Shown here one piece after another: positions 1 to 61,906 of a stretch of 61,906 nucleotides of DNA; within the stretch, counting starts at the first letter, position 1; each line of letters begins with the position of its first letter. Where the stretch lies: NCBI GenBank assembly GCA_016217735.1, contig JACRGQ010000033.1, forward strand, positions 1 to 61,906, read 5' to 3'. The stretch comes from Nitrospinota bacterium (GTDB taxonomy: Bacteria; Nitrospinota_A; UBA7883; JACRGQ01). The notes beneath the pieces were generated by a model. The model saw nothing but the letters and a program-made list of their open reading frames with translations. It searched no databases and was not told the origin of the DNA. Both the position numbers and the translations under genes were made by a program.

Positions 1-120
1 GCGGGAAAACCGAAAAAAGTGGCCCTTATCGCCGTCATGCGGAAACTGCTGCACATCGCCTACGGCATACTTAAAAACAAAACCGCCTTTAACCCGAAAT
101 TGCACATGAAAACCGCTTGA
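1..120 (+). CDS. IS110-family transposase, C-terminal fragment (cut by window edge)
   Basis: The first 120 bases read open and end in TGA. They encode about 39 residues containing VALIAVMRKLLHIAYGILKN, which resembles the C-terminal end of IS110/IS116/IS902 transposases (DEDD plus Tnp_20 domains). These enzymes move small circularising elements without terminal inverted repeats. The N-terminal catalytic region lies outside the window, so intactness cannot be judged. The stop codon is only about 35 bp from the 3' end of trpE on the other strand, so the element's right end must lie in or beside the trpE terminus. Family assignment is from the motif alone. Confidence 0.72.
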   Translation, partial: AGKPKKVALIAVMRKLLHIAYGILKNKTAFNPKLHMKTA

Positions 121-154
121 CGTGCAAGACCGTATCTACCGGGAAAACGGAAAA

Positions 155-1627
155 TTACAAACCGGTGCGGGCGATGGCGACGGCTTTTTCGAGCGCCCTC
201 CCCTTGTTCAGGCACTCCTGATATTCGGAGGCCGGATCGGAATCGGCCACTATCCCCGCCCCCGTTCCCAGGTAGGCTTTTTTTCCTTTCACGGCCAGCG
301 TGCGGATGGCGATGGCGGTATCCATCGTGCCATCGAAGGCGATATACCCCACCGCGCCGCCGTAAAGGCCGCGCCGGTGCGGTTCCAGCTCCTCAATGAT
401 CTGCATCGCGCGTATCTTCGGCGCGCCGCTCAGCGTTCCCGCCGGGAAGGTGGCGCGGATCACGTCGAAGGCGTCGGCCCCCGGCCGCAGCTCCCCTTCC
501 ACATTGCTGACGATATGCATCACATGCGAGTAGCGCTCGATCTCTTTGAGGTGCGTTACCCGCACGGTGCCGCCCGTGCTTATTCGCCCCACGTCGTTGC
601 GGCCGAGATCGACCAGCATGATGTGCTCGGCCAGTTCTTTTTTGTCGGCCAAAAGCTCGGCTTCCAGCGCCTTGTCTTCCACCTCCGTGGCTCCGCGTTT
701 GCGGGTGCCGGCGATGGGGCGCACGGTCACCCGCCCGTTCTGCAGGCGGCTCAATATCTCGGGGGATGCCCCCACCACTTCCCAGTCGTCCAGCTTGAGG
801 TAGTACATATACGGGGACGGGTTCACCACCCGCAGGGCGCGGTAGACATCGAACGCGCTCACGTCGAGGTCGATGGTGAACCGCTGGGCCAGCACCACCT
901 GGAAGATGTCCCCTTCCTTGATGTAGTGTTTGCACCGCTCGACCGCTTTTGCATATGCCGCTTCGCTGGTGTTTGATTTGAACTTTTTGGCTCCCGTCCG
1001 CCTCTTTATCGCCGGGGGTTTGGCGGTTGCTTCCAGCTTCCGCAGCAGCGATTTTATCTTTGCCACCGCCTTGGCGTAGGCCTTTTCGGCATTGCCTTCC
1101 ACATGGGCGTTGACGATGATTTTGATCGTCTGCTTCACGTTGTCGAACACCACCAGCGCATCGGTGACCATGAAAACGGTATCGGGGAAATCGGTATCCT
1201 TGTGCGCCTTTGCGGGGAGTTTTTCAAAGAAGCGGACGCAGTCGTAGCCGATGGTTCCCACCACGCCGCCATTGAACGGCGGCAGCCCTTCCACCTTCAC
1301 CGCCTTGAACCCGGCCATCACCTTTTTGATCTCGTCCAGCGGGTCGCCCGCCACGGCGAATTTCTGCTTCTTCGTTTTGGTGATGCGCACCCCCTCTTTG
1401 CCGGAGGTTTTTATCACCAGCTCCGGGTCGGCCCCCATAAAGGTGTAGCGCGCCCACTTTTCGCCGCCTGACACGCTCTCCAGAAGATAAGCGTATTTCG
1501 CCCCCTTGGAGATTTTGCTGAACGCGCCGACCGGCGTTTGGAAATCGCCGAACACGTCGCAATATACGGGGACGATGTTCCCCTGTTTGGCCAGCTTCAC
1601 GAACGCCGCTTTATCGGGCTTTATCAT
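155..1627 (-). CDS. trpE: Anthranilate synthase component I
   Basis: This chorismate-using enzyme makes anthranilate from chorismate and glutamine-derived ammonia, the first step of tryptophan synthesis. It has 490 residues, normal for the family. Visible motifs are LLES (48-51, tryptophan feedback region), PIAGTRKRG (304-312), GRND (342-345) and AGTLSGAPK (396-404) in the chorismate-binding domain. Its ATG overlaps the truA stop by 4 bases (ATGA), so it is probably translated from the uvrA-truA transcript. A trpG partner is not seen. Downstream on this strand lies the IS110 tail, so the rest of a trp operon, if present, is beyond the window. Aminodeoxychorismate synthase (PabB) is a less likely alternative. 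Confidence 0.93.
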   Translation of the reverse strand: MIKPDKAAFVKLAKQGNIVPVYCDVFGDFQTPVGAFSKISKGAKYAYLLESVSGGEKWARYTFMGADPELVIKTSGKEGVRITKTKKQKFAVAGDPLDEIKKVMAGFKAVKVEGLPPFNGGVVGTIGYDCVRFFEKLPAKAHKDTDFPDTVFMVTDALVVFDNVKQTIKIIVNAHVEGNAEKAYAKAVAKIKSLLRKLEATAKPPAIKRRTGAKKFKSNTSEAAYAKAVERCKHYIKEGDIFQVVLAQRFTIDLDVSAFDVYRALRVVNPSPYMYYLKLDDWEVVGASPEILSRLQNGRVTVRPIAGTRKRGATEVEDKALEAELLADKKELAEHIMLVDLGRNDVGRISTGGTVRVTHLKEIERYSHVMHIVSNVEGELRPGADAFDVIRATFPAGTLSGAPKIRAMQIIEELEPHRRGLYGGAVGYIAFDGTMDTAIAIRTLAVKGKKAYLGTGAGIVADSDPASEYQECLNKGRALEKAVAIARTGL

Positions 1628-2387
1628 TGGTAGACCACATCAATGAGGGTGAGGCCCTGCGCGGGGGCGGTGGGGCCGGCCTTGCGGCGGTCTTTTGCCA
1701 TCAGTATCTTTTTCATATCGTCCGGTTCCATCCTGCCCCGCCCTATCTCCGCCAGCGTGCCGACGATGTTGCGCACCATCTGGCGCAGAAACCCGTTGGC
1801 GGTTATTTCTATCGTTATCGTTTCATCCTTGCGGTGTATATCAATCGCAATTATATGCCGTACCGATGATTTTACCGAAGAATTTGCCGCCATGAACGAG
1901 GCAAAATCGTGCTGGCCCAGCAGCGCCCCGGCCCCCCGCCGCATCTCGGCGGTATTCAGCTTTTGTATCACATGCCAGCTATAGCGGAGGCCGAGGGGAT
2001 TCCGCTCGCGCCCGTTGTGGATGACGTAGCGGTAGGTTTTCCGTTTCGCGTCCTTGATGGCGTGGAACGAGTCGTCTACCGTCTTGGCGTTTTTCACGGC
2101 GATGTCGTATGGCAGCAGCGAATTCAGCGCGCGGGCAAGGGCCTCGTCATTCATCGGGAAATGCCCCTTGATGCTCACCGGCTGCGCCAGCGCGTGTACC
2201 CCCGCATCCGTCCGGCCCGATGCCACCGCCGGCACCCGCTTGCCCAAAATGACGGATACCGCTTTTTCCAGCGCGTCCTGAATGGTGTGCTCCCCTTTGT
2301 TCTGGCTCTGCCACCCGGCGTACCGGGTGCCGTCGTATTCCAGCGTCAGCAGCACCGTGCGGAAGGGATGGCTCTTCCTCTCTTTTT

Positions 2388-2391
<4 letters not shown>
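1624..2391 (-). CDS. truA: tRNA pseudouridine(38-40) synthase
   Basis: This enzyme isomerises uridines 38-40 in the tRNA anticodon arm to pseudouridine. The protein (255 residues from the chosen start) begins with the TruA signature [16 protein letters not shown] and carries [14 protein letters not shown], which holds the catalytic aspartate. [13 protein letters not shown] near the C-terminus is also typical. A longer reading starts at 2433 inside uvrA. I chose the ATG at 2391 because it overlaps the uvrA TGA by 4 bases, the same coupling seen between truA and trpE. Order: uvrA, truA, trpE. Confidence 0.95.
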
Positions 2392-5219
<2,828 letters not shown>

Positions 5220-5271
5220 AGAAGGCCATTGTCGCAAAGAAACGGCTTTTTTGCCAACTTGACGCTTGTTG

Positions 5272-5339
5272 TCATACTGAGCACGTTCGCTACGCTCAGT
5301 GTAAACTCCGCGAAGCATCCCTTTCCGGAGGGGAGTTCA
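5272..5339. repeat. Palindromic intergenic repeat, family 1 (divergent copy)
   Basis: It starts with tcatactgagc and contains a degenerate cctttccggagggg core, like the better copies at 13691, 23709, 27387 and 53840. It is followed near 5341 by ccacgaatgacacgaat, another short sequence common in bacterial intergenic DNA, and by a lone caggatgacaaaaag arm near 5461. The uvrA-glgA gap (5220-5487) holds nothing else I can identify. Confidence 0.6.
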
Positions 5340-5487
5340 ACCACGAATGACACGAATAGCACAAATAAACAGGTAAGGTTGGAAACAGGGATATAAACCG
5401 GATACTGTTTTTATCGCGTAGCCCATTCGCGGTTCGCGTTTAAAAAGATTTTTCGCTCCCCCAGGATGACAAAAAGGGAAGAGCCGG

Positions 5488-6948
5488 TCAGACGAGCGTG
5501 CGGTAGAGCGCGAGATACTGTTCGGCGCTTGTGCGCCAGGAGTGGTCTTCCGCCATGCCGTTTTGGACGATGCGATCCCATTCTTTTTTGCCGGCGAAGG
5601 TCTTGACCGCTTTCTTCACCGCGCCGAGGAGCGCCTGCGGCGTGGCGGGCTTGAACGAGAAGCCGTTGCCCTTCTTTTTCGCCGGCTGCCAGTTCACCAC
5701 CGTGTCGGCCAGGCCGCCGGTGGCCCGCGCCACCGGCACCGTGCCGTAGCGCAGCGAATACATCTGGTTCAGCCCGCACGGCTCGAAATGCGACGGCATC
5801 AGGAAGATGTCGCTTCCCGCCTCGATCAGGTGGGCCATATCCTCGTCGTAGCCGATCATGAGGCCCACGCGGTCCGGATATTTGCCGGCCAGCGCCCGCA
5901 GGTTGTCCTCGTATTTCGGCTGGCCCGCGCCGAGCACGATCAGCGTGATGCCGAGCTTCATCATATCCTTCTCGGCGGCGGTGATGAGGTCGAACCCTTT
6001 CTGCTCCACCATGCGCGAGACGATGCCGATCACCGCCCGCCCCGGCGCGTCCGGCAGGCCGAATTTTTCCAGCAGGGCGGCGCGGCATTTCGCCTTCCCC
6101 GCCATCTTCTTCGCGCTGTAGGAAGCGGGGAGATGCTTGTCGGCGGCGGGGTTCCACGTTTCGGTGTCGATGCCGTTCAAGATGCCGGTGAGCGATTTTT
6201 TCCGCTGGTTCAGCGCCTTTTCCAGCCCGAAGCCGAGTTCCTTGCCCAAAATCTCTTTTGCGTATGTGGGGCTTACCGCCGTCACCGCGCTGGCGAAAAG
6301 GATGCCGGCCTTCATGAAATTGATTTTCCCCCACGCCTCCACCCCGTCCGCCGAAAAATATTCTTCCGGCAGGCCGGTGAGCGGATATGACTCGCGGGGG
6401 AACAGCCCCTGGTAGGCGAGGTTGTGGATGGAAAAAACGCTCGGCACGCCGCGCAGCGGATGCCCTTCCGGCAGCAGCTTCAGGTAAAGCGGCGCCAGCC
6501 CGAGGTGCCAGTCGTTCACATGCACCACCTCGGCGCGGAAACCGGCGGCGGCGGGAAATTCGGACAGCGCCCGGTTGAAGAATATGAAGCGCGCGTCGTT
6601 ATCCGGGTAGTCGCCGTTCTGGTCGCCGTAGATGTTGGGGCGGCTGAAATACAGTTCCGGCTGGTGCAGGAACCAGAAGGTGACGCCGGGAGACACCTCT
6701 TTTTTGTACAGCGTGCCGATGTAGGGGCGGCCGCTTATCATCACGGTGATCGTGGCGGCGGTTTTTTGCAGTTTGCTTTTATCGATGCCGCCGTAGAGCG
6801 GCAGCAGCACGGCGACGGTGCAGCCGGCTTCGGCCAGCGCCCGCGGCAACGCGCCGGCGACATCCCCCAGCCCGCCGGTTTTGGCGTATGGGAGCGCCTC
6901 GGACGCGGCAAAAAGAACGTTCAGCCCCCTCTTTTTCCCCATTGCCAT
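5488..6948 (-). CDS. glgA: Glycogen (starch) synthase, GT5
   Basis: It transfers glucose from an NDP-glucose donor to the non-reducing end of an alpha-1,4-glucan. It has 486 residues, the usual GT5 length. The donor-binding KTGGLGDV motif sits at residues 23-30, preceded by VLFAASEALPYA. The C-terminal half has the retaining GT-B signature region IFLMPSHFEPCGLNQMYSLR and GTVPVARATGGLADTV. Two ATGs lie close together (6948 and 6942), and AAGG upstream fits either. It is isolated from other glycogen genes: downstream is the uvrA gap, and upstream is a divergent membrane protein. Confidence 0.95.
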   Translation of the reverse strand: MAMGKKRGLNVLFAASEALPYAKTGGLGDVAGALPRALAEAGCTVAVLLPLYGGIDKSKLQKTAATITVMISGRPYIGTLYKKEVSPGVTFWFLHQPELYFSRPNIYGDQNGDYPDNDARFIFFNRALSEFPAAAGFRAEVVHVNDWHLGLAPLYLKLLPEGHPLRGVPSVFSIHNLAYQGLFPRESYPLTGLPEEYFSADGVEAWGKINFMKAGILFASAVTAVSPTYAKEILGKELGFGLEKALNQRKKSLTGILNGIDTETWNPAADKHLPASYSAKKMAGKAKCRAALLEKFGLPDAPGRAVIGIVSRMVEQKGFDLITAAEKDMMKLGITLIVLGAGQPKYEDNLRALAGKYPDRVGLMIGYDEDMAHLIEAGSDIFLMPSHFEPCGLNQMYSLRYGTVPVARATGGLADTVVNWQPAKKKGNGFSFKPATPQALLGAVKKAVKTFAGKKEWDRIVQNGMAEDHSWRTSAEQYLALYRTLV

Positions 6949-7013
6949 TACCTTAACATGGCAACGCCCCGTTTGCTAACCGGCGCGATTGGCGCGGGGG
7001 AGCCGCCGGGTAC

Positions 7014-7019
7014 TATAAT
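7014..7019 (+). promoter_or_regulatory. -10-like TATAAT just before the 7030 start
   Basis: A perfect TATAAT lies 10 nt before the ATG at 7030, with a possible TTGGCG -35 at 6989-6994 (19-nt spacer). A start site 6-7 nt downstream would leave a leader of only a few bases, and no Shine-Dalgarno is present. Confidence 0.5.
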
Positions 7020-7029
7020 CCAATCACCG

Positions 7030-8415
7030 ATGGCTGGCATTGTTATTAAACGGATGGGAACCGCCGCGCTGCTGCTGGCGGCGCTGGGCAACGCGCTGCT
7101 GTTCGCCGGCCTCGTGCCGCTGTGGCAGGGGCCGGACGAGGCGGCGCACTTTTCCTATATCCAGTTCATCGCGGAAGAACGGGCGATGCCGGTCTACCGC
7201 CCGCCGTACGAACTGTACCGCACCGACCTGCCGGAGGACGTCCGCCAAAGCCGCGCGCGGCTGGAAGCGGACGCGCTGGCGTTCCACCCGGGAACCATAC
7301 AAAGCTTTTTGCACGGCGCGCCGCCGCCCCCCGTTTCCGGCGGACGCCGCGTGGCGGCGGACGATTACCACAACAACGCGCTCGCCTACGGCCCGCTCTA
7401 CTACCTTTACGGCGCGGCGGCCTACGCGCTCTGTTACGGCGCCGATGTCGAAACGCGGGCCTACGCGGTACGCTTCGCCACCGCCCTGCTCATCGTCCCC
7501 TTTGCGTGGTTCGTTTACCGTTTCGGGCGGCTGCTGCTGCGGGGCCACCGGAAAGGGCTTGCCTTCGCCGCGTTCGTCACGTTGCAGCCGATGGTGGCGC
7601 ATGTGTTCGCGATAGTGAATAACGACGCGATGCTGATTACCTGCGCCGCCGGTTCATTCTGCTTCATGGCGCGGTACTTCGCCCGCGGCGGCGTCCGGCA
7701 TGCCGTGTGGGGGGGCGTGTTCGCCGGCGCGGCGGCGGCGGCGAAGAGCCACGGCATTTTCGCCGTTGCCGCGCTGCCGCTGTTCGTGCTGGCGCGTTTT
7801 GCGGTAACGCGGCGGATGCCGTTGCGGGCCGCGGCGTATTCCCTCAGCGCGGCGGTGATCGTAGCGGGGCCGTGGTTCGCCTTTTCACTCAATCAGTACG
7901 GCTCCCTGTTCGGCGTATCGGGCGGAGCCGCCGCGGCGGGCGCCCCTTCCGCCGCCGCGATTGCCGCCCCGCTCTTCTTTCGCTGGCCGTTCACGCTCTT
8001 CGTTTCGTTCTTCGGCAATTTCGGCGCGCTCGATACCCCGTTGCCGGACCGGACGGCCATCGCGCTGTGGTATCTGCATATCGCCGCGTTCGCGGCGGTT
8101 GCCATCGCGGCGGCGGCCGTCGTCGCGCGCCGCTCATTGCGCGGCGGAAAGGGGCTGTTCATTCTCTGCGTCACGCTGGTGGCGGGGTTTGACCTGATGC
8201 TGGCGCTCTTTTTTTACGGCGGCATGATGGACGGCGGGCAGGGGCGCTACTACTTCGCCGTGTGGCCGCTGATGGCGGCGGCGCTGTTTTACGCCCTGCA
8301 CACGCTCCTGCCCCGGCGGCTGGCGCGCCCGGCGATGATCGGGCTGGCCCTTTGCATGGCGCTGCTTTCAATCTGCGCGGCGTTCCATGTGGCGCTGCCG
8401 AGGTACTATTTATGA
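7030..8415 (+). CDS. Polytopic membrane protein, DUF2142/GT39-like glycosyltransferase
   Basis: A 461-residue protein with about ten hydrophobic segments. The first helix (about 10-30) is followed by a short loop with GPDEAAHFSYIQFI (Asp36-Glu37). This acidic pair plus His is characteristic of DUF2142 and related GT-C enzymes, which use polyprenyl-phosphate sugars at the outer face of the membrane. Substrate and acceptor are unknown. The frame is open from 6424, but upstream sequence is antisense to glgA; the ATG at 7030 precedes the first helix and 7054 is also possible. It overlaps the next gene by 4 bases (ATGA). A putative transporter is a less likely reading. Confidence 0.75.
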   Translation: MAGIVIKRMGTAALLLAALGNALLFAGLVPLWQGPDEAAHFSYIQFIAEERAMPVYRPPYELYRTDLPEDVRQSRARLEADALAFHPGTIQSFLHGAPPPPVSGGRRVAADDYHNNALAYGPLYYLYGAAAYALCYGADVETRAYAVRFATALLIVPFAWFVYRFGRLLLRGHRKGLAFAAFVTLQPMVAHVFAIVNNDAMLITCAAGSFCFMARYFARGGVRHAVWGGVFAGAAAAAKSHGIFAVAALPLFVLARFAVTRRMPLRAAAYSLSAAVIVAGPWFAFSLNQYGSLFGVSGGAAAAGAPSAAAIAAPLFFRWPFTLFVSFFGNFGALDTPLPDRTAIALWYLHIAAFAAVAIAAAAVVARRSLRGGKGLFILCVTLVAGFDLMLALFFYGGMMDGGQGRYYFAVWPLMAAALFYALHTLLPRRLARPAMIGLALCMALLSICAAFHVALPRYYL

Positions 8416-9077
8416 AACGCGGCGTTGGGGGCGGACTCCTCTTCGCGCTCCTCCCCGCGCTGCTGGCGCTCGCGGGTTTATTCGCGCCGCTGTTGCCGGA
8501 CCGGCCGCATACGTTTGCCGGAGCGGGCATTGCTTTTGGCGACGGGGCGCCGTTTACGCTGACGCAGCCATTTGGCAGCGGTTGCGTAAAACTTGCGGGA
8601 GTGGCGCTCGGAGTGCAAAATCCCGGCGGGCGCGATTTTTCCGTCCGGCTCGCAACCGCTTTGGGCGAACCGCTGGGGGAGGTTGACGGCGTGCGCGGCT
8701 CCGGCGTGCGGCGGTTCCTTTTTCCCGAAAGCGGCGGAACGGAATTCCTGCTCACCATCGCCGTGAAAGACGGCGGACCGCGGATCGATTTCGCGGGGGA
8801 CCGCCACGACGGCGCGGAAAAATTGGCCGTCAACGGCGCTCCGGCGGCGGCGCACCTTTACCTGATGCCGCTCTGCCGCGCCTCCGCCGGGGAAACCGCT
8901 TCGCTGATTCTGGGGCGCATCGGCATGGAGAAACCGTTTTTGTACCGCCCCCCTGGCATGACGCTTTTGCTGATCGCGCTTGACGCGGGATTGTTCGGGC
9001 TTGGCTTCGCGCTTTTCTTCCGCCTAAACCATGCCAACCGCCGGGTTGATGCCGATTCGTCGGCAAAAATAGAATAA
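8412..9077 (+). CDS. Uncharacterised membrane-anchored protein with repeat-derived C-terminus
   Basis: A 221-residue protein I do not recognise. An N-terminal hydrophobic segment (about 8-28) is followed by a Gly-rich, probably extracytoplasmic region of about 150 residues, then a second hydrophobic segment near 187-207. It starts within the stop of the DUF2142 gene (ATGA), so the two are probably made together and may act on the same substrate; that is inference. The last nine codons or so, including the stop, fall inside the MITE-like repeat beginning near 9049, so the original C-terminus was probably different. Confidence 0.6.
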   Translation: MKRGVGGGLLFALLPALLALAGLFAPLLPDRPHTFAGAGIAFGDGAPFTLTQPFGSGCVKLAGVALGVQNPGGRDFSVRLATALGEPLGEVDGVRGSGVRRFLFPESGGTEFLLTIAVKDGGPRIDFAGDRHDGAEKLAVNGAPAAAHLYLMPLCRASAGETASLILGRIGMEKPFLYRPPGMTLLLIALDAGLFGLGFALFFRLNHANRRVDADSSAKIE

Positions 9078-9196
9078 TCCCGGAGAAAAAAATCCTCCCC
9101 TTTGCAAGGGGAGGCGCAGGAGGGGTTAAGGAACCTCCCCTTTATCCCCTCCTTGCGAAGGAGGGGATGGCTCTATATTTGACATCCAAATGCTAT
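9049..9196. mobile_element. MITE-like element, copy A
   Basis: It is about 148 bp and homologous along most of its length to copy B at 10410-10579. The right end tgacatccaaatgctat (9180-9196) matches copy B's right end at 14 of 17 positions. The left end at 9049-9065 matches copy B's left end at about 12 of 17. The 74-bp core (9094-9167) forms hairpins from cctcccc/ggggagg and cccctccttgcgaaggagggg. No coding capacity. It runs into the 3' end of the upstream plus-strand gene and stops 2 bp from the coaE stop. Confidence 0.65.
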
Positions 9197-9198
9197 GA

Positions 9199-9804
9199 CT
9201 AACGGCGGTAATCGCTAAGGATTTGGGCGAAGACGGCGGCGGCGTTTTTGCGGCACGCCGCCAGCGAGCCGTTGTTCTCCACCACGTAATCGGCGTACTT
9301 CAGTTTTTCGCGCAGCGGCATCTGCGCGCGGATGCGGGCCAGCGCGGCGGGCTTTTTCATCCCCCCGCGCATCAGGCGGGCCAACTGCTCTTTTTCGTTT
9401 GCCGCCACCACCACCACCGCGTCTTTCCACGTGTGCGAGCCGCTCTCCAGCATCACCGCCGCGTCCACCACGATGACGGCCTTCTTCTTCCGCTTTTGGC
9501 GGGCGGCGATCAGCTCCTTTTCCATCCGGAAGACCTCGGGGTGGACGATGGCGTTGAGCGCCTTGCGCTCAAACGGGTTTTTGAAAATGACGGCGGCGAG
9601 CGCCGCGCGGTTGAGCCGCCCGTTTTTATGGAAGACCTTGTTGCCCCAGCGCGACTTGACGGCGCGCCAGCCCGGCGTGCCGGGGGCGACCGCCTTGCGC
9701 GCGAGGCTGTCGGCGTCAATGGCAACCGCGCCGAGCCGTTTGAATACCTTGAGCGCCGTCGACTTGCCCGACGCGATGCCGCCGGTGAGGCCGATGACCG
9801 GCAT
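9199..9804 (-). CDS. coaE: Dephospho-CoA kinase
   Basis: It phosphorylates the ribose 3'-hydroxyl of dephospho-CoA in the last step of CoA synthesis. It has 201 residues from the chosen ATG. The P-loop GLTGGIASGKS is at the N-terminus, followed by AIDADSLARKAV, and HPEVFRMEKEL lies mid-protein, as in CoaE. A GTG at 9819 would add five residues and overlap maf. I chose the ATG at 9804, 2 bases after the maf stop. Order: maf then coaE. Confidence 0.94.
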   Translation of the reverse strand: MPVIGLTGGIASGKSTALKVFKRLGAVAIDADSLARKAVAPGTPGWRAVKSRWGNKVFHKNGRLNRAALAAVIFKNPFERKALNAIVHPEVFRMEKELIAARQKRKKKAVIVVDAAVMLESGSHTWKDAVVVVAANEKEQLARLMRGGMKKPAALARIRAQMPLREKLKYADYVVENNGSLAACRKNAAAVFAQILSDYRR

Positions 9805-9806
9805 GG

Positions 9807-10400
9807 TCAGTTGTCCCACGGCAGGCGTTCGAGGCCGAACGCCATGAAAAAGCGCAGCACTTCGCGCGCCGGCAGGCCGACGATGTTGCCGCGCGACCCC
9901 GCGTAGCTTTCGATGAGCGCCGCCCCTTTGCCCTGTATGGCGTATGCCCCCGCCTTGCCTATCGGTTCGCCGGTGGCGGCATAGGCGGCGATGTCGGCGG
10001 CGCCGAGTTTTTTGAACGTCACTTGCGAGCGGCAGAGCGCGGTCTCTTCCCGCCCTTCGGCGCGGAGCGCGAACGCGACCGCCGTGAATACGTCGTGCGT
10101 TTTGCCGCTCAGTTTTTCCAGCATCGCCGCGGCGTGCGGGACGTCGTCCGGCTTCCCCATCATCTCCCCGTCCAGCGCCACCAGCGTATCGGCCCCGATG
10201 ACCAGCGCATCGGGATGCAGTTGGGATATCTTCCGGGCCTTTTCCCGCGCCAGCCGGAGCGCGGTCTGCTCCACCGCTTCCCCCGGCAGCGCCGATTCGT
10301 CGATGTCGGCGTGCGCCACGGTAAAGCGTATCCCCATGTCGCCAAGGATTTCCTTGCGGCGGGGAGAGGAAGAGCCGAGCACCACCGCGACCGGTTTCAT
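9807..10400 (-). CDS. maf: Maf family nucleotide pyrophosphatase
   Basis: This house-cleaning enzyme hydrolyses dTTP/UTP or modified NTPs to monophosphates. It has 197 residues. The signature LGSSSPRRKEIL is near the N-terminus, VIGADTLVAL follows, and SGKTHDVFTAV is the third conserved block. The open frame extends to 10469, but those codons lie in MITE copy B. The ATG at 10400 directly precedes the conserved start and is 10 bp from that element's left end. The subgroup (dTTP/UTP or m7GTP) is not decided here. Confidence 0.93.
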   Translation of the reverse strand: MKPVAVVLGSSSPRRKEILGDMGIRFTVAHADIDESALPGEAVEQTALRLAREKARKISQLHPDALVIGADTLVALDGEMMGKPDDVPHAAAMLEKLSGKTHDVFTAVAFALRAEGREETALCRSQVTFKKLGAADIAAYAATGEPIGKAGAYAIQGKGAALIESYAGSRGNIVGLPAREVLRFFMAFGLERLPWDN

Positions 10401-10409
10401 GCGGGAGTC

Positions 10410-10579
10410 ATACCGATTGGCTGTCAAACATGGAGTAATCCGGGAAAAAAGGATTCCTCCCCTTTTCAAGGGGAGGCGCGGGAGGGGTTGAAGAACCTCC
10501 CCTGCATCCCCTCCTTGCGAAGGAGGGGAGGGAAATGGAAATCGGGATCATTATCATATCCATGACATCCGATTGGTAT
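10410..10579. mobile_element. MITE-like element, copy B
   Basis: A 170-bp element. Its left end ataccgattggctgtca (10410-10426) and the reverse complement of its right end (10563-10579) agree at 14 of 17 positions, forming terminal inverted repeats. The hairpin core at 10456-10529 aligns with copy A at close to 90% by eye. It fills the aroC-maf gap and its right end overlaps the first base of the aroC stop codon. No target duplication could be defined. Confidence 0.7.
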
Positions 10580-11640
10580 TAGATTTTCGCCGCCCGGTTC
10601 AGCAGGGCGTGGTCGGCCAGCACCAGCGCCATCATCGCTTCCGCCACCGGCACCGCGCGGGGGCAGATGCAGGGGTCGTGACGCCCCTCCACGCTCACTT
10701 TGCGGCTGAACCCGTTTTTGTCGACGGCGTCCTGCTCCTTGAGTATCGAGGGGGTCGGCTTGACCGCGATGCGGACGACGATGGTATCGCCGTTGGAAAT
10801 GCCGCCGAGGATGCCCCCCGCGTTGTTGGTGCGGAAAACAACTTTGCCGTCGCCGTTCAACTCAATCGGGTCGTTATGCAGGCTTCCGCGCATCGAGGCG
10901 CATTTGAAGCCGCTGCCGATCTCCACCCCTTTCACCGCGTTGATGCCCATCATCGCGGCGGCGATATCGGCGTTCAGCTTGCCGTACACCGGCGCGCCCA
11001 GCCCCGGCGGCGCGTTTTCGGCGATGATCTCCACGATGCCGCCGACGGAATCCCCTTCTTTCCGCACTTCGTCTATCAGCGCGATCATCTTCGCGGCGGC
11101 CGCCGCGTCCGGCGCGCGGACGATGTTGTTCTCGATTTCGGTCTCATCGAAATTTTCTATTTTGATGCCGCCTATCTGGACGGTGTACCCGGTGATCCAT
11201 ATCTCCGGGATGATCTTGCGGGCGATGGCCCCCGCCGCCACGCGCACCGCCGTTTCACGCGCGCTGCTCCGCCCGCCGCCGCGGTAATCGCGGATATCGT
11301 ACTTCGCGTCGAGGGTGTAATCGGCGTGGCCGGGCCGCCAGATGTTTTTGATGGCGTCGTAGTGCCCGGCGTTCCTGTCCACGTTTTCGATGATGAAGCC
11401 GATGGGGGCGCCGGTGGTGCGCCCTTCAAAGACCCCGGAGAGTATCTTCACGGCATCCGGCTCCTTCCGCTGCGTGCTGACGCGGCTCTGCCCCGGCTTG
11501 CGGCGGTCAAGCTCCTTTTGCAGGTCGGCTTCGGCCAGCGCGATTCCCGCCGGCACGCCGTCCAACACCCCGCCGATGGCGGAGCCGTGCGATTCCCCCC
11601 AGCTCGTCAGGCGCAATAGCCGTCCAAAACTGTTGTTCAT
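10579..11640 (-). CDS. aroC: Chorismate synthase
   Basis: It makes chorismate from 5-enolpyruvylshikimate-3-phosphate using reduced FMN, the last shikimate step. It has 353 residues. Visible are the family start NSFGRLLRLTSWGESHG, GRTTGAPIGFII, HADYTLDAKYDIRDYRGGGR and a C-terminal RHDPCICPRAVPVAEAM signature. It begins by ATGA overlap with aroK. Its product feeds TrpE at the left edge of the window. Confidence 0.97.
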   Translation of the reverse strand: MNNSFGRLLRLTSWGESHGSAIGGVLDGVPAGIALAEADLQKELDRRKPGQSRVSTQRKEPDAVKILSGVFEGRTTGAPIGFIIENVDRNAGHYDAIKNIWRPGHADYTLDAKYDIRDYRGGGRSSARETAVRVAAGAIARKIIPEIWITGYTVQIGGIKIENFDETEIENNIVRAPDAAAAAKMIALIDEVRKEGDSVGGIVEIIAENAPPGLGAPVYGKLNADIAAAMMGINAVKGVEIGSGFKCASMRGSLHNDPIELNGDGKVVFRTNNAGGILGGISNGDTIVVRIAVKPTPSILKEQDAVDKNGFSRKVSVEGRHDPCICPRAVPVAEAMMALVLADHALLNRAAKI

Positions 11641-12179
11641 TGTTCCCCCTCCATCCTGTGCATGATTTGCGCGGCCACTTCGCCGGGCGTCCGCGCGCCG
11701 CTGTTCTCCACGGTGATATCGGCGATTTTTCCGTACACCGGCGTCCGCTGTTTATAAAGCGTGTTGAACGTGCGGCGCGGATTCTCCCTGTCGAAAAACG
11801 GCGGTATCCCTTTCTCCACGATCCGCGCGAAAAGCACGTTCCGCTTCGCTTTCAGGTATACGAAGCGGGCGTTCTTGAACAGCGCCTTGCTGAACGCGGG
11901 GTTCAGCGGCGACGCGCCGCCGAGCGAGACCACCACCTTCTTCATCCGCGCGGTTTTTTTCAGCGCGTTTCCTTCCATTTTCAGAAAATACTCCCGCCCG
12001 TGCTTCTTGAAAATGGCGCGCACGCCGCTTTTCCGCCCCCCTTTGGCGTGGGCGGCCTCTATCACCGCGTCGACATCGACGAAGGTGAAGCCGCACTGTT
12101 TCGCCAGCCGCTTCCCCACGCTGCTCTTGCCGCTCCCCTTGAAGCCGGCCAGCACAATCCTGTCGTATTTCTTCTTCAT
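11637..12179 (-). CDS. aroK: Shikimate kinase
   Basis: It phosphorylates shikimate at the 3-hydroxyl. It has 180 residues. The P-loop GFKGSGKSS is at residues 12-20, then FVDVDAVIE carries the shikimate-binding Asp pair, and VVSLGGASPLN corresponds to the usual LGGG segment with one Gly replaced by Ala. A longer reading to 12212 exists inside the glycosyltransferase gene; the ATG at 12179 overlaps that gene's stop by 4 bases. aroK-aroC is a common pairing, while coupling to a GT39-like gene upstream is less so. Confidence 0.9.
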   Translation of the reverse strand: MKKKYDRIVLAGFKGSGKSSVGKRLAKQCGFTFVDVDAVIEAAHAKGGRKSGVRAIFKKHGREYFLKMEGNALKKTARMKKVVVSLGGASPLNPAFSKALFKNARFVYLKAKRNVLFARIVEKGIPPFFDRENPRRTFNTLYKQRTPVYGKIADITVENSGARTPGEVAAQIMHRMEGEQ

Positions 12180-13654
12180 AATCCGTTCAGTCCGCTCCGG
12201 TAATTGTAGCACCGGTAAAGGGCAAAACGGCGTATCAGCTCGCCGCGCCGGATGATTTCGATCTCCCGCGCCTTTTCCACCCGCTCGAACACGCCGTTCA
12301 GCCGCGCGCTCTCGTCGCGCGAGAGTTCGGCCAGGTAAAAGGCGTTTTTGCCCGTCAGGGTATCCGGCGGCGGCTGGTACATGAAGCGGGTGGCGTTCCC
12401 CGGCCCGAACATATACGGCGTCAGGTGCGGGCTGGTGTAAAAGGTCATGAGCGTGGCGGTCTGAAAGCGGTCGCCGATGACGAATGTGGCATCGAAGTTT
12501 TTCCGCTCATCGTCGATGGCGGCGGCGAGCTGTTTCCACCCGTAAATGCGGCGGCTGATCTCGAACCGCTTCGGGTGCGGGATGATGGGATCGACGATCT
12601 GCACATGGAAGAGCGCCACCAGCAGCGCCGCCAGCGCGATGGAGCCGCGCCAGAGTATTTGCGCACGCGAACGGTCCCATTTTTCCGCCATTATGCCGGC
12701 CTGCGCCAGCAGCGGCAGGAAACCGAGAATCGGCCAGTTTCCCTCCACCGTGGCGCGGAACGAATTCAAGGTGAAAAAGCCGAGCGTCGGCAGCGCGAAG
12801 GCGAAGAGAAACAGATGCGGCTCCTTGTCCTCCGGCGGCAGGTGCGTGGCGAAGCCGTCTTTCAGCAGGCGGAGCGCCCCGGCGACAAGGAAGAAAAAAA
12901 GGCCGATGGACCAGGCCGCCGCCTGCATCCCGATGAAATCGAGGAAATGTTTCAGGCCGGATTCTTCGGAAGCCGCCAGCCCGTGCCGCCCCTGAAAAGC
13001 GAACGAGGCCCAATGGTTTTGGGCGTTCCAGACGATGACCGGGCTGAAGACGATGAAGGCGGCCAGCGCGGCGAGGTATGGGTGCGGCCTCAGCAGCCAG
13101 TGCCGCCGCCGCGGCGTAAGGAAAAGATAGAGGAATGCGCCGGGGAAAAAAAATACGGCGGTGTATTTGGAAAGCATGGCCAGCCCCACCGCCGCCCCCG
13201 CCGCGCACCAGCGGAGCGGCGCGCGCTCTTCGTGCTCCGTGGCGTCGAGGAAAAGCAGCAGCGCAAGGAGGTAGAACGGCACCAGCGGTGTGTCGGGAGA
13301 GATGATGAGCCCCCCCGCGCAGAAGATGAGCGCGAGGTTGGCTATCCAGACGGCGGCAAGGCCCGCTTTTTCATCGCCGGAAAGTTTTACCGTGAGGCGG
13401 AAGAGGAGCCACGAACTGGCCGCCGCCCCCAGCACGCTGCCGAGCCGGACGAAAAATTCGCCGTTGCCGAACAGCGTGGTGAGCCAGATCGTCACCGCCA
13501 CCATCGGCGGGTGGTCGTAGTAGCTTAAAGAAAGATGGCGGCTCCAGACCCAGTAGTAGCCCTCGTCCAGCGCCAGTTCGAACGAGCCGGACGCGGCGAG
13601 GCGGAGCGCGGTGAAGCTGGCGATGGTCCAGAAAACTTTTTGGCGGATATTCAC
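12176..13654 (-). CDS. GT39/ArnT-like membrane glycosyltransferase
   Basis: A 492-residue polytopic protein of the PMT_2 (ArnT-like) type, which moves a sugar from an undecaprenyl-phosphate donor to an extracytoplasmic acceptor. The first loop has LALDEGYYWVWSRH (Asp30-Glu31) followed by YYDHPP (45-50), the catalytic-loop pattern of this family. About ten further hydrophobic segments follow. The start is GTG at 13654 with no evident Shine-Dalgarno. It leads the operon with aroK and aroC. Whether it modifies lipid A, protein or another glycan cannot be told. Confidence 0.85.
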   Translation of the reverse strand: MNIRQKVFWTIASFTALRLAASGSFELALDEGYYWVWSRHLSLSYYDHPPMVAVTIWLTTLFGNGEFFVRLGSVLGAAASSWLLFRLTVKLSGDEKAGLAAVWIANLALIFCAGGLIISPDTPLVPFYLLALLLFLDATEHEERAPLRWCAAGAAVGLAMLSKYTAVFFFPGAFLYLFLTPRRRHWLLRPHPYLAALAAFIVFSPVIVWNAQNHWASFAFQGRHGLAASEESGLKHFLDFIGMQAAAWSIGLFFFLVAGALRLLKDGFATHLPPEDKEPHLFLFAFALPTLGFFTLNSFRATVEGNWPILGFLPLLAQAGIMAEKWDRSRAQILWRGSIALAALLVALFHVQIVDPIIPHPKRFEISRRIYGWKQLAAAIDDERKNFDATFVIGDRFQTATLMTFYTSPHLTPYMFGPGNATRFMYQPPPDTLTGKNAFYLAELSRDESARLNGVFERVEKAREIEIIRRGELIRRFALYRCYNYRSGLNGL

Positions 13655-13690
13655 CGGATGGAGGACGATAGCGTACGGATGTTCTGCCTG

Positions 13691-13840
13691 TCATCCTGAG
13701 CCGAAGGCGAAGGATCTCTTTCCGGAAAGGGATTCTTCGCTACGCCCACCCTTGAAGGGCGCTTCCACGGCGGTTTGTACGCGGCTGGCTCCGCAAGCTT
13801 CGCCGCCGCATTCTTATTCCGCCGCTCCCTCAGAATGACA
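13691..13840. repeat. Palindromic intergenic repeat, family 1 (long copy)
   Basis: It begins tcatcctgagcc and ends ctcagaatgaca, inverted arms of the same sequence, with tttccggaaagggattcttcgc inside. It shares ccgcaagcttcgccgccgca with the sequence upstream of the copy at 27387. It fills the 212-bp gap between the SH3-domain gene and the GT39-like gene. Confidence 0.75.
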
Positions 13841-13866
13841 TGCATTAAATATTTTTCGATACCCTG

Positions 13867-14436
13867 TTATTTATCGCTTTTCTTTTTGTCGGACTTGGCG
13901 TGTTTGGCGGATTTCTTTTTGGATTTCCCCTCGCCTTTTTTCTCCGATTTTTTATCGGCTTTCACGTCGGCCTTGGTTTCGCTTTTTTTCTCGGCCTGCT
14001 TTTCGCCCTTCCAAATTCCCTTGTCGGCTATCCAGCCGGTCTCGCCGTCCGGGTCGGTCACTTTGTGCCACCCTTCCTTCGATTCCGCGATCTTGAAGGT
14101 GTAGTTTTTCGGGGCCTGGTAGAGCACGCGGCTGTTGGTATCGGCCGATTCATACACGCTGACGATCTCGGCGGTGACGATGGCGGCGTTGTCTTTGCCG
14201 ATGCCGGAGTCGTGTATCCAGCCCACGTCCCCTTCCACGTCGCGCACGGCGTACCATGTTTCGTATTTCGCCAGCACCTCGAAGGGGGTGTACATCCGGG
14301 GGCGCCAGAGCACCGTGTAGCCGGTGGCGGGGCCGCTGCGGATTTTCGATTCCTTGTTGTTGACCATCACCGATTCCGCATGCGCGGCGGATGCGAGGAA
14401 CACCATGAACGCGAGCGCGTAACGAACAATTCTCAT
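13867..14436 (-). CDS. Exported protein with two bacterial SH3 domains and a Lys-rich tail
   Basis: It has 189 residues. A signal peptide (MRIVRYALAFMVFLASAAHA) precedes two SH3-like repeats. The first covers about 22-80 (KIRSGPATGYTVLWR, VEGDVGWIHDSG) and the second about 85-143 (SVYESADTNSRVLY, DGETGWIADKG). The last 45 residues are almost all Lys, Ser, Glu and Ala, a flexible basic tail that could bind polyanions such as teichuronic-like or nucleic polymers. SH3b domains typically bind peptidoglycan or protein partners in the envelope. The ATG overlaps the metG stop by 4 bases. Function unknown. Confidence 0.85.
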   Translation of the reverse strand: MRIVRYALAFMVFLASAAHAESVMVNNKESKIRSGPATGYTVLWRPRMYTPFEVLAKYETWYAVRDVEGDVGWIHDSGIGKDNAAIVTAEIVSVYESADTNSRVLYQAPKNYTFKIAESKEGWHKVTDPDGETGWIADKGIWKGEKQAEKKSETKADVKADKKSEKKGEGKSKKKSAKHAKSDKKKSDK

Positions 14437-16361
14437 TTTACCTTTATACCTCCCTGTACCGTTTCCCAGGTTCCACAGAGCACCAGTCTACCCCCATCGT
14501 TGGCCGCGAGCAACATCCCGTGCGATTCCACCCCCATCAGCGTGGCGGGCTTCAGATTCGCCACCATCACCACGTTCTTGCCGATAATATCCTCCGGCTT
14601 GTAGCTCTGCGCGATACCGGCCACCACCTGCCGTTGCTCGAAGCCCAGGTCAACGCTGAGCTTGAGCAGCTTGCTGCTTTTCGGCACCGGCTCGGCGTGC
14701 AAAACCTTGGCGGTGCGCAGGTCTATCTTCATGAAATCGTCGATGGTTATCTGCGGGGCCAGCGGCACTGCGGGCGCGGCCGGAGCCGCCGCCGTTTCGC
14801 CACTCTTGGGGGTGAGCATAGCCATTATCTCCTTTGCTTTGTCTTTTTCGATGCGGGGGAAAAGCGCCTCGCCGGTGGTTATCTTGGTGCCGGGCTTCAG
14901 GCCGCCCCATTCAAGAGTGCCAATATCAGCAAGGCCCAATTTCTTTGCAAGCCGTTCAGTAGCCTCTGGCATGAATGGTTCGATCATCGCACCTATGATA
15001 CGCACAGCCTCTGCGGATGCGTACAGCACATCATCAAGTAATTCTTTATCCGCTTCGTTTTTTGCCAACGTCCACGGGGCGTTTTTCACGATGAAGCGGT
15101 TCGTCTCGTCGCATAATTGGGTCATATGAAATAATGCCCGGTTAAAAGCACATTCGCGTTCCATGTTGAGCTTATAGTCTTGCCGCTTTACACCGACTGT
15201 GCCGCCTATAAAGCGTTTGATTGGGCCAGTATTACTCGGTGTTGGTATCAGACTACCCCGATATTTTTCTATCATCATAAGAGTGCGGGACACGAGATTT
15301 CCAAGGTTATTCGCTAAATCCACGTTGGTAGTGGCGATAAGTTGTGCGGCGGAAAAATCGCCGTCGAGGCCGAACGGCACTTCGCGCATCAGGAAATAGC
15401 GGAACGCATCCGCCCCCACCGCATCCGCCGCCACGCCGGGGGCGACCACGTTGCCGAGCGACTTGCTCATCTTTTTTCCGTCCACCGTCCACCAGCCGTG
15501 CGCGAATATTTTTTTCGGCAGGTCCAGTTCCAGCGCCATCAGCATGGTGCTCCAATAAACGGCGTGGGTGGTGAGGATGTCCTTGCCGATTAGATGTACG
15601 GCGGCGGGCCAAAACTTTTTGAATCGTTCTCCGCCGGGATAATCCAGCGCGGAAATGTAATTGACCAGCGCGTCAAACCAAACGTAGGCGACGTAGTCGC
15701 GGTCGAACGGAAGCTCTATCCCCCACGGCAGGCGCGATTTGGGGCGGCTGATGCAGAGATCGCCCAGCGGTTTTTGGAGGAAGCCAAGCACCTCGTTGCG
15801 GCGCGAGTCGGGCGCGATAAAATCGGCATTGGCCTTAATGTGGTCAATCAGCCGCTGCTGGTACGAACCCATCTTGAAGAAATAGTTTTTCTCGCGTATC
15901 TGATCCACCTTGCGGCCACAGTCGGGGCAGTTGCCGTCTTTCAGGTCTTTCTCCGTCCAGAAGCGTTCGTCCGGCACGCAGTACCACCCCTCGTAGTCGG
16001 CGGCGTAGATGAGTTCTTTTTCCTTTAGCGTTTTCAGGGCAAGCTGAACTTTGGTTGTGTGGCGCGGCTGGGTGGTGCGGATGAAATCGTCGTTGGTGAT
16101 GCCCAGCCTGGGCCAGAGGTCTTCAAAGACCTTGGCATGCCTGTCCACGTACTCTTGGATCGGCTCGCCCGTTTTTTTCGCGGCCTGCTCGGCCTTTTGG
16201 CCGTGCTCGTCGGTGCCGGTGAGGAAGAAAACATTATCTTTGCCGAGGAGTTTACGGTGGTAGCGGGCCAGCACGTCGGCCGCCACGGTGGTGTATGCGT
16301 GGCCGAGGTGCGGCACGTCGTTGACGTAGTAGATGGGGGTGGTTATGTAAAACCGTTTCAT
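14433..16361 (-). CDS. metG: Methionyl-tRNA synthetase
   Basis: A class I synthetase charging tRNA-Met. It has 642 residues. The HIGH-type motif appears as HLGHAYTT near the N-terminus. The connective peptide has CPDCGRKVDQIREKNYFFKM, with only one CxxC pair obvious. The KMSKS loop is KKMSKSLGNVV. The C-terminal 110 residues form an EMAP-II-like tRNA-binding OB fold (KIDLRTAKVLHAEPV, GIAQSYKPEDIIGKNVVMVANL). It lies downstream of holB-ricT, a neighbourhood also known from Firmicutes. Confidence 0.96.
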   Translation of the reverse strand: MKRFYITTPIYYVNDVPHLGHAYTTVAADVLARYHRKLLGKDNVFFLTGTDEHGQKAEQAAKKTGEPIQEYVDRHAKVFEDLWPRLGITNDDFIRTTQPRHTTKVQLALKTLKEKELIYAADYEGWYCVPDERFWTEKDLKDGNCPDCGRKVDQIREKNYFFKMGSYQQRLIDHIKANADFIAPDSRRNEVLGFLQKPLGDLCISRPKSRLPWGIELPFDRDYVAYVWFDALVNYISALDYPGGERFKKFWPAAVHLIGKDILTTHAVYWSTMLMALELDLPKKIFAHGWWTVDGKKMSKSLGNVVAPGVAADAVGADAFRYFLMREVPFGLDGDFSAAQLIATTNVDLANNLGNLVSRTLMMIEKYRGSLIPTPSNTGPIKRFIGGTVGVKRQDYKLNMERECAFNRALFHMTQLCDETNRFIVKNAPWTLAKNEADKELLDDVLYASAEAVRIIGAMIEPFMPEATERLAKKLGLADIGTLEWGGLKPGTKITTGEALFPRIEKDKAKEIMAMLTPKSGETAAAPAAPAVPLAPQITIDDFMKIDLRTAKVLHAEPVPKSSKLLKLSVDLGFEQRQVVAGIAQSYKPEDIIGKNVVMVANLKPATLMGVESHGMLLAANDGGRLVLCGTWETVQGGIKVK

Positions 16362-16395
16362 AGTTTTCCGCAGATGTTAAGGGTGGGGAGCGGCG

Positions 16396-17493
16396 CTATT
16401 CCGCCGCCGGTTCCCCGTTGGAACCGTTCTCGCCGCCATTTTCCCCGTGCTCTTCCAGTTCTTTAATAAGCTGTTCGGGGGGGAGGTCTTTTTCCGCTTG
16501 CGGGGGGCGCGGCGGTTGTCCTTCACGCGGCGGCTGTTCCTCGCGCGGCGGACGGGGGCCGCGGTCCCTGTCCCTGTCCCTGTTGTCGCGGTCGCGCCGT
16601 TTGCCGTCCTGCTGCTGTGGCGGGCCGCCCGGCCTTTTCTGCTGCTGTTGCTGCGGCGGGAAGGCAAGCTGCACCTGCGCCGCTTCAAAGACCATGATCC
16701 CCTTTTCCCCTTCCACAATCACGGTGACGCGCTGGCGGAGGAAATCCGCCACCAGCACCTTGCCGCGCCCTTCGGGGGTGATGACCGTTTTGCCGGTGCG
16801 GGGAACGATCTTCTGCATTTCCTTGTAGAAATCCTGCTCGTAGGTGAGGCAGCACATCAGCCTGCCGCAGACGCCGGAGATTTTCACCGGATTGAGCGAG
16901 AGGTTCTGATCCTTTGCCATCTTGATGGAGACCGGCGCGAAATCCGCCAGGAACGAGCTGCAGCAGAGCTTAACGCCGCAGATGCCGTGGCCGCCAAGCT
17001 GCTTGGCCTCGTCGCGCACGCCGACCTGCCGCATCTCTATCCGGACGTTGCATTCGGCGGCGAGCTGTTTCACCATTTCGCGGAAGTCCACCCGGTCTTC
17101 GGAGGTGAAGTAGATGATGGCCCGCTTTTCGTCGAAGGTCACCTCCACCTGGGAGAGCTTCATCCTGATCCTTTGCTCTTTTATTTTCTGGCGGGCGCCG
17201 CGGTAAATCTCTTTTTCCTTTTCGATGTTGCGCTTGTCCACCTCGATGTCGCGCGGGCTGGCCTTGCGCAGCACGTTGCGGAGCTGCTTGTGGCAGCGGC
17301 GTCCTTCGGCCCTGATGCGGGAGCGGTTCACCGTGCCGATGCAGGGGCCCCGTTCGGTATCCACCACGCAGGCATCCCCCACCCGCAGGTCGAGATGATT
17401 GCAGCGGAACTCCGCGGCGCGCGCGCTGTGGCGGAAGGTCACCCCGACGGTGAAGTCGTTTTCAATCAGTTGTGTTTCCAAGCGGGTATCCAT
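16396..17493 (-). CDS. PSP1-domain protein, RicT/YaaT-like, with disordered C-terminal tail
   Basis: It has 365 residues. The first 265 or so form the PSP1 region, with conserved cysteines in GGHGICGVKLCCSSFL and GVCGRLMCCLTYEQDFY. In Bacillus, RicT (YaaT) belongs to an Fe-S complex affecting RNA processing and development. The final 100 residues are Gln/Pro/Arg/Glu-rich with an RDRDRD run, predicted disordered and absent from the Bacillus protein. Its start lies inside the end of holB (32-nt overlap) and metG follows. Its role in Gram-negatives is not settled; the assignment is to the family only. Confidence 0.86.
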   Translation of the reverse strand: MDTRLETQLIENDFTVGVTFRHSARAAEFRCNHLDLRVGDACVVDTERGPCIGTVNRSRIRAEGRRCHKQLRNVLRKASPRDIEVDKRNIEKEKEIYRGARQKIKEQRIRMKLSQVEVTFDEKRAIIYFTSEDRVDFREMVKQLAAECNVRIEMRQVGVRDEAKQLGGHGICGVKLCCSSFLADFAPVSIKMAKDQNLSLNPVKISGVCGRLMCCLTYEQDFYKEMQKIVPRTGKTVITPEGRGKVLVADFLRQRVTVIVEGEKGIMVFEAAQVQLAFPPQQQQQKRPGGPPQQQDGKRRDRDNRDRDRDRGPRPPREEQPPREGQPPRPPQAEKDLPPEQLIKELEEHGENGGENGSNGEPAAE

Positions 17494-18529
17494 ATTTAAT
17501 TATCGATTGCACGTTAAAAAGCAAGGCTTCCAGGTACAGCTGTACATTCGGGTTGAAGACCAGTTGCGGCCTCGCCGCCAATATGGCGTCGAAGCCGTCC
17601 ATCACCCGTTCATCCGGAATGCCGTTATAAGTCTTTACAATATCATCATTTGCGCCCGATGACACGCCCAAAGCGCTCCGCTGCGCCATCCGCAGGGTTT
17701 CGAGTATCCGTTCCAGCAGGGCCGGGATGTCCGCGCGGCGTTCCTTCCAGCTTTCGGCGAAGCGGATAATCGCCTCCGGCGCCAGCTCCGGCAGCATCGC
17801 CGTCAACTCGCGCGCGGCGGCGTCTATCTCCTTCATTTTTTCCATCCCCCCGCCGCGCGCCGTGCCGGGGCACCCCTCGGCAAGCCGGGCCAGGCGCAAC
17901 GCCTCGTTCGGCAAGGTTCCCAGCGTTTCTTCCAGCAGCGGGGCGAGCTTTTCGGGGGGCATCGGCACAAAACGTATCTGGCGGCAGCGCGAGACGATGG
18001 TCGGCAGCAGCCCGGCCGGATTGGACGAAATGAGGATGATGACGGTATTCCCCGGCGGCTCCTCCAGCGTTTTGAGGAACGCGTTGGCGGTGGTGCGCAG
18101 TATCGTGTCGGTATCTTCCATGATGCAGACCTTGCGTCCCCCCATGTAGGATTTCAGGGAGAGGGCCGAGATGATTTTTCTCATCTCCGCCATCCGCAAA
18201 ATTTTCACGGGGTCCTTCCCCTTGGATTCCTCCAGCTCTTCCGAAAAATCGGGAAGCATATGCACCAGCGAATCTTTCACGTACACATGCACGAAATCGG
18301 GGTGGGATTTGGCGTCGACCATCTTGCAGGAGCGGCAGACGCCGCACGGCACGGTTTCGGCGCCGGAGCAGAGCAGCCCCTTGGCGAAGGCAAGCGCGGC
18401 GGTGGTTTTGCCGGTGCCGCGCGGCCCGGCGAAGAGGTAGGCGCTGGCGACCGCGCCGCGCCGCAAACTCTGGCCCAGCACGCCCAGCGCGTGCTCCTGC
18501 CCCCAAATACCGCTAAATGTCAGTTCCAT
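17462..18529 (-). CDS. holB: DNA polymerase III delta-prime subunit
   Basis: A clamp-loader AAA+ subunit of 355 residues. The P-loop is GPRGTGKTTAA, followed by a zinc-binding CGVCRSC, the Walker B-like region KVCIMEDTDTI, and the sensor LKTLEEPPGNTVIILIS with the SRC arginine-finger motif (IVSRCRQIRF). Gamma/tau is excluded by length and context. The start is 7 bases downstream of the MFS gene stop. holB-ricT adjacency supports the call. Confidence 0.9.
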   Translation of the reverse strand: MELTFSGIWGQEHALGVLGQSLRRGAVASAYLFAGPRGTGKTTAALAFAKGLLCSGAETVPCGVCRSCKMVDAKSHPDFVHVYVKDSLVHMLPDFSEELEESKGKDPVKILRMAEMRKIISALSLKSYMGGRKVCIMEDTDTILRTTANAFLKTLEEPPGNTVIILISSNPAGLLPTIVSRCRQIRFVPMPPEKLAPLLEETLGTLPNEALRLARLAEGCPGTARGGGMEKMKEIDAAARELTAMLPELAPEAIIRFAESWKERRADIPALLERILETLRMAQRSALGVSSGANDDIVKTYNGIPDERVMDGFDAILAARPQLVFNPNVQLYLEALLFNVQSIIKYGYPLGNTTD

Positions 18530-18536
18530 ATTTCGG

Positions 18537-19760
18537 CTATTGTACCGCGCCGGGCCTGCGTTGGCGCAGCGCCTTTTCGCGGTCCACCCAGCCGCTGTAG
18601 ACGGCGAAGGCGAGCGCCGAAAGCGTGGCGGTGGCCGCGCCGAAATAGAAGGTGGCGGCGGGGGAGTAGGCGTCCCACAGCCACCCGGCGATGATGCCGC
18701 TGGGCAGCATGGCGGCGCCGACCGCCGCGTTGAATATGCCGTAGGCGGTCGCCTTGTACTCCGCCGGGATGATGGTGGCGAGGTACGCTTTCTGTATCCC
18801 CTCGGTCAGCCCCATGAAGATGCCGTAGAGGGCGAAAAGAAACCAGATGGCGCGGGGGCTTTGGGCCTGCGCAAAGCCGAGGAAGAGGAGGGCGAAGAGC
18901 GCCATTCCCACGAGGATCAACCGCTTCTTGCCGTAGGTGTCGGCCATGACGCCGGCGGGGATGGCGAAAAGCGAATAGATCAGGTTGAAAAAAAGGTAGA
19001 CCACCGGGATGGTGGTGACGGGGATGCCGACATCCTGCGCGCGGAGGATCAGGAAGAAATCGCTGACGTTCCCCAGCGCGAAGAGTGTTGCGATGATGAG
19101 GAAGAGGCGGAACTTCCAATCGAAGTGTTTTGCCGAAAGCCCGGTCTTTTTCTCGCGCGGAGGGGGCGGCACGGGCACGTCCTGGATAAATATGATGATG
19201 AGCGCCACGGCGACAACGCCGGGGATAATTGACAGCCAGAAGACGAGGCGGTAGTTGTCCTGATACGCCGCGAGGAGCATGAAGGCGATAAGCGGCCCCA
19301 GCACCGCCCCGACCGTGTCCATCGCGCGGTGGAAATTGAAGGCGCGCGCGAACGAGTCGCGGTGCGTCGATTCCGCGATGATGGCGTCGCGCGGGGCGGA
19401 TCGGATTCCCTTGCCGAACCGGTCGGTGAAGCGGTAGACCATCACCTCGCCCCAGTTGTTCCCCATCGCGATGAGCGGGCGCGAGAGCACCGAGATGCCG
19501 TACCCCGCCGCCATCACCCACTTGCGGGTGCCCATCCGGTCGGAGATGTAGCCGGAAAACGCGCGCAGGACGCTGGCGGTGCTTTCGGCCACCCCCTCGA
19601 TGAAGCCGATAATGGATTTGTTCACGCCGAGCGTGTTGGCGAGGAACAGCGGGACGAGCGAATAGACCATCTCCGAGCTGATGTCCATGAACAGGCTGAC
19701 GAACCCGGCGGCATAGACGTTGCGGCCAAAGCCGCGAAAAATCCCTTTTTTCGGGGTCAT
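18537..19760 (-). CDS. Major facilitator superfamily transporter
   Basis: It has 407 residues and about 12 hydrophobic segments. The MFS loop 2-3 motif appears as GYISDRMGTRKWVM and the equivalent in the second half as AGVMADTYGKKRLILVG. RFTDRFGKGIRSAPRDAIIAES is characteristic of a bacterial subgroup annotated as generic MFS transporters. Substrate unknown. The Shine-Dalgarno AAGGAG sits about 8 nt before the ATG. It is the first gene of the run leading into holB, ricT, metG and the SH3 protein. Confidence 0.88.
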   Translation of the reverse strand: MTPKKGIFRGFGRNVYAAGFVSLFMDISSEMVYSLVPLFLANTLGVNKSIIGFIEGVAESTASVLRAFSGYISDRMGTRKWVMAAGYGISVLSRPLIAMGNNWGEVMVYRFTDRFGKGIRSAPRDAIIAESTHRDSFARAFNFHRAMDTVGAVLGPLIAFMLLAAYQDNYRLVFWLSIIPGVVAVALIIIFIQDVPVPPPPREKKTGLSAKHFDWKFRLFLIIATLFALGNVSDFFLILRAQDVGIPVTTIPVVYLFFNLIYSLFAIPAGVMADTYGKKRLILVGMALFALLFLGFAQAQSPRAIWFLFALYGIFMGLTEGIQKAYLATIIPAEYKATAYGIFNAAVGAAMLPSGIIAGWLWDAYSPAATFYFGAATATLSALAFAVYSGWVDREKALRQRRPGAVQ

Positions 19761-20112
19761 GCGGTATCTCCTTGCGGAACGGCGGGCAACTTGCCCATCT
19801 CCATTCTACCCCGTTTCCGAAATTGAAAATGATAGACGTATATGTACCGCATTGCTTTTCAGATATGTCCACGGCCAATGCCATTTCCTTGGATGTACAA
19901 AAGAGTGTGTTTCCAATTTCGATCCGGGACGAACCCGATGACGGATTTTCCGGCGTTTTCCGTGAATTGCGCTATGCGGCAAGCCACCCGTATCGAAAAG
20001 CGGCATCCAGCTTCGGAATCCGGGTTCTAGCCGTTTTTTACATCCCGCGCGGGCGGGACGGCGTACGGCGGATTAGTTGAGACTTTTCGCAATGTTCCGG
20101 TAAGATAGTGTC
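19761..20112. other. Intergenic region, no gene recognised
   Basis: A 352-bp divergent gap, AT-richer than its flanks. It holds the MFS gene's Shine-Dalgarno at one end and a promoter-like pair at the other (20077-20106). A reading of 102 codons at 19772-20080 has no recognisable domain, so I do not call it. There is a short GC-rich inverted repeat near 20044-20060 (cccgcgcgggcggg). Confidence 0.5.
20077..20106 (+). promoter_or_regulatory. Sigma-70-like promoter before the 20113 gene
   Basis: TTGAGA (20077-20082) and TAAGAT (20101-20106) are separated by 18 bp. The predicted start site falls at or next to the ATG at 20113, so the mRNA would be leaderless. Confidence 0.5.
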
Positions 20113-20736
20113 ATGGAAGACAGCTCATGGGGTTATAGCGAAATTCCGCCCGGCAGCGGCGGCAACGCCGCCGAGCGTGAGCGCAAACGCCTCGCCGAAA
20201 AATCCGAGGGGAAATACCCCCCCGCCGAACGCCCCCTCTACAGCCCGCTCCCGGAGCCGGAGCCGCTGGAGGACGAACTTCCGGAGCAGCGCCCGTCCGG
20301 CACCGCCCTTTCGCTCACCTCGCTGGTGATCGGCATCGTGGCGCTGGTGCTGGCCGCTGTTTTCTTTTACCGTTCCAACGTGAACATCAAGTCGGCTGAA
20401 ATACACGCGCAGCAGGCGCTCACCGCCGTGGACGAGCTGAAACATTCCGGCAGCCCCGCCCCGGCGGCGCTCAAGATAGAACTGATGCGCACCACCCGCA
20501 CGCTGGACGCGATGACCGTGGAATTTCAGGTGGAGCCGGAAGCGCTTTCCAAAATCGAACGGCTCCGCAGCGAGGTGAATGAAATCCTCGCCATGCTGGA
20601 TGAGAAGACGCCGGAAGCCGCGCCCGCCGAGGAGGCAGCGGCCCCGGCCGAGGCGCCCGCCGCCGCCATGCCCGAAGCGGCCGTTGCTCCGCCCGCGCCC
20701 GCCGCCAAACAGCCATCACCCCCCCCGGCGAAATAA
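20113..20736 (+). CDS. Uncharacterised single-pass membrane protein with Ala/Pro-rich tail
   Basis: A 207-residue protein I do not recognise. The acidic, Pro-rich N-terminal 65 residues are followed by one hydrophobic helix at about 68-88 (LTSLVIGIVALVLAAVFFY). A probable coiled coil of about 75 residues comes next, then a tail of about 45 residues made of Ala, Pro and Glu. It probably sits in the inner membrane with the coiled coil outside. It is followed 4 bp later by another small unknown gene and then an NtrC-type regulator on the same strand. No Shine-Dalgarno is seen. Confidence 0.7.
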   Translation: MEDSSWGYSEIPPGSGGNAAERERKRLAEKSEGKYPPAERPLYSPLPEPEPLEDELPEQRPSGTALSLTSLVIGIVALVLAAVFFYRSNVNIKSAEIHAQQALTAVDELKHSGSPAPAALKIELMRTTRTLDAMTVEFQVEPEALSKIERLRSEVNEILAMLDEKTPEAAPAEEAAAPAEAPAAAMPEAAVAPPAPAAKQPSPPPAK

Positions 20737-20740
20737 AGCC

Positions 20741-21097
20741 ATGTGGGAAGATATCAAACGCCTCGCGGCCGTCATCGCCAGCCACTTGAGGGAGCAGAAA
20801 GACCTGTTCATCTACAAACTGATCGTGGCGAATTATTCCGGCGCGCGCGATGCGTGTTACCGGCGGCTGGGGGAACGCTACTACAAGGCATATAAAGACG
20901 GGCGGATCGCCGACGTGCCGGATGATGGGGCCGCCGCCGAGCTCGACTCGCTCCTGCGTATTGACGACGAGATCGAGCGGACGGCGCGGGAGATCGATTT
21001 GCTCCGCGCGCATTCCTACCGCGAGCGGGATGCGGCGCTGGGGCACGGCGGCAAAGCGCGGCCGGCGGCGCCCAACGCCGGCGTGAAGGAGAAGTAG
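20741..21097 (+). CDS. Uncharacterised small helical protein
   Basis: A 118-residue protein starting MWEDIKRLAAVIASHLREQ. It appears all-helical and charged: an amphipathic N-terminal helix, a Tyr/Arg-rich middle (RRLGERYYKAYKDGR) and a heptad-like segment near residues 65-90 (LLRIDDEIERTAREIDLLR). It has no signal peptide or membrane helix and no family I recognise. It starts 4 bp after the previous gene's stop, so the two are probably cotranscribed and may interact through their coiled coils (inference). Confidence 0.68.
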   Translation: MWEDIKRLAAVIASHLREQKDLFIYKLIVANYSGARDACYRRLGERYYKAYKDGRIADVPDDGAAAELDSLLRIDDEIERTAREIDLLRAHSYRERDAALGHGGKARPAAPNAGVKEK

Positions 21098-21153
21098 GCG
21101 GTGGCCGCCATCCGCTTCATGCCGGGGCTGCGCAACGCGGCAGCCGCACCGCC

Positions 21154-22518
21154 GTGAAACACGAAAAAACCGTTCTCATCGTCGAAGACGAAGCGTCGCT
21201 CCGCCTCGTGCTTTCCCGAACGGCGCAGCGCAAAGGCTATGCCGCCGCCACCGCCGCCACCATCGCCGAGGCGAAGGAAAAACTCCACGCCGGGCGCTTC
21301 TTCGCCGCGTTCCTCGACATCCGCCTGCCGGACGGCCAGGGGCTGGATCTGCTCGGCTGGATAAAAGAGCGCGGCATCGCCACTCCCTGCGTGGTGATGA
21401 CCGCCGACGCCACCATGGACAACGCCATCAAGGCGGTGAAACGGGGCGCGTTCGAGTATCTGGTGAAACCGCTGGACCTCAACGAGATCGAGCAGATACT
21501 CGACCGCATCGAGCAGCGCGCCGCGCTGGCGGGAGCGGCGAAAGAGGCCGCGCCGGAGGCCGCCGCGCCGGGCCGCTACGAGATCATCGGGCGCAGCGCG
21601 CCGATGCAGTCGCTGTTCAAAAAAATCGGCAAGGCCGCCGCCTCCAACTTCACCGTGCTCATCACCGGCGAAAGCGGCAGCGGCAAGGAACTGGTGGCGC
21701 GCAACCTGCACGAGTTCAGCGACCGCGCGGCACGGCCGTTCGTCACCGTGAACTGTTCCGCCATCCCCAAAGACCTGATGGAGAGCGAACTCTTCGGCCA
21801 CATCAAGGGGGCGTTCACCGGGGCCGACCGCGACCAGAAAGGGCTGGTGGAAGAAGCCGACGGCGGCACGCTCTTCATGGACGAGATAGGCGAGATCGGC
21901 CCCAAGATGCAGGCGAAGCTGCTGCGGATGCTGGAGGAGGGGAAAATCACCCCGGTCGGCGCGCGCAAAGGAACGCCGGTGGATGTGCGCTTCGCCGCCG
22001 CCACCAACCGCGATCTGGAGGCGATGGTGCGGGAAGGGCATTTCCGCGAAGACCTGTTTCACCGCCTCAACGTGCTGCACATACCGGTGCCGCCGCTGCG
22101 CAAGCGGGTCGGCGATATCGAGCTGCTGGCCCGCTATTTCGTGAAGCGGTACGGCGGCGGCAAGCGGATAGCCGACGAGGCGTGCGCCGAGCTGGCGAAA
22201 CGCAACTGGCCCGGCAACGTGCGGCAACTGCAAAACGCCATCAAGCGCGCGCTGGTCATGGGGAGCGACGAGGTGCTGATGCCGCACCACTTCAGCAAGG
22301 TGGAGGAGCAGGCCCCCGAAGAGATGGCCGACTGGATCGGCCGCATCATCCAGCAGGGGGGGGACGAAATACACGGCCGCATCGTCGGCCAGATCGAGGC
22401 GGAGATGATTCGGCAGGGGCTGGCGAAATGCCGCGGCAACAAAATAAAGACCGCCGCCCTGCTCGGCATCAACCGCAACACCCTCACCAAGAAGGTGAAA
22501 GACTACTCGCTGGAGTGA
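21154..22518 (+). CDS. NtrC-family sigma-54-dependent response regulator
   Basis: It has 454 residues, with GTG as the likely start. The receiver domain has phospho-acceptor Asp55 in FLDIRLPDG and conserved Lys105 in YLVKPLD. The AAA+ domain has P-loop GESGSGKE (172-179), the sigma-54 contact loop GAFTGA (219-224) and Walker B FMDEIG (241-246). A Fis-type helix-turn-helix ends the protein (KTAALLGINRNTLTKKV). No sensor kinase is adjacent. The GAFTGA loop is intact, so it should activate sigma-54 promoters; the flgF-upstream site in this window is one conceivable target. ntrC itself is possible but unproven. Confidence 0.93.
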   Translation: MKHEKTVLIVEDEASLRLVLSRTAQRKGYAAATAATIAEAKEKLHAGRFFAAFLDIRLPDGQGLDLLGWIKERGIATPCVVMTADATMDNAIKAVKRGAFEYLVKPLDLNEIEQILDRIEQRAALAGAAKEAAPEAAAPGRYEIIGRSAPMQSLFKKIGKAAASNFTVLITGESGSGKELVARNLHEFSDRAARPFVTVNCSAIPKDLMESELFGHIKGAFTGADRDQKGLVEEADGGTLFMDEIGEIGPKMQAKLLRMLEEGKITPVGARKGTPVDVRFAAATNRDLEAMVREGHFREDLFHRLNVLHIPVPPLRKRVGDIELLARYFVKRYGGGKRIADEACAELAKRNWPGNVRQLQNAIKRALVMGSDEVLMPHHFSKVEEQAPEEMADWIGRIIQQGGDEIHGRIVGQIEAEMIRQGLAKCRGNKIKTAALLGINRNTLTKKVKDYSLE

Positions 22519-22581
22519 AAGTGGTAGAATAAAAGCCTGTGCCAAGCCACAAGAGACCGGCTAATAACCAGAGGTGAAAGT

Positions 22582-22812
22582 ATGAGACGCAACGTAATAC
22601 AAATTATCGTGTATCCGGGCAATGAGCGCGGCTACGTGGCCGAGTGTGTCAACCTGCCGGTGGTTACGCAGGGGGCAACGATAGACGAAACGGTAAAAAA
22701 CATGCAAGAGGCATTGGCTCTGCATATGGAAGGCGAAAGCCTGGAAGAGATGGGCTTGGCCCCCAATGCCCCCCTCATGGTGAGCATGGAGCTTGAGCCG
22801 ATACATGCCTAA
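22582..22812 (+). CDS. hicB: HicB-family antitoxin
   Basis: A 76-residue protein with the HicB fold signature: an initial strand, a GYVAECVNLPVVTQGAT turn, then a helix ETVKNMQEALALHM. In type II HicAB systems this RNase-H-like domain blocks the HicA RNA-binding toxin. It lacks the C-terminal DNA-binding extension found in many HicB proteins. A good Shine-Dalgarno (AGAGGTG) precedes the ATG. Its stop overlaps a truncated hicA by 8 nt, so it is an orphaned antitoxin here. Base composition is AT-richer than in its neighbours. Confidence 0.85.
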   Translation: MRRNVIQIIVYPGNERGYVAECVNLPVVTQGATIDETVKNMQEALALHMEGESLEEMGLAPNAPLMVSMELEPIHA

Positions 22813-22900
22813 ACTCCGGCGTTTATCCGGAGCGCAGGTGGCCGCCATTTTTCAGATTTTCGGTTTCGCCGTGGCCGGGCAAAATACGGGAGAATTCTGA
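22805..22900 (+). pseudogene. hicA: Truncated hicA toxin gene
   Basis: Directly overlapping hicB, 31 codons encode MPKLRRLSGAQVAAIF followed by GFAVAGQ. This matches the N-terminal strand-helix of HicA (typically MPKLxxLSGxEVxxxLxxxGFxxxRQxGSH). The reading then diverges and stops at TGA before the catalytic GSH histidine. No remaining hicA reading was found downstream: the next frame is the ASCH gene, whose ATG overlaps this stop by one base. A functional mRNA interferase is not expected. Confidence 0.75.
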
Positions 22901-23375
22901 TGAAGAGCAAATATCCAGAACAGATGTCCGCACTTTGTGTCGCCCAACCATGGGCGAGTTGTATTTTTGAACATGGCAAAAACGTTGAAAATCGATCGGC
23001 CAACCTGCGGAAGCGCGGCACAATTGCAATTTATGCATCAAAAAGCAGGATGGAATCACGATTTGAGTATTGCAAGGAAAAATATGGGGTTGAGATAAAA
23101 TGGGACGACGTAAAAAAAGGCCACATCATCGGCTTCATCGACATCATTGATGTGATTAAAGAAATAGAGTAACCAAAAAAACAAAAAAATGGTTCCAAGG
23201 GCGTTATGGATACGTCTTAAGCAATCCATTTATGCTAAAAAATGCTGTTCCGGCAGTGCCCCCTAAAGGAACCGTCAAGTTTTGGCATCTGAAGGGGAAA
23301 AAGCTAAAGGATTGTTTGAATCAAATTCCGGCTGTCCGTCGATCTCAATTTGTAAATTGGGAAATTCCAAAATAG
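22900..23375 (+). pseudogene. ASCH-domain protein, interrupted by a -1 frameshift
   Basis: The first frame (22900-23172, 90 residues) gives ALCVAQPWASCIFEHGKNVENRS and GHIIGFIDIIDVI, the first half of an ASCH (PUA-like) domain. It stops at 23170-23172. The -1 frame then continues with KWFQGRYGYVLSNPFML and ends at 23375; WF(Q)GPYG-VLxNP is the standard second half of the same domain. An in-frame stop in the -1 frame at 23157 confines the shift to about 23160-23169. ASCH domains bind RNA or modified bases and often sit near toxin-antitoxin genes. A real lesion or a sequencing indel are both possible. Confidence 0.8.
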
Positions 23376-23819
23376 TCGCAAATCAATAAATCCCTGAATT
23401 CGGCTTCAATTACACGTAATTCAATAAGAGAAAGCCTATTTAGGCGGTGGTCAGAATCTTTTTGGCTTTGCATTCCACTTCTATCTGCTCAAGATGATAG
23501 TCAAGCGTCATTCAAAAAGCGGCTGTAAGCAAAGGGAACCGCAGGAGGCCCAAATTCCCGGCTAATAAGGTATTGCGCCGGTACAACAGAATTCATTCTG
23601 TTGTTGGCCCGCGAGGGGCCAAGAGGGCTTGCCCCCTTTGGGGACAACCGCAGGATGAATCCTGCGGTACCAAACTTCAGCGCGGCCTTTGCACGGGGGG
23701 CGGTTTTGTCATTCTGAGCGCAGCGAAGAATCTCGTTCCGGAAAGGGATACTTCGCTGCGCTCAGGATGACGGCTGTATGGGTGGCGGCTCCGGATAAAA
23801 ATCGGGTATTCTTACGCGG
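23376..23819. other. Intergenic region with stacked hairpin repeats
   Basis: The 444-bp gap before the permease gene has no convincing gene. The first 180 bp are AT-rich. From about 23565 there are nested palindromes: acaacagaattcattctgttgt (23583-23604) and ccgcaggatgaatcctgcgg (23648-23667), both inside an outer ggtac/gtacc pair. A family-1 repeat follows at 23709. A 42-codon minus-strand reading (23345-23473) was not accepted. Confidence 0.6.
23709..23771. repeat. Palindromic intergenic repeat, family 1 (short, near-perfect copy)
   Basis: The two arms are tcattctgagcgcagcgaag and the near-exact reverse complement cttcgctgcgctcaggatga, around a ttccggaaaggga centre. It is the cleanest copy in the window and could fold into a single long hairpin. 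Confidence 0.8.
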
Positions 23820-25379
23820 ATGGAACAGCCGCTAAATCCGCGCTTCAAGTACCGCTGGGCCGCCCCCGGCGACGTGAACGCCTTCTTCGGCCTCATGCTT
23901 GACAACATGACCGGCCTCGTCGTCCTTTCCTCCATCCTCATGGGCATCTTCCAGATGCCCGCCGATGTGGTGCTGCTAAAGATGGTGCCCGGCACGGCGC
24001 TGGGCGTGATGCTGGGGGACATCGCCTACACATGGATGGCGTTCCGCCTCGCCAACAAAGAGCGGCGGCAGGACGTTTGCGCCATGCCGCTGGGGATAGA
24101 CGCCATCGCGCTGTTCGGCCTCACGCTCGGCGTGGTCGGCCCCGCCTACGCCGTCACGCACGACGCCGACAAGGCGTGGGCCGCCGGCATGGCGGTGCTG
24201 GTGGTGATGGGGGCGGTAAAGACCATCACCGCGTTCTTCGGCGAAGCGGTGCGCCGCAATGTTCCCCGCGCGGCGCTGCTCGGCTCGCTGGCCGCCATCG
24301 CCGCCATCTTCATCGCCTACCTCCCGGCGCTGAAAATATTTTCCGATCCCGTGGCGGGCCTCGTGGCGCTGGGCGTGATCCTGCTCACGCTCACCGCGCG
24401 GGTGAAACTCCCCTTCAAAATCCCCGGCGCGCTCGGCGCGGTGGCGCTCGGCACGCTGGTCTACTACATCAGCAAAGCGGCGGGCTTCGCCGGGCCGCAC
24501 AACCACATGGAAGCGTCGTTCGCGCTGTCGCTCCCCATCCCCACCATGCACTGGCTGGACGGCCTTGCGCTCGGCGCGAAGTATCTCCCCATCGCCATTC
24601 CCATCGCCATCACCAACGTCATCGGCGGCATCGATAACACCGAAAGCGCCGCCGTGGCGGGCGACCACTACCCCACGCGCGACATCCTGCTGGTGGAAGG
24701 CTTCGCCACGCTCATCGCCGGCATCTGCGGCGGGGTGATACAGAACACCCCCTACATCGGCCACCCCGCATACAAGCGGATGGGGGGGCGCGCCGCCTAC
24801 ACGCTTGCCACCGGGCTGTTCATCGGGCTGGGCGCGATGGTGGGGCTTATCGGCTGGCTTATCGCGCTGCTGCCGGAATCGGTGATGGTGCCGATACTCA
24901 TCTTCATCGGCCTTGAAGTCACCGCGCAGGCGTTTGGCGAAAGCGATAAGCGGCACCTGCCCGCCGTCGCCATCTGCTTCATCCCGGTGGTGGCCGATCT
25001 CGTCTTCATCCAGTACAACACGGTGATGGGGATGGGGGGCCTTTCGCTTGATAAGATGCCGCCCGACTTTCAGCAGACCTACAACGCGGTGATGGTGCTG
25101 GGCAACGGCTTCGTCTGCACCGCCATGATTTGGGCCGCGATGCTGGCCTTTCTCATCGACCGCAAATTGCGCCACGCCGCGCTCGCCGCGCTGGCGGCCG
25201 CCGCCTTTACCGTGGTGGGGCTGATACACTCGCCGTTCGCCGACGGACGGCTCTTTCTTCCTTCGGCGGACTTGCCGCGCATGGTCTGGATGATCGCCGC
25301 CGGTTATTTGTTAATGGCGGGGTGCTACTTTATAATGAGCGCTCTTAACAAGGAAACAAACGAGGTTTTAATTGACTGA
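23820..25379 (+). CDS. NCS2-like xanthine/uracil permease family protein
   Basis: A 519-residue polytopic membrane protein with about 12-14 hydrophobic segments. Family features include the N-terminal GDVNAFFGLMLDNMTGLVVLSSIL, NVIGGIDNTESAAVAGDHY in the central binding region, and GGVIQNTPYIGHPAYKRMGG. These resemble the nucleobase transporter fold (NCS2, AzgA-like) more than SulP. The substrate is unknown; a purine or pyrimidine base is the default guess. TATTCT lies 7 nt before the ATG and there is no Shine-Dalgarno. The end overlaps the thrS TTG start by 8 nt, so thrS may be translationally coupled. Confidence 0.8.
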   Translation: MEQPLNPRFKYRWAAPGDVNAFFGLMLDNMTGLVVLSSILMGIFQMPADVVLLKMVPGTALGVMLGDIAYTWMAFRLANKERRQDVCAMPLGIDAIALFGLTLGVVGPAYAVTHDADKAWAAGMAVLVVMGAVKTITAFFGEAVRRNVPRAALLGSLAAIAAIFIAYLPALKIFSDPVAGLVALGVILLTLTARVKLPFKIPGALGAVALGTLVYYISKAAGFAGPHNHMEASFALSLPIPTMHWLDGLALGAKYLPIAIPIAITNVIGGIDNTESAAVAGDHYPTRDILLVEGFATLIAGICGGVIQNTPYIGHPAYKRMGGRAAYTLATGLFIGLGAMVGLIGWLIALLPESVMVPILIFIGLEVTAQAFGESDKRHLPAVAICFIPVVADLVFIQYNTVMGMGGLSLDKMPPDFQQTYNAVMVLGNGFVCTAMIWAAMLAFLIDRKLRHAALAALAAAAFTVVGLIHSPFADGRLFLPSADLPRMVWMIAAGYLLMAGCYFIMSALNKETNEVLID

Positions 25380-27135
25380 TTTACACGCGATGAGACACTC
25401 CGCCGCGCACGTCATGGCGCAGGCGATAAAGGAACTCTACCCCAACGCGCAGTTCGCGTTCGGCCCGGAGACGGAAGACGGCTTCTACTACGACGTGAAA
25501 ATTCCCGACGGCGCGCTGAAGCAGGAGGATTTGGGCAAGATCGAAAAAGCGATGCAGCGCATCCAGAAGGCGAAAAAGCCGTTCGAGCGGGCCGAGGTTT
25601 CGCGCGCGCAGGCGCTGGAGCTGTTCAAGGCGCAGGAATACAAGATAAAGGCGCTCAACGACCTGCTGAAAAACGAAGCAAGCGTCAGCACCTACACGCA
25701 GGACGGATTCACCGACCTCTGCCGCGGCCCGCACGTGGAAAACACCGGGCAGATCGGCGCGTTCAGCATCGACCGCATCGCCGGTTCCTACTGGCTGGGC
25801 GACAGCAAGAACGAAGCGCTCCAGCGGGTGTACGGCCTCTGCTTCGCCACGCGGGACGAGCTGAAAGAGTACAAAACCATGCTGGAGGAGGCGCGCAAGC
25901 GCGACCACCGCGAGACCGGAAGAAAACTCGACCTCTTCTCGTTCCACGACGAGGGGCCGGGCTTCGTCTTCTGGCACGCCAAGGGGCTGAAGGTCTTCAA
26001 TATGCTGCTCGACCACATCCGCTCGCTCTACGCAACGCAGGGGGCGCAGGAGATAAAAACCCCCGAAGTGCTCAGCGTGGAGCTGTGGCACCAGTCGGGC
26101 CACTACGAAAACTACCGGAACAGCATGTACTTCACCTCGGCGGAAGACCGCGAATACGCGGTGAAGCCGATGAACTGCCCCGGCGCGATACTCATCTACA
26201 AAGAAGCGCTCCGCTCGTTCCGCGATCTGCCGTTGCGGCTGATGGAGATGGGGCATGTACACCGCTTCGAGCTTTCCGGCGTGTTGCACGGCCTCTTCCG
26301 CGCCCGCGCCTTCACGCAGGACGACGGACACCTCTTCTGCGCGCCGGAGCAGATAGAAGAGGAAATCGCGCTCTTCGTCGACGCGGTGATGTCCACCTAC
26401 AAAGTGTTCGGCTTCGACGACATCACCATCTACATCGCCACCCGGCCGGAGCACAGCATGGGGAGCGAGGAGATATGGGAGACCGCCACCAATGCGCTTA
26501 AGGTGCCGCTGGACAAGAAGGGCATCCCGTACAAGATAAAAGAAGGCGAGGGGGCGTTCTACGGCCCCAAGATAGAGTTCAACGTGAAAGACTGCATCAA
26601 GCGCAACTGGCAGCTTGGCACCATACAGGTCGATTTTTCCATGCCGGAGCGCTTCGGGCTGGAATACGTCGGCAGCGACGGCGGCCGCCACCGCCCGGTG
26701 CTGCTGCACCGCGCCATCCTCGGCTCGCTGGAACGGTTTTTGGGCATCTACATCGAGCACGTGTCGGGGAATTTCCCCGTCTGGCTCGCCCCGGTGCAGG
26801 TGATGCTGCTGCCGGTGACCGACAACCAGAACGGTTACTGCGAAGAGCTGCGCCAAAAGCTGGCCGCCGACGGTATCCGCGCCGAAGTGGACACCGCCGG
26901 CGAGCGGGTGAACAAGAAAATCCGCAACGCGCAGATGGTGAAGGTGCCGTACATGCTCATCATCGGCGAAAAGGAAGCTGGCGCGAAAAACCTCTCGGTG
27001 CGTCTGCGCAGCGGCGAAACGGTGAACGAGATACCGGTGGAGCGTTTCGTGGGCGCCGTGAAGGGCTTGGCCGCATCGCGTTCCGCCGCGCTGTGGGACG
27101 AGCCGCTTCCGCCGCCGCCCCAACGCGAAGCCTGA
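25372..27135 (+). CDS. thrS: Threonyl-tRNA synthetase lacking the TGS domain
   Basis: A class II synthetase for tRNA-Thr. It has 587 residues against about 640 in E. coli: the N-terminal TGS domain is absent and the protein begins at the editing domain. HSAAH and CRGPH, the editing-site zinc/water ligands, are present. The catalytic core has NCPGAILIYK, the RAFTQDDGH motif and VLLHRAILGSLERFLGI; an anticodon-binding domain ends the protein. The start is TTG (25372) with GAGG about 8 nt upstream; an ATG at 25390 is an alternative. Upstream coding belongs to the permease, so the TGS domain is not merely misannotated. Confidence 0.94.
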   Translation: MTDLHAMRHSAAHVMAQAIKELYPNAQFAFGPETEDGFYYDVKIPDGALKQEDLGKIEKAMQRIQKAKKPFERAEVSRAQALELFKAQEYKIKALNDLLKNEASVSTYTQDGFTDLCRGPHVENTGQIGAFSIDRIAGSYWLGDSKNEALQRVYGLCFATRDELKEYKTMLEEARKRDHRETGRKLDLFSFHDEGPGFVFWHAKGLKVFNMLLDHIRSLYATQGAQEIKTPEVLSVELWHQSGHYENYRNSMYFTSAEDREYAVKPMNCPGAILIYKEALRSFRDLPLRLMEMGHVHRFELSGVLHGLFRARAFTQDDGHLFCAPEQIEEEIALFVDAVMSTYKVFGFDDITIYIATRPEHSMGSEEIWETATNALKVPLDKKGIPYKIKEGEGAFYGPKIEFNVKDCIKRNWQLGTIQVDFSMPERFGLEYVGSDGGRHRPVLLHRAILGSLERFLGIYIEHVSGNFPVWLAPVQVMLLPVTDNQNGYCEELRQKLAADGIRAEVDTAGERVNKKIRNAQMVKVPYMLIIGEKEAGAKNLSVRLRSGETVNEIPVERFVGAVKGLAASRSAALWDEPLPPPPQREA

Positions 27136-27239
27136 CCGGGGAGTACTTTCATACGCGCCCACGCGGTTTTGCTGATGGGATTATCTTACGATTGAGCGAA
27201 CCGGTTTCGCCGCAAGCTGAAGTTTACCTCGATTCAGGG

Positions 27240-27347
27240 GTGTCTCAGTTTGAATTTTTCGGAGTTGCCCTTCCCAACGGTGGCACGGGCAACGGCCTAT
27301 AGGCCATTTCCGGAGCGGATTGAGAAATTCAATTCCGCTCCTCCTTC
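27240..27347. repeat. Intergenic repeat, family 2, copy 1
   Basis: It shares ctcagtttgaa, cctataggccat and the hairpin ggagcgga...tccgctcc (27312-27341) with copy 2 downstream of pgk. Both copies follow the 3' end of a plus-strand gene. The 379-bp thrS-merR gap (27136-27514) also carries the family-1 copy at 27387; I see no gene in it. Confidence 0.65.
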
Positions 27348-27386
27348 CGCAAGCTTCGCCGCCGCATATTTATTCAGCCGATCCTA

Positions 27387-27450
27387 TCATCCTGAGCCGG
27401 GGGCGAAGTATCTCTTTCCGGAAAGGGATTCTTCGTTGCACTCAGATGAC
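27387..27450. repeat. Palindromic intergenic repeat, family 1
   Basis: tcatcctgagcc at the left and cactcagatgac at the right flank gaagtatctctttccggaaagggattcttcg in two parts. It lies between the family-2 repeat and the merR stop. Confidence 0.72.
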
Positions 27451-27514
27451 AAAAATCAGGTTTGCGGCCACAAAAAATGCAAACCAATGCGATAATTTTC
27501 AAAAGAGCGGCGCG

Positions 27515-27889
27515 TCAGCCGCCGTTGAGAATGCTTAAAATGTCGGCCAGCCCTTTTTTGGTCTGGCGCACCGCTTCGATGATGGCGTCCCGCTCGCTGG
27601 CGGTCTTCTTTCTTTTCTGCAGCCGCTTCTTCGCCCCGGCGATGGAAAACCCCTCGTCGTACAGCAGCGATTTTATCTCCAGCACCAGCTCGATGTCCTG
27701 CCGGCTGTAGAGGCGGCGGCCGCTCTGGCTTTTGCGCGGGGTCAGTTCGGGGAACTCGGTCTCCCAGTAGCGCAGCACATGGGTTTCGATGCCGGCGATG
27801 GCGGCGACATCGCTTATCTTGTGGAACATTTTGTCGGGCAGGTTGGGCAACGCCAGTTGCGGGCTTTTCCCCTCGGCGGCTTCACTCAT
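27515..27889 (-). CDS. MerR-family transcriptional regulator
   Basis: It has 124 residues. The N-terminal winged helix-turn-helix covers about 20-90: KISDVAAIAGIETHVLRYWETEFPEL, then SGRRLYSRQDIELVLEIKSLL. A short helix-rich tail follows. No metal- or drug-binding cysteines are seen, and the type resembles the small MerR proteins often found beside ihfA. The target is unknown. The start overlaps the end of the SPOR-domain gene by 8 nt, so it is second in that operon. Confidence 0.9.
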   Translation of the reverse strand: MSEAAEGKSPQLALPNLPDKMFHKISDVAAIAGIETHVLRYWETEFPELTPRKSQSGRRLYSRQDIELVLEIKSLLYDEGFSIAGAKKRLQKRKKTASERDAIIEAVRQTKKGLADILSILNGG

Positions 27890-28715
27890 CGATCACACCC
27901 TCAATGCCGTTGGTTTTCATTTCCCCTATCGCCCGCTTGGCCGCTTCGGCTGTTTCAAACGGGGCGGAGACAACCTTAAATACTTCCCGGTCTTTGCGCT
28001 CTTCCACAATCTCCGTTCGGACACTGGCGGCCCTGAAATGTTTTTCCGCCACCAATGCGCGGTCTTTCAACCAAATGGGGCCTACAATTAGATATTTTCC
28101 GTCAACTTCGGCCATTGGCGCAACATTTAATTTTTCCCCGGCGGTTTTCAGCTCTTTCCAGGCGGCGGCGTCATTGGCCGGGCCAGCCTTGACCGTAAAG
28201 GCGGACATCGGGCGCAACGCCGTCTCGGCGGCGGCGATCACCCCTTTTTTCGCCAGCGATTGCGCATGGCGTTCGGCGTTTTCGCGCAGGAGAAAAATGC
28301 CGAAACGGATGCGCCACCGGGGCGCGGCTGGCGGGGATTCCGCCTGCTTGAGCGCGGCGGCATCCGCCGTTTGCGCCGCCGCGGGCGTTTCCCGCCGCAC
28401 TGGCACATCGATAACCGGAGCGGCATTTGCCGTTACCGCCTCTTCCCGCAAGATGCGCGGCGGAGGGGCGATGGAAACCGGCGCGGCGCGCCGCGCGGGA
28501 GGGGGTTCCGGGAGATTGAGATACAGCATGGCGGCGCCCCCCAGCAGGAGCATGAGCAGCGCGAGCCGCAGCGGCGCGGCCATGCTCTTTCCGGGCCGCC
28601 CCCACTCTTCTTGCGGCATGAAGCGGATGCCGGTGCCGGGCCGCAAAAGATTGAACTCTTTTGAATACGTTTTTTTGGGAGGGGTGTGGCGGGAAGGATT
28701 TGGCTTTTTCACCAT
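27882..28715 (-). CDS. SPOR-domain inner-membrane protein
   Basis: It has 277 residues. A basic cytoplasmic N-terminus of about 48 residues precedes one membrane helix at about 49-67 (LRLALLMLLLGGAAMLYLNL), then a Pro/Ala-rich linker. Two SPOR-like repeats follow: RWRIRFGIFLLRENAERHAQ (about 133) and YLIVGPIWLKDRALVAEKHF with a final FETAEAAKRAIGEMK. SPOR domains bind denuded peptidoglycan, usually at the septum. The ATG lies at the edge of the 54-bp repeat shared with tRNA-Val; TAAAAT is 6 nt upstream and no Shine-Dalgarno is seen. Confidence 0.82.
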   Translation of the reverse strand: MVKKPNPSRHTPPKKTYSKEFNLLRPGTGIRFMPQEEWGRPGKSMAAPLRLALLMLLLGGAAMLYLNLPEPPPARRAAPVSIAPPPRILREEAVTANAAPVIDVPVRRETPAAAQTADAAALKQAESPPAAPRWRIRFGIFLLRENAERHAQSLAKKGVIAAAETALRPMSAFTVKAGPANDAAAWKELKTAGEKLNVAPMAEVDGKYLIVGPIWLKDRALVAEKHFRAASVRTEIVEERKDREVFKVVSAPFETAEAAKRAIGEMKTNGIEGVIDE

Positions 28716-28767
28716 GTCTTCATTTTATGTCAAACCAAAATAAAAATGGTGGGCGAAACAGGGCTCG
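28714..28767. repeat. 54-bp direct repeat, left copy (att-like)
   Basis: It is identical to 28905-28958 except for three bases. It includes a copy of the last 21 bases of tRNA-Val (28747-28767) and ends at the start codon of the SPOR gene. The 137 bp between copies is very GC-rich, has no integrase or gene, and contains the hairpin atccgggc...gcccggat. Confidence 0.75.
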
Positions 28768-28904
28768 GCCACTGTCGCGGCCGCATCACGCTCCCGCTCC
28801 ATCGGCCCCCGCCCGCCGCTATCCGGGCGTCCATGCCCGGATGCGCTCCGCCCTGCTCGCGCCGCGGCGCGCGTTTCGAGCCACACGGCGGCATTGCCAA
28901 GCCA

Positions 28905-28958
28905 ATGTCGTCATTTTACGTCAAGCCAAAATAAAAATGGTGGGCGAAACAGGGCTCG
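28905..28958. repeat. 54-bp direct repeat, right copy, overlapping the tRNA-Val 3' end
   Basis: The partner of 28714-28767, 191 bp apart. Its last 21 bases are the 3' end (CCA, acceptor and part of the T arm) of the functional tRNA-Val, the region where integrases commonly recombine. Confidence 0.75.
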
Positions 28959-29013
28959 AACCTGTGACATCCAGCTTGTAAGGCTGGCGCTCTACCAACT
29001 GAGCTATTCGCCC
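28938..29013 (-). tRNA. tRNA-Val (anticodon UAC)
   Basis: The reverse strand folds as a 76-nt cloverleaf. The acceptor is GGGCGAA/TTCGCCC, the D arm contains AGCTCAGTTGGTAGAGC, the anticodon stem CCAGC/GCTGG encloses CTTACAA, and the T arm is ACAGG/CCTGT around TTCGAGC. The CCA end is encoded. TAC in the loop centre reads Val GUN codons. Confidence 0.95.
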
Positions 29014-29025
29014 GTGCGGTGTTGG

Positions 29026-29031
29026 ATTATA
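29026..29031 (-). promoter_or_regulatory. -10 box of tRNA-Val
   Basis: TATAAT on the minus strand, 12 nt upstream of the mature tRNA 5' end. No good -35 is visible at 17 bp. Confidence 0.5.
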
Positions 29032-29091
29032 GCACCGGTTTCTTCAAAACGGAGAACTACGGTGAAAATTGCGGGATGGGCGCGTGGGCGC

Positions 29092-31524
29092 TCACTCGGC
29101 CGGGAAAAACCGTTCCACCGGGTCGGACCATGTTGTAAGGAAAAATCCGCCCGGCGCGGGACGGAGCACGATCTCCCCCACAAGATCGGTGCGGAACACC
29201 GCGGCGTTTTGGGCCGCCAGCGTTTCGAGCGTGGCGCGCGCCGGAAAGCGGTAGTGGTTCATCACCCCCGCGCTGATCACCGCCAGCTTTGGCGCCACCG
29301 CCGCGGTGAATTCCGGCGTGGTGGAGCTGCGGCTGCCGTGGTGCGCCACATGCAAAAGACCGGCGTTCACCGGCGCGCGGCGCGCAAGCAGCTCGCGCTC
29401 CACCGGCTTTTCGGCGTCGCCGGGAAGGAGCAGCCGTTTTCCTTCCATCGCCGCCATCAGCACCAGCGAGCGGTTGTTGTCCTTGCGCTCCGTCACCGCC
29501 GCGAAAAACTCCGGCGTGGGGGAGAGCACGTCGATGCTTCCGCCGCCGAAGGCGAGGCGGTTCCCCGCCACGAGCCGCCCCACGCGCGTTCCGCGCTCCG
29601 CCGCCGCGGCGCGCAGCGCGGGGAGCATCTTCTCGTCGCCGCCGTTGTCGTAATAGGCCGCCACGGGAAAGCGGCGGATCAGGGCGAAGAGGCCCCCCAC
29701 ATGATCCATATCGCCGTGCGTGGCGATCACCGCATCCAGCTTCCGGATGCCGAGCCGCCGCAATTCGGGGAGCACCGCCAGATCGCCCGCGTCGAAATTC
29801 CCGAAGGCCGGGCCTCCGTCCACCAGCACGCTCGCCCCTTCCTTGAAGAGGATGAGGGTTGCGTCTCCCTGCCCCACGTCGATAAAGCGGAACTCGCCGT
29901 GGCTCCGCGGCGCGGGCCAATAAAACAGGACGGCCGCCGCGATACAGGCGGCTGAAAGCAGATACGCGAGGCGTCCGCGGTAAAACGCCAAAAGGGCGAG
30001 CGCCGCGTAAAAGAATGCGATGAGCCACGGCGCGGGGGCGGGGCCGGAGAACGAGAGCAGCGGATGCGCGGCGAACAATGCGGCCATGCCGTCCAGCATT
30101 GCGAACGGAAGCGATGAAATCCACGCCGCGGCCGGCGCAAGCGGCGGGAAGAAATAACCGGCGAACGCGGCGGCGAACACCGACGGCACCGCCACGGCCC
30201 CAAGCGGAATGGCGGCAATGTTCGCCACGATCCCCGCCCCGTACAGCTCGTTGAACACCGCCATCATCACCGGGGCGAGCGCCACCGTGATGGCCGCGCT
30301 GATTTTCACCGTCAGCCACAGTTCGTCCGCCCGTCTCCGCCGCCAGCTTTTTTCCGGCGCGGGATTTTCCAGCGGATCGGGCTCTTCCCCTTCATCGCGC
30401 GCCATCATCACGATGATAGTCAGCACCGCCCCGTATGAAAGGATGAACGAAACGCTGAAAAGCGCCGCCGGGTCGCACAGCAGCGTCAGCATGGCGGCGA
30501 TGGCGAGCGCGTTGAGCATTTGGTTTTCCCGCCGGGCGGCAATGGCGGTGAAAAAGGCGGCCGCCATGATGCCGGCGCGCACGGCGGATACCTTTGCCCC
30601 GGCGGTGAAGACGAACAGCCCTACCGCCAACAGCGCCGCCAGCGCGGCGGCGCGCCGGTGAAAACCTTCCTCCGCCCACGCGCGGTTGAAAAGCCAGCAA
30701 AAATTAAAAAGCAAATAGTTGAAGGCAAAAAACGCGATGCCGCTGATAAAGCCGACATGCAGCCCCGAAACGGCGAAAAGGTGGGCGATGCCGGCCATGG
30801 CGTAGTTGCGCTTTTCCTGCCGCGAAAGGGCGCCGGTAATGCCGATGCTCATGGCGGCCGCGGCCGGGGCGCGCTCCGCCGGATAATAGTGAGCGATGAA
30901 GCCGTTCATCGCGCGGCGCAAGCGTTCGCCGATGTTGGCGGGACGCCAACCGGCCCCGCGCTCGACAACGGTCACCGCATCCCCCCGCGCCGAAAGCCGC
31001 GCGCCGACACCGGCGTCCCGCATGTGCGCCGCGTAATCGAACCCGCCGATGTTGCGCATGCCGGTGACCGGCTTCAGCCGCGCGCCGGCGATCCGGACGG
31101 CATCCCCCGGCAGCGGCGCTTCCCCCTCCACATTCCGCAATGACACCTGCACGCCTCCGCGCACGGGGCGTCCGTCCAGCGTTTCGGCCTCAAGGATAAA
31201 GTGACAGCCGGAGGGATAATACTCGAACCCGCCCGTTATCCGCCCGGTCAATTCGCCGTTCACCGGCACGTTGTTGACGATGTGTTCCGGCGCGTCGAAC
31301 GCGGCGGCGGCGTGCCACATCCCCCAAACCCCGGCGGCGGCGAACAGCGGCAAAAGAATGCGGCCGCGCAACGGCATTTTTGAAATGAGGATGAGGAGAA
31401 GCGACGCCGCGGTGAGCAGGAGCAGGGCGAAAGCCGAAAACCCCCACAACCGATAGGCAAGCACCCCGGCCATCAACCCGAAGAGGAATTCGGCGGCGGG
31501 AAAGAGACGGATAGCGGTCCCCAT
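29092..31524 (-). CDS. comEC: ComEC/Rec2-type DNA uptake channel
   Basis: An 810-residue inner-membrane protein that passes single-stranded DNA into the cytoplasm during natural transformation. The N-terminal DUF4131 region is followed by the competence domain (about 230-500) with many helices (HLFAVSGLHVGFISG is diagnostic). A C-terminal metallo-beta-lactamase domain has HGDMDH at about 603-608, a second histidine region VAHHGSRSS and LLPGDAE. The MBL metal motif is complete, so nuclease activity is possible. TAAAAT lies 10 nt before the ATG with no Shine-Dalgarno. Other com genes are not in the window. Confidence 0.93.
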   Translation of the reverse strand: MGTAIRLFPAAEFLFGLMAGVLAYRLWGFSAFALLLLTAASLLLILISKMPLRGRILLPLFAAAGVWGMWHAAAAFDAPEHIVNNVPVNGELTGRITGGFEYYPSGCHFILEAETLDGRPVRGGVQVSLRNVEGEAPLPGDAVRIAGARLKPVTGMRNIGGFDYAAHMRDAGVGARLSARGDAVTVVERGAGWRPANIGERLRRAMNGFIAHYYPAERAPAAAAMSIGITGALSRQEKRNYAMAGIAHLFAVSGLHVGFISGIAFFAFNYLLFNFCWLFNRAWAEEGFHRRAAALAALLAVGLFVFTAGAKVSAVRAGIMAAAFFTAIAARRENQMLNALAIAAMLTLLCDPAALFSVSFILSYGAVLTIIVMMARDEGEEPDPLENPAPEKSWRRRRADELWLTVKISAAITVALAPVMMAVFNELYGAGIVANIAAIPLGAVAVPSVFAAAFAGYFFPPLAPAAAWISSLPFAMLDGMAALFAAHPLLSFSGPAPAPWLIAFFYAALALLAFYRGRLAYLLSAACIAAAVLFYWPAPRSHGEFRFIDVGQGDATLILFKEGASVLVDGGPAFGNFDAGDLAVLPELRRLGIRKLDAVIATHGDMDHVGGLFALIRRFPVAAYYDNGGDEKMLPALRAAAAERGTRVGRLVAGNRLAFGGGSIDVLSPTPEFFAAVTERKDNNRSLVLMAAMEGKRLLLPGDAEKPVERELLARRAPVNAGLLHVAHHGSRSSTTPEFTAAVAPKLAVISAGVMNHYRFPARATLETLAAQNAAVFRTDLVGEIVLRPAPGGFFLTTWSDPVERFFPAE

Positions 31525-31621
31525 TAATGGGTGTATTTTACTTCGAGTCCGTCCAACGGGTTTTTATTTCTTTAAAATCCGATCATGGCGCAACACCGCG
31601 AAAAACGGCCTCTTTCCATTG

Positions 31622-31650
31622 TTGACTGGCCGCCGGGGCGGGCGTATAAA
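31622..31650 (+). promoter_or_regulatory. Near-consensus sigma-70 promoter of gap-pgk
   Basis: TTGACT (31622-31627), a 17-bp spacer and TATAAA (31645-31650). The predicted start near 31657 leaves about 44 nt of leader before the gap ATG. TGTTGAC (31620-31626) and GTCAACA (31657-31663) form an inverted repeat spanning the promoter, a possible operator. Confidence 0.75.
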
Positions 31651-31655
31651 TGTAA

Positions 31656-32708
<1,053 letters not shown>

Positions 32709-32712
32709 TCCG

Positions 32713-33906
32713 ATGCTGAACAAGCTGACGATGGACAAGCTGGACGTGGGCGGCAAGCGCTGCTTCGTCCGGGTCGATTTCAACGTGCCACTGGACGATT
32801 TCCAGAAAATCACCGACGACACCCGCATCCGCGGGACGCTTCAAACGATCAACGACCTGATCGACCGGGGGGCGAAGGTGATCCTCGCCTCGCACCTGGG
32901 GCGGCCGGACGGCGAGCGCAACCCGAAATACAGCCTCAAGCCGGTGCAGGCGCGCCTGGCGCGGCTCCTGAACCGCGAGGTGCTGTTTGCCCCGGACTGC
33001 GTGGGGCCCGAAGTGGAAAAGATGGTGGCCGCCATGAAAAACGGCGACGTGCTGTTGCTGGAAAACCTCCGCTTCTATAAAGAAGAGGAGGCGAACGACC
33101 CCGGCTTTTGCAAAAAGCTGGCGGCGCTGGCCGACCTCTACATCAACGACGCGTTCGGCACCGCCCACCGCGCCCACGCCAGCACCGAGGGGATCACCAA
33201 GCTGGTGGCCAAATCGGCCGCCGGCTACCTGATGAAAAAGGAAATCGAATACTTCAACCGCTCGGTGGCCGATCCGGCCCGGCCGGTGGTCGCCATCGTC
33301 GGCGGCGCGAAGGCCAGCACCAAGATCAAGGTGTTCATAAACCTCATTGACCATGTGGACAAGATCATAGTCGGCGGCGGGTTGGCCTTCACCTTTTACA
33401 AGGCGCTGGGCTACAATGTCGGCAAATGCAAGGTGGAAGAGAATATGCTTGACGCCGTGCAGAAGATCAAGGACAAGGCGCGCGAAAAAGGGGTGAAATT
33501 TTATCTCCCCGTCGATTTCGTGGTGGCCGACCGCATCGATCCGCGGGCGAACACCAAGATCGTCCCGGCCAAGGAAATTCCGGACGACTGGTTCGCGCCG
33601 GACATCGGCCCCGCCAGCGTGATGCTGTTCAAGGAAGTGCTGCACGACGCCAAGACCATCATCTGGAACGGCCCGATGGGGGTGTTCGAGATGGACATCT
33701 TCTCGCGCGGCACGATGGCGATGGTGCATGCCGTGGCGGACTGCTATGCGTTGACCATCGCCGGCGGCGGCGATACCGACGTGGCCATCCACAAGGCCGG
33801 CCAGAGCGACAAGTTCAGCTTTATCAGCACCGGCGGCGGCGCGTTCCTCGAACTGCTGGAAGGAAAAACCCTGCCGGGCCTTGCCGCCCTCTCCCCCACC
33901 GAATAA
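32713..33906 (+). CDS. pgk: Phosphoglycerate kinase
   Basis: It transfers phosphate between 1,3-bisphosphoglycerate and ADP. It has 397 residues. It contains KRCFVRVDFNVPLDD with the substrate Asp/Asn, HLGRPDGERNPKYSL, ENLRFYKEEEAND, AIVGGAKASTKIKV and the C-terminal GGGDTDVAIHKAG and STGGGAFLELLEGKTLPG nucleotide motifs. The usual VAKA spacing is slightly varied. It is cotranscribed with gap. Confidence 0.97.
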   Translation: MLNKLTMDKLDVGGKRCFVRVDFNVPLDDFQKITDDTRIRGTLQTINDLIDRGAKVILASHLGRPDGERNPKYSLKPVQARLARLLNREVLFAPDCVGPEVEKMVAAMKNGDVLLLENLRFYKEEEANDPGFCKKLAALADLYINDAFGTAHRAHASTEGITKLVAKSAAGYLMKKEIEYFNRSVADPARPVVAIVGGAKASTKIKVFINLIDHVDKIIVGGGLAFTFYKALGYNVGKCKVEENMLDAVQKIKDKAREKGVKFYLPVDFVVADRIDPRANTKIVPAKEIPDDWFAPDIGPASVMLFKEVLHDAKTIIWNGPMGVFEMDIFSRGTMAMVHAVADCYALTIAGGGDTDVAIHKAGQSDKFSFISTGGGAFLELLEGKTLPGLAALSPTE

Positions 33907-33910
33907 TCAA

Positions 33911-34003
33911 GTGCCTCAGTTTGAAAAAATATGGCGGGCAGGACAGACAGCAGCCTATAGGCCATCTCCGGAGCGGATGGAAAAAAGCCATTCCGCTCCT
34001 TCC
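33911..34003. repeat. Intergenic repeat, family 2, copy 2
   Basis: It carries cctcagtttgaa, cagcctataggccatctccg and a hairpin ggagcgga-tgg/ccattccgctcc (33970-33999) matching the copy after thrS. It starts 5 bp after the pgk stop and may end the transcript, although no T-run follows. Confidence 0.65.
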
Positions 34004-34013
34004 ATTCTGGATT

Positions 34014-34060
34014 CCCGCCGGAGTTTACCCCCGCCTTCGCGGGGATAAACTCCGGCGGGG
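34014..34060. terminator. Long hairpin between convergent pgk and methyltransferase genes
   Basis: cccgccggagttta (34014-34027) pairs perfectly with taaactccggcggg (34046-34059), extended inward by ccccc/ggggg. It resembles the widespread cgccttcgcgg intergenic repeat type. It could terminate both strands, but the T-run is missing, so the function is uncertain. Confidence 0.5.
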
Positions 34061-34088
34061 GCGAGGATGACAACAACGGGGAATCGGG

Positions 34089-34979
34089 CTACTTCTTGAA
34101 TCCAACCGCGAAGAGGTTCCCCGCCGGGAGCGGCACCGGGATATGGCCGATGCCCGTCGCCTTCAACACCGCGATCAGTTGCGCCTTGGCCGGCAGTGGC
34201 AGCAGCTTTATCCAGTAGTGCGCCGGATAGGTGTTGATCACCGTCCGCACATCCACCTCTTTGAACCCCGCGCCTTCCAGCAAACGGGTGACGCCGCGCG
34301 GCGAAAAAAGCTGGAGGTGTTCGATATCGAAAATGGGGGATTTCATGCCGAGCAGTTTCGCGGAAAAAGCGCGGTGGTTGTGGCAGACGAGGGCGAGCGC
34401 CCCGCCCGGCTTGAGCAGGCGGAAGGCGGCGGCGCAGACGGCGGCGGGTTCGGACAGGTGCTCCATCGTCTGAAAGCAGGTGATGAGCGAAAAACTTTTC
34501 GGCTGAAAAGCCGATTCATAAAAAATTCCTTTGCGGATGAGCGGGCGGATGTTTTCCTTCGCCGCCCGTATCGGCGCATCCGAAGGCTCCACCCCCGCCA
34601 CGCCGGTAAAACCGTTTTCGAGGAGCCGCTCCAGAAACGCGCCGTCGCCCGCGCCGATGTCAAGCGCGCCGATGCGGTCCGGCAGCTTGCGCGCCGCGCG
34701 CAGAACGTGGGCGATGCAGGTGCGCGCCGCCCGCGCGGATTCCTCGCCGCTGTCGAATGCGGCCGCTTCATAGGCGGCGGCAAGCGCGTCGGCCGCCGGG
34801 ACGGGGGTGGCGTAGATCAGGTCGCACGCATCGCAGCGGACCAGCCGCAGGTGCATCTGTTCCGGCGTTTTGCGCGAGGCATAGGCGAAGGCATCAAGCT
34901 TGGCGGAGTCGTAATTGGCTTCGGCGAAAAGGTTCGCCGAGCGGTCGGCGCCGCAGACGGGGCAGCGCCGTTCGCGCAT
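34089..34979 (-). CDS. SAM-dependent methyltransferase with N-terminal zinc-ribbon-like motif
   Basis: It has 296 residues from the ATG at 34979. The N-terminus has CPVCGADRS and a later VRCDACDLIYATP, a four-cysteine putative zinc site typical of sugar or polyketide-type class I methyltransferases. The SAM-binding motif I is ALDIGAGDGAFLERLLENGF, then FQTMEHLSEPA and FRLLKPGGALALV. Probable targets are small molecules such as sugars; a role in the adjacent glycan block is inferred from strand and position. The open frame runs to 35042, but the longer start crosses two hairpins. Confidence 0.8.
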   Translation of the reverse strand: MRERRCPVCGADRSANLFAEANYDSAKLDAFAYASRKTPEQMHLRLVRCDACDLIYATPVPAADALAAAYEAAAFDSGEESARAARTCIAHVLRAARKLPDRIGALDIGAGDGAFLERLLENGFTGVAGVEPSDAPIRAAKENIRPLIRKGIFYESAFQPKSFSLITCFQTMEHLSEPAAVCAAAFRLLKPGGALALVCHNHRAFSAKLLGMKSPIFDIEHLQLFSPRGVTRLLEGAGFKEVDVRTVINTYPAHYWIKLLPLPAKAQLIAVLKATGIGHIPVPLPAGNLFAVGFKK

Positions 34980-35000
34980 TTGCACGGTTAAACCCCACCC

Positions 35001-35055
35001 GCGCCGTGCATGACCACGGCGCGTCCTCCCCTTATCGCCCATGGCGAAGGGGAGG
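35001..35055. repeat. Two adjacent hairpins between the GT2-fusion and methyltransferase genes
   Basis: gcgccgtg (35001-35008) pairs with cacggcgc (35015-35022). cctcccctt (35025-35033) pairs with aaggggagg (35047-35055). The second resembles the arms of the MITE core at 9094 and 10456. They could reduce read-through into the methyltransferase. Confidence 0.5.
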
Positions 35056-35080
35056 AACTATTTTCAAACAGGGGCACTCG

Positions 35081-37054
35081 TTACTCCCGGCCCCGCGCCT
35101 GGGTTTCCGAGGCCTGCCGCACCTCGCCGTTCATCACGATGTTCCGCCGGATGAAGCGGGGGCGCTGCTTGACCTCCTCGAATATTTTGGCGATGTATTC
35201 CCCCACAATGCTGAGGGCGAGGAGATTGATGGAGCCGAAGAACACCACCGTCAACAGCACGGTGGTGGTGCCCTTCGGGGCGATGTCGGGGAAAATCAGT
35301 TTGAGGATTATATCGATGATGGTGAGGAGGGCCGAAACGCCGAAGAGCGCCCAGCCGGCAAAGCTCAACATGTTCAGCGGCGTGTTGCTGAATGAGAGTA
35401 TCCCCTTTTTGGCCCAGTCGATGTTCTTGAGCAGGCTGTTGGTGGATACGCCGAACATCCGCTCCGGGCGGACGTACGGGATGCCGGTTTGGCGGAAACC
35501 GGCGTAGGCGCGCAGTCCGCGCATGAAGGCGTCGCGTTCGGGAAACCGGACAAGCGCCTTGACCACCTTTTTGTCCAGCAGCGAAAAATCCCCCGCGTCA
35601 TGCGGAATGTTCAGGTACGAGAACCAGTCGAACACGCGGTAGAAAAGCTTGTAGGCGAACTGCATGTGGAGCGGCGCTTCGCGTTTCACCCGCACGCCGT
35701 ATACCACCTCGTACCCCTCTTTCCACTTTTCCATGAACTGTTCGATGATCTCGGGCGGATCCTGCAGGTCGCCGTCCATCAGCACGCAGCCGTTTTTCGT
35801 GGCGATCTCCATGCCGCTGCGGAAGGCCGCCTGCGAGCCGAAATTGCGTGAATGGGTGATGCCGACGACATGCCGGTCGCGCGCGCTGATGGCGCGGATG
35901 ACCTCTTCGCTGTTGTCGGGGCTGTTGTCGTTGACGAAGATGATTTCGTAATCGATGTTGAGGGCGGCGAAAACCTTCACCAGCCGTTCGTGCATGATGG
36001 GAATCGCCTGGCCGTCCTTGTAACAGGCGACGATGGCGGAGATGCTGTAGACGGTATCCACCCCCCGCTGCTTGGACGAGCGGTGGTACTTTTCCGGATC
36101 CTTGAGACCCTTGTACCAGTCCACGGTTTTCAGCAGGCCGTCGCGCAGGGTGGCGCGGGCCGCCCAGCCGATCCGCCGCTTGGCCTTGGCGGGATCGGCG
36201 TACCATTCCTGAACGTCCCACGCGCGGCTTTGCATCTCGAATTTCGGTTCTTCGGCGATGCCGAATATGCCGCGCGCCACGGCGGCCATATCGGATATTT
36301 TCGTCCGCACGCCGCCGCCGATGTTGAACGATTCGCCCCAGTCCTCTTCCCGCAGGTTGAGCGCCGCGTCGATGAACGCCTCGCAGGCGTCGTCGACATA
36401 TACGAAATCGCGCGATATGTCGGGGTTGACGAGCGGCGGATATTTTCCCGCCAGCCCCTTGGCGATCAGCGCGGGGATGAGCCGCGCGGCGTCTTCGTAG
36501 GGGCCGTAGATGGAGTAGAGCCGCAGGTTGGCGCAGGGAAAGCGGAGTTTTTTGCCGTAGTAGTGCAGCAGCCCGGCCACCGCCATCTTGCTTACGGCGT
36601 AGTGGCTGTTCGGCGCGAGCCGCGCGTCTTCGGCGGGGCCGGACGCGTTATCGCCGTATTCCGACGAACTCCCCGCGTGTATGTAGCGAACCGCGCCCTG
36701 TTTCCGCAGCTCTTCCAGCAGTTTCACGGTGTAGTTGACGTTGGTGCGGTAAATAAGGTCGAAATCGGTTTCAAATGAATACGCGCCGTACGCCACGCAA
36801 TCGAACACCGTGCGGGGGCGCACGGTATCGACGAGCGTTTTTATGTTGGTGTCCACCAGCAGGTCGGTGACGAGAATATTCTGCTCCGGCAGCCCTTCCA
36901 GCCGCCACGCCCACTGCTGCGTTTTGGTGCCGTACACGTCGGATCGCGCCGCCAGCAGCATGCGGAAGAGGTTAGCCCCCACGAAGCCGCTGGCCCCCAG
37001 CACGAGGATCGGCCCTTGCAGCCGCTCGATCTTGGCCCTCAGTTCCGGGTTCAT
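35081..37054 (-). CDS. Fusion of NAD-dependent sugar epimerase/dehydratase and GT2 polyprenyl-phosphate glycosyltransferase
   Basis: It has 657 residues. Residues 1 to about 325 are an extended SDR: GASGFVG at 20-26, AGSSSEYG near 127 and the catalytic YAVSK at 152-156. Residues 338 to about 545 are a GT2 domain of the DPM1/GtrB/ArnC type with VNDNSPD and DGDLQDPPE (427-435). Two membrane helices lie near 560-585 and 598-620. In the GT2 family such enzymes load a sugar from a nucleotide onto polyprenyl phosphate. The fusion suggests channelled synthesis and loading of one sugar. The ATG overlaps the transketolase C-subunit stop. The exact sugar is unknown. Confidence 0.85.
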   Translation of the reverse strand: MNPELRAKIERLQGPILVLGASGFVGANLFRMLLAARSDVYGTKTQQWAWRLEGLPEQNILVTDLLVDTNIKTLVDTVRPRTVFDCVAYGAYSFETDFDLIYRTNVNYTVKLLEELRKQGAVRYIHAGSSSEYGDNASGPAEDARLAPNSHYAVSKMAVAGLLHYYGKKLRFPCANLRLYSIYGPYEDAARLIPALIAKGLAGKYPPLVNPDISRDFVYVDDACEAFIDAALNLREEDWGESFNIGGGVRTKISDMAAVARGIFGIAEEPKFEMQSRAWDVQEWYADPAKAKRRIGWAARATLRDGLLKTVDWYKGLKDPEKYHRSSKQRGVDTVYSISAIVACYKDGQAIPIMHERLVKVFAALNIDYEIIFVNDNSPDNSEEVIRAISARDRHVVGITHSRNFGSQAAFRSGMEIATKNGCVLMDGDLQDPPEIIEQFMEKWKEGYEVVYGVRVKREAPLHMQFAYKLFYRVFDWFSYLNIPHDAGDFSLLDKKVVKALVRFPERDAFMRGLRAYAGFRQTGIPYVRPERMFGVSTNSLLKNIDWAKKGILSFSNTPLNMLSFAGWALFGVSALLTIIDIILKLIFPDIAPKGTTTVLLTVVFFGSINLLALSIVGEYIAKIFEEVKQRPRFIRRNIVMNGEVRQASETQARGRE

Positions 37055-37962
37055 CGTTCCGCCATTATGACGGCAAGCGCCGTATCGGCGTCAATGCCGC
37101 ATTCCTTGCGGTGGAACTGCTGCGATCCGAAGCGGCCCGACAGGTACCCCTTCGCGTGGAAGTGGCCGAATGCGGCGGGGGCGCTCCCCATCAAAGCCAA
37201 CACGCGGGCCAGCGCCTCTCCCAGCCCGCCGTGGGCGACGTGCTCTTCCACCACATGGAGCGCGCCGCTTTTTTTCACGTCGGCCGCAAATGCGGGCGGC
37301 GGCGGATTGTGTTCGAGCGGCAGTTCGGTGACCACCCAGAGCGCGGGGCGTTTTTGTTCATCCATGGCGGTAAGTTTGCCGATGAAGCCGCCGGCGATGG
37401 GGCCGATGGCGGCAATCACCGGGCCGCCGCCGGAAACTATTTTCCGCCATCCGGCGTAAGGGGGCAGGCCGAACCCCGCCGGTTTTTCGCAGCGGCCGAG
37501 CCGGAGGTAGCCGGGCGACGGCGTATCGGCCATTTTGTCCACCACCGGCGCGACATCATCGCCGAACGCCGGCACATAGGCCCGCATGTGCGGCAGGCAG
37601 AGCATCGCGCCGTAATCCTCCAGCGCGTGATGCGTCGCCCCCATCGAGCCGTAGGCGTAGCCCCCGCCGTTGCCGACGATCTTCACATTCAGCTTGTGGG
37701 AGCAGACATCGTTCCGTATCTGCTCGAACGGACGGGCATAGGCGAACGGCGCGATGCTGTAAACCCATGCGGGCAGCCCTTCGCTGGCCATCCCCGCCGC
37801 CACCGAAACCATGTTCTGTTCGGCCACGCCCGCGTTGATGAAGAGTTCCCCCATCGCGTCGCGCAGCGGTTCCAGCGCCATGAAGCCGAGGTCGCCGGTG
37901 AGGAAGGCGAACCGGCGGCGTTGCGAGAGGGCGACCAGCGCCTGGCAGACGGCGTTTCTCAT
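37051..37962 (-). CDS. Transketolase-like, C-terminal subunit
   Basis: It has 303 residues covering the pyrimidine-binding and C-terminal domains of transketolase. The catalytic-type glutamate lies in FINAGVAEQNMVSVAAG; AFAYARPFEQIRNDVC and GATHHALEDYG are standard substrate/TPP-side motifs. It ends with HVVEEHVAHGGLGEALARVL. The start at 37962 overlaps the N-subunit stop by 4 bases, so a two-polypeptide enzyme is intended rather than a broken gene. Context (epimerase-GT2, Wzi) points to a specialised surface-sugar role as an alternative to the pentose phosphate pathway. Confidence 0.88.
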   Translation of the reverse strand: MRNAVCQALVALSQRRRFAFLTGDLGFMALEPLRDAMGELFINAGVAEQNMVSVAAGMASEGLPAWVYSIAPFAYARPFEQIRNDVCSHKLNVKIVGNGGGYAYGSMGATHHALEDYGAMLCLPHMRAYVPAFGDDVAPVVDKMADTPSPGYLRLGRCEKPAGFGLPPYAGWRKIVSGGGPVIAAIGPIAGGFIGKLTAMDEQKRPALWVVTELPLEHNPPPPAFAADVKKSGALHVVEEHVAHGGLGEALARVLALMGSAPAAFGHFHAKGYLSGRFGSQQFHRKECGIDADTALAVIMAER

Positions 37963-38747
37963 GCGCGCTCCACCTCGTCCACCGCCTGCCGGTATTGCTC
38001 CTTTGTCATCGGCAGGTAGTGCCACTCCATTTTGTTCTCCATGAAGGAGACGCCGTGCCCCTTCACCGTCCGCATGATGATCGTTTTCGGCAGGCCGTCC
38101 TGTTGCGCCAGCGCCTTGTGCAGTTCGCGCGGGTCGTGGCCGTCGATCTCCAGCACGTCGAAACCGAAGGCGCTGAACTTGCCGCCGAACGGCTCCATGT
38201 TCGCCACGTCGCCCGTGCGGCCAAACCCCTGCAAATCGTTGCGGTCTATCAGAATGGTGACGCGGTGCAGGTTGTGGTGCGCGATAAAAAGCGCCGCTTC
38301 CCAGTTGGAGCCTTCGTTCCACTCGCCGTCGGACATGAGGCAGTAGACCGGCGCGTTGTTCTTTTGCAGGCGGCGCGCCATGCCCGCCCCCGCCGCCAGG
38401 CCGAGGCCGTGGCCCAAACTGCCGGTGGAGAAACGGATGCCGGGATGCCAGCCCCCCACGGGGTGGCCGGGGAGATTCGTGTTGTCCTTGTGAAATGTCG
38501 CCAGGTCGTCGTCGGCCAGTTGGCCGGCAGCCCAGAGCGTGACGTAGAGCGCGCCGGCCGAGTGTCCCTTGGAGAGGATGAAGAGGTCGTCCTTTTCCAT
38601 CGCCTGCGTGTGGAGGAAAAGCATCGCATCGAGCGAGGAGAGATTCCCGCCGATGTGGCCGATGCCGCTTTCGTGATGCATTTTCAAAAGGCGCAACTTC
38701 GCCTTTTTCAGCGCGTCCTTGAAAGCGGAAAAGTCAGGCGTTTTCAC
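37959..38747 (-). CDS. Transketolase-like, N-terminal TPP-binding subunit
   Basis: It has 262 residues. HESGIGHIGGNLSSLDAMLFL, KGHSAGALYVTLW, STGSLGHGLGLAAG and the TPP/metal motif SDGEWNEGSNWEAA are all present, as in the transketolase N-domain. The start is GTG at 38747, needed to keep the first conserved helix. A promoter-like TTGGCA/TATAAT pair ends only 8 nt upstream, so the mRNA may be leaderless. It leads the operon N-subunit, C-subunit, epimerase-GT2. Confidence 0.88.
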   Translation of the reverse strand: MKTPDFSAFKDALKKAKLRLLKMHHESGIGHIGGNLSSLDAMLFLHTQAMEKDDLFILSKGHSAGALYVTLWAAGQLADDDLATFHKDNTNLPGHPVGGWHPGIRFSTGSLGHGLGLAAGAGMARRLQKNNAPVYCLMSDGEWNEGSNWEAALFIAHHNLHRVTILIDRNDLQGFGRTGDVANMEPFGGKFSAFGFDVLEIDGHDPRELHKALAQQDGLPKTIIMRTVKGHGVSFMENKMEWHYLPMTKEQYRQAVDEVERA

Positions 38748-38755
38748 AGAACCGC

Positions 38756-38784
38756 ATTATACCCTCCGTTTCAGGGGATGCCAA
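38756..38784 (-). promoter_or_regulatory. Near-consensus promoter of the split-transketolase operon
   Basis: On the minus strand TTGGCA (38784-38779), 17 bp, TATAAT (38761-38756). The start site would fall at about 38749, 1-2 nt from the GTG at 38747. Both hexamers are close to sigma-70 consensus. Confidence 0.65.
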
Positions 38785-38795
38785 AATGGCTACGC

Positions 38796-40265
38796 TTATA
38801 ATTCCATCGTTACCGAAATACCCAGCGTGTAAAAATCTTTGTCTTCGGCAATGATGCTGTATTGGTTGGGCAGGAAATTGGTGTCGTAATTCGTGGTGCG
38901 GTCATAACGCAGATACAGCGAAACGGCATAGGAACCGAAGCTGCTTTGCGGCTCCACCACGATAAAATCGCGGAACATTTGCAATTGCGGCTCGTAACTT
39001 TGCGGAGTCTTCGGAGTTTCGTAGCGGCCGATTTGGTATTTCAGCCGTGTCTGGCCGCTAAAACGGTGCAAGTGGCTGAAAACCAGGCTGCGGCTGTTGG
39101 TTCCAGTGATGGCGCCCAGGGAAACATCATGGTGCGAATACCCCTCATAAGAATAAGAAGGGTGCCGATAAAATCCGTTAACTATCCGGTTATACTCCAA
39201 TCGGAAAAAGTCGTCTTCGAAAGCCAGCGTCATCCCGGTCGTGTTCGAAGGCTGGCCCCACTCGATAAATTCCACTTTTTTTGCCTCGGTAGGGTAACTT
39301 TGCCACCATGTGCCAAAATCCCCCGACGCCTCTTCATCATAAACGGTAAACGACTTGACCGATGGGAAAAGCCTGTTTAGCGGCAGCCGGAGAGTTATGT
39401 CGTATGAAACAATCCCATCGTTGTTAAAACTTCCTCCCATATGTTCGCTGCCCCCGCCAAACAACGTGAGATACTCGTTCGGTGCGTATGCGGGACGCCC
39501 CGCGCCGCCATAATGGATGATTCTGGTGCCCGCCAATTCCAGCCAGCCGGCCGGGGAATACGCGGCGCGCACCGCCATGACATTCGAATTCGACGGGTCT
39601 TGTTCCTTGTTCCACAGCAGCCAGCCGTTCATCAACGTGATATCCCATTTTCCGAAAAAATCGAGCGGCTCTTCAGTGGCCAGTTTTATCAGCGGGTACG
39701 GCTCGGCATTGGTGGAGAGAAGGAGACCGCCATATTCACCGGGACCCAAGGCCACGTTATCTTTTCCGGCCTCGATGGACCATTTGCCCAAACGGTATTT
39801 CGCGTAGGCGCGGAATATTTGGCTTTGCTTGAACTGCTCCGTCTCAATCTGTTTAAATTGGTAATAGAAAGCGAATGTATCGCCATAGGTTGCATAGCCA
39901 TCCTCGAACAGGAAAAGGTTCGCCCCTTTGTAATAGACAAGCCCGGACGAACCCGGGATGACCGCTTTTTCCTCATTGCCGACAAGAAATTTCGCGGTGA
40001 TGCCGGAAAGCGGCTTGAAGTTCCACGTCCCGGCTTCGCCAGCGGCGCAGCCGGAATCGGCATTATCGAGTCCCGCTTTTTCCAGGCGGTAACAACTGGC
40101 GGGGGACACGTTGCGGCCAGGGGCCATCTTGTCCGAGGCAAGGCCTAAACGGTCGTAAAAGGCCCTGTTTTCCGGGTTGATGTTCAAAATATCAGCGGCA
40201 CCGGCGGAAACAGGGAAAAGAAGCAATGCAAGCGCCACACACGATATTCCCTGTCGAAATGTCAT
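38796..40265 (-). CDS. Wzi-like capsule assembly outer-membrane protein
   Basis: It has 489 residues. A signal peptide (MTFRQGISCVALALLLFPVSAGAA) is followed by an alternating beta-strand pattern ending in SVTMEL, as in outer-membrane barrels. The Wzi-family core is visible: SIEAGKDNVALGPGEYGGLL then LSTNAEPYPLIKL. Wzi binds and organises capsular polysaccharide at the cell surface. I chose the ATG at 40265 after AGGAG; an ATG at 40280 would add five residues. It lies between a glycan-sugar operon and two GT-C proteins, supporting an envelope polysaccharide role. Confidence 0.82.
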   Translation of the reverse strand: MTFRQGISCVALALLLFPVSAGAADILNINPENRAFYDRLGLASDKMAPGRNVSPASCYRLEKAGLDNADSGCAAGEAGTWNFKPLSGITAKFLVGNEEKAVIPGSSGLVYYKGANLFLFEDGYATYGDTFAFYYQFKQIETEQFKQSQIFRAYAKYRLGKWSIEAGKDNVALGPGEYGGLLLSTNAEPYPLIKLATEEPLDFFGKWDITLMNGWLLWNKEQDPSNSNVMAVRAAYSPAGWLELAGTRIIHYGGAGRPAYAPNEYLTLFGGGSEHMGGSFNNDGIVSYDITLRLPLNRLFPSVKSFTVYDEEASGDFGTWWQSYPTEAKKVEFIEWGQPSNTTGMTLAFEDDFFRLEYNRIVNGFYRHPSYSYEGYSHHDVSLGAITGTNSRSLVFSHLHRFSGQTRLKYQIGRYETPKTPQSYEPQLQMFRDFIVVEPQSSFGSYAVSLYLRYDRTTNYDTNFLPNQYSIIAEDKDFYTLGISVTMEL

Positions 40266-40339
40266 AGCTCCTAATTCCATCCGCAAAAAGATATTTACCC
40301 TGAACATTCGGGCGAATCCCCGGCGCAGAATGCCCGCCG

Positions 40340-41584
40340 CTAAATTTTATTTCCCGCTTGAGAAGGTGGAACGTTGCCCGCGCCACCGCCCCGGCCGCCC
40401 GCCCAAAAAAACCGGACCGCCTCCATCCACGACCAGATATACAGCCATACCGCGCCTATGGTTTTTAAGTGCCATAGATTGGCGAACTGGCGCACCGGGC
40501 GCGGCACCAAATCCGAAAATACGATGGAGACAAGGAACCACCCTATAAGCAGGAATGCCATCCGGGTTTTGAATCCCGCTTCGTCCCCCCCGCTCCGGGC
40601 GGAAAGGGCCGCGTGGAGCATGAACGTGAATATGGGAACCAGCATGACGTAGGTGGGGCTTTCCGCCCGCTTGTTGAAAAGAATCATGAACGCCAGCGCC
40701 AGCGGCACAAGCAGCCGGACGAATTGCCCCCTATCCTTGCGGAAAACCATGAACGCCGCGGCCGCGATAAGCGCCGCGTTTGCAAGCAGGAAACCGGAAA
40801 ACGCCGGATTGCTTATGATAATCCCGTAATGCCGCAGGGTGGGATGCAGGCCCAAATAAATGGTATGCACCCGTTCCATGGAATGCAGTTCCACGAGCGT
40901 GCGGAAACATTCCATCAGCAGGGACGGCGGCATAACCAAAAGCGGCAGCAAGGAGAGTCCCGCCAGAAAAAGGACGAATGAGGCGATGAATACCGCGTTG
41001 AACTCCAGCATCAGCAGCATGGCCATCGGAAGCGGTACGATTTTCAGCCCCACCCCCAGCGCGAGAAAAAAACCGGAAATCGCGTACCGTCCCCGGAAAT
41101 ACATGGCCGTTCCCAACAGGATAACGCCGGTGATAAGGCTGTTAATCTGAAGGTTGGTAAGGCTGCCCATCATCTCGTTGGCCATCAAAAGCAGGGCGAA
41201 AAAATACCACCACCCGCTGAAAAGTTTCCGTTTCCCGTCGATCTCGCGCCATACGGCGTGGATGCCGGCCATAAGCACAAGCATGTTCAGCACGCACCAT
41301 ACGTAGGAACCGGCGTGCGGCCCCAGGGCAAGCGTGGAAAACGGGTAAAAAAACAGCGCGAACAGCGGCGGCCACAAAAACCAGTTGCCGAACGGCGGCT
41401 CCGCCGTCTTCCAGTCCGCCGGATAGGGATTGCTATGGTTTTGAATGATGGAGATAACGCCGCCGTTGTACCCCAGGTAGTTGTTGTGTATCCCCATAGC
41501 CGGGGAAATGGCCAATAGCGCGAAAAAAAAGATGAATAGAGCCGCCGTTTTCTTTTCGAAGCTGAGTTTCAACCAATAGTCCAT
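40340..41584 (-). CDS. GT87/DUF2029-like membrane glycosyltransferase, paralogue 1
   Basis: It has 414 residues and about ten hydrophobic segments. After the first helix there is a loop with NPYPADWKTAEPPFGNWFLWPPLFALFFYPF, read in two parts, typical of the alpha-mannosyltransferase-like GT87 (DUF2029) family, which uses polyprenyl-phosphate sugars outside the membrane. It is clearly homologous to the next gene along the whole length (for example LWHLKTIGAVWLYIWSW against AWHFKTLGAVLLYLWAW). TAAAAT lies 14 nt before the ATG. Substrate unknown. Confidence 0.75.
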   Translation of the reverse strand: MDYWLKLSFEKKTAALFIFFFALLAISPAMGIHNNYLGYNGGVISIIQNHSNPYPADWKTAEPPFGNWFLWPPLFALFFYPFSTLALGPHAGSYVWCVLNMLVLMAGIHAVWREIDGKRKLFSGWWYFFALLLMANEMMGSLTNLQINSLITGVILLGTAMYFRGRYAISGFFLALGVGLKIVPLPMAMLLMLEFNAVFIASFVLFLAGLSLLPLLVMPPSLLMECFRTLVELHSMERVHTIYLGLHPTLRHYGIIISNPAFSGFLLANAALIAAAAFMVFRKDRGQFVRLLVPLALAFMILFNKRAESPTYVMLVPIFTFMLHAALSARSGGDEAGFKTRMAFLLIGWFLVSIVFSDLVPRPVRQFANLWHLKTIGAVWLYIWSWMEAVRFFWAGGRGGGAGNVPPSQAGNKI

Positions 41585-41633
41585 ATATAGTGGGGATGAT
41601 TTTATACCAAATAACCGCGGGGAACGCGGCAAA

Positions 41634-42872
41634 TTATTGCGCCGCGCCGGCCACCGGGACTGCCGTTCCCTCGGCCTGCATCTTATTGGCGAAGTGCATG
41701 ACAATCTGCGCCCATGCCCACAGATACAGGAGGACGGCCCCCAGCGTTTTGAAATGCCACGCCTCCGCCGTTATGCGGAATATGGGGGAGGCGAAAACGC
41801 TATAGCCCCACCAGATGAGCATCCATCCGATGACGATGAACAGGGCATTGGCGCGGAACCCGCTGTCGTCCCCCTCTGCGCGTAAGCGCAACGCGGTGTG
41901 CAACATGAAAACAAACACCGGCGCGATGATGATAAAGCTCTGGCTTTCCGCCCGCCGGTTGAATAGAACGGCGAAGCCGAGCAACGCCGGCACGATGAGC
42001 CGTATAAACTCGCCGCGATCCCTCTTAAGAAGGTGAAACGACGCCAGCGCCAGCGCGCCGGCGTTGGCCAAGGTGAAAAAGACGAACTCGGCGGGAGCGA
42101 TATGGAAACCGTAATGCAGCAGGGTCGGCTCCAGACCGAGGTGGACGGCGTGCAGCGGCACGGTGACGATGATATCGAACCAGCTTGCCAGCATCGAGCC
42201 GTAGGCGGCCCACCCCATGATGGGCGCGGGCAGGAGGAAAAGGGCGCCGGTAATCGCGGCGAAGCCGATGATAAAACCAAAGCCGAGATCGAGGCCGAGG
42301 AGCAGCGCCATCGCCAGCGGGAACAGCTTGAAATTTGTCCCCATAGCCAGCAGCAATGCGGCCCACCCCTTGCGCCCCCGCAAATAGAGTCCCGTCCCCA
42401 GCAGCATCATGCCGGTGACAAGGCCGTTGTTATGCGCATTCATGATCGAATCCGGCATTTCGCCGGCCAGCAGGAATAGCGCGATGAGGAACCATTTTTT
42501 CCGCAGCAGTTTCCGCTCGCCATCGATAAGGCTGAACAAAGACCACACCCCCGCCATGAACGCCGCAAAATTCAGCAGCACCCAGGCATAAGAGCCGGCA
42601 TCCGGCCCCAGCCCGTGGTGGGTGGAAAACGGCGAGAAGAAATAGGCGAAGGTGGGGCTGCCGGGGAACTCCGCCGGCGGGGGAGATTCGCCCGCCTGCC
42701 AATCGGCGGCGGGGTAGGGATTCATTCCAATTATGACGGCCCGTGTGCCGACATCGTATACCTGGTAAATATTGCGTCTCTCCGCGGCGGGGAAAAGCGC
42801 GGCAATGGAGAAGAAAAGGATGAACAGGGCCGCCGCCCTCCGCTCGAAGCCAAGTCTCCGCCAATAATTCAT
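41634..42872 (-). CDS. GT87/DUF2029-like membrane glycosyltransferase, paralogue 2
   Basis: It has 412 residues and the same topology as the preceding gene, with MNYWRRLGFERRAAALFILF at the start against MDYWLKLSFEKKTAALFIFF. The extracytoplasmic loop has MNPYPAADWQ and SPTFAYFFSPFS. Mid-protein NAHNNGLVTGMMLLGTGLYLRGRKG matches the paralogue's NLQINSLITGVILLGTAMYFRGR. The pair probably arose by tandem duplication and may add successive or alternative sugars. TATAAT lies 12 nt before the ATG. It is divergent from the flagellar operon. Confidence 0.75.
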   Translation of the reverse strand: MNYWRRLGFERRAAALFILFFSIAALFPAAERRNIYQVYDVGTRAVIIGMNPYPAADWQAGESPPPAEFPGSPTFAYFFSPFSTHHGLGPDAGSYAWVLLNFAAFMAGVWSLFSLIDGERKLLRKKWFLIALFLLAGEMPDSIMNAHNNGLVTGMMLLGTGLYLRGRKGWAALLLAMGTNFKLFPLAMALLLGLDLGFGFIIGFAAITGALFLLPAPIMGWAAYGSMLASWFDIIVTVPLHAVHLGLEPTLLHYGFHIAPAEFVFFTLANAGALALASFHLLKRDRGEFIRLIVPALLGFAVLFNRRAESQSFIIIAPVFVFMLHTALRLRAEGDDSGFRANALFIVIGWMLIWWGYSVFASPIFRITAEAWHFKTLGAVLLYLWAWAQIVMHFANKMQAEGTAVPVAGAAQ

Positions 42873-43019
42873 AGGATAGTGACAATTATATATGACCCTG
42901 CGGGGGGCTTTGACGCTTTGGGGAAAATAATGCCTTGCCTGACGCCCCCCTTTTTTCTGGCAAGAAGTCCGATGACACCGATACATCCTTGCCATGCCCC
43001 GTCAGTAATCGCCTAGTGC

Positions 43020-43043
43020 ATTGTAAAACAGCCTGTTTACAAT
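43020..43043. promoter_or_regulatory. 24-bp inverted repeat upstream of the flagellar promoter
   Basis: attgtaaa (43020-43027) and tttacaat (43036-43043) are perfect arms; the symmetry continues into acag/ctg with one bulge. The centre lies about 74 bp upstream of the predicted flgF start site, where an enhancer-binding regulator of a sigma-54 promoter would sit. It could equally be an operator. Confidence 0.55.
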
Positions 43044-43077
43044 CGGCGCGTCCGAATGACCCTGTTGGGGGGCGTTA

Positions 43078-43093
43078 TGGCACAGCTCTTGAA
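43078..43093 (+). promoter_or_regulatory. Sigma-54-like promoter of the flagellar operon
   Basis: tggcacagctcttgaa matches the consensus TGGCAC-R-N4-TTGCW at every fixed position except the -12 C, which is A. The predicted start is near 43105, about 30 nt before the TTG start of flgF. The loss of the -12 C would be expected to weaken it. Confidence 0.6.
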
Positions 43094-43134
43094 CTATCAA
43101 GCAGTGGAGTTGGAAATTTTGACAGGAGGATACA

Positions 43135-43905
43135 TTGAATAAGGGAATATACGTAGCCACCAGCGGCAGCCTTGCCCAGGAGCGGGCAATGGATATTATC
43201 GCCAACAACATGGCGAACATGAACACGGCCGGCTACAAGGCGGACCGCATGCTTTTCCAAAGCTACCTCCAGAAAGCCGGCGCGCCCGGCGCGGCCGCAC
43301 CTGCCGCTAATGAGATCAAAGCCGGGGTTTTAGCGGACAAGACGGATGACATCACCTATATGGTCGGCTCGCAAAGCTACACCAATTACGAACAGGGGGC
43401 GTTGCAGAAAACCGGCAACAGCTTCGATATCGCGCTCGACGGCGACGGTTTCATGGCCGTGCAGACGCCGATGGGGGAACGCTACATCCGCGGCGGCGCT
43501 TTCAAGATCGACTCCGGGGGCGACTTGGTGACGGCGGACGGCTATCAGGTTTCGAACCAAAACGGCAATCCCATCCATGTGGGAAACGAGGAATTTTCCG
43601 TGCGGGAAGACGGCCGCGTGACTGTTTCCGGCGGCGGGATCGAGCAGCTTAAAATCGTGAATTTCGCCGACCGGTCACAACTGAAGAAGGCGGGACAAGG
43701 GCTTTTCGTGGCCGACGAAAAAATGGACACGGCGGCGCCAACGGCGAACGTGAGGCAAGGGTATCTGGAGGCCTCCAACATCAACCCGGTGGCGGAAATG
43801 ACCCGGATGATCACCGCGTTGCGCACCTACGAAGCATTCCAGAAAACAATTCACTCGAATGACGACATGACATCGCGCCTTATCGCCGATGTCGCCAGAC
43901 CGTAA
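43135..43905 (+). CDS. flgF: Flagellar basal-body rod protein FlgF
   Basis: It has 256 residues. The start is TTG with a strong AGGAGG (43124-43129) 5 nt upstream. The N-terminus GIYVATSGSLAQERAMDIIANNMANMNTAGYKA, given here only for its ANNMANxNTxGYK rod motif, and a C-terminal NPVAEMTRMITALRTYEAFQK are shared by rod and hook proteins. It is shorter than FlgG and precedes it, which fits FlgF. It is exported by the flagellar type III system and assembles the proximal rod. First gene of the operon. Confidence 0.92.
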   Translation: MNKGIYVATSGSLAQERAMDIIANNMANMNTAGYKADRMLFQSYLQKAGAPGAAAPAANEIKAGVLADKTDDITYMVGSQSYTNYEQGALQKTGNSFDIALDGDGFMAVQTPMGERYIRGGAFKIDSGGDLVTADGYQVSNQNGNPIHVGNEEFSVREDGRVTVSGGGIEQLKIVNFADRSQLKKAGQGLFVADEKMDTAAPTANVRQGYLEASNINPVAEMTRMITALRTYEAFQKTIHSNDDMTSRLIADVARP

Positions 43906-43929
43906 CCGGCTATTTAAAGGAGAAATGCC

Positions 43930-44718
43930 ATGATTCGTTCGCTTTACACCGCCGCTACCGGCATGGGCGCGATGCAGGAAAACATCAACGTGATATCGAA
44001 CAACCTGGCCAACGTCGGCACGATGGGCTTCAAGCGGAGCCGCGCCGAGTTCCAGGACCTTTTGTACCAGACAATGCGGATGCCCGGCACCGAAACCCCC
44101 ACCGGCAACCAGGTGCCGACCGGCATTCAGGTCGGCATGGGCTCAAAACTTTCCGCCGTGTCGAAGCTCTTCTCGCAGGGGGATTTTCAGCAGACCAGCA
44201 ACGAGCTGGACATGGCCATACAGGGAAAAGGGTTTTTCCAGGTGCTCCAGCCGGACGGCACGGTGGGTTACACCCGCATGGGGGCATTCCGGCTCGATAG
44301 CACCGGCCAGATGGTGACCGGCGACGGCGAACCGTTAGAGCCGCCGATCACCATCCCGCAGGACGCGCTGAATGTGAGCATCTCCGCCACCGGCCAGGTA
44401 TCGGTGATACAGCCGGGCCAGACCGTGGCGACCGTGGTTGGACAAATGGAACTGGCCAGCTTCATCAACCCGGCGGGGCTTATTTCCGTCGGCCGCGGGC
44501 TGTACAAGGAAACCGCCGCCTCCGGCGCGCCGACGCCCGCCGCTCCCGGCACCAACGAATTGGGACAGGTGCAGCAGGGTTTTATCGAATCCTCCAACGT
44601 CAACGTGGTGGAAGAGCTTACCAACATGATCCTCGCCCAGCGCGCCTACGAGCTCAACTCGAAGGCGATAACCACCTCTGACGAAATGCTCCAGACCGCC
44701 AACAACACGAAACGGTAA
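43930..44718 (+). CDS. flgG: Flagellar distal rod protein FlgG
   Basis: It has 262 residues, close to the canonical 260. It starts MIRSLYTAATGMGAMQENIN with the SNNLANVGTMGFKRSRAEFQDLLYQ region split by rod-type glycine turns, and ends with VNVVEELTNMILAQRAYELNSKA. It polymerises the distal rod that passes through the P- and L-rings made by FlgI and FlgH downstream. The Shine-Dalgarno AGGAGA precedes the ATG. Confidence 0.95.
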   Translation: MIRSLYTAATGMGAMQENINVISNNLANVGTMGFKRSRAEFQDLLYQTMRMPGTETPTGNQVPTGIQVGMGSKLSAVSKLFSQGDFQQTSNELDMAIQGKGFFQVLQPDGTVGYTRMGAFRLDSTGQMVTGDGEPLEPPITIPQDALNVSISATGQVSVIQPGQTVATVVGQMELASFINPAGLISVGRGLYKETAASGAPTPAAPGTNELGQVQQGFIESSNVNVVEELTNMILAQRAYELNSKAITTSDEMLQTANNTKR

Positions 44719-44723
44719 CGGAC

Positions 44724-45470
44724 ATGGTTAAAAACTCCGGTCCGCGTATGGTTTGCCTGACACTGCTGCTGGCGATGCTGGCGGCGGGGCCGGGGAGAGC
44801 GGTTGAGCGGGGGGCAATTTCTGCCGCCCCGGATGCAAAAACTTCCGCATTTTTCCAAAAGGCCGTCGGCGAATACCTCGCTTCGGCCCTTTCAGATACC
44901 GTATCGGAGTACCGGGTTTTGGACATTAGCGTTTCCGGCAACGAAAAAATCCCCGCCGCCTTCGATGACTACCGGCTGAACGTGCAACGCACTTCCAAGG
45001 GGATGGAAACAGTGATCGGCGAGGTGGAATTCTACAGTAACGGAAATGAAATCAAACGGATAAGTCTATCCGCCAAAGTTGAGATACAGGCCGAAGTGGC
45101 GGTGGCCGCCGAGCGGATACCCAAAGGAACCACCATCACGGAGGGAATGCTCCGTATGGAAAAAATTAAAGTCCACGGCCCGGTAAACGATTTTTGCACG
45201 GATTTTGCACAAGTAGTGGGTCAAGTGGCTGACCGCAACATCCAGCCGAACCGCCCGGTGGCGAAAGCAAACCTGGCGAAAGCGGTGGACGTAAAGGCCG
45301 GCGACCTGATTCTGCTGGTGGCGGAAAACAGCGAGGTGAAGCTGACCACCCGCGGGGTCGCGAAAAAGGACGGCAGTATAGGCGAACTGATACCGGTGCT
45401 TAACCTCCGGTCGAACAAAAGGCTGTTCGGCAGGGTGGTGGACGCGGGCACGGTACAGGTGAATTTTTAA
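44724..45470 (+). CDS. flgA: Flagellar P-ring assembly chaperone FlgA
   Basis: It has 248 residues. An N-terminal signal peptide (CLTLLLAMLAAGPGRA) is followed by a variable region and a C-terminal SAF domain at about 120-245: AAERIPKGTTITEGMLRMEKI and the final RSNKRLFGRVVDAGTVQVNF. FlgA works in the periplasm to help FlgI form the P-ring. It starts 5 bp after flgG and is followed by flgH. Confidence 0.9.
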   Translation: MVKNSGPRMVCLTLLLAMLAAGPGRAVERGAISAAPDAKTSAFFQKAVGEYLASALSDTVSEYRVLDISVSGNEKIPAAFDDYRLNVQRTSKGMETVIGEVEFYSNGNEIKRISLSAKVEIQAEVAVAAERIPKGTTITEGMLRMEKIKVHGPVNDFCTDFAQVVGQVADRNIQPNRPVAKANLAKAVDVKAGDLILLVAENSEVKLTTRGVAKKDGSIGELIPVLNLRSNKRLFGRVVDAGTVQVNF

Positions 45471-45488
45471 CGGAACAAGGAGATGGCA

Positions 45489-46142
45489 ATGAACGGAAAT
45501 TTGAAAACGGCGCTGGTGGCGGCCGCGCTGCTCTTTGGTTCCGCCGCCTGCGCGGGCAAGCAGATACCCCCCGCCATGATCGTGCCCGACCCGGAACCGG
45601 TGAAGGCTACTTCCACCGAAGGCTCGCTCTGGCCCGGCCAGAACGGCCCGAACATGCTCTTCGCCGACAACAAGGCGCTGCGCGTGGGGGACATCGTCAC
45701 CGTGTATCTGGTGGAAAACGTGAAAGCGCTTAACACCACCACCAACCGCACCAGCAGCCAGACGCAGAACACCATCGGCATTTCCACCGACAACACCAAG
45801 CCCGGAACCAATATCAGCATGGGCGGCGGCGAAGATTACCGCGGAACGGGAAGCAGCGGCCGCAACGACGCGCTCACCGCCACCGTCTCGGCGATGGTGA
45901 TGGAGGTATCCATCAACGGCAACATGAAGATCGAAGGGCGCCGCAAAATGAAGATTAACAACGAGGATCAATTCATCCACGTTACCGGCATCGTGCGGCA
46001 GGAAGACATCAACTTCGACAACTCGATCATGTCCACCAAGATCGCCAACGCGGAAATCCAGTATGACGGCGTGGGGGATCTCAACGACAGCAACACCGGC
46101 GGCTGGGCAACCCGGCTGTTCAAGAAAATCTGGCCCTTTTAA
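45489..46142 (+). CDS. flgH: Flagellar L-ring lipoprotein FlgH
   Basis: It has 217 residues from the second ATG, chosen because AAGGAG touches the first ATG (45483) but lies 6 nt from this one. The lipoprotein signal ends near GSAAC. Conserved FlgH features are SLWPGQNGPNMLFADNKALRVGDIVTVYLVEN, shown here as the SLW and GDIVTV motifs, and the C-terminal GVGDLNDSNTGGWATRLFKKIWPF region. It forms the outer-membrane ring around the rod. Confidence 0.93.
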   Translation: MNGNLKTALVAAALLFGSAACAGKQIPPAMIVPDPEPVKATSTEGSLWPGQNGPNMLFADNKALRVGDIVTVYLVENVKALNTTTNRTSSQTQNTIGISTDNTKPGTNISMGGGEDYRGTGSSGRNDALTATVSAMVMEVSINGNMKIEGRRKMKINNEDQFIHVTGIVRQEDINFDNSIMSTKIANAEIQYDGVGDLNDSNTGGWATRLFKKIWPF

Positions 46143-46154
46143 AGGAAGGCTGAC

Positions 46155-47243
46155 ATGAACATCATGAAATTCATCGGCGTGATGGCGGTAGTCCTGCTGG
46201 CCTTCCCCGCGGCGGCCGGTGCCTCGCGGATCAAGGACATTTCCAACATCCAGGGAATGCGCCAGAACCAGCTCATCGGCTACGGCCTGATGGTCGGCCT
46301 GAAAAACAGCGGCGACCGCACGTCGAAAACCCCCTTCACCGCGCAGACGCTCGTCGCGATGCTCAAGCGGCTGGGGACAACCGTCGACATCCGCCAGCTG
46401 ACCGGCCCGCAGATCGGCGTTTCGCAGACGCGCTTCCTGCGCGACGTGAAAGTGGAGAACGTGGCCGCCGTCATGGTGACCGCCACGCTTTCCCCCTTCT
46501 CGAAGCCGGGCACCAAGCTGGACGTGTCCGTCTCCTCGCTGGGAGACGCCAAAAGCCTCGAAGGAGGCACGCTGCTCATGACCCCGCTGAAAGCCCCCAA
46601 CGGCGAAGTATACGCCGTGGCGCAGGGGGCGCTGGCCGTCACCCGCAAAAACGGCAAAAAAGGGAGCAACGTGGAAGTGGTGCCGACAACCGGCACCATC
46701 CCGGACGGCGCGATCGTGGAAAAGGAAGTGCCGAACGACTTCGCGCAAAAATCGCAGTTCAATATCCTGCTGAGCAAGCCGGATTTCGCAACGGCCTCTT
46801 CCATGGTTGCGGCGGTCAACGGCAAGTACGGCAAGGATACCGCCCGCGGCCTCGACGCCGGCACCGTGGAAGTGCAGGTTCCCGCCAAGTTCGCGGCCAA
46901 TCCTTTCGGCTTCATGAGCGAGGTTGAGGTGTTGAACGTGACCAGCGATATGCCGGCCCGCGTGGTGCTGGATGAAAAAAGCGGCACGGTGGTTATCGGC
47001 GACAACGTGGAGATACATGACGTCGCCATTTCATTCGCGGATATCACCCTGCAGGTGCGGAACGGAGCCAATGCCCCGGCGCAGGCGCCAAAGGAAAAAA
47101 TCACCATGCTCAAGAAAAACACCAGCATCACCGACCTTGTCGCGGCGCTGAACGCCTTGGGGGTGTCGCCGCAGGATCTCGTGGCGATCTTCCGGTCGCT
47201 GCACGCGTCGGGGGCGTTGAACGCGGAGATGGAAGTGTTATGA
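46155..47243 (+). CDS. flgI: Flagellar P-ring protein FlgI
   Basis: It has 362 residues. The signal peptide is followed by RIKDISNIQGMRQNQLIGYG, the family hallmark, then KNSGDRTSKTPFTAQTL. Later are LDVSVSSLGDAKSLEGGTLL and VVLDEKSGTVVIGDNV. It builds the periplasmic ring in peptidoglycan with FlgA's help. GGAAGG lies 6-7 nt before the ATG. The end overlaps flgJ by 4 bases. Confidence 0.96.
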   Translation: MNIMKFIGVMAVVLLAFPAAAGASRIKDISNIQGMRQNQLIGYGLMVGLKNSGDRTSKTPFTAQTLVAMLKRLGTTVDIRQLTGPQIGVSQTRFLRDVKVENVAAVMVTATLSPFSKPGTKLDVSVSSLGDAKSLEGGTLLMTPLKAPNGEVYAVAQGALAVTRKNGKKGSNVEVVPTTGTIPDGAIVEKEVPNDFAQKSQFNILLSKPDFATASSMVAAVNGKYGKDTARGLDAGTVEVQVPAKFAANPFGFMSEVEVLNVTSDMPARVVLDEKSGTVVIGDNVEIHDVAISFADITLQVRNGANAPAQAPKEKITMLKKNTSITDLVAALNALGVSPQDLVAIFRSLHASGALNAEMEVL

Positions 47244-47596
47244 GCGGGATTACGGCCAACCTCCACGCCGTCCGGCGGCCCCAGTTCGCCCCGGCGCCCG
47301 AAGGACTTAGCGAACAGCAAAAAAAGGATATGAACAAGCTGAAGGGACTCTCGCGGGAATACGAGGGTTTTTTCATGAAGCAGGTGGTGGACGCCATGCG
47401 GAAAACCGTGCCGAAGGACGGTTATCTTAACGGCGGCAATGCCGAAGAGATATACAAAGGAATGATGGACGACAAGCTTTCCGAACAGATGGCTAAAAAC
47501 GGCGGCAGCGGCATCGCCGAAAACCTGTACAACACCTTCTCAAAAGCGTACCTCGCCTCGCTGAAGGCGGAAAAGAACGCGGGAGGGGTGAAATGA
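47240..47596 (+). CDS. flgJ: Rod-binding protein, FlgJ N-domain only
   Basis: It has 118 residues covering only the rod-cap/scaffold domain: LSREYEGFFMKQVVDAMRKTVPKDG in two parts and EIYKGMMDDKLSEQMAKNGGSGIAENLY. The muramidase domain of enterobacterial FlgJ is missing. This is common outside the Gammaproteobacteria; a separate lytic enzyme is then needed, and none is in the window. ATGA overlaps on both sides couple it to flgI and flgN. Confidence 0.9.
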   Translation: MSGITANLHAVRRPQFAPAPEGLSEQQKKDMNKLKGLSREYEGFFMKQVVDAMRKTVPKDGYLNGGNAEEIYKGMMDDKLSEQMAKNGGSGIAENLYNTFSKAYLASLKAEKNAGGVK

Positions 47597-48096
47597 AAGC
47601 CCCGGCCCGGCTGCTGGAACTGCTGGATCGCAACGCGCACGCGTACGAAGAGCTGGCGCGCAACTGCGACCTGGAGTATCAGGCCGTGCAGGCGTGCGAT
47701 CTCTCCCGCCTGGACACCCTGATGAAGGAAAAAGAACAGTTGGCGCTCAAGCTGAAGATGGCCGAAGAGGCCCGCGGCGCGTTGCTGGAAATGATCGCCG
47801 CCGCCATGAGGCGGAACGCCGCCGACATCACCTTGGCGGAAATCGCCGCCGCGCCGGAAGGGCGCGCGCTGAAAGAAAAGCTGCTGGCCGCCGGCGGGCG
47901 CCTGAAAAAAGCCATGGACACCGCGCGGGAAAAAAGCGATTTCAGCCGCCGCCTGATCGGCCGCGCGCTGGATACCGTCGTGGAAACCATACGTTACGCC
48001 AATGCGCTGGCGGGGGGCGAAACGGCCACCTACTCGAACGCGAAAACGATGGGGGGCAAAATGCGCTCCGGCGTGATGGTGACGAGGTCGTACTGA
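47593..48096 (+). CDS. flgN: FlgN-like export chaperone
   Basis: It has 167 residues, all-helical. The N-terminal helix LLELLDRNAHAYEELARNCDLE and a segment rich in KEKEQLALKLKMAEEARG fit the FlgN fold, which binds the C-termini of FlgK and FlgL before export. Sequence conservation is low in this family, so the call rests largely on its place immediately before flgK and flgL. It overlaps the flgJ stop by 4 bases. Confidence 0.78.
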   Translation: MKAPARLLELLDRNAHAYEELARNCDLEYQAVQACDLSRLDTLMKEKEQLALKLKMAEEARGALLEMIAAAMRRNAADITLAEIAAAPEGRALKEKLLAAGGRLKKAMDTAREKSDFSRRLIGRALDTVVETIRYANALAGGETATYSNAKTMGGKMRSGVMVTRSY

Positions 48097-48097
48097 C

Positions 48098-49789
48098 ATG
48101 AACATCTACGGCGCGATGAACACGGCCAAGTGGGCGCTGCTGTCGGCGCAGACCGCCATCGAAGTGACCGGCCAGAACGTCGCCAACGTGAACAACCCGG
48201 ATTTCAACCGGCAGACCGCGATTCTGCAAGCCCAGTACCCGGTCAACCAGGGAAACCACTTTATCGGCACCGGCGTGACCGTTGCCGCCGTGAAGCGGAA
48301 TTTCGACCAGTTCCTCTACAACCAGCAGTTATCGGCGGATTTCAACCAGAACAACTACCAGGCCCGCGAGACCATCATGAACCGCGTGGATACGATCATG
48401 AACGAAACCAGCGGCAGCGGCATCAACAACGCCATGAGCAATTTCTTCCAGAGTTATTACAACCTCGCCATCAACCCGTCCGGCGCCACCGAGCGCACCG
48501 ACGTGGTGGAAAAGGCGAAGTCCCTCTCGGCCAAGGTTTCGTTCGTCGCCGGCCAGGTGCAACAGACCCGGCGCGATACCGACCTTAAAATCACCGGCGC
48601 GGTGCCGATCATCAACAACATCACCTCGCAGATCGCCGCGCTCAACAAGGTGATACACGAGACCGAATCGAACGGCGCGGTGGCGAACGATTACCGCGAC
48701 CGCCGCGAAGGGCTTATCAAGCAGGTCGCCAGCTTCATGGACATCGGCTACGCCGAGGCCAACAACGGCGAAGTGTCCGTGTACATGAAGACGGGCCGCC
48801 CGCTGGTGACCGGTGAAAACAACTTCACGCTGAGCACCAAGCAGAACCCCTCGGATCCCGCGACCAGTTCCGTCTTTTGGGCGGACTCCGCCGGGAACAA
48901 TGTGAACATCACCAGCGATATTTCCGCGGGGCAGATGGGGGCATGGACCACCCTGCGCGACCAGGACCTGATAAAGGTGCAGAACCAGCTCGACTCCCTG
49001 TCCGCATCGATTGTCCGGGACGTTAACCGGATTCATGCCGCTTCGTTCGGCCTTGACGGCAGCACCGGCATCAATTTTTTTAACGGCCTCACTCCGGGCG
49101 GCCGCGCCAGCAACCTGAACACCGGCACCGGCACCCTGCAGCCCGGCTCCGTGCTCAACCCGGATAACATTAATCTGGATCATTACCGGATAACTTTTGG
49201 CGCGGGCGGCTCCTACACCGTGAACAATATCGACAAGGGAACCGCCTCCGGCACGTTCACCTTCACCGCCGGCTCGCCGCTGACGTTTTTCCAGCAGCGG
49301 GGCATTTCCATCGCCATCGCGGGCGCGCCCAACGCGGGCGACAGCTTTGATATCAGCGGCGCGTTCAATGCCGCCTTCACGCTGGCCGTTAACCCGACGG
49401 TGCAGAACGACCTGAACAAGGTGGCGGCCGGCAGCACCACCCGCTGGGGCGATGGCATCTCCGCGGAGGCGATTGGTTCGCTGCAATATGCCAAGACCAT
49501 AGGCGGCGCGTGGAGCGTGGCGGGAGCCACTTCCGGCGTATATACCTACACCGATTTTTACGGCGCCACCGTGGGCGGCGTCGGTTCCACCACGCAGGCC
49601 GCGGCTTCAGGGAGGAAACTGGCCGAGGCGGTGACGAACCAGCTGAACAATCTGCGCCAACAGTCTTCCGGCGTGGCGCTGGACGAAGAAATGATAAACC
49701 TGGTGAAGTACCAGCAGGCCTACGGCGCCGCCGCCAAGACCATCACCACCATTGATGAAATGCTGCAAACGCTGTTGAACATCAAGTAA
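48098..49789 (+). CDS. flgK: Hook-filament junction protein FlgK
   Basis: It has 563 residues. The N-terminal rod/hook motif (TGQNVANVNNPDFNRQTAIL) and the C-terminal GVALDEEMINLVKYQQAYGAAAKTI, read as NLxxYQQAY, mark FlgK. The ends form the coiled-coil D0/D1 domains; the middle is variable. It is the first of the two junction proteins, exported with FlgN. It starts 2 bases after the flgN stop. Confidence 0.95.
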   Translation: MNIYGAMNTAKWALLSAQTAIEVTGQNVANVNNPDFNRQTAILQAQYPVNQGNHFIGTGVTVAAVKRNFDQFLYNQQLSADFNQNNYQARETIMNRVDTIMNETSGSGINNAMSNFFQSYYNLAINPSGATERTDVVEKAKSLSAKVSFVAGQVQQTRRDTDLKITGAVPIINNITSQIAALNKVIHETESNGAVANDYRDRREGLIKQVASFMDIGYAEANNGEVSVYMKTGRPLVTGENNFTLSTKQNPSDPATSSVFWADSAGNNVNITSDISAGQMGAWTTLRDQDLIKVQNQLDSLSASIVRDVNRIHAASFGLDGSTGINFFNGLTPGGRASNLNTGTGTLQPGSVLNPDNINLDHYRITFGAGGSYTVNNIDKGTASGTFTFTAGSPLTFFQQRGISIAIAGAPNAGDSFDISGAFNAAFTLAVNPTVQNDLNKVAAGSTTRWGDGISAEAIGSLQYAKTIGGAWSVAGATSGVYTYTDFYGATVGGVGSTTQAAASGRKLAEAVTNQLNNLRQQSSGVALDEEMINLVKYQQAYGAAAKTITTIDEMLQTLLNIK

Positions 49790-49831
49790 CGGAATGGCCG
49801 CCCGGCGGCACGGAAAAGTAAGAGGTACCAT

Positions 49832-51346
49832 ATGTTTCGAATCACCAACCAGATGATGTACAACAACTCCCTCGTTAACATGTATGCGCAAAACGAAGGG
49901 CTGTACAAGTCGTCGGAACAACTGTCATCCGGCAAACGGGTAAACCGCCCCTCGGACGACCCGCTGGCCATCGGCGAGATCATGAACTTCCAGGCGCGGC
50001 TGGACCGCAACGACCGGTACGCCACCTTTACCCAAAAGGCCAAGGGCGTGTTGAGCAGCAGCGAATCGCTTATCGCCGGCACCACCGATGTGGCGACCCG
50101 CGCCCGCGAATTGGCGATAGGGCAGGCCAGCGGCACCTCAACGCCCCAAACCCGCCTCACCACGTCGCTGGAAATAGACAACCTTATCCAGCACACCATC
50201 CAGACCGGCAACGGCAAATTTGGATCGGATTTCCTGTTCAGCGGACGCACGACCAACGTCCCCCCGGTTTCACAAACCGGCCAATATCAGGGAGACACCG
50301 TGGCGCTGGATGCCGCCCTCAATGAAAACTCCTCTATCGCCATGACGGTCAAGGCGTCGGATTTCCTTATGGCCGACATGTCGCCGCGCTTGACCCTCAA
50401 CACGCCCCTTGCCTCGACGAAACTCGGACAGGGAACCGGCGCCGGCACCTTTACCATTGTCGACCGCGCCGGCGGCACTGGCACGGTAAACGTAACCGCC
50501 GGCATGACCGTTGGCAACCTGATCAACGCCATCAATGCGTCGGGGGCGAACGTCACCGCGTCGCTCCCGGCCTCCGGCACTTATTCCTTCCAGATAGTGG
50601 ATAACAATACGACGACCGTCACCGGCCCGGTGCGCATCACCGACACCGCCGGCACGGTTGCTTCCACGCTGGGCATCGCGGGGAGCCGCCCCGTGCAGAC
50701 CATGAGAAGCGACAGCCTCCGCCCCTCGGTCACCACCGGCACCGCGCTTGCCGACCTGTACGGCGGCATCGGGCTTCCCCTTGCCGACATCTCCGTGATA
50801 AACGGCTCGGCCTCCGCGACGGTTTCGTTCGCCGGGGCTTCAACGGTGGGCGATGTCATCAACGCCATCAACGCCTCCGGCGCGAACGTGACGGCGGCGC
50901 TGAACGCCAACGGCACCGCGCTGACGCTGACCTCGAACAACCCGGCCACCGTGGCGTACGCCAAAGACATCAACGCCGGCAAAATGGCCGATCAACTGGG
51001 GATCGGCGGCGGGCGCAACCTCATTCTGAACCTCCAGCGGCTTTCGGCCGCGATGAAGAAAAACGATGTCAAGGCGATATCGGGCCTTTTGGACAACCTT
51101 TCCACCTCGATAGACACCACCGCCGCGATACGCGGCGAAATCGGCGCCCGCATCAACCGGCTGGACGTGAACACCTCGCAGCTTGAAAGCTCGAAGGCGG
51201 ACGTCACCATCATGCTTTCCAACGCGCAGGACGCCGACATGGCGAAGGCCATATCGGATTTCTCGCTGTTGCAAACCGCCTACCAGGCGACGGCGCGCGC
51301 GACGGCCCAAATCATTCAGCCCTCGCTGCTGAATTTCCTGAAGTAA
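49832..51346 (+). CDS. flgL: Hook-filament junction protein FlgL, enlarged by an internal repeat
   Basis: It has 504 residues against about 300 in enterobacteria. The flagellin-like ends are intact: MFRITNQMMYNNSLVNM with SGKRVNRPSDDPLAIGE, and the C-terminal LQTAYQATARATAQIIQPSLLNFL. The excess lies in the centre, where two flagellin-IN-like units share NAINASGANVTA beginning at residues 232 and 344. The surface-exposed D2-like region is thus duplicated. AGAGGT precedes the ATG. Confidence 0.92.
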   Translation: MFRITNQMMYNNSLVNMYAQNEGLYKSSEQLSSGKRVNRPSDDPLAIGEIMNFQARLDRNDRYATFTQKAKGVLSSSESLIAGTTDVATRARELAIGQASGTSTPQTRLTTSLEIDNLIQHTIQTGNGKFGSDFLFSGRTTNVPPVSQTGQYQGDTVALDAALNENSSIAMTVKASDFLMADMSPRLTLNTPLASTKLGQGTGAGTFTIVDRAGGTGTVNVTAGMTVGNLINAINASGANVTASLPASGTYSFQIVDNNTTTVTGPVRITDTAGTVASTLGIAGSRPVQTMRSDSLRPSVTTGTALADLYGGIGLPLADISVINGSASATVSFAGASTVGDVINAINASGANVTAALNANGTALTLTSNNPATVAYAKDINAGKMADQLGIGGGRNLILNLQRLSAAMKKNDVKAISGLLDNLSTSIDTTAAIRGEIGARINRLDVNTSQLESSKADVTIMLSNAQDADMAKAISDFSLLQTAYQATARATAQIIQPSLLNFLK

Positions 51347-51439
51347 AGGGGGACTAAGTGGGGAACCTTCGGACATTGAAAGACCGGTTTGCGGTAGAAT
51401 ACCGGAAACAAAGGCCAGGGACGGCAAAGGAGACGGAAC

Positions 51440-51685
51440 ATGCTGGTATTGACGCGCAAAGTCGGCGAATCGATCAACATAGGCGACAACATCAAGATTC
51501 AGATCATGGACGTGAAGGGACGCTCCGTGCGGATCGGCATCGAGGCGCCGAAGAACATGTCCATCCACCGCGAAGAGGTGTACGCGAAGATACAGGAGGA
51601 AAATCACCTCGCCTCGTCGTGGCAGGGAGTGAACATGGATACCCTCAAAACGCTCATGGGGAACATGGGGGGGAAAAAGCCATGA
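51440..51685 (+). CDS. csrA: Carbon storage regulator CsrA
   Basis: It has 81 residues. The canonical [18 protein letters not shown] and [16 protein letters not shown] segments are present, with an extended C-terminus. CsrA binds GGA motifs in mRNA leaders and commonly represses flagellin translation. AAGGAG precedes the ATG. fliW overlaps the stop by 4 bases, a well-known pairing in which FliW binds CsrA until flagellin is available. Confidence 0.97.
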
Positions 51686-52122
51686 AGATCGGCACCGCGC
51701 GCTACGGCGAGATCGAGATCGATCCCGCGCGGATCATCTCCGTCAACGACGGGATCATCGGTTTTCCGAACTACCGGCGCTACATCTTCCTGCCGTTCCT
51801 CGAAGGATCGCCATTCGAGCTGTTTCAGGCGCTGGACCAGCCGGACCTGGCGTTCGTGGTGATGAATCCGTTCGTGTTCAAGGCGGATTACCAGTTCGAC
51901 CTCGGCGATCAGGATATCGCCGACCTGCAAGTGGCCAGCAAAGAGGAGATTCAGATACGGGTGATCGTGACGATTCCGCACGACCCGCGCGAAATGACCG
52001 CCAACCTCCAGGCGCCGCTCATCATCAACGAGCCGCGCCTGCTGGCAAAGCAGATCATCCTGCACGACAGCGAATACACCACGAAGCACAAAGTCTTCAT
52101 GGGCGGCCAGCCGGTCGTCTGA
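51682..52122 (+). CDS. fliW: Flagellar assembly factor FliW
   Basis: It has 146 residues from the ATG at 51682. [21 protein letters not shown] and [16 protein letters not shown] are diagnostic. It antagonises CsrA allosterically and binds flagellin. The longer open frame upstream is antisense-free but lies in the csrA region in another frame and was discarded. Last gene of the operon; it converges on pyrD with a 10-bp gap that has no evident terminator. Confidence 0.95.
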
Positions 52123-52132
52123 CCGGCGGTAG

Positions 52133-53050
52133 TCAGTCCGTTTGCAGCGTGCCGATGAGATCGGTCACGCGCGCGATGTTCTCCCTGTCGCAGTAAGCAT
52201 TCAGCTCTTCCGCGAGCCGCTGGCATATGGCGGGCTCCACGAAGTTCATCGTCCCCACCTGCACGGCGGACGCGCCGGCGATGAGGAACTCCAGCGCGTC
52301 GTCCAGCGATGCGATGCCGCCGATGCCGATGACCGGTATCTTCACCGTCTTCACGCACTCGTACACCATCTTCAGCGCCACCGGCTTGATGGCGGGACCG
52401 GAAAGCCCGCCGAACACCCGCTTGATCTTCGGCCGCCGCGTTTTCACGTCGATGCCCATCCCCTTCAGCGTGTTGATGGCGCTGATGGCGTCGCCGCCGC
52501 CGTTTTCCACCGCCAAGGCGAACGGGCGGATGTCCGCCACGTTCGGCGAAAGCTTCACGATGAGCGGCTTTTTATCACAGACCTTCTTCACCGCGCCGGT
52601 GAGCTTTTCCAAAAATGCGGGGTCGCCGCCGAACTCGATCCCCCCCTTGTCCACATTGGGGCAGGAGACGTTCATTTCAAGCGCGTGTACCCCCTCCATC
52701 GCCGCCAGCCGCCGCGCCGCCTCCACGTAATCGGCCTCGGTGTCGCCGAAAAAGTTGGCGATGACCGTCGCGCCGGTCTGGCGTATTTTCGGCAGTTTTT
52801 CCGCCTCAAACGCGTCGATCCCCACGTTTTCGAGGCCGATGGAGTTAATCATGCCGCAAGGGGTTTCGCAGATGCGCGGCATCTGGTTCCCCGCGCGCGG
52901 CTTCAACGAAAGCCCTTTTGTGCAAAAGGCCCCCATCTTCTTTATATCCATCATATCGGCGAATTCCAGGCCGTAGCCGAACGTGCCGCTGGCGGAGATG
53001 ACCGGGTTTTTCAGCTCCAGCGCGCCGATGCGCACTCTCAGGTCCGCCAT
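52133..53050 (-). CDS. pyrD: Dihydroorotate dehydrogenase, class 1B catalytic subunit
   Basis: It oxidises dihydroorotate to orotate with FMN. It has 305 residues. Visible are NPVISASGTFGYG at the start, GLENVGIDAF, the active-site cysteine loop LEMNVSCPNVDKGG, and GGLSGPAIKPVALK. Class 1B is indicated by the PyrK partner directly upstream, which passes electrons to NAD. The ATG at 53050 overlaps the pyrK stop by 13 nt. Confidence 0.96.
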   Translation of the reverse strand: MADLRVRIGALELKNPVISASGTFGYGLEFADMMDIKKMGAFCTKGLSLKPRAGNQMPRICETPCGMINSIGLENVGIDAFEAEKLPKIRQTGATVIANFFGDTEADYVEAARRLAAMEGVHALEMNVSCPNVDKGGIEFGGDPAFLEKLTGAVKKVCDKKPLIVKLSPNVADIRPFALAVENGGGDAISAINTLKGMGIDVKTRRPKIKRVFGGLSGPAIKPVALKMVYECVKTVKIPVIGIGGIASLDDALEFLIAGASAVQVGTMNFVEPAICQRLAEELNAYCDRENIARVTDLIGTLQTD

Positions 53051-53772
53051 AGCACCTCCCCGGTTTTGAAGACGGGTCCCTCGACGCACATCCGTTTCCG
53101 CCCGGCGGTTGTATCGCACACGCAGCCGAGGCAGACCCCGAAGCCGCAGCCCATCCGCTCCTCCAGCGAAAGCTCGCCTTTCATGCCGTGTTGGGCGCAT
53201 AGCGCGTCCACCGCTTTCAGCATCCCCGTGGGGCCGCAGGCGAGGATGTAGCCGGTTTTGTTTTTGTATGCGGCGTGTTCCACGAGCGGCGCGGTGACAA
53301 GCCCTTTGCGGCCGCGCGATCCGTTTTCCGTGGCGATGTGTACTTCTGAAAACTCTTCGGCGCACAAAATATCGCTTTCAGTGGCGCCGCCGATGAATGC
53401 GGCCGCCGTGCGCGCGGGGTTGCGCTTCGCCCAGAACAGCAACGGCGCGATGCCGATGCCGCCGCCAACCAAAAGCACGGTATCCGCTTGCGGCGGGGCG
53501 AAGACCGAGCCGAACGGCCCGATGGCGTCGATATGCTCCCCGGCCTGTTTTTCCGCCAGCAACGCGGTGCCGCGCCCCACCACCTTGAAGATCACGCTCA
53601 TCACGCCGCCGTCGAGGCCCGCGATGCTCATGGGGCGGCGCAGCAGCGGGTCATTATGCTCGGCCACCTTCAGCATGATGAACTGCCCCGGCGAGGCGGC
53701 GGCGGGAAATTCAAACTCCATTTGGAAATATCCCCGCGTCACTTCCCGGTTGGAGATGATTTTTGATTTCAT
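53038..53772 (-). CDS. pyrK: Dihydroorotate dehydrogenase electron-transfer subunit
   Basis: It has 244 residues, with ferredoxin-reductase-like FAD and NAD domains plus a [2Fe-2S] site. LLRRPMSIAGLD binds FAD, VLLVGGGIGIAPLLF binds NAD, and cysteines in MGCGFGVCLGCVCDT with a last MCVEGPVF ligate the cluster. With PyrD it forms the NAD-dependent heterotetramer. No Shine-Dalgarno is evident; TAAGAT lies about 30 nt upstream of the ATG. Confidence 0.94.
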   Translation of the reverse strand: MKSKIISNREVTRGYFQMEFEFPAAASPGQFIMLKVAEHNDPLLRRPMSIAGLDGGVMSVIFKVVGRGTALLAEKQAGEHIDAIGPFGSVFAPPQADTVLLVGGGIGIAPLLFWAKRNPARTAAAFIGGATESDILCAEEFSEVHIATENGSRGRKGLVTAPLVEHAAYKNKTGYILACGPTGMLKAVDALCAQHGMKGELSLEERMGCGFGVCLGCVCDTTAGRKRMCVEGPVFKTGEVLWRT

Positions 53773-53839
53773 GGTTTTATTTGGTCCAACCGCATCTTAT
53801 CTTACCTCTAACGGGGTGTTGAATAACCATTTATGCATG

Positions 53840-53996
53840 TCATTCTGAGCGCAGCGAAGAATCCCTTTCCCCTTGAAGGGGACTCCCGGCGCGGATAGTA
53901 CGCCGCCGACGCCATGCTCTGCATGGCATGCGGCTTCTTTACCATTCCGCGCCTCCTTTCCGGAAAGAGATCCTTCGCCTATGGCTCAGGATGACA
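53840..53996. repeat. Palindromic intergenic repeat, family 1 (long copy)
   Basis: tcattctgagcgcagcgaag at the left and cttcgcctatggctcaggatgac at the right, with tttccggaaagagat before the right arm and an internal gccatgctctgcatggc hairpin. It occupies the gap between pyrK and the transglutaminase gene, so it splits the pyrimidine cluster into two units. Confidence 0.75.
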
Positions 53997-54040
53997 AGCG
54001 GTTGCTGACGCATACACCCTCATAACATAGCTTTTTTTCG

Positions 54041-55489
54041 TCAACGCCCGGTCTCCAACGGCTCCAGGCCGATCTTGCCGATAAATTCAAAGAGCTGGAG
54101 CTGCACGCTCAAATCGCCGTCCGTCAGCTTGATGTGCGTGGCATCGGCGATATCCTGTCCGAAGGTCGGGTCCATCGCCACCCACTCGCCGGCCCACACC
54201 TCGGGCCACGCATGGTAGAGAAACCCTTTGTAGTCCGGGGCGTACACGATGCCGGAAACGGTTTTCACCGGTATGCCCGCCGCTTTCGCCAGCGCCGCGA
54301 AAAGGTTGGTGTGCGACTGGCATTCCCCCTCAAGCGATTTCAGCGTCGCCACGCCCGAGAACGTGTCGATGTATTTTTTCTTCACATTGGTAAAGACCCA
54401 CCGGTTGATCTTGACGGCGGCGCGGTACATGTCGGTTTCCGCCCCCGTGATCTCCGCCGCCTTCGCGATGATGGCGGGGTCGTCCGATTGCGCCTCAAAC
54501 GTCGGCTTCATGAATTCGCCAAACCGCGCGGCCGGGGCGGGGCGGTTCACCCGGGCGATGTTCTTCGCGCGGTTTTTGCGCACCTCCAGCGTGACGGCCC
54601 ATGCCGCGCCGTTTTTTCCCGCCGCCTTTTCAGCGGAAACGGTTTTCTGCCGGTCGTCCTCCGGCAGCAGATCGGGCGCGCCGATGCCGGTGATGCGCGC
54701 GCGGAGCAGCGTGACGGCGCCCGCATTCTCAACCGGCGCCGCCACCGGGATGAGGCTGTAGGCCAGAAGGCCGGTGAAGCTGACCCGCTCCAGCGGAAAA
54801 TCGAGCGCCTGCTTTTCGCCCACGGCCCGCGAAACAAAGCCCATCGGCGATATCTCGCGCAGCACGCGCCCCTCCGGGGTGATGTAGGAGACGGTGACGA
54901 AACCCTTGAGCTTCATCGTGACCGGAAACACCTTCGCCTTTTTTCCGTCAATATCGAGATCCGTCAGCGCGCCGACTTCCACGCCCATCGTTTCGGAGGC
55001 GAGCAGCGGCTCCAGAAACACGCGGAACGAAAACTTTTCGCCGCCCCGCAGCTTCTTTTTCCCCAGCAGCAGCGCCATCGTGTCGGCCACATAGACCTGG
55101 TCTTCCAGCGGCACCGTTTTGCGGCTGACCGCGCCGGCCGATTCCACGGTGACGGCCATTTCGTTCCCATGCACCACCCCCTCGAAAAACTGGCGGTGGT
55201 TGAGCATCTTCTGCATATAGGTGAACCGGAGGGGGCGGAAATCCGCGTCGAGGAAATAGGCGCTGCTGGTGCTGAGGTCCTGTTCCACGCCCCCCATTTC
55301 CATCTTTATCACCGCTTTGCTTTCGATGCGGTAGCCGGCGCCGTCTTTCGTGACTTTCTGGTGGGAGAAACCGATTTTTTTGCCGTTCATCTGAAGCTCC
55401 ATCCACTCGTCGGCGATGGTCTCCGCGAAAGCGGACAGGGAAAACAGCAGAAGAAAAACGGCCGCGGGAAACGCCGCATTACGGCGCAT
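54041..55489 (-). CDS. Exported transglutaminase-like protein
   Basis: It has 482 residues. A signal peptide ([16 protein letters not shown]) precedes a beta-rich domain of about 300 residues. A C-terminal transglutaminase core has a complete Cys-His-Asp triad: Cys in [16 protein letters not shown], His in [12 protein letters not shown], Asp in WVAMDPTFG. Bacterial members are mostly periplasmic proteases or peptide-processing enzymes. Its ATG overlaps the carB stop by 11 nt although its function seems unrelated to pyrimidines. Substrate unknown. Confidence 0.87.
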
Positions 55490-58400
55490 GATACTCCTGC
55501 AGCGAGCGGACCTCTATTTCCCCCTCGCCCATGGCCTTGATGGCGGCGATGTAGGAATGCGCCCCGGCGATGGTGGTGGTGTAGGGAATGTTGAGGTTCA
55601 GCGCCGTGCGCCGGATCGATTGGCTGTCGAGGATCGCCTGTTTGCCGAAGGTGGTATTCACCACCAGCGCGATTTGCGCCGCCTCCATCATATCCACGAT
55701 GTGCGGCGAGCCGTCCTTCACCTTATGCACGATTTCAGCCGCCAAACCGGCCTCCGTGAGCGCCGCGCCGGTTCCCGCGGTGGCCACCAGCGTGAAGCCG
55801 AGCGCGGTCAGGCCGCGGGCGACATCCACGGCCGCCTTCCGGTCGTACTCGGCGACCGAGAGGAACGCCTTCCCGCCGCGCGGGATTTTGGCGCCGGAGC
55901 CGAGGGTGGCGCGGGCGAACGCCGAACCGAAGGTCCGGTCTATCCCCATCACCTCGCCGGTCGATTTCATTTCCGGCCCCAGAAGCACGTCGACTTTGGG
56001 GAACTTGATGAACGGGAACACCGCTTCCTTCACGCTGATATGCCGGGGCATTTTCTGGCTGATGAAGCCGAGATCGGCCAGCGTTTCGCCGGCCATCACG
56101 CGCGCGGCGATCTTGGCCAGCGGCACCCCCGTCGCCTTGGCGACGAACGGCACGGTGCGCGAGGCGCGCGGGTTTACTTCGAGGACGTAGACATCGTCCC
56201 CTTTCACGGCGAACTGGATGTTCAGCAGGCCGATCACGTTCAGTTCGTCGGCCAGCTTTTTGGTCTGGATGCGGATTTCATCGATGATCCGTTGCGGCAG
56301 GTCGCGCGGCGGCAGCGAGCAGGCGCTGTCGCCGCTGTGGACGCCCGCCTCTTCGATGTGCTGCATCACGCCCCCCACCACGGTCAGCTTGCCGTCGCGC
56401 ACGGCGTCCACATCCACCTCGGTGCTGTCGTTCAAAAACTTGTCGATGAGCACCGGCCGCTCGTGCGACACTTTCACGGCGTTTTCCATGTACCGCGTGA
56501 GCGACGCCTCGTCGTACACGATCTCCATCGCGCGGCCGCCCAGCACATACGAGGGGCGCACCACCACCGGATAGCCGATCCGGTTGCATATGGCGGCCGC
56601 TTCCTGCTTGTTGGTGGCCGTGCCGTTTTCGGGCTGCTTAAGCCCCAGCTTCGTCACCACCTCCTGGAAGCGTTTGCGGTCCTCGGCGCGGTCGATGGCG
56701 TCGGGCGACGTGCCGATGATCGGCACGCCGGCCTTTTCCAGCGACATGGCGAGCTTCAGCGGCGTTTGACCGCCGAATTGCACGATGACGCCCGCCGGCT
56801 TTTCCTTGTCCACGATCTCCATCACGTCCTCAAGCGTGAGCGGCTCGAAGTAGAGCCGGTCGGCCGTATCGAAGTCGGTGGAGACGGTTTCGGGGTTGCA
56901 GTTCACCATGATGGTTTCGTACCCGGCTTCCTTGAGCGCGAACACGCCATGCACGCAGCAGTAGTCGAATTCGATCCCCTGGCCGATGCGGTTGGGGCCG
57001 CCGCCGAGGATCATGATTTTTTTCCGGTTGGTTGGTTCCGCCTCGCACTCCTCCTCGTAGGTGGAGTAGAGATACGGGGTGAGCGCCTCGAATTCGGCGG
57101 CGCAGGTGTCGATCCGCTTGAAGACGGGGCGGACGCCGAGCGCCAGCCGCTTTTCCCGCACGGCGGATTCCTTCACGCCGCAGAGCTTGGCGATCCGCCG
57201 GTCGCCGAAGCCCATTTGCTTGCATGCCCGCATTGCATCGGCGGTCGCGGGGAGGCCGCCGGCTTTCAGCGCCGCCTCGGCCTCGACGATCTCCTTGATG
57301 TTGTCCAGAAACCACGGGTCGATGAAGGTGAGGCGATGCACCTCTTCGATGCTCCAGCCGAAGCGGAACGCCTGCGCCGCCCCCAGGATGCGGAACGGGT
57401 AGGAGGTCTTCAGTTTCGCGCGCAGTTCATCGGGGGCGATGGCCGTTTCGTCCAGCCCGTCGATGCCGGTCTCCATGGAGCGGAGCGCCTTTTGCAGCGA
57501 CTCCTTGAAGGTGCGGCCGACCGCCATCGCCTCGCCCACCGATTTCATCTGCGAGCTGAGCAGCGCCTCGGCCTGCGGGAATTTTTCAAAGTCGAAGCGC
57601 GGGATTTTGGTGACGCAGTAGTCGATGGACGGCTCGAACGCGGCCCAGGTCTTTTTCGTGATGTCGTTGCTGATTTCGTCCAGCGTGTAGCCGATGGAGA
57701 GCTTGGCCGCGATGCGCGCTATCGGAAAGCCGGTGGCCTTGCTGGCGAGCGCCGAGCTGCGCGACACGCGCGGGTTCATTTCGATGATCTGCAATTCGCC
57801 GTCGGCGGGATTCACGGCATACTGGATGTTGCTGCCGCCGGTGTCCACGCCGATCTTGCGGATGATCTTGAGCGCCGCGTCGCGCATCATCTGGTATTCG
57901 CGGTCGGTGAGCGTTTGCGCGGGGGCGACGGTGATGCTGTCGCCCGTGTGGACGCCCATCGGGTCGAGATTCTCGATGGAGCAGACGATGACGACGTTGT
58001 CCTTGCGGTCGCGCATCACTTCCAGCTCGAATTCCTTCCAGCCGAGCAGCGACTGCTCGATCATGATCTCGCTGATGGGGCTTTGCGCCAGCCCCCACTT
58101 GGCCTTCTCGATGAAGTCTTCGCGGGTGTCCGCCACGCCGCCGCCCTGCCCGCCGAGGGTGAACGAGGGGCGGATGATGCACGGCAGGCCGACGCGGTCC
58201 AGCACCTCCATCGCCGTGTCAAACGTGTTGGCGAAGCCGGAGCGCGGCACGTTGAGGCCGATCTCCACCATCGCCCGCTTGAAGAGCGAGCGGTCTTCGG
58301 CGCGCTTGATGGCGTCAAGGTTCGCGCCGATCATTTCCACGTTGTACCGCTCCAGCACGCCGCTTTCGGCCAGGCCGACCGCGAGGTTGAGCGCCGTCTG

Positions 58401-58676
58401 CCCGCCGACGGTGGGCAGCACCGCGTCGGGGCGCTCGCGCTTGATGATCTTCGTCAGCACGTCGACCGTCAGCGGCTCCACATAAGTGCGGTCGGCGAAC
58501 TGCGGGTCGGTCATGATGGTGGCGGGGTTGCTGTTGGCGAGGATGACGCGGATTCCCTCCTCCATGAGCGCCTTGGCCGCCTGCGTGCCGGAGTAGTCGA
58601 ATTCGCACGCCTGGCCGATCACGATGGGGCCGGCCCCGATGATCAGCACGCTCCGGATATCATTTCTTTTCGGCAC
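55479..58676 (-). CDS. carB: Carbamoyl-phosphate synthase, large subunit
   Basis: It makes carbamoyl phosphate from bicarbonate, ammonia (from CarA) and two ATP. It has 1065 residues, full length. The two homologous ATP-grasp halves are visible ([22 protein letters not shown] early, [20 protein letters not shown] mid-protein), each with its EVNPRxSR or [10 protein letters not shown] metal loop. A C-terminal MGS-like allosteric domain follows. It starts 4 bp after the preceding unknown gene. Confidence 0.97.
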
Positions 58677-58679
58677 CGG

Positions 58680-59348
58680 TCACATCCTGTAAATGTCTTC
58701 AATGCTGATCTGGCGGAAGCGGCGCCACTTGAGCTGCATCCCCTCCAGCTTGAAGAACAGCTCTTCGCCCAGCGGCTTGCCCTTGTATTTTTTCAGCTCG
58801 GCGCGGATCGGCCGCAGCGCCATCTTGGAATGCAGCACATGGGTATAGGTGAAGAAACATCCTTTTCCCACGCAGATGACGCGGCTTTCAAGGATGTCCC
58901 CCGCCTCCAGATGGTCGTCGCCGGTCACCACGTAGTTGCGCCGCCCCGCGAGGTCGCGCACGGTGATCACGCCGCCGGCGCACGATTTGACCAGAAACAT
59001 CGAGTGTACCTGGCGCGACAGCGCGATCCAGTTGATCATGTCGCCGGAGCTTATTTCTTTCCGTTTCTCGTTGAGGAACCGGTCATAGACCGAGTGGGTA
59101 CCCGCCCCTTCCGGCCGGTAGTCGAAGATGAACCATTCGAGGAACGTGTTCATCCGCTGGATGAAATCGGGGTCGTCCTCGTTGGTCTTGCCCGCTTTCG
59201 CGTAAAATATCTCGCGCGCGGCGTTGAGGCTTTCCGCGAAACGCGGTTCCGAGGCGTATTCGATCAGCCGGTCCAGCAGGCCGCGGATCACCTGACAGCC
59301 GCCCGGGGCCGGCCGGCCGATGGTTTTTTTGAAGATGAAGTCGAACAT
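58680..59348 (-). CDS. Uncharacterised protein between carA and carB
   Basis: A 222-residue soluble protein I do not recognise. The helical N-terminal half has NTFLEWFIFDYRPEGAGTHSVYDRFL, of which FLEWFIFDYR is the most motif-like part. The C-terminal half looks beta-rich (GGVITVRDLAGRRNYVV, EAGDILESRVICVG) and ends in a basic amphipathic segment. It has no signal peptide. Its ATG shares one base with the carA stop and carB follows 3 bp later, so all three are surely cotranslated. A role in assembly or regulation of the synthase is conceivable but unproven. Confidence 0.8.
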   Translation of the reverse strand: MFDFIFKKTIGRPAPGGCQVIRGLLDRLIEYASEPRFAESLNAAREIFYAKAGKTNEDDPDFIQRMNTFLEWFIFDYRPEGAGTHSVYDRFLNEKRKEISSGDMINWIALSRQVHSMFLVKSCAGGVITVRDLAGRRNYVVTGDDHLEAGDILESRVICVGKGCFFTYTHVLHSKMALRPIRAELKKYKGKPLGEELFFKLEGMQLKWRRFRQISIEDIYRM

Positions 59349-60475
59349 CAGGCCGCGCCCCCGCGCCGCGCCATCATCTCGACGAACCGGTCGAAGTGAA
59401 CGGCGGTGTCGTGCGGGCCGGGGGAGGCCTCGGGGTGATACTGCACCGAGAAGGCGGGCAACGTTTTGTGCCGCACCCCTTCCACCGTGTTGTCGTTGAG
59501 GCTGTAATGGGTTATCTCCAGTTCGGCGGGGAGCGTTTCGCCGTCCACCGCGAAGCCGTGGTTTTGCGAGGTGATCCGCACCACCCGCCCGGCGGGAATA
59601 TCCATCACCGGGTGGTTGCAGCCGCGGTGGCCGAATTTCAGCTTGAAGGTCTTCGCCCCCAGCGCGAGGCTCATGATCTGATGCCCCAGGCAGATGCCGA
59701 AGATGGGGTACTTGCCCAGCATCGCTTTCACGCTGGCGATGGCGTAGGTGACCGCCTCCGGGTCGCCGGGACCGTTGGAGAGGAAAACGCCGTCCGGTTT
59801 GAACGCGGCGATTTTCTCCGCCGTGGTGTCGGCGGGGAACACGGTGACGGCGCAGCCCCGCTCGACGAGGTGGCGCAGGATGTTCCGCTTGATGCCGAAA
59901 TCGTACGCCGCCACCTTGAAGCGGGGCTTGATGTTTTTGCTGAAGCCTTTGCCCAGTTCCCATAGCCCCTCGGTGAATTCGTAGGGCGCCTTGCAGGTGA
60001 CGCGCGCGGCGATATCCGCCCCGGCCATGCTCTCGTGGGCGCGCGCCTTGGCAATGAGGGCGTCCACATTATCGGTCAGCGTGCTGATGACGCCGCGCAT
60101 CGCGCCGCGGCTGCGGAGGTGGCGGGTGAGGGCGCGGGTATCGATGCCGCGTATGCCGGTGATGTTCTGTTCTTTCAGGTACTGCTCCAGCGGCTTCGCG
60201 GCGCGGAAGTTGCTCACGATGCGGCTTGGCTCTTTCACGATAAAACCGGCGGCCTGTATCTTGCCCGACTCTTCGTCTTCGGGCGTAATGCCGTAGTTGC
60301 CGATGAGCGGATAGGTCATGGTGACGAGCTGTCCGGTATAGGAGGGGTCGGTCAGGATTTCCTGATACCCGCTCAAGCCGGTGTTGAACACCACCTCGCC
60401 GACGGCCTCCCCGGGGGCGCCGAACGGGCGGCCCGTGAACGCCCTGCCGTCTTCAAGAACAAGTGTTGCCTTCAT
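59348..60475 (-). CDS. carA: Carbamoyl-phosphate synthase, small (glutaminase) subunit
   Basis: It releases ammonia from glutamine for CarB. It has 375 residues. The N-terminal domain has [15 protein letters not shown] and [17 protein letters not shown]; the class I amidotransferase domain has the nucleophile in [15 protein letters not shown] and the His-Glu pair in [13 protein letters not shown]. The start overlaps the pyrC stop by 4 bases. Confidence 0.97.
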
Positions 60476-61758
60476 AAATCCGACGGATTATACACGATTC
60501 GTCCCCCGACGATGGTAAGGCAATTTTTTCCAGAAAGCTCCTTCCCGGCGAAGGGGGTGTTTTTGCCCAAACTCAAAAATCCGGCGGGATCGACGGTCCA
60601 CTTTTTTTCGGGGTCGAAGAGACAGATGTCGGCGGGCGCGCCCTCTTTCAGCGTTCCCCCCGGCAGGTTGAATATCTTCGCCGGGTTGGCGGAGAGCAGC
60701 TCCACCAGGCGCGGCAGGCCAAACACCCCTTCCCGCACCAGCGCCATCGAAAGCCCCAGCGCGGTTTCCAGCCCCACGATGCCGTACGGGGCCTGGTCTA
60801 TCTCCAGCTCTTTTTCCCATTTGGCGTGCGGGGCGTGATCGGTGGCGATGCAATCGATGGTTCCGTCGCGCAGCCCCTCTTTCACCGCGGCCACGTCATC
60901 GGCGGTCCGCAACGGCGGGTTCATCTTGTAATTGGCGTCGAAACTTTCGAGGCTCTTTTCGGTGAGGGTGAAATGGTGCGGGGCCGCCTCGCAGGTGACG
61001 GCGGTGCCCGCCGCTTTGGCGGCGCGGACGCTTTCCACCGCGCCGCGCGTGCTGATGTGCGCTATGTGGACGGGGCGCTTCAGGTACGCGGCGATATCGA
61101 TGTCGCGCCGGGCGATGACGTCTTCGGCGATGGCGGGCATCCCCTTGATGCCGAGGCGGGCGCTGGTCTCCCCCTCGTTCATCACGCCCCCCTTGACGAG
61201 GTGCTCGTCCTCGCAGTGCTCCACGATGGTGAGGCCGAACATCGCGGCGTAATCCATCGCGTGCCGCAGCACGCGGGCGTCCATCACGCACCGCCCGTCG
61301 TCGGAAAGCGCCACCACGCCGGCCTTTTTCATCTCGCCTATCTCGGCCAGCTCTTCCCCTTTAAGCCCCTTGGTGATGGCGCCGATGGGATACACGCGCG
61401 CGCCGCCAGCGGCGGCCGCTTTTTCCAGTATGAAGCGGGTAACGGAAGCGTTGTCGTTCACCGGCTTGGTGTTCGCCATGCAGCAGACGGCGGTGAACCC
61501 GCCGGCCGCCGCGGCCATCGCGCCGGTGGCGATGGTCTCTTTATACTCAAAGCCCGGCTCGCGCAGATGGACGTGCAGATCGATGAACCCGGGGGAGACC
61601 ACCAGCCCCTTCGCGTCGATGACCTTCGCGCCGCCGGCCGCGAGGTTTTTGCCAAGGGCGGCGATGACGCCGTCTTTCACCAGCACGTCCTGCACGCCGT
61701 CGATGCCGCGCGACGGGTCTATCACGCGGCCGTTTTGTATCAATATCGCGCCGCTCAC
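60472..61758 (-). CDS. pyrC: Dihydroorotase, class I
   Basis: A zinc amidohydrolase cyclising carbamoyl aspartate. It has 428 residues, the usual type I length, from GTG at 61758. That start overlaps the pyrB TGA (GTGA), which is why I prefer it to a longer reading from 61776. The metal-binding HVH is at about 62-64 in [13 protein letters not shown]; later are [18 protein letters not shown] and the ATDHAPH motif. Between pyrB and carA in the operon. Confidence 0.95.
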
Positions 61759-61906
61759 GATTCGGCTCCTCCGCACAAAAGATAAAGCACCGCCATCCGC
61801 ATCGCCACGCCGTGCGTGACCTGCGAAAGGATGAGGCTGTAGGGGCCGTCCGCCACGTCGGAGGCTATCTCCACCCCCCGGTTTATCGGGCCGGGGTGCA
61901 TTATCA
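61755..61906 (-). CDS. pyrB: Aspartate carbamoyltransferase, C-terminal fragment (cut by window edge)
   Basis: The last 49 residues read [20 protein letters not shown] and end [12 protein letters not shown], the expected C-terminus of the PyrB catalytic chain (HPGPxNRGVEI is diagnostic). The rest lies beyond the window. It couples to pyrC by the GTGA overlap. Confidence 0.93.

Follow-up and report, generated by a model that had tools for sequence, protein, structure and literature searches.

Duplication of the tRNA-Val tail

How did a second copy of the end of a tRNA gene come to lie behind the gene itself? The window (the whole stretch of 61,906 nucleotides that was analysed) contains a 54-bp direct repeat, with copies at 28714-28767 and 28905-28958 that start 191 bp apart and are identical at 51 of 54 positions, the differences being at 28719, 28728 and 28734. 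Judging from the sequence alone, chance is excluded for a 54-base match with three differences at this spacing. The sole tRNA found by ARAGORN in the whole window is tRNA-Val(TAC), at 28938-29013 on the minus strand, and the right copy holds its final 21 bases, from C56 to A76 including the CCA. The left copy terminates within the ATG (28715-28713, minus) of the downstream gene at 27882-28715, whose SPOR domain was confirmed (PF05036, E 4e-8). The first-pass annotation had described the 191-bp spacing, the three differences, the last 21 bases of tRNA-Val and the end at the start codon of the SPOR gene, all of which hold. It had also noted the GC-rich 137-bp interval between the copies. The GC content is indeed 75.9%, compared with 61.2% for the window; that the interval belongs to a structured repeat family was not visible from the sequence alone. 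The features of the locus are as follows, R1 being the structure model described below.

28938..29013, minus: host gene tRNA-Val(TAC), intact (ARAGORN; Rfam tRNA, 77 bits; locus L001)
28938..28958, minus: tail 1, tRNA C56 to A76; begins the 191-bp unit and the right 54-bp copy
28905..28937, minus: 33 nt behind the CCA, duplicated too; aligns with the left part of the spacer at the empty site of the congener G001
28875..28882, minus: antisense arm GGCTCGAA, complementary to tRNA T54-C61; short in the window copy (sequence; score 8)
28768..28874, minus: structured core of the element (R1 match at 28738-28896, 133 bits, E 1.5e-33)
28843..28862, minus: hairpin P3, a GCGC stem with GA on both sides and a small inner stem (R1 alignment; covariation helices 1-2)
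28821..28842, minus: hairpin P4 with a CATGGA-type loop (R1 alignment; helix 3, double changes in 7 of 8 pairs)
28767..28807, minus: hairpin P5, GGCC...GGCC with an inner stem (R1 alignment; helices 4-6)
28747..28767, minus: tail 2, a 21/21 copy of the tRNA-Val tail, forming the closing stem of the element
28714..28746, minus: second copy of the 33 nt behind the CCA, reaching into the SPOR start codon
27882..28715, minus: SPOR-domain gene, the downstream neighbour outside the element (Pfam)

A Pfam search of seven neighbouring ORFs returned SPOR, MerR, ComEC-like, GAPDH, PGK and threonyl-tRNA synthetase domains, some of these being the gene names that we take the domains to indicate, and one ORF had no match. 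No integrase was found among the seven.

The interval belongs to a family of structured repeats

Fifteen copies were aligned to obtain the structure model R1, for which RNAalifold gave 24 base pairs; in 16 of these, at least one sequence has both partners changed. Searches with R1 yielded at least 141 matches (E 0.1) in all 11 genomes of the Nitrospinota family f1, with at least 3-23 per genome, and none in 29 other genomes; across 24 genomes of the phylum, matches were again confined to the same 11. The copy numbers are lower bounds, as part of the first-look candidates were scored per genome (73 in the R1 family search, 7 in a search of 385 genomes). The source genome of the window (G000) itself has further matches to the interval; among those inspected, three are behind tRNA-Ala, tRNA-Ser and tRNA-Met, one is at a contig end, and another (C54, L069) has no tRNA nearby. 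As this piece of about 130 nt recurs behind different tRNAs with a covarying structure, it is a whole unit and not a remnant. The reading of the first-pass annotation, which saw here the scar of an integrated element that had decayed or been deleted internally, is therefore not supported: the same piece gives at least 141 matches in 11 genomes, mostly behind different tRNAs.

The fold is conserved, with covariation. In 91 re-found copies, whose alignment had been fitted to the structure, 94.6% of the pair cells are standard pairs, compared with 68.9% in shuffled alignments, and 488 cells exhibit double changes, compared with 133 (0 of 500 shuffles in both cases). The number of pairs with a double change is 21, against 18.1 after shuffling (6 of 500), and slid structures retain 29-41% standard pair cells. 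By eye, the length of identity behind the two tails differs between copies, ranging from none to at least 60 nt, and many copies have terminator-like hairpins between the tRNA and the element. Tandem arrays with a period of about 190 exist; as draft assemblies, these genomes may show some tandem units collapsed.

With regard to position, we analysed 137 matches, namely the 139 at E 0.01 in the chosen loci minus two that overlap better matches on the opposite strand. Filters on host distance, score and placed ends define the subsets used below: 104 copies for own-tail fit, 48 with both ends placed, 114 for the core tree and 86 for permutation. The nearest tRNA lies upstream on the same strand within 600 nt in 102 of the 137 and downstream on the same strand, within tRNA clusters, in three; an opposite-strand nearest tRNA within 600 nt was found for none. 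Eleven more lack a tRNA and are close to a contig end; for 21, there is neither a tRNA within 600 nt nor a contig end nearby. Among these 32 matches, ARAGORN called a tmRNA at four loci (L044, L124, L128 and L164), and the sequence exhibits tmRNA-like ends at L154 and L162 and tRNA-like ends at L123, L137 and L170. When hosts recognised by motif are counted, 97 of the 137 lie within 160 nt of the host CCA, and the hosts carry 26 anticodon labels, plus tmRNA. A same-strand element is present within 160 nt downstream of 10 of 42 tRNAs in G000 and 18 of 44 in G003, and in these two genomes none is found upstream or on the opposite strand within 160 nt of a tRNA. Outside the analysed set, a strong match (G010:C24, L113) lies behind tRNA-Asp with a full tail copy.

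Rfam, run on six element loci, returned no family for the element itself; its output consisted of hits to tRNA, one tmRNA line that overlaps a tRNA, and lines that stay under the family cut-offs. An exact-pattern scan of viral contigs gave one stretch, which is not an element, and the same scan of genome contigs gave 17. By eye, four of the 17 can be recognised as elements (L090, L091, L104 and, in decayed form, L098), all from Nitrospinota; the other 13 have no called tRNA and are unlike the element. Own-tail copies were also surveyed behind 41 tRNAs at 23 loci, 18 outside f1 and five inside (L003, L012, L019, L020 and L032), and one exceeded the shuffled maximum (L003, 14/17 vs 13); most of these tRNAs were tRNA-Val, so such units may still occur elsewhere in those genomes. 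The ORFs between distant element pairs have, by eye, nothing in common that would indicate cargo. At L181 (G010:C104:10300-12335, minus), a tRNA-Ala(GGC)-like gene seems, by eye, to have an element inside its T-loop, and its 5' part is not directly followed by a tail; this is either a real event or an assembly error.

Both ends of the element tend to match the host tRNA

The 3' end of the element tends to copy the tail of its host, and the 5' end tends to be antisense to the host T-arm. A full tail match comprises 21 nt, from C56 to the CCA. When 64 tails were compared by local alignment, the own tail fitted better than any other in 59 of 104 copies and did not in 45, and the antisense arm fitted its own host best in 41 and did not in 63. 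Permutation of the hosts among 86 elements, with each end placed anew for every host, gave an own tail fit of 13.5/17 against a permuted maximum of 10.4, and an own antisense fit of 11.4/14 against a permuted maximum of 9.7 (0 of 5000 trials each). Among 73 same-genome pairs with core identity of at least 0.65 and different host tails, which are non-independent and in which the arm was placed by its own tail, the own host fitted better in all 73 for tail 2 and in 71 for the arm. Over T54-A59, the arm agrees with the tRNA at 97.6% of positions and tail 2 at 45.1% (48 copies with both ends placed). Part of this contrast follows by construction, since T54, T55, C56 and A58 do not vary among tRNAs and tail 2 begins only at C56. 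The window copy has the full tail (21/21) but an arm of 8 nt, which three of 62 other tails fit equally well or better. We found no description of such host-matched ends in the open-access literature, and on the strength of that search host-matching of both ends appears undescribed, although elements of this kind, the tyrT/RtT repeats, are known.

History of the tRNA-Val site

Among the four congeners compared at the tRNA-Val site, G000 and G003 carry the element; the copy in G002 is decayed and lacks tail 2, and G001 has an empty site. The distance from the CCA to the SPOR ATG is 48 nt in G001, which has no second tail, 222 in G000, 218 in G003 and 190 in G002. The first-pass annotation had proposed a single-copy junction in a relative as a sign of integration and a relative with the same duplicated arrangement as a sign of simple tandem duplication. 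Both exist. The junction is found in the same-genus G001 (L012; 48 nt vs 222 in the window), and DNA was therefore gained at the tRNA-Val site or, less simply, lost in G001. The duplicated arrangement is found in G003 (L010), yet simple tandem duplication does not account for one core behind many different tRNAs. In short alignments, the sequence following tail 1 of G003 matches the left part of the empty spacer, and the sequence following tail 2 its right part; in G000 the sequence behind tail 2 aligns with the left part. The proposal that the tRNA tail was duplicated from the T-loop on is supported. We infer that the original event duplicated the tail and about 30 nt; it can be described either as an insertion of ~191 bp at T55|C56 or, with the same outcome, as a 137-bp insert accompanied by a 54-bp target duplication.

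In a tree of 114 cores, which has many weak nodes, the nearest neighbour comes from the same genome and another host in 37 cases, from another genome and the same host in 18, from the same genome and host in 13 and from neither in 46. Groups within G006, G009 and G010 each span several hosts, and pairs across G000 and G003 share the hosts Val, His, Leu, Arg(TCG) and Met.

Comparison with known systems

The repeats behind E. coli tyrT have been known for decades, to our knowledge with no agreed origin. The element looks like these repeats in kind. In E. coli K-12, three 178-bp units lie behind tyrV (L228). In this tyrT layout the tail recurs with 17/17 matches at +161, +339 and +517 and the antisense T-arm with 15/18 at +61, +239 and +417, the shuffled maximum being 14 for each. 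As in tyrT/RtT (RF00391, rttR), the unit lies behind a tRNA and its fold is closed by an antisense arm and a tail, with a small GA-flanked hairpin. Placement behind a tRNA, with the tail of that tRNA as the ending, is observed in the family (97 of 137 matches within 160 nt of a host CCA, 59 of 104 with the own tail as best fit) and in the window copy (21/21), and pairing of an antisense T-arm with the tail is seen in the permutation and the folds, weakly so in the window copy (8 nt). In contrast to tyrT/RtT, the Nitrospinota copies lie behind many tRNAs and tmRNA within one genome, and the sense half of the T-arm present in the RtT unit was not seen in them by eye. R1 weakly matches two of the three E. 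coli units (15.3 and 12.7 bits; E 0.016 and 0.076 in 63 kb, 0.0004 and 0.0018 in 1.5 kb), and the Rfam RtT model matches all three with 134-138 bits. RtT RNAs are reported to be released from tRNA transcripts (PMC4986893).

Under strict filters and with a positive E. coli control, RF00391 reached its 45-bit gathering cut-off in none of 145 genomes and gave no match at E 0.1 in the 11 f1 genomes. Matches below the cut-off occur in four of the 145, none of them f1. Behind tRNA-Ser of G019, the own tail (17/17) and the antisense arm (16/18) are above shuffles; behind tRNA-Ser of G020 (tail 16/17) and behind three different Ser tRNAs of G114 (tail 17/17), the antisense arms are not above shuffles. 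A tail copy is absent at four other tRNAs of these loci (Arg and Ser(CGA) in G114, Lys and Asp in G020), and no tRNA was called at the candidate locus of G021. R1, applied to 385 genomes, adds G133, G196 and G270. G133 has a tail of 17/17 behind tRNA-Leu with no antisense match found by script, G270 has a tail of 13/17 behind tRNA-Leu and also a tandem locus behind an uncalled tRNA-like end, and no tRNA was called at the G196 match. Units of the same layout, some of them tandem, are seen outside the phylum behind tRNA-Ser and tRNA-Leu at L231 (G114), L235 (G133), L233 and L234 (both G270). The Leu genes there end without an encoded CCA, and the copied tail likewise lacks it.

The T-loop is the usual target of integrases, and islands and prophages at tRNA 3' ends duplicate the tail, so that the tRNA stays intact. 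The element shares the T-loop target and the duplicated tail with them, and differs in its unit of about 190 bp without coding capacity, in having one core behind many tRNAs, in ends that follow the host and in its antisense arm. Between the putative att copies there is no integrase or cargo, only 137 bp, and the single-copy junction is present in G001. Like REP/REPIN sequences with RAYT, the element is short, dispersed, palindromic and non-autonomous; unlike them, it occupies a fixed site behind tRNAs on a fixed strand and has host-copied ends, and no copy flanks a RAYT gene at L218, L219 or L221, where R1 finds no match. MITEs are similarly short and dispersed, with palindromic ends and possible target duplication, whereas the ends of the element follow the host tRNA and are not fixed terminal inverted repeats.

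Origin of the element

On balance we favour, with moderate confidence, the reading that the feature in the window is a tyrT/RtT-type element, structured and non-autonomous and present in many dispersed copies, which is mobile and was inserted at the T-loop with duplication of the tail. The element would be recognised as a folded single strand, of RNA or DNA, and inserted at the T-loop junction T55|C56; the tail and some downstream sequence, about 54 bp here, would be duplicated, which would preserve an intact tRNA. Tandem arrays with a period of about 190 could then result from further insertions or from slippage. Ordinary site-specific insertion accounts for tail 2 but leaves the antisense arm unexplained; the arm may arise as the target is copied during insertion, or template switching between inverted copies may keep it in agreement afterwards. 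The analysis found no mobilising enzyme, and we infer movement, rather than observe it, from the related cores behind different hosts, the filled and empty sites, the fixed strand and the T-loop junction. It counts against mobility that for many copies the own host is not the best fit (45 of 104 for the tail, 63 of 104 for the arm), that the arm of the window copy has only 8 nt and that the tRNA-less matches (21 of 137) are only partly explained.

The main alternative, which we consider possible and rather unlikely, is an RNA acting in cis within tRNA transcripts: it would serve as a switch or processing signal, selection would maintain the pairing of its ends, and rare recombination would spread it. 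In read-through RNA, pairing of the arm with the tRNA T-arm would spoil the tRNA fold, whereas pairing with tail 2 would leave the tRNA intact. The strong covariation, the annotated RNA rttR from the E. coli repeat, the orthologous copies that pair across G000 and G003 at His, Leu, Val, Met, Arg(TCG) and others, and the closer match of the arm than of tail 2 at T54-A59 (97.6% vs 45.1% in 48 copies, at partly invariant positions) are all consistent with it. However, the terminator-like hairpins seen by eye between tRNA and element in many copies may make read-through rare, an element is lacking from the 160 nt downstream of 32 of 42 tRNAs in G000 and of 26 of 44 in G003, G002 lost most of its Val copy with the tRNA intact, and no promoter-like site was found in the window stretch scanned.

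The remaining explanations are far less probable. REP-like palindromes moved by Y1 (RAYT-type) transposases would fit the GGAG ahead of hairpin P5 and the Y1_Tnp-family genes in 10 of 11 f1 genomes; such genes are, however, also present in six of 12 other genomes, all of them without R1 matches. In addition, different palindromes, with no R1 match, flank the RAYT-type loci L218, L219 and L221, and no REPs are known that copy tRNA tails, which makes this reading improbable. The scar of a classical integrated island is more improbable still: the tail duplicated from the T-loop and the empty site in G001 would agree with it, but the interval is a complete repeat found at least 141 times and the seven neighbouring ORFs include no integrase, so that the repeat family largely refutes it. 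Simple local tandem duplication at each tRNA, with no shared element, has the least probability of all; the arrays with a period of ~190 and the duplicated 33 nt behind the tail are as it would predict, but it is refuted by the one homologous core behind many unrelated tRNAs and tmRNA, and duplication may still build the arrays.

With regard to wider significance, these genomes hold a natural population of tyrT-like elements: there are well above 100 matches, sites occur in filled, decayed and empty states, and related copies sit behind different hosts. Origin, mobility and function therefore become testable. If mobile, such elements have ends that are rewritten to match each target; if functional, their action may extend to many tRNA and tmRNA transcripts simultaneously. 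More tentatively, and with somewhat less than even confidence, RtT-type repeats could form a class of mobile, folded elements found throughout bacteria, which enter tRNA and tmRNA genes at the T-loop and rewrite both of their own ends for each host by copying the target, the E. coli tyrT repeats being one stranded example.

Y1-like genes and other palindromes

The genes for RAYT-type Y1 transposases at L218, L219 and L221 are flanked by their own palindromes, distinct from the tRNA element, and RAYT as the mover is not supported, since the RAYT-type loci viewed carry these palindromes and no R1 match. A protein of ~122 aa resembling ISDra2 TnpA (2xo6, E 2e-5), in which the HUH histidines and the catalytic tyrosine appear to be replaced, is encoded at L209:1777-2145 (G000:C53:18276-18644), with relatives at L210-L216. 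This HUH-less Y1-like protein is present in 10 of the 11 f1 genomes (none in G001; a fragment at a contig end in G009) and in five of seven f4 genomes, which have no R1 match, and its gene lies near tRNA-Arg(TCG) in G000, G002, G003 and G006. As a candidate mover it is a lead only.

The window also contains a near-perfect palindrome of 64 nt at 23708-23771, a 43-nt part of which recurs 3680 bases on, at 27403-27445, with 88% identity; this is another dispersed repeat.
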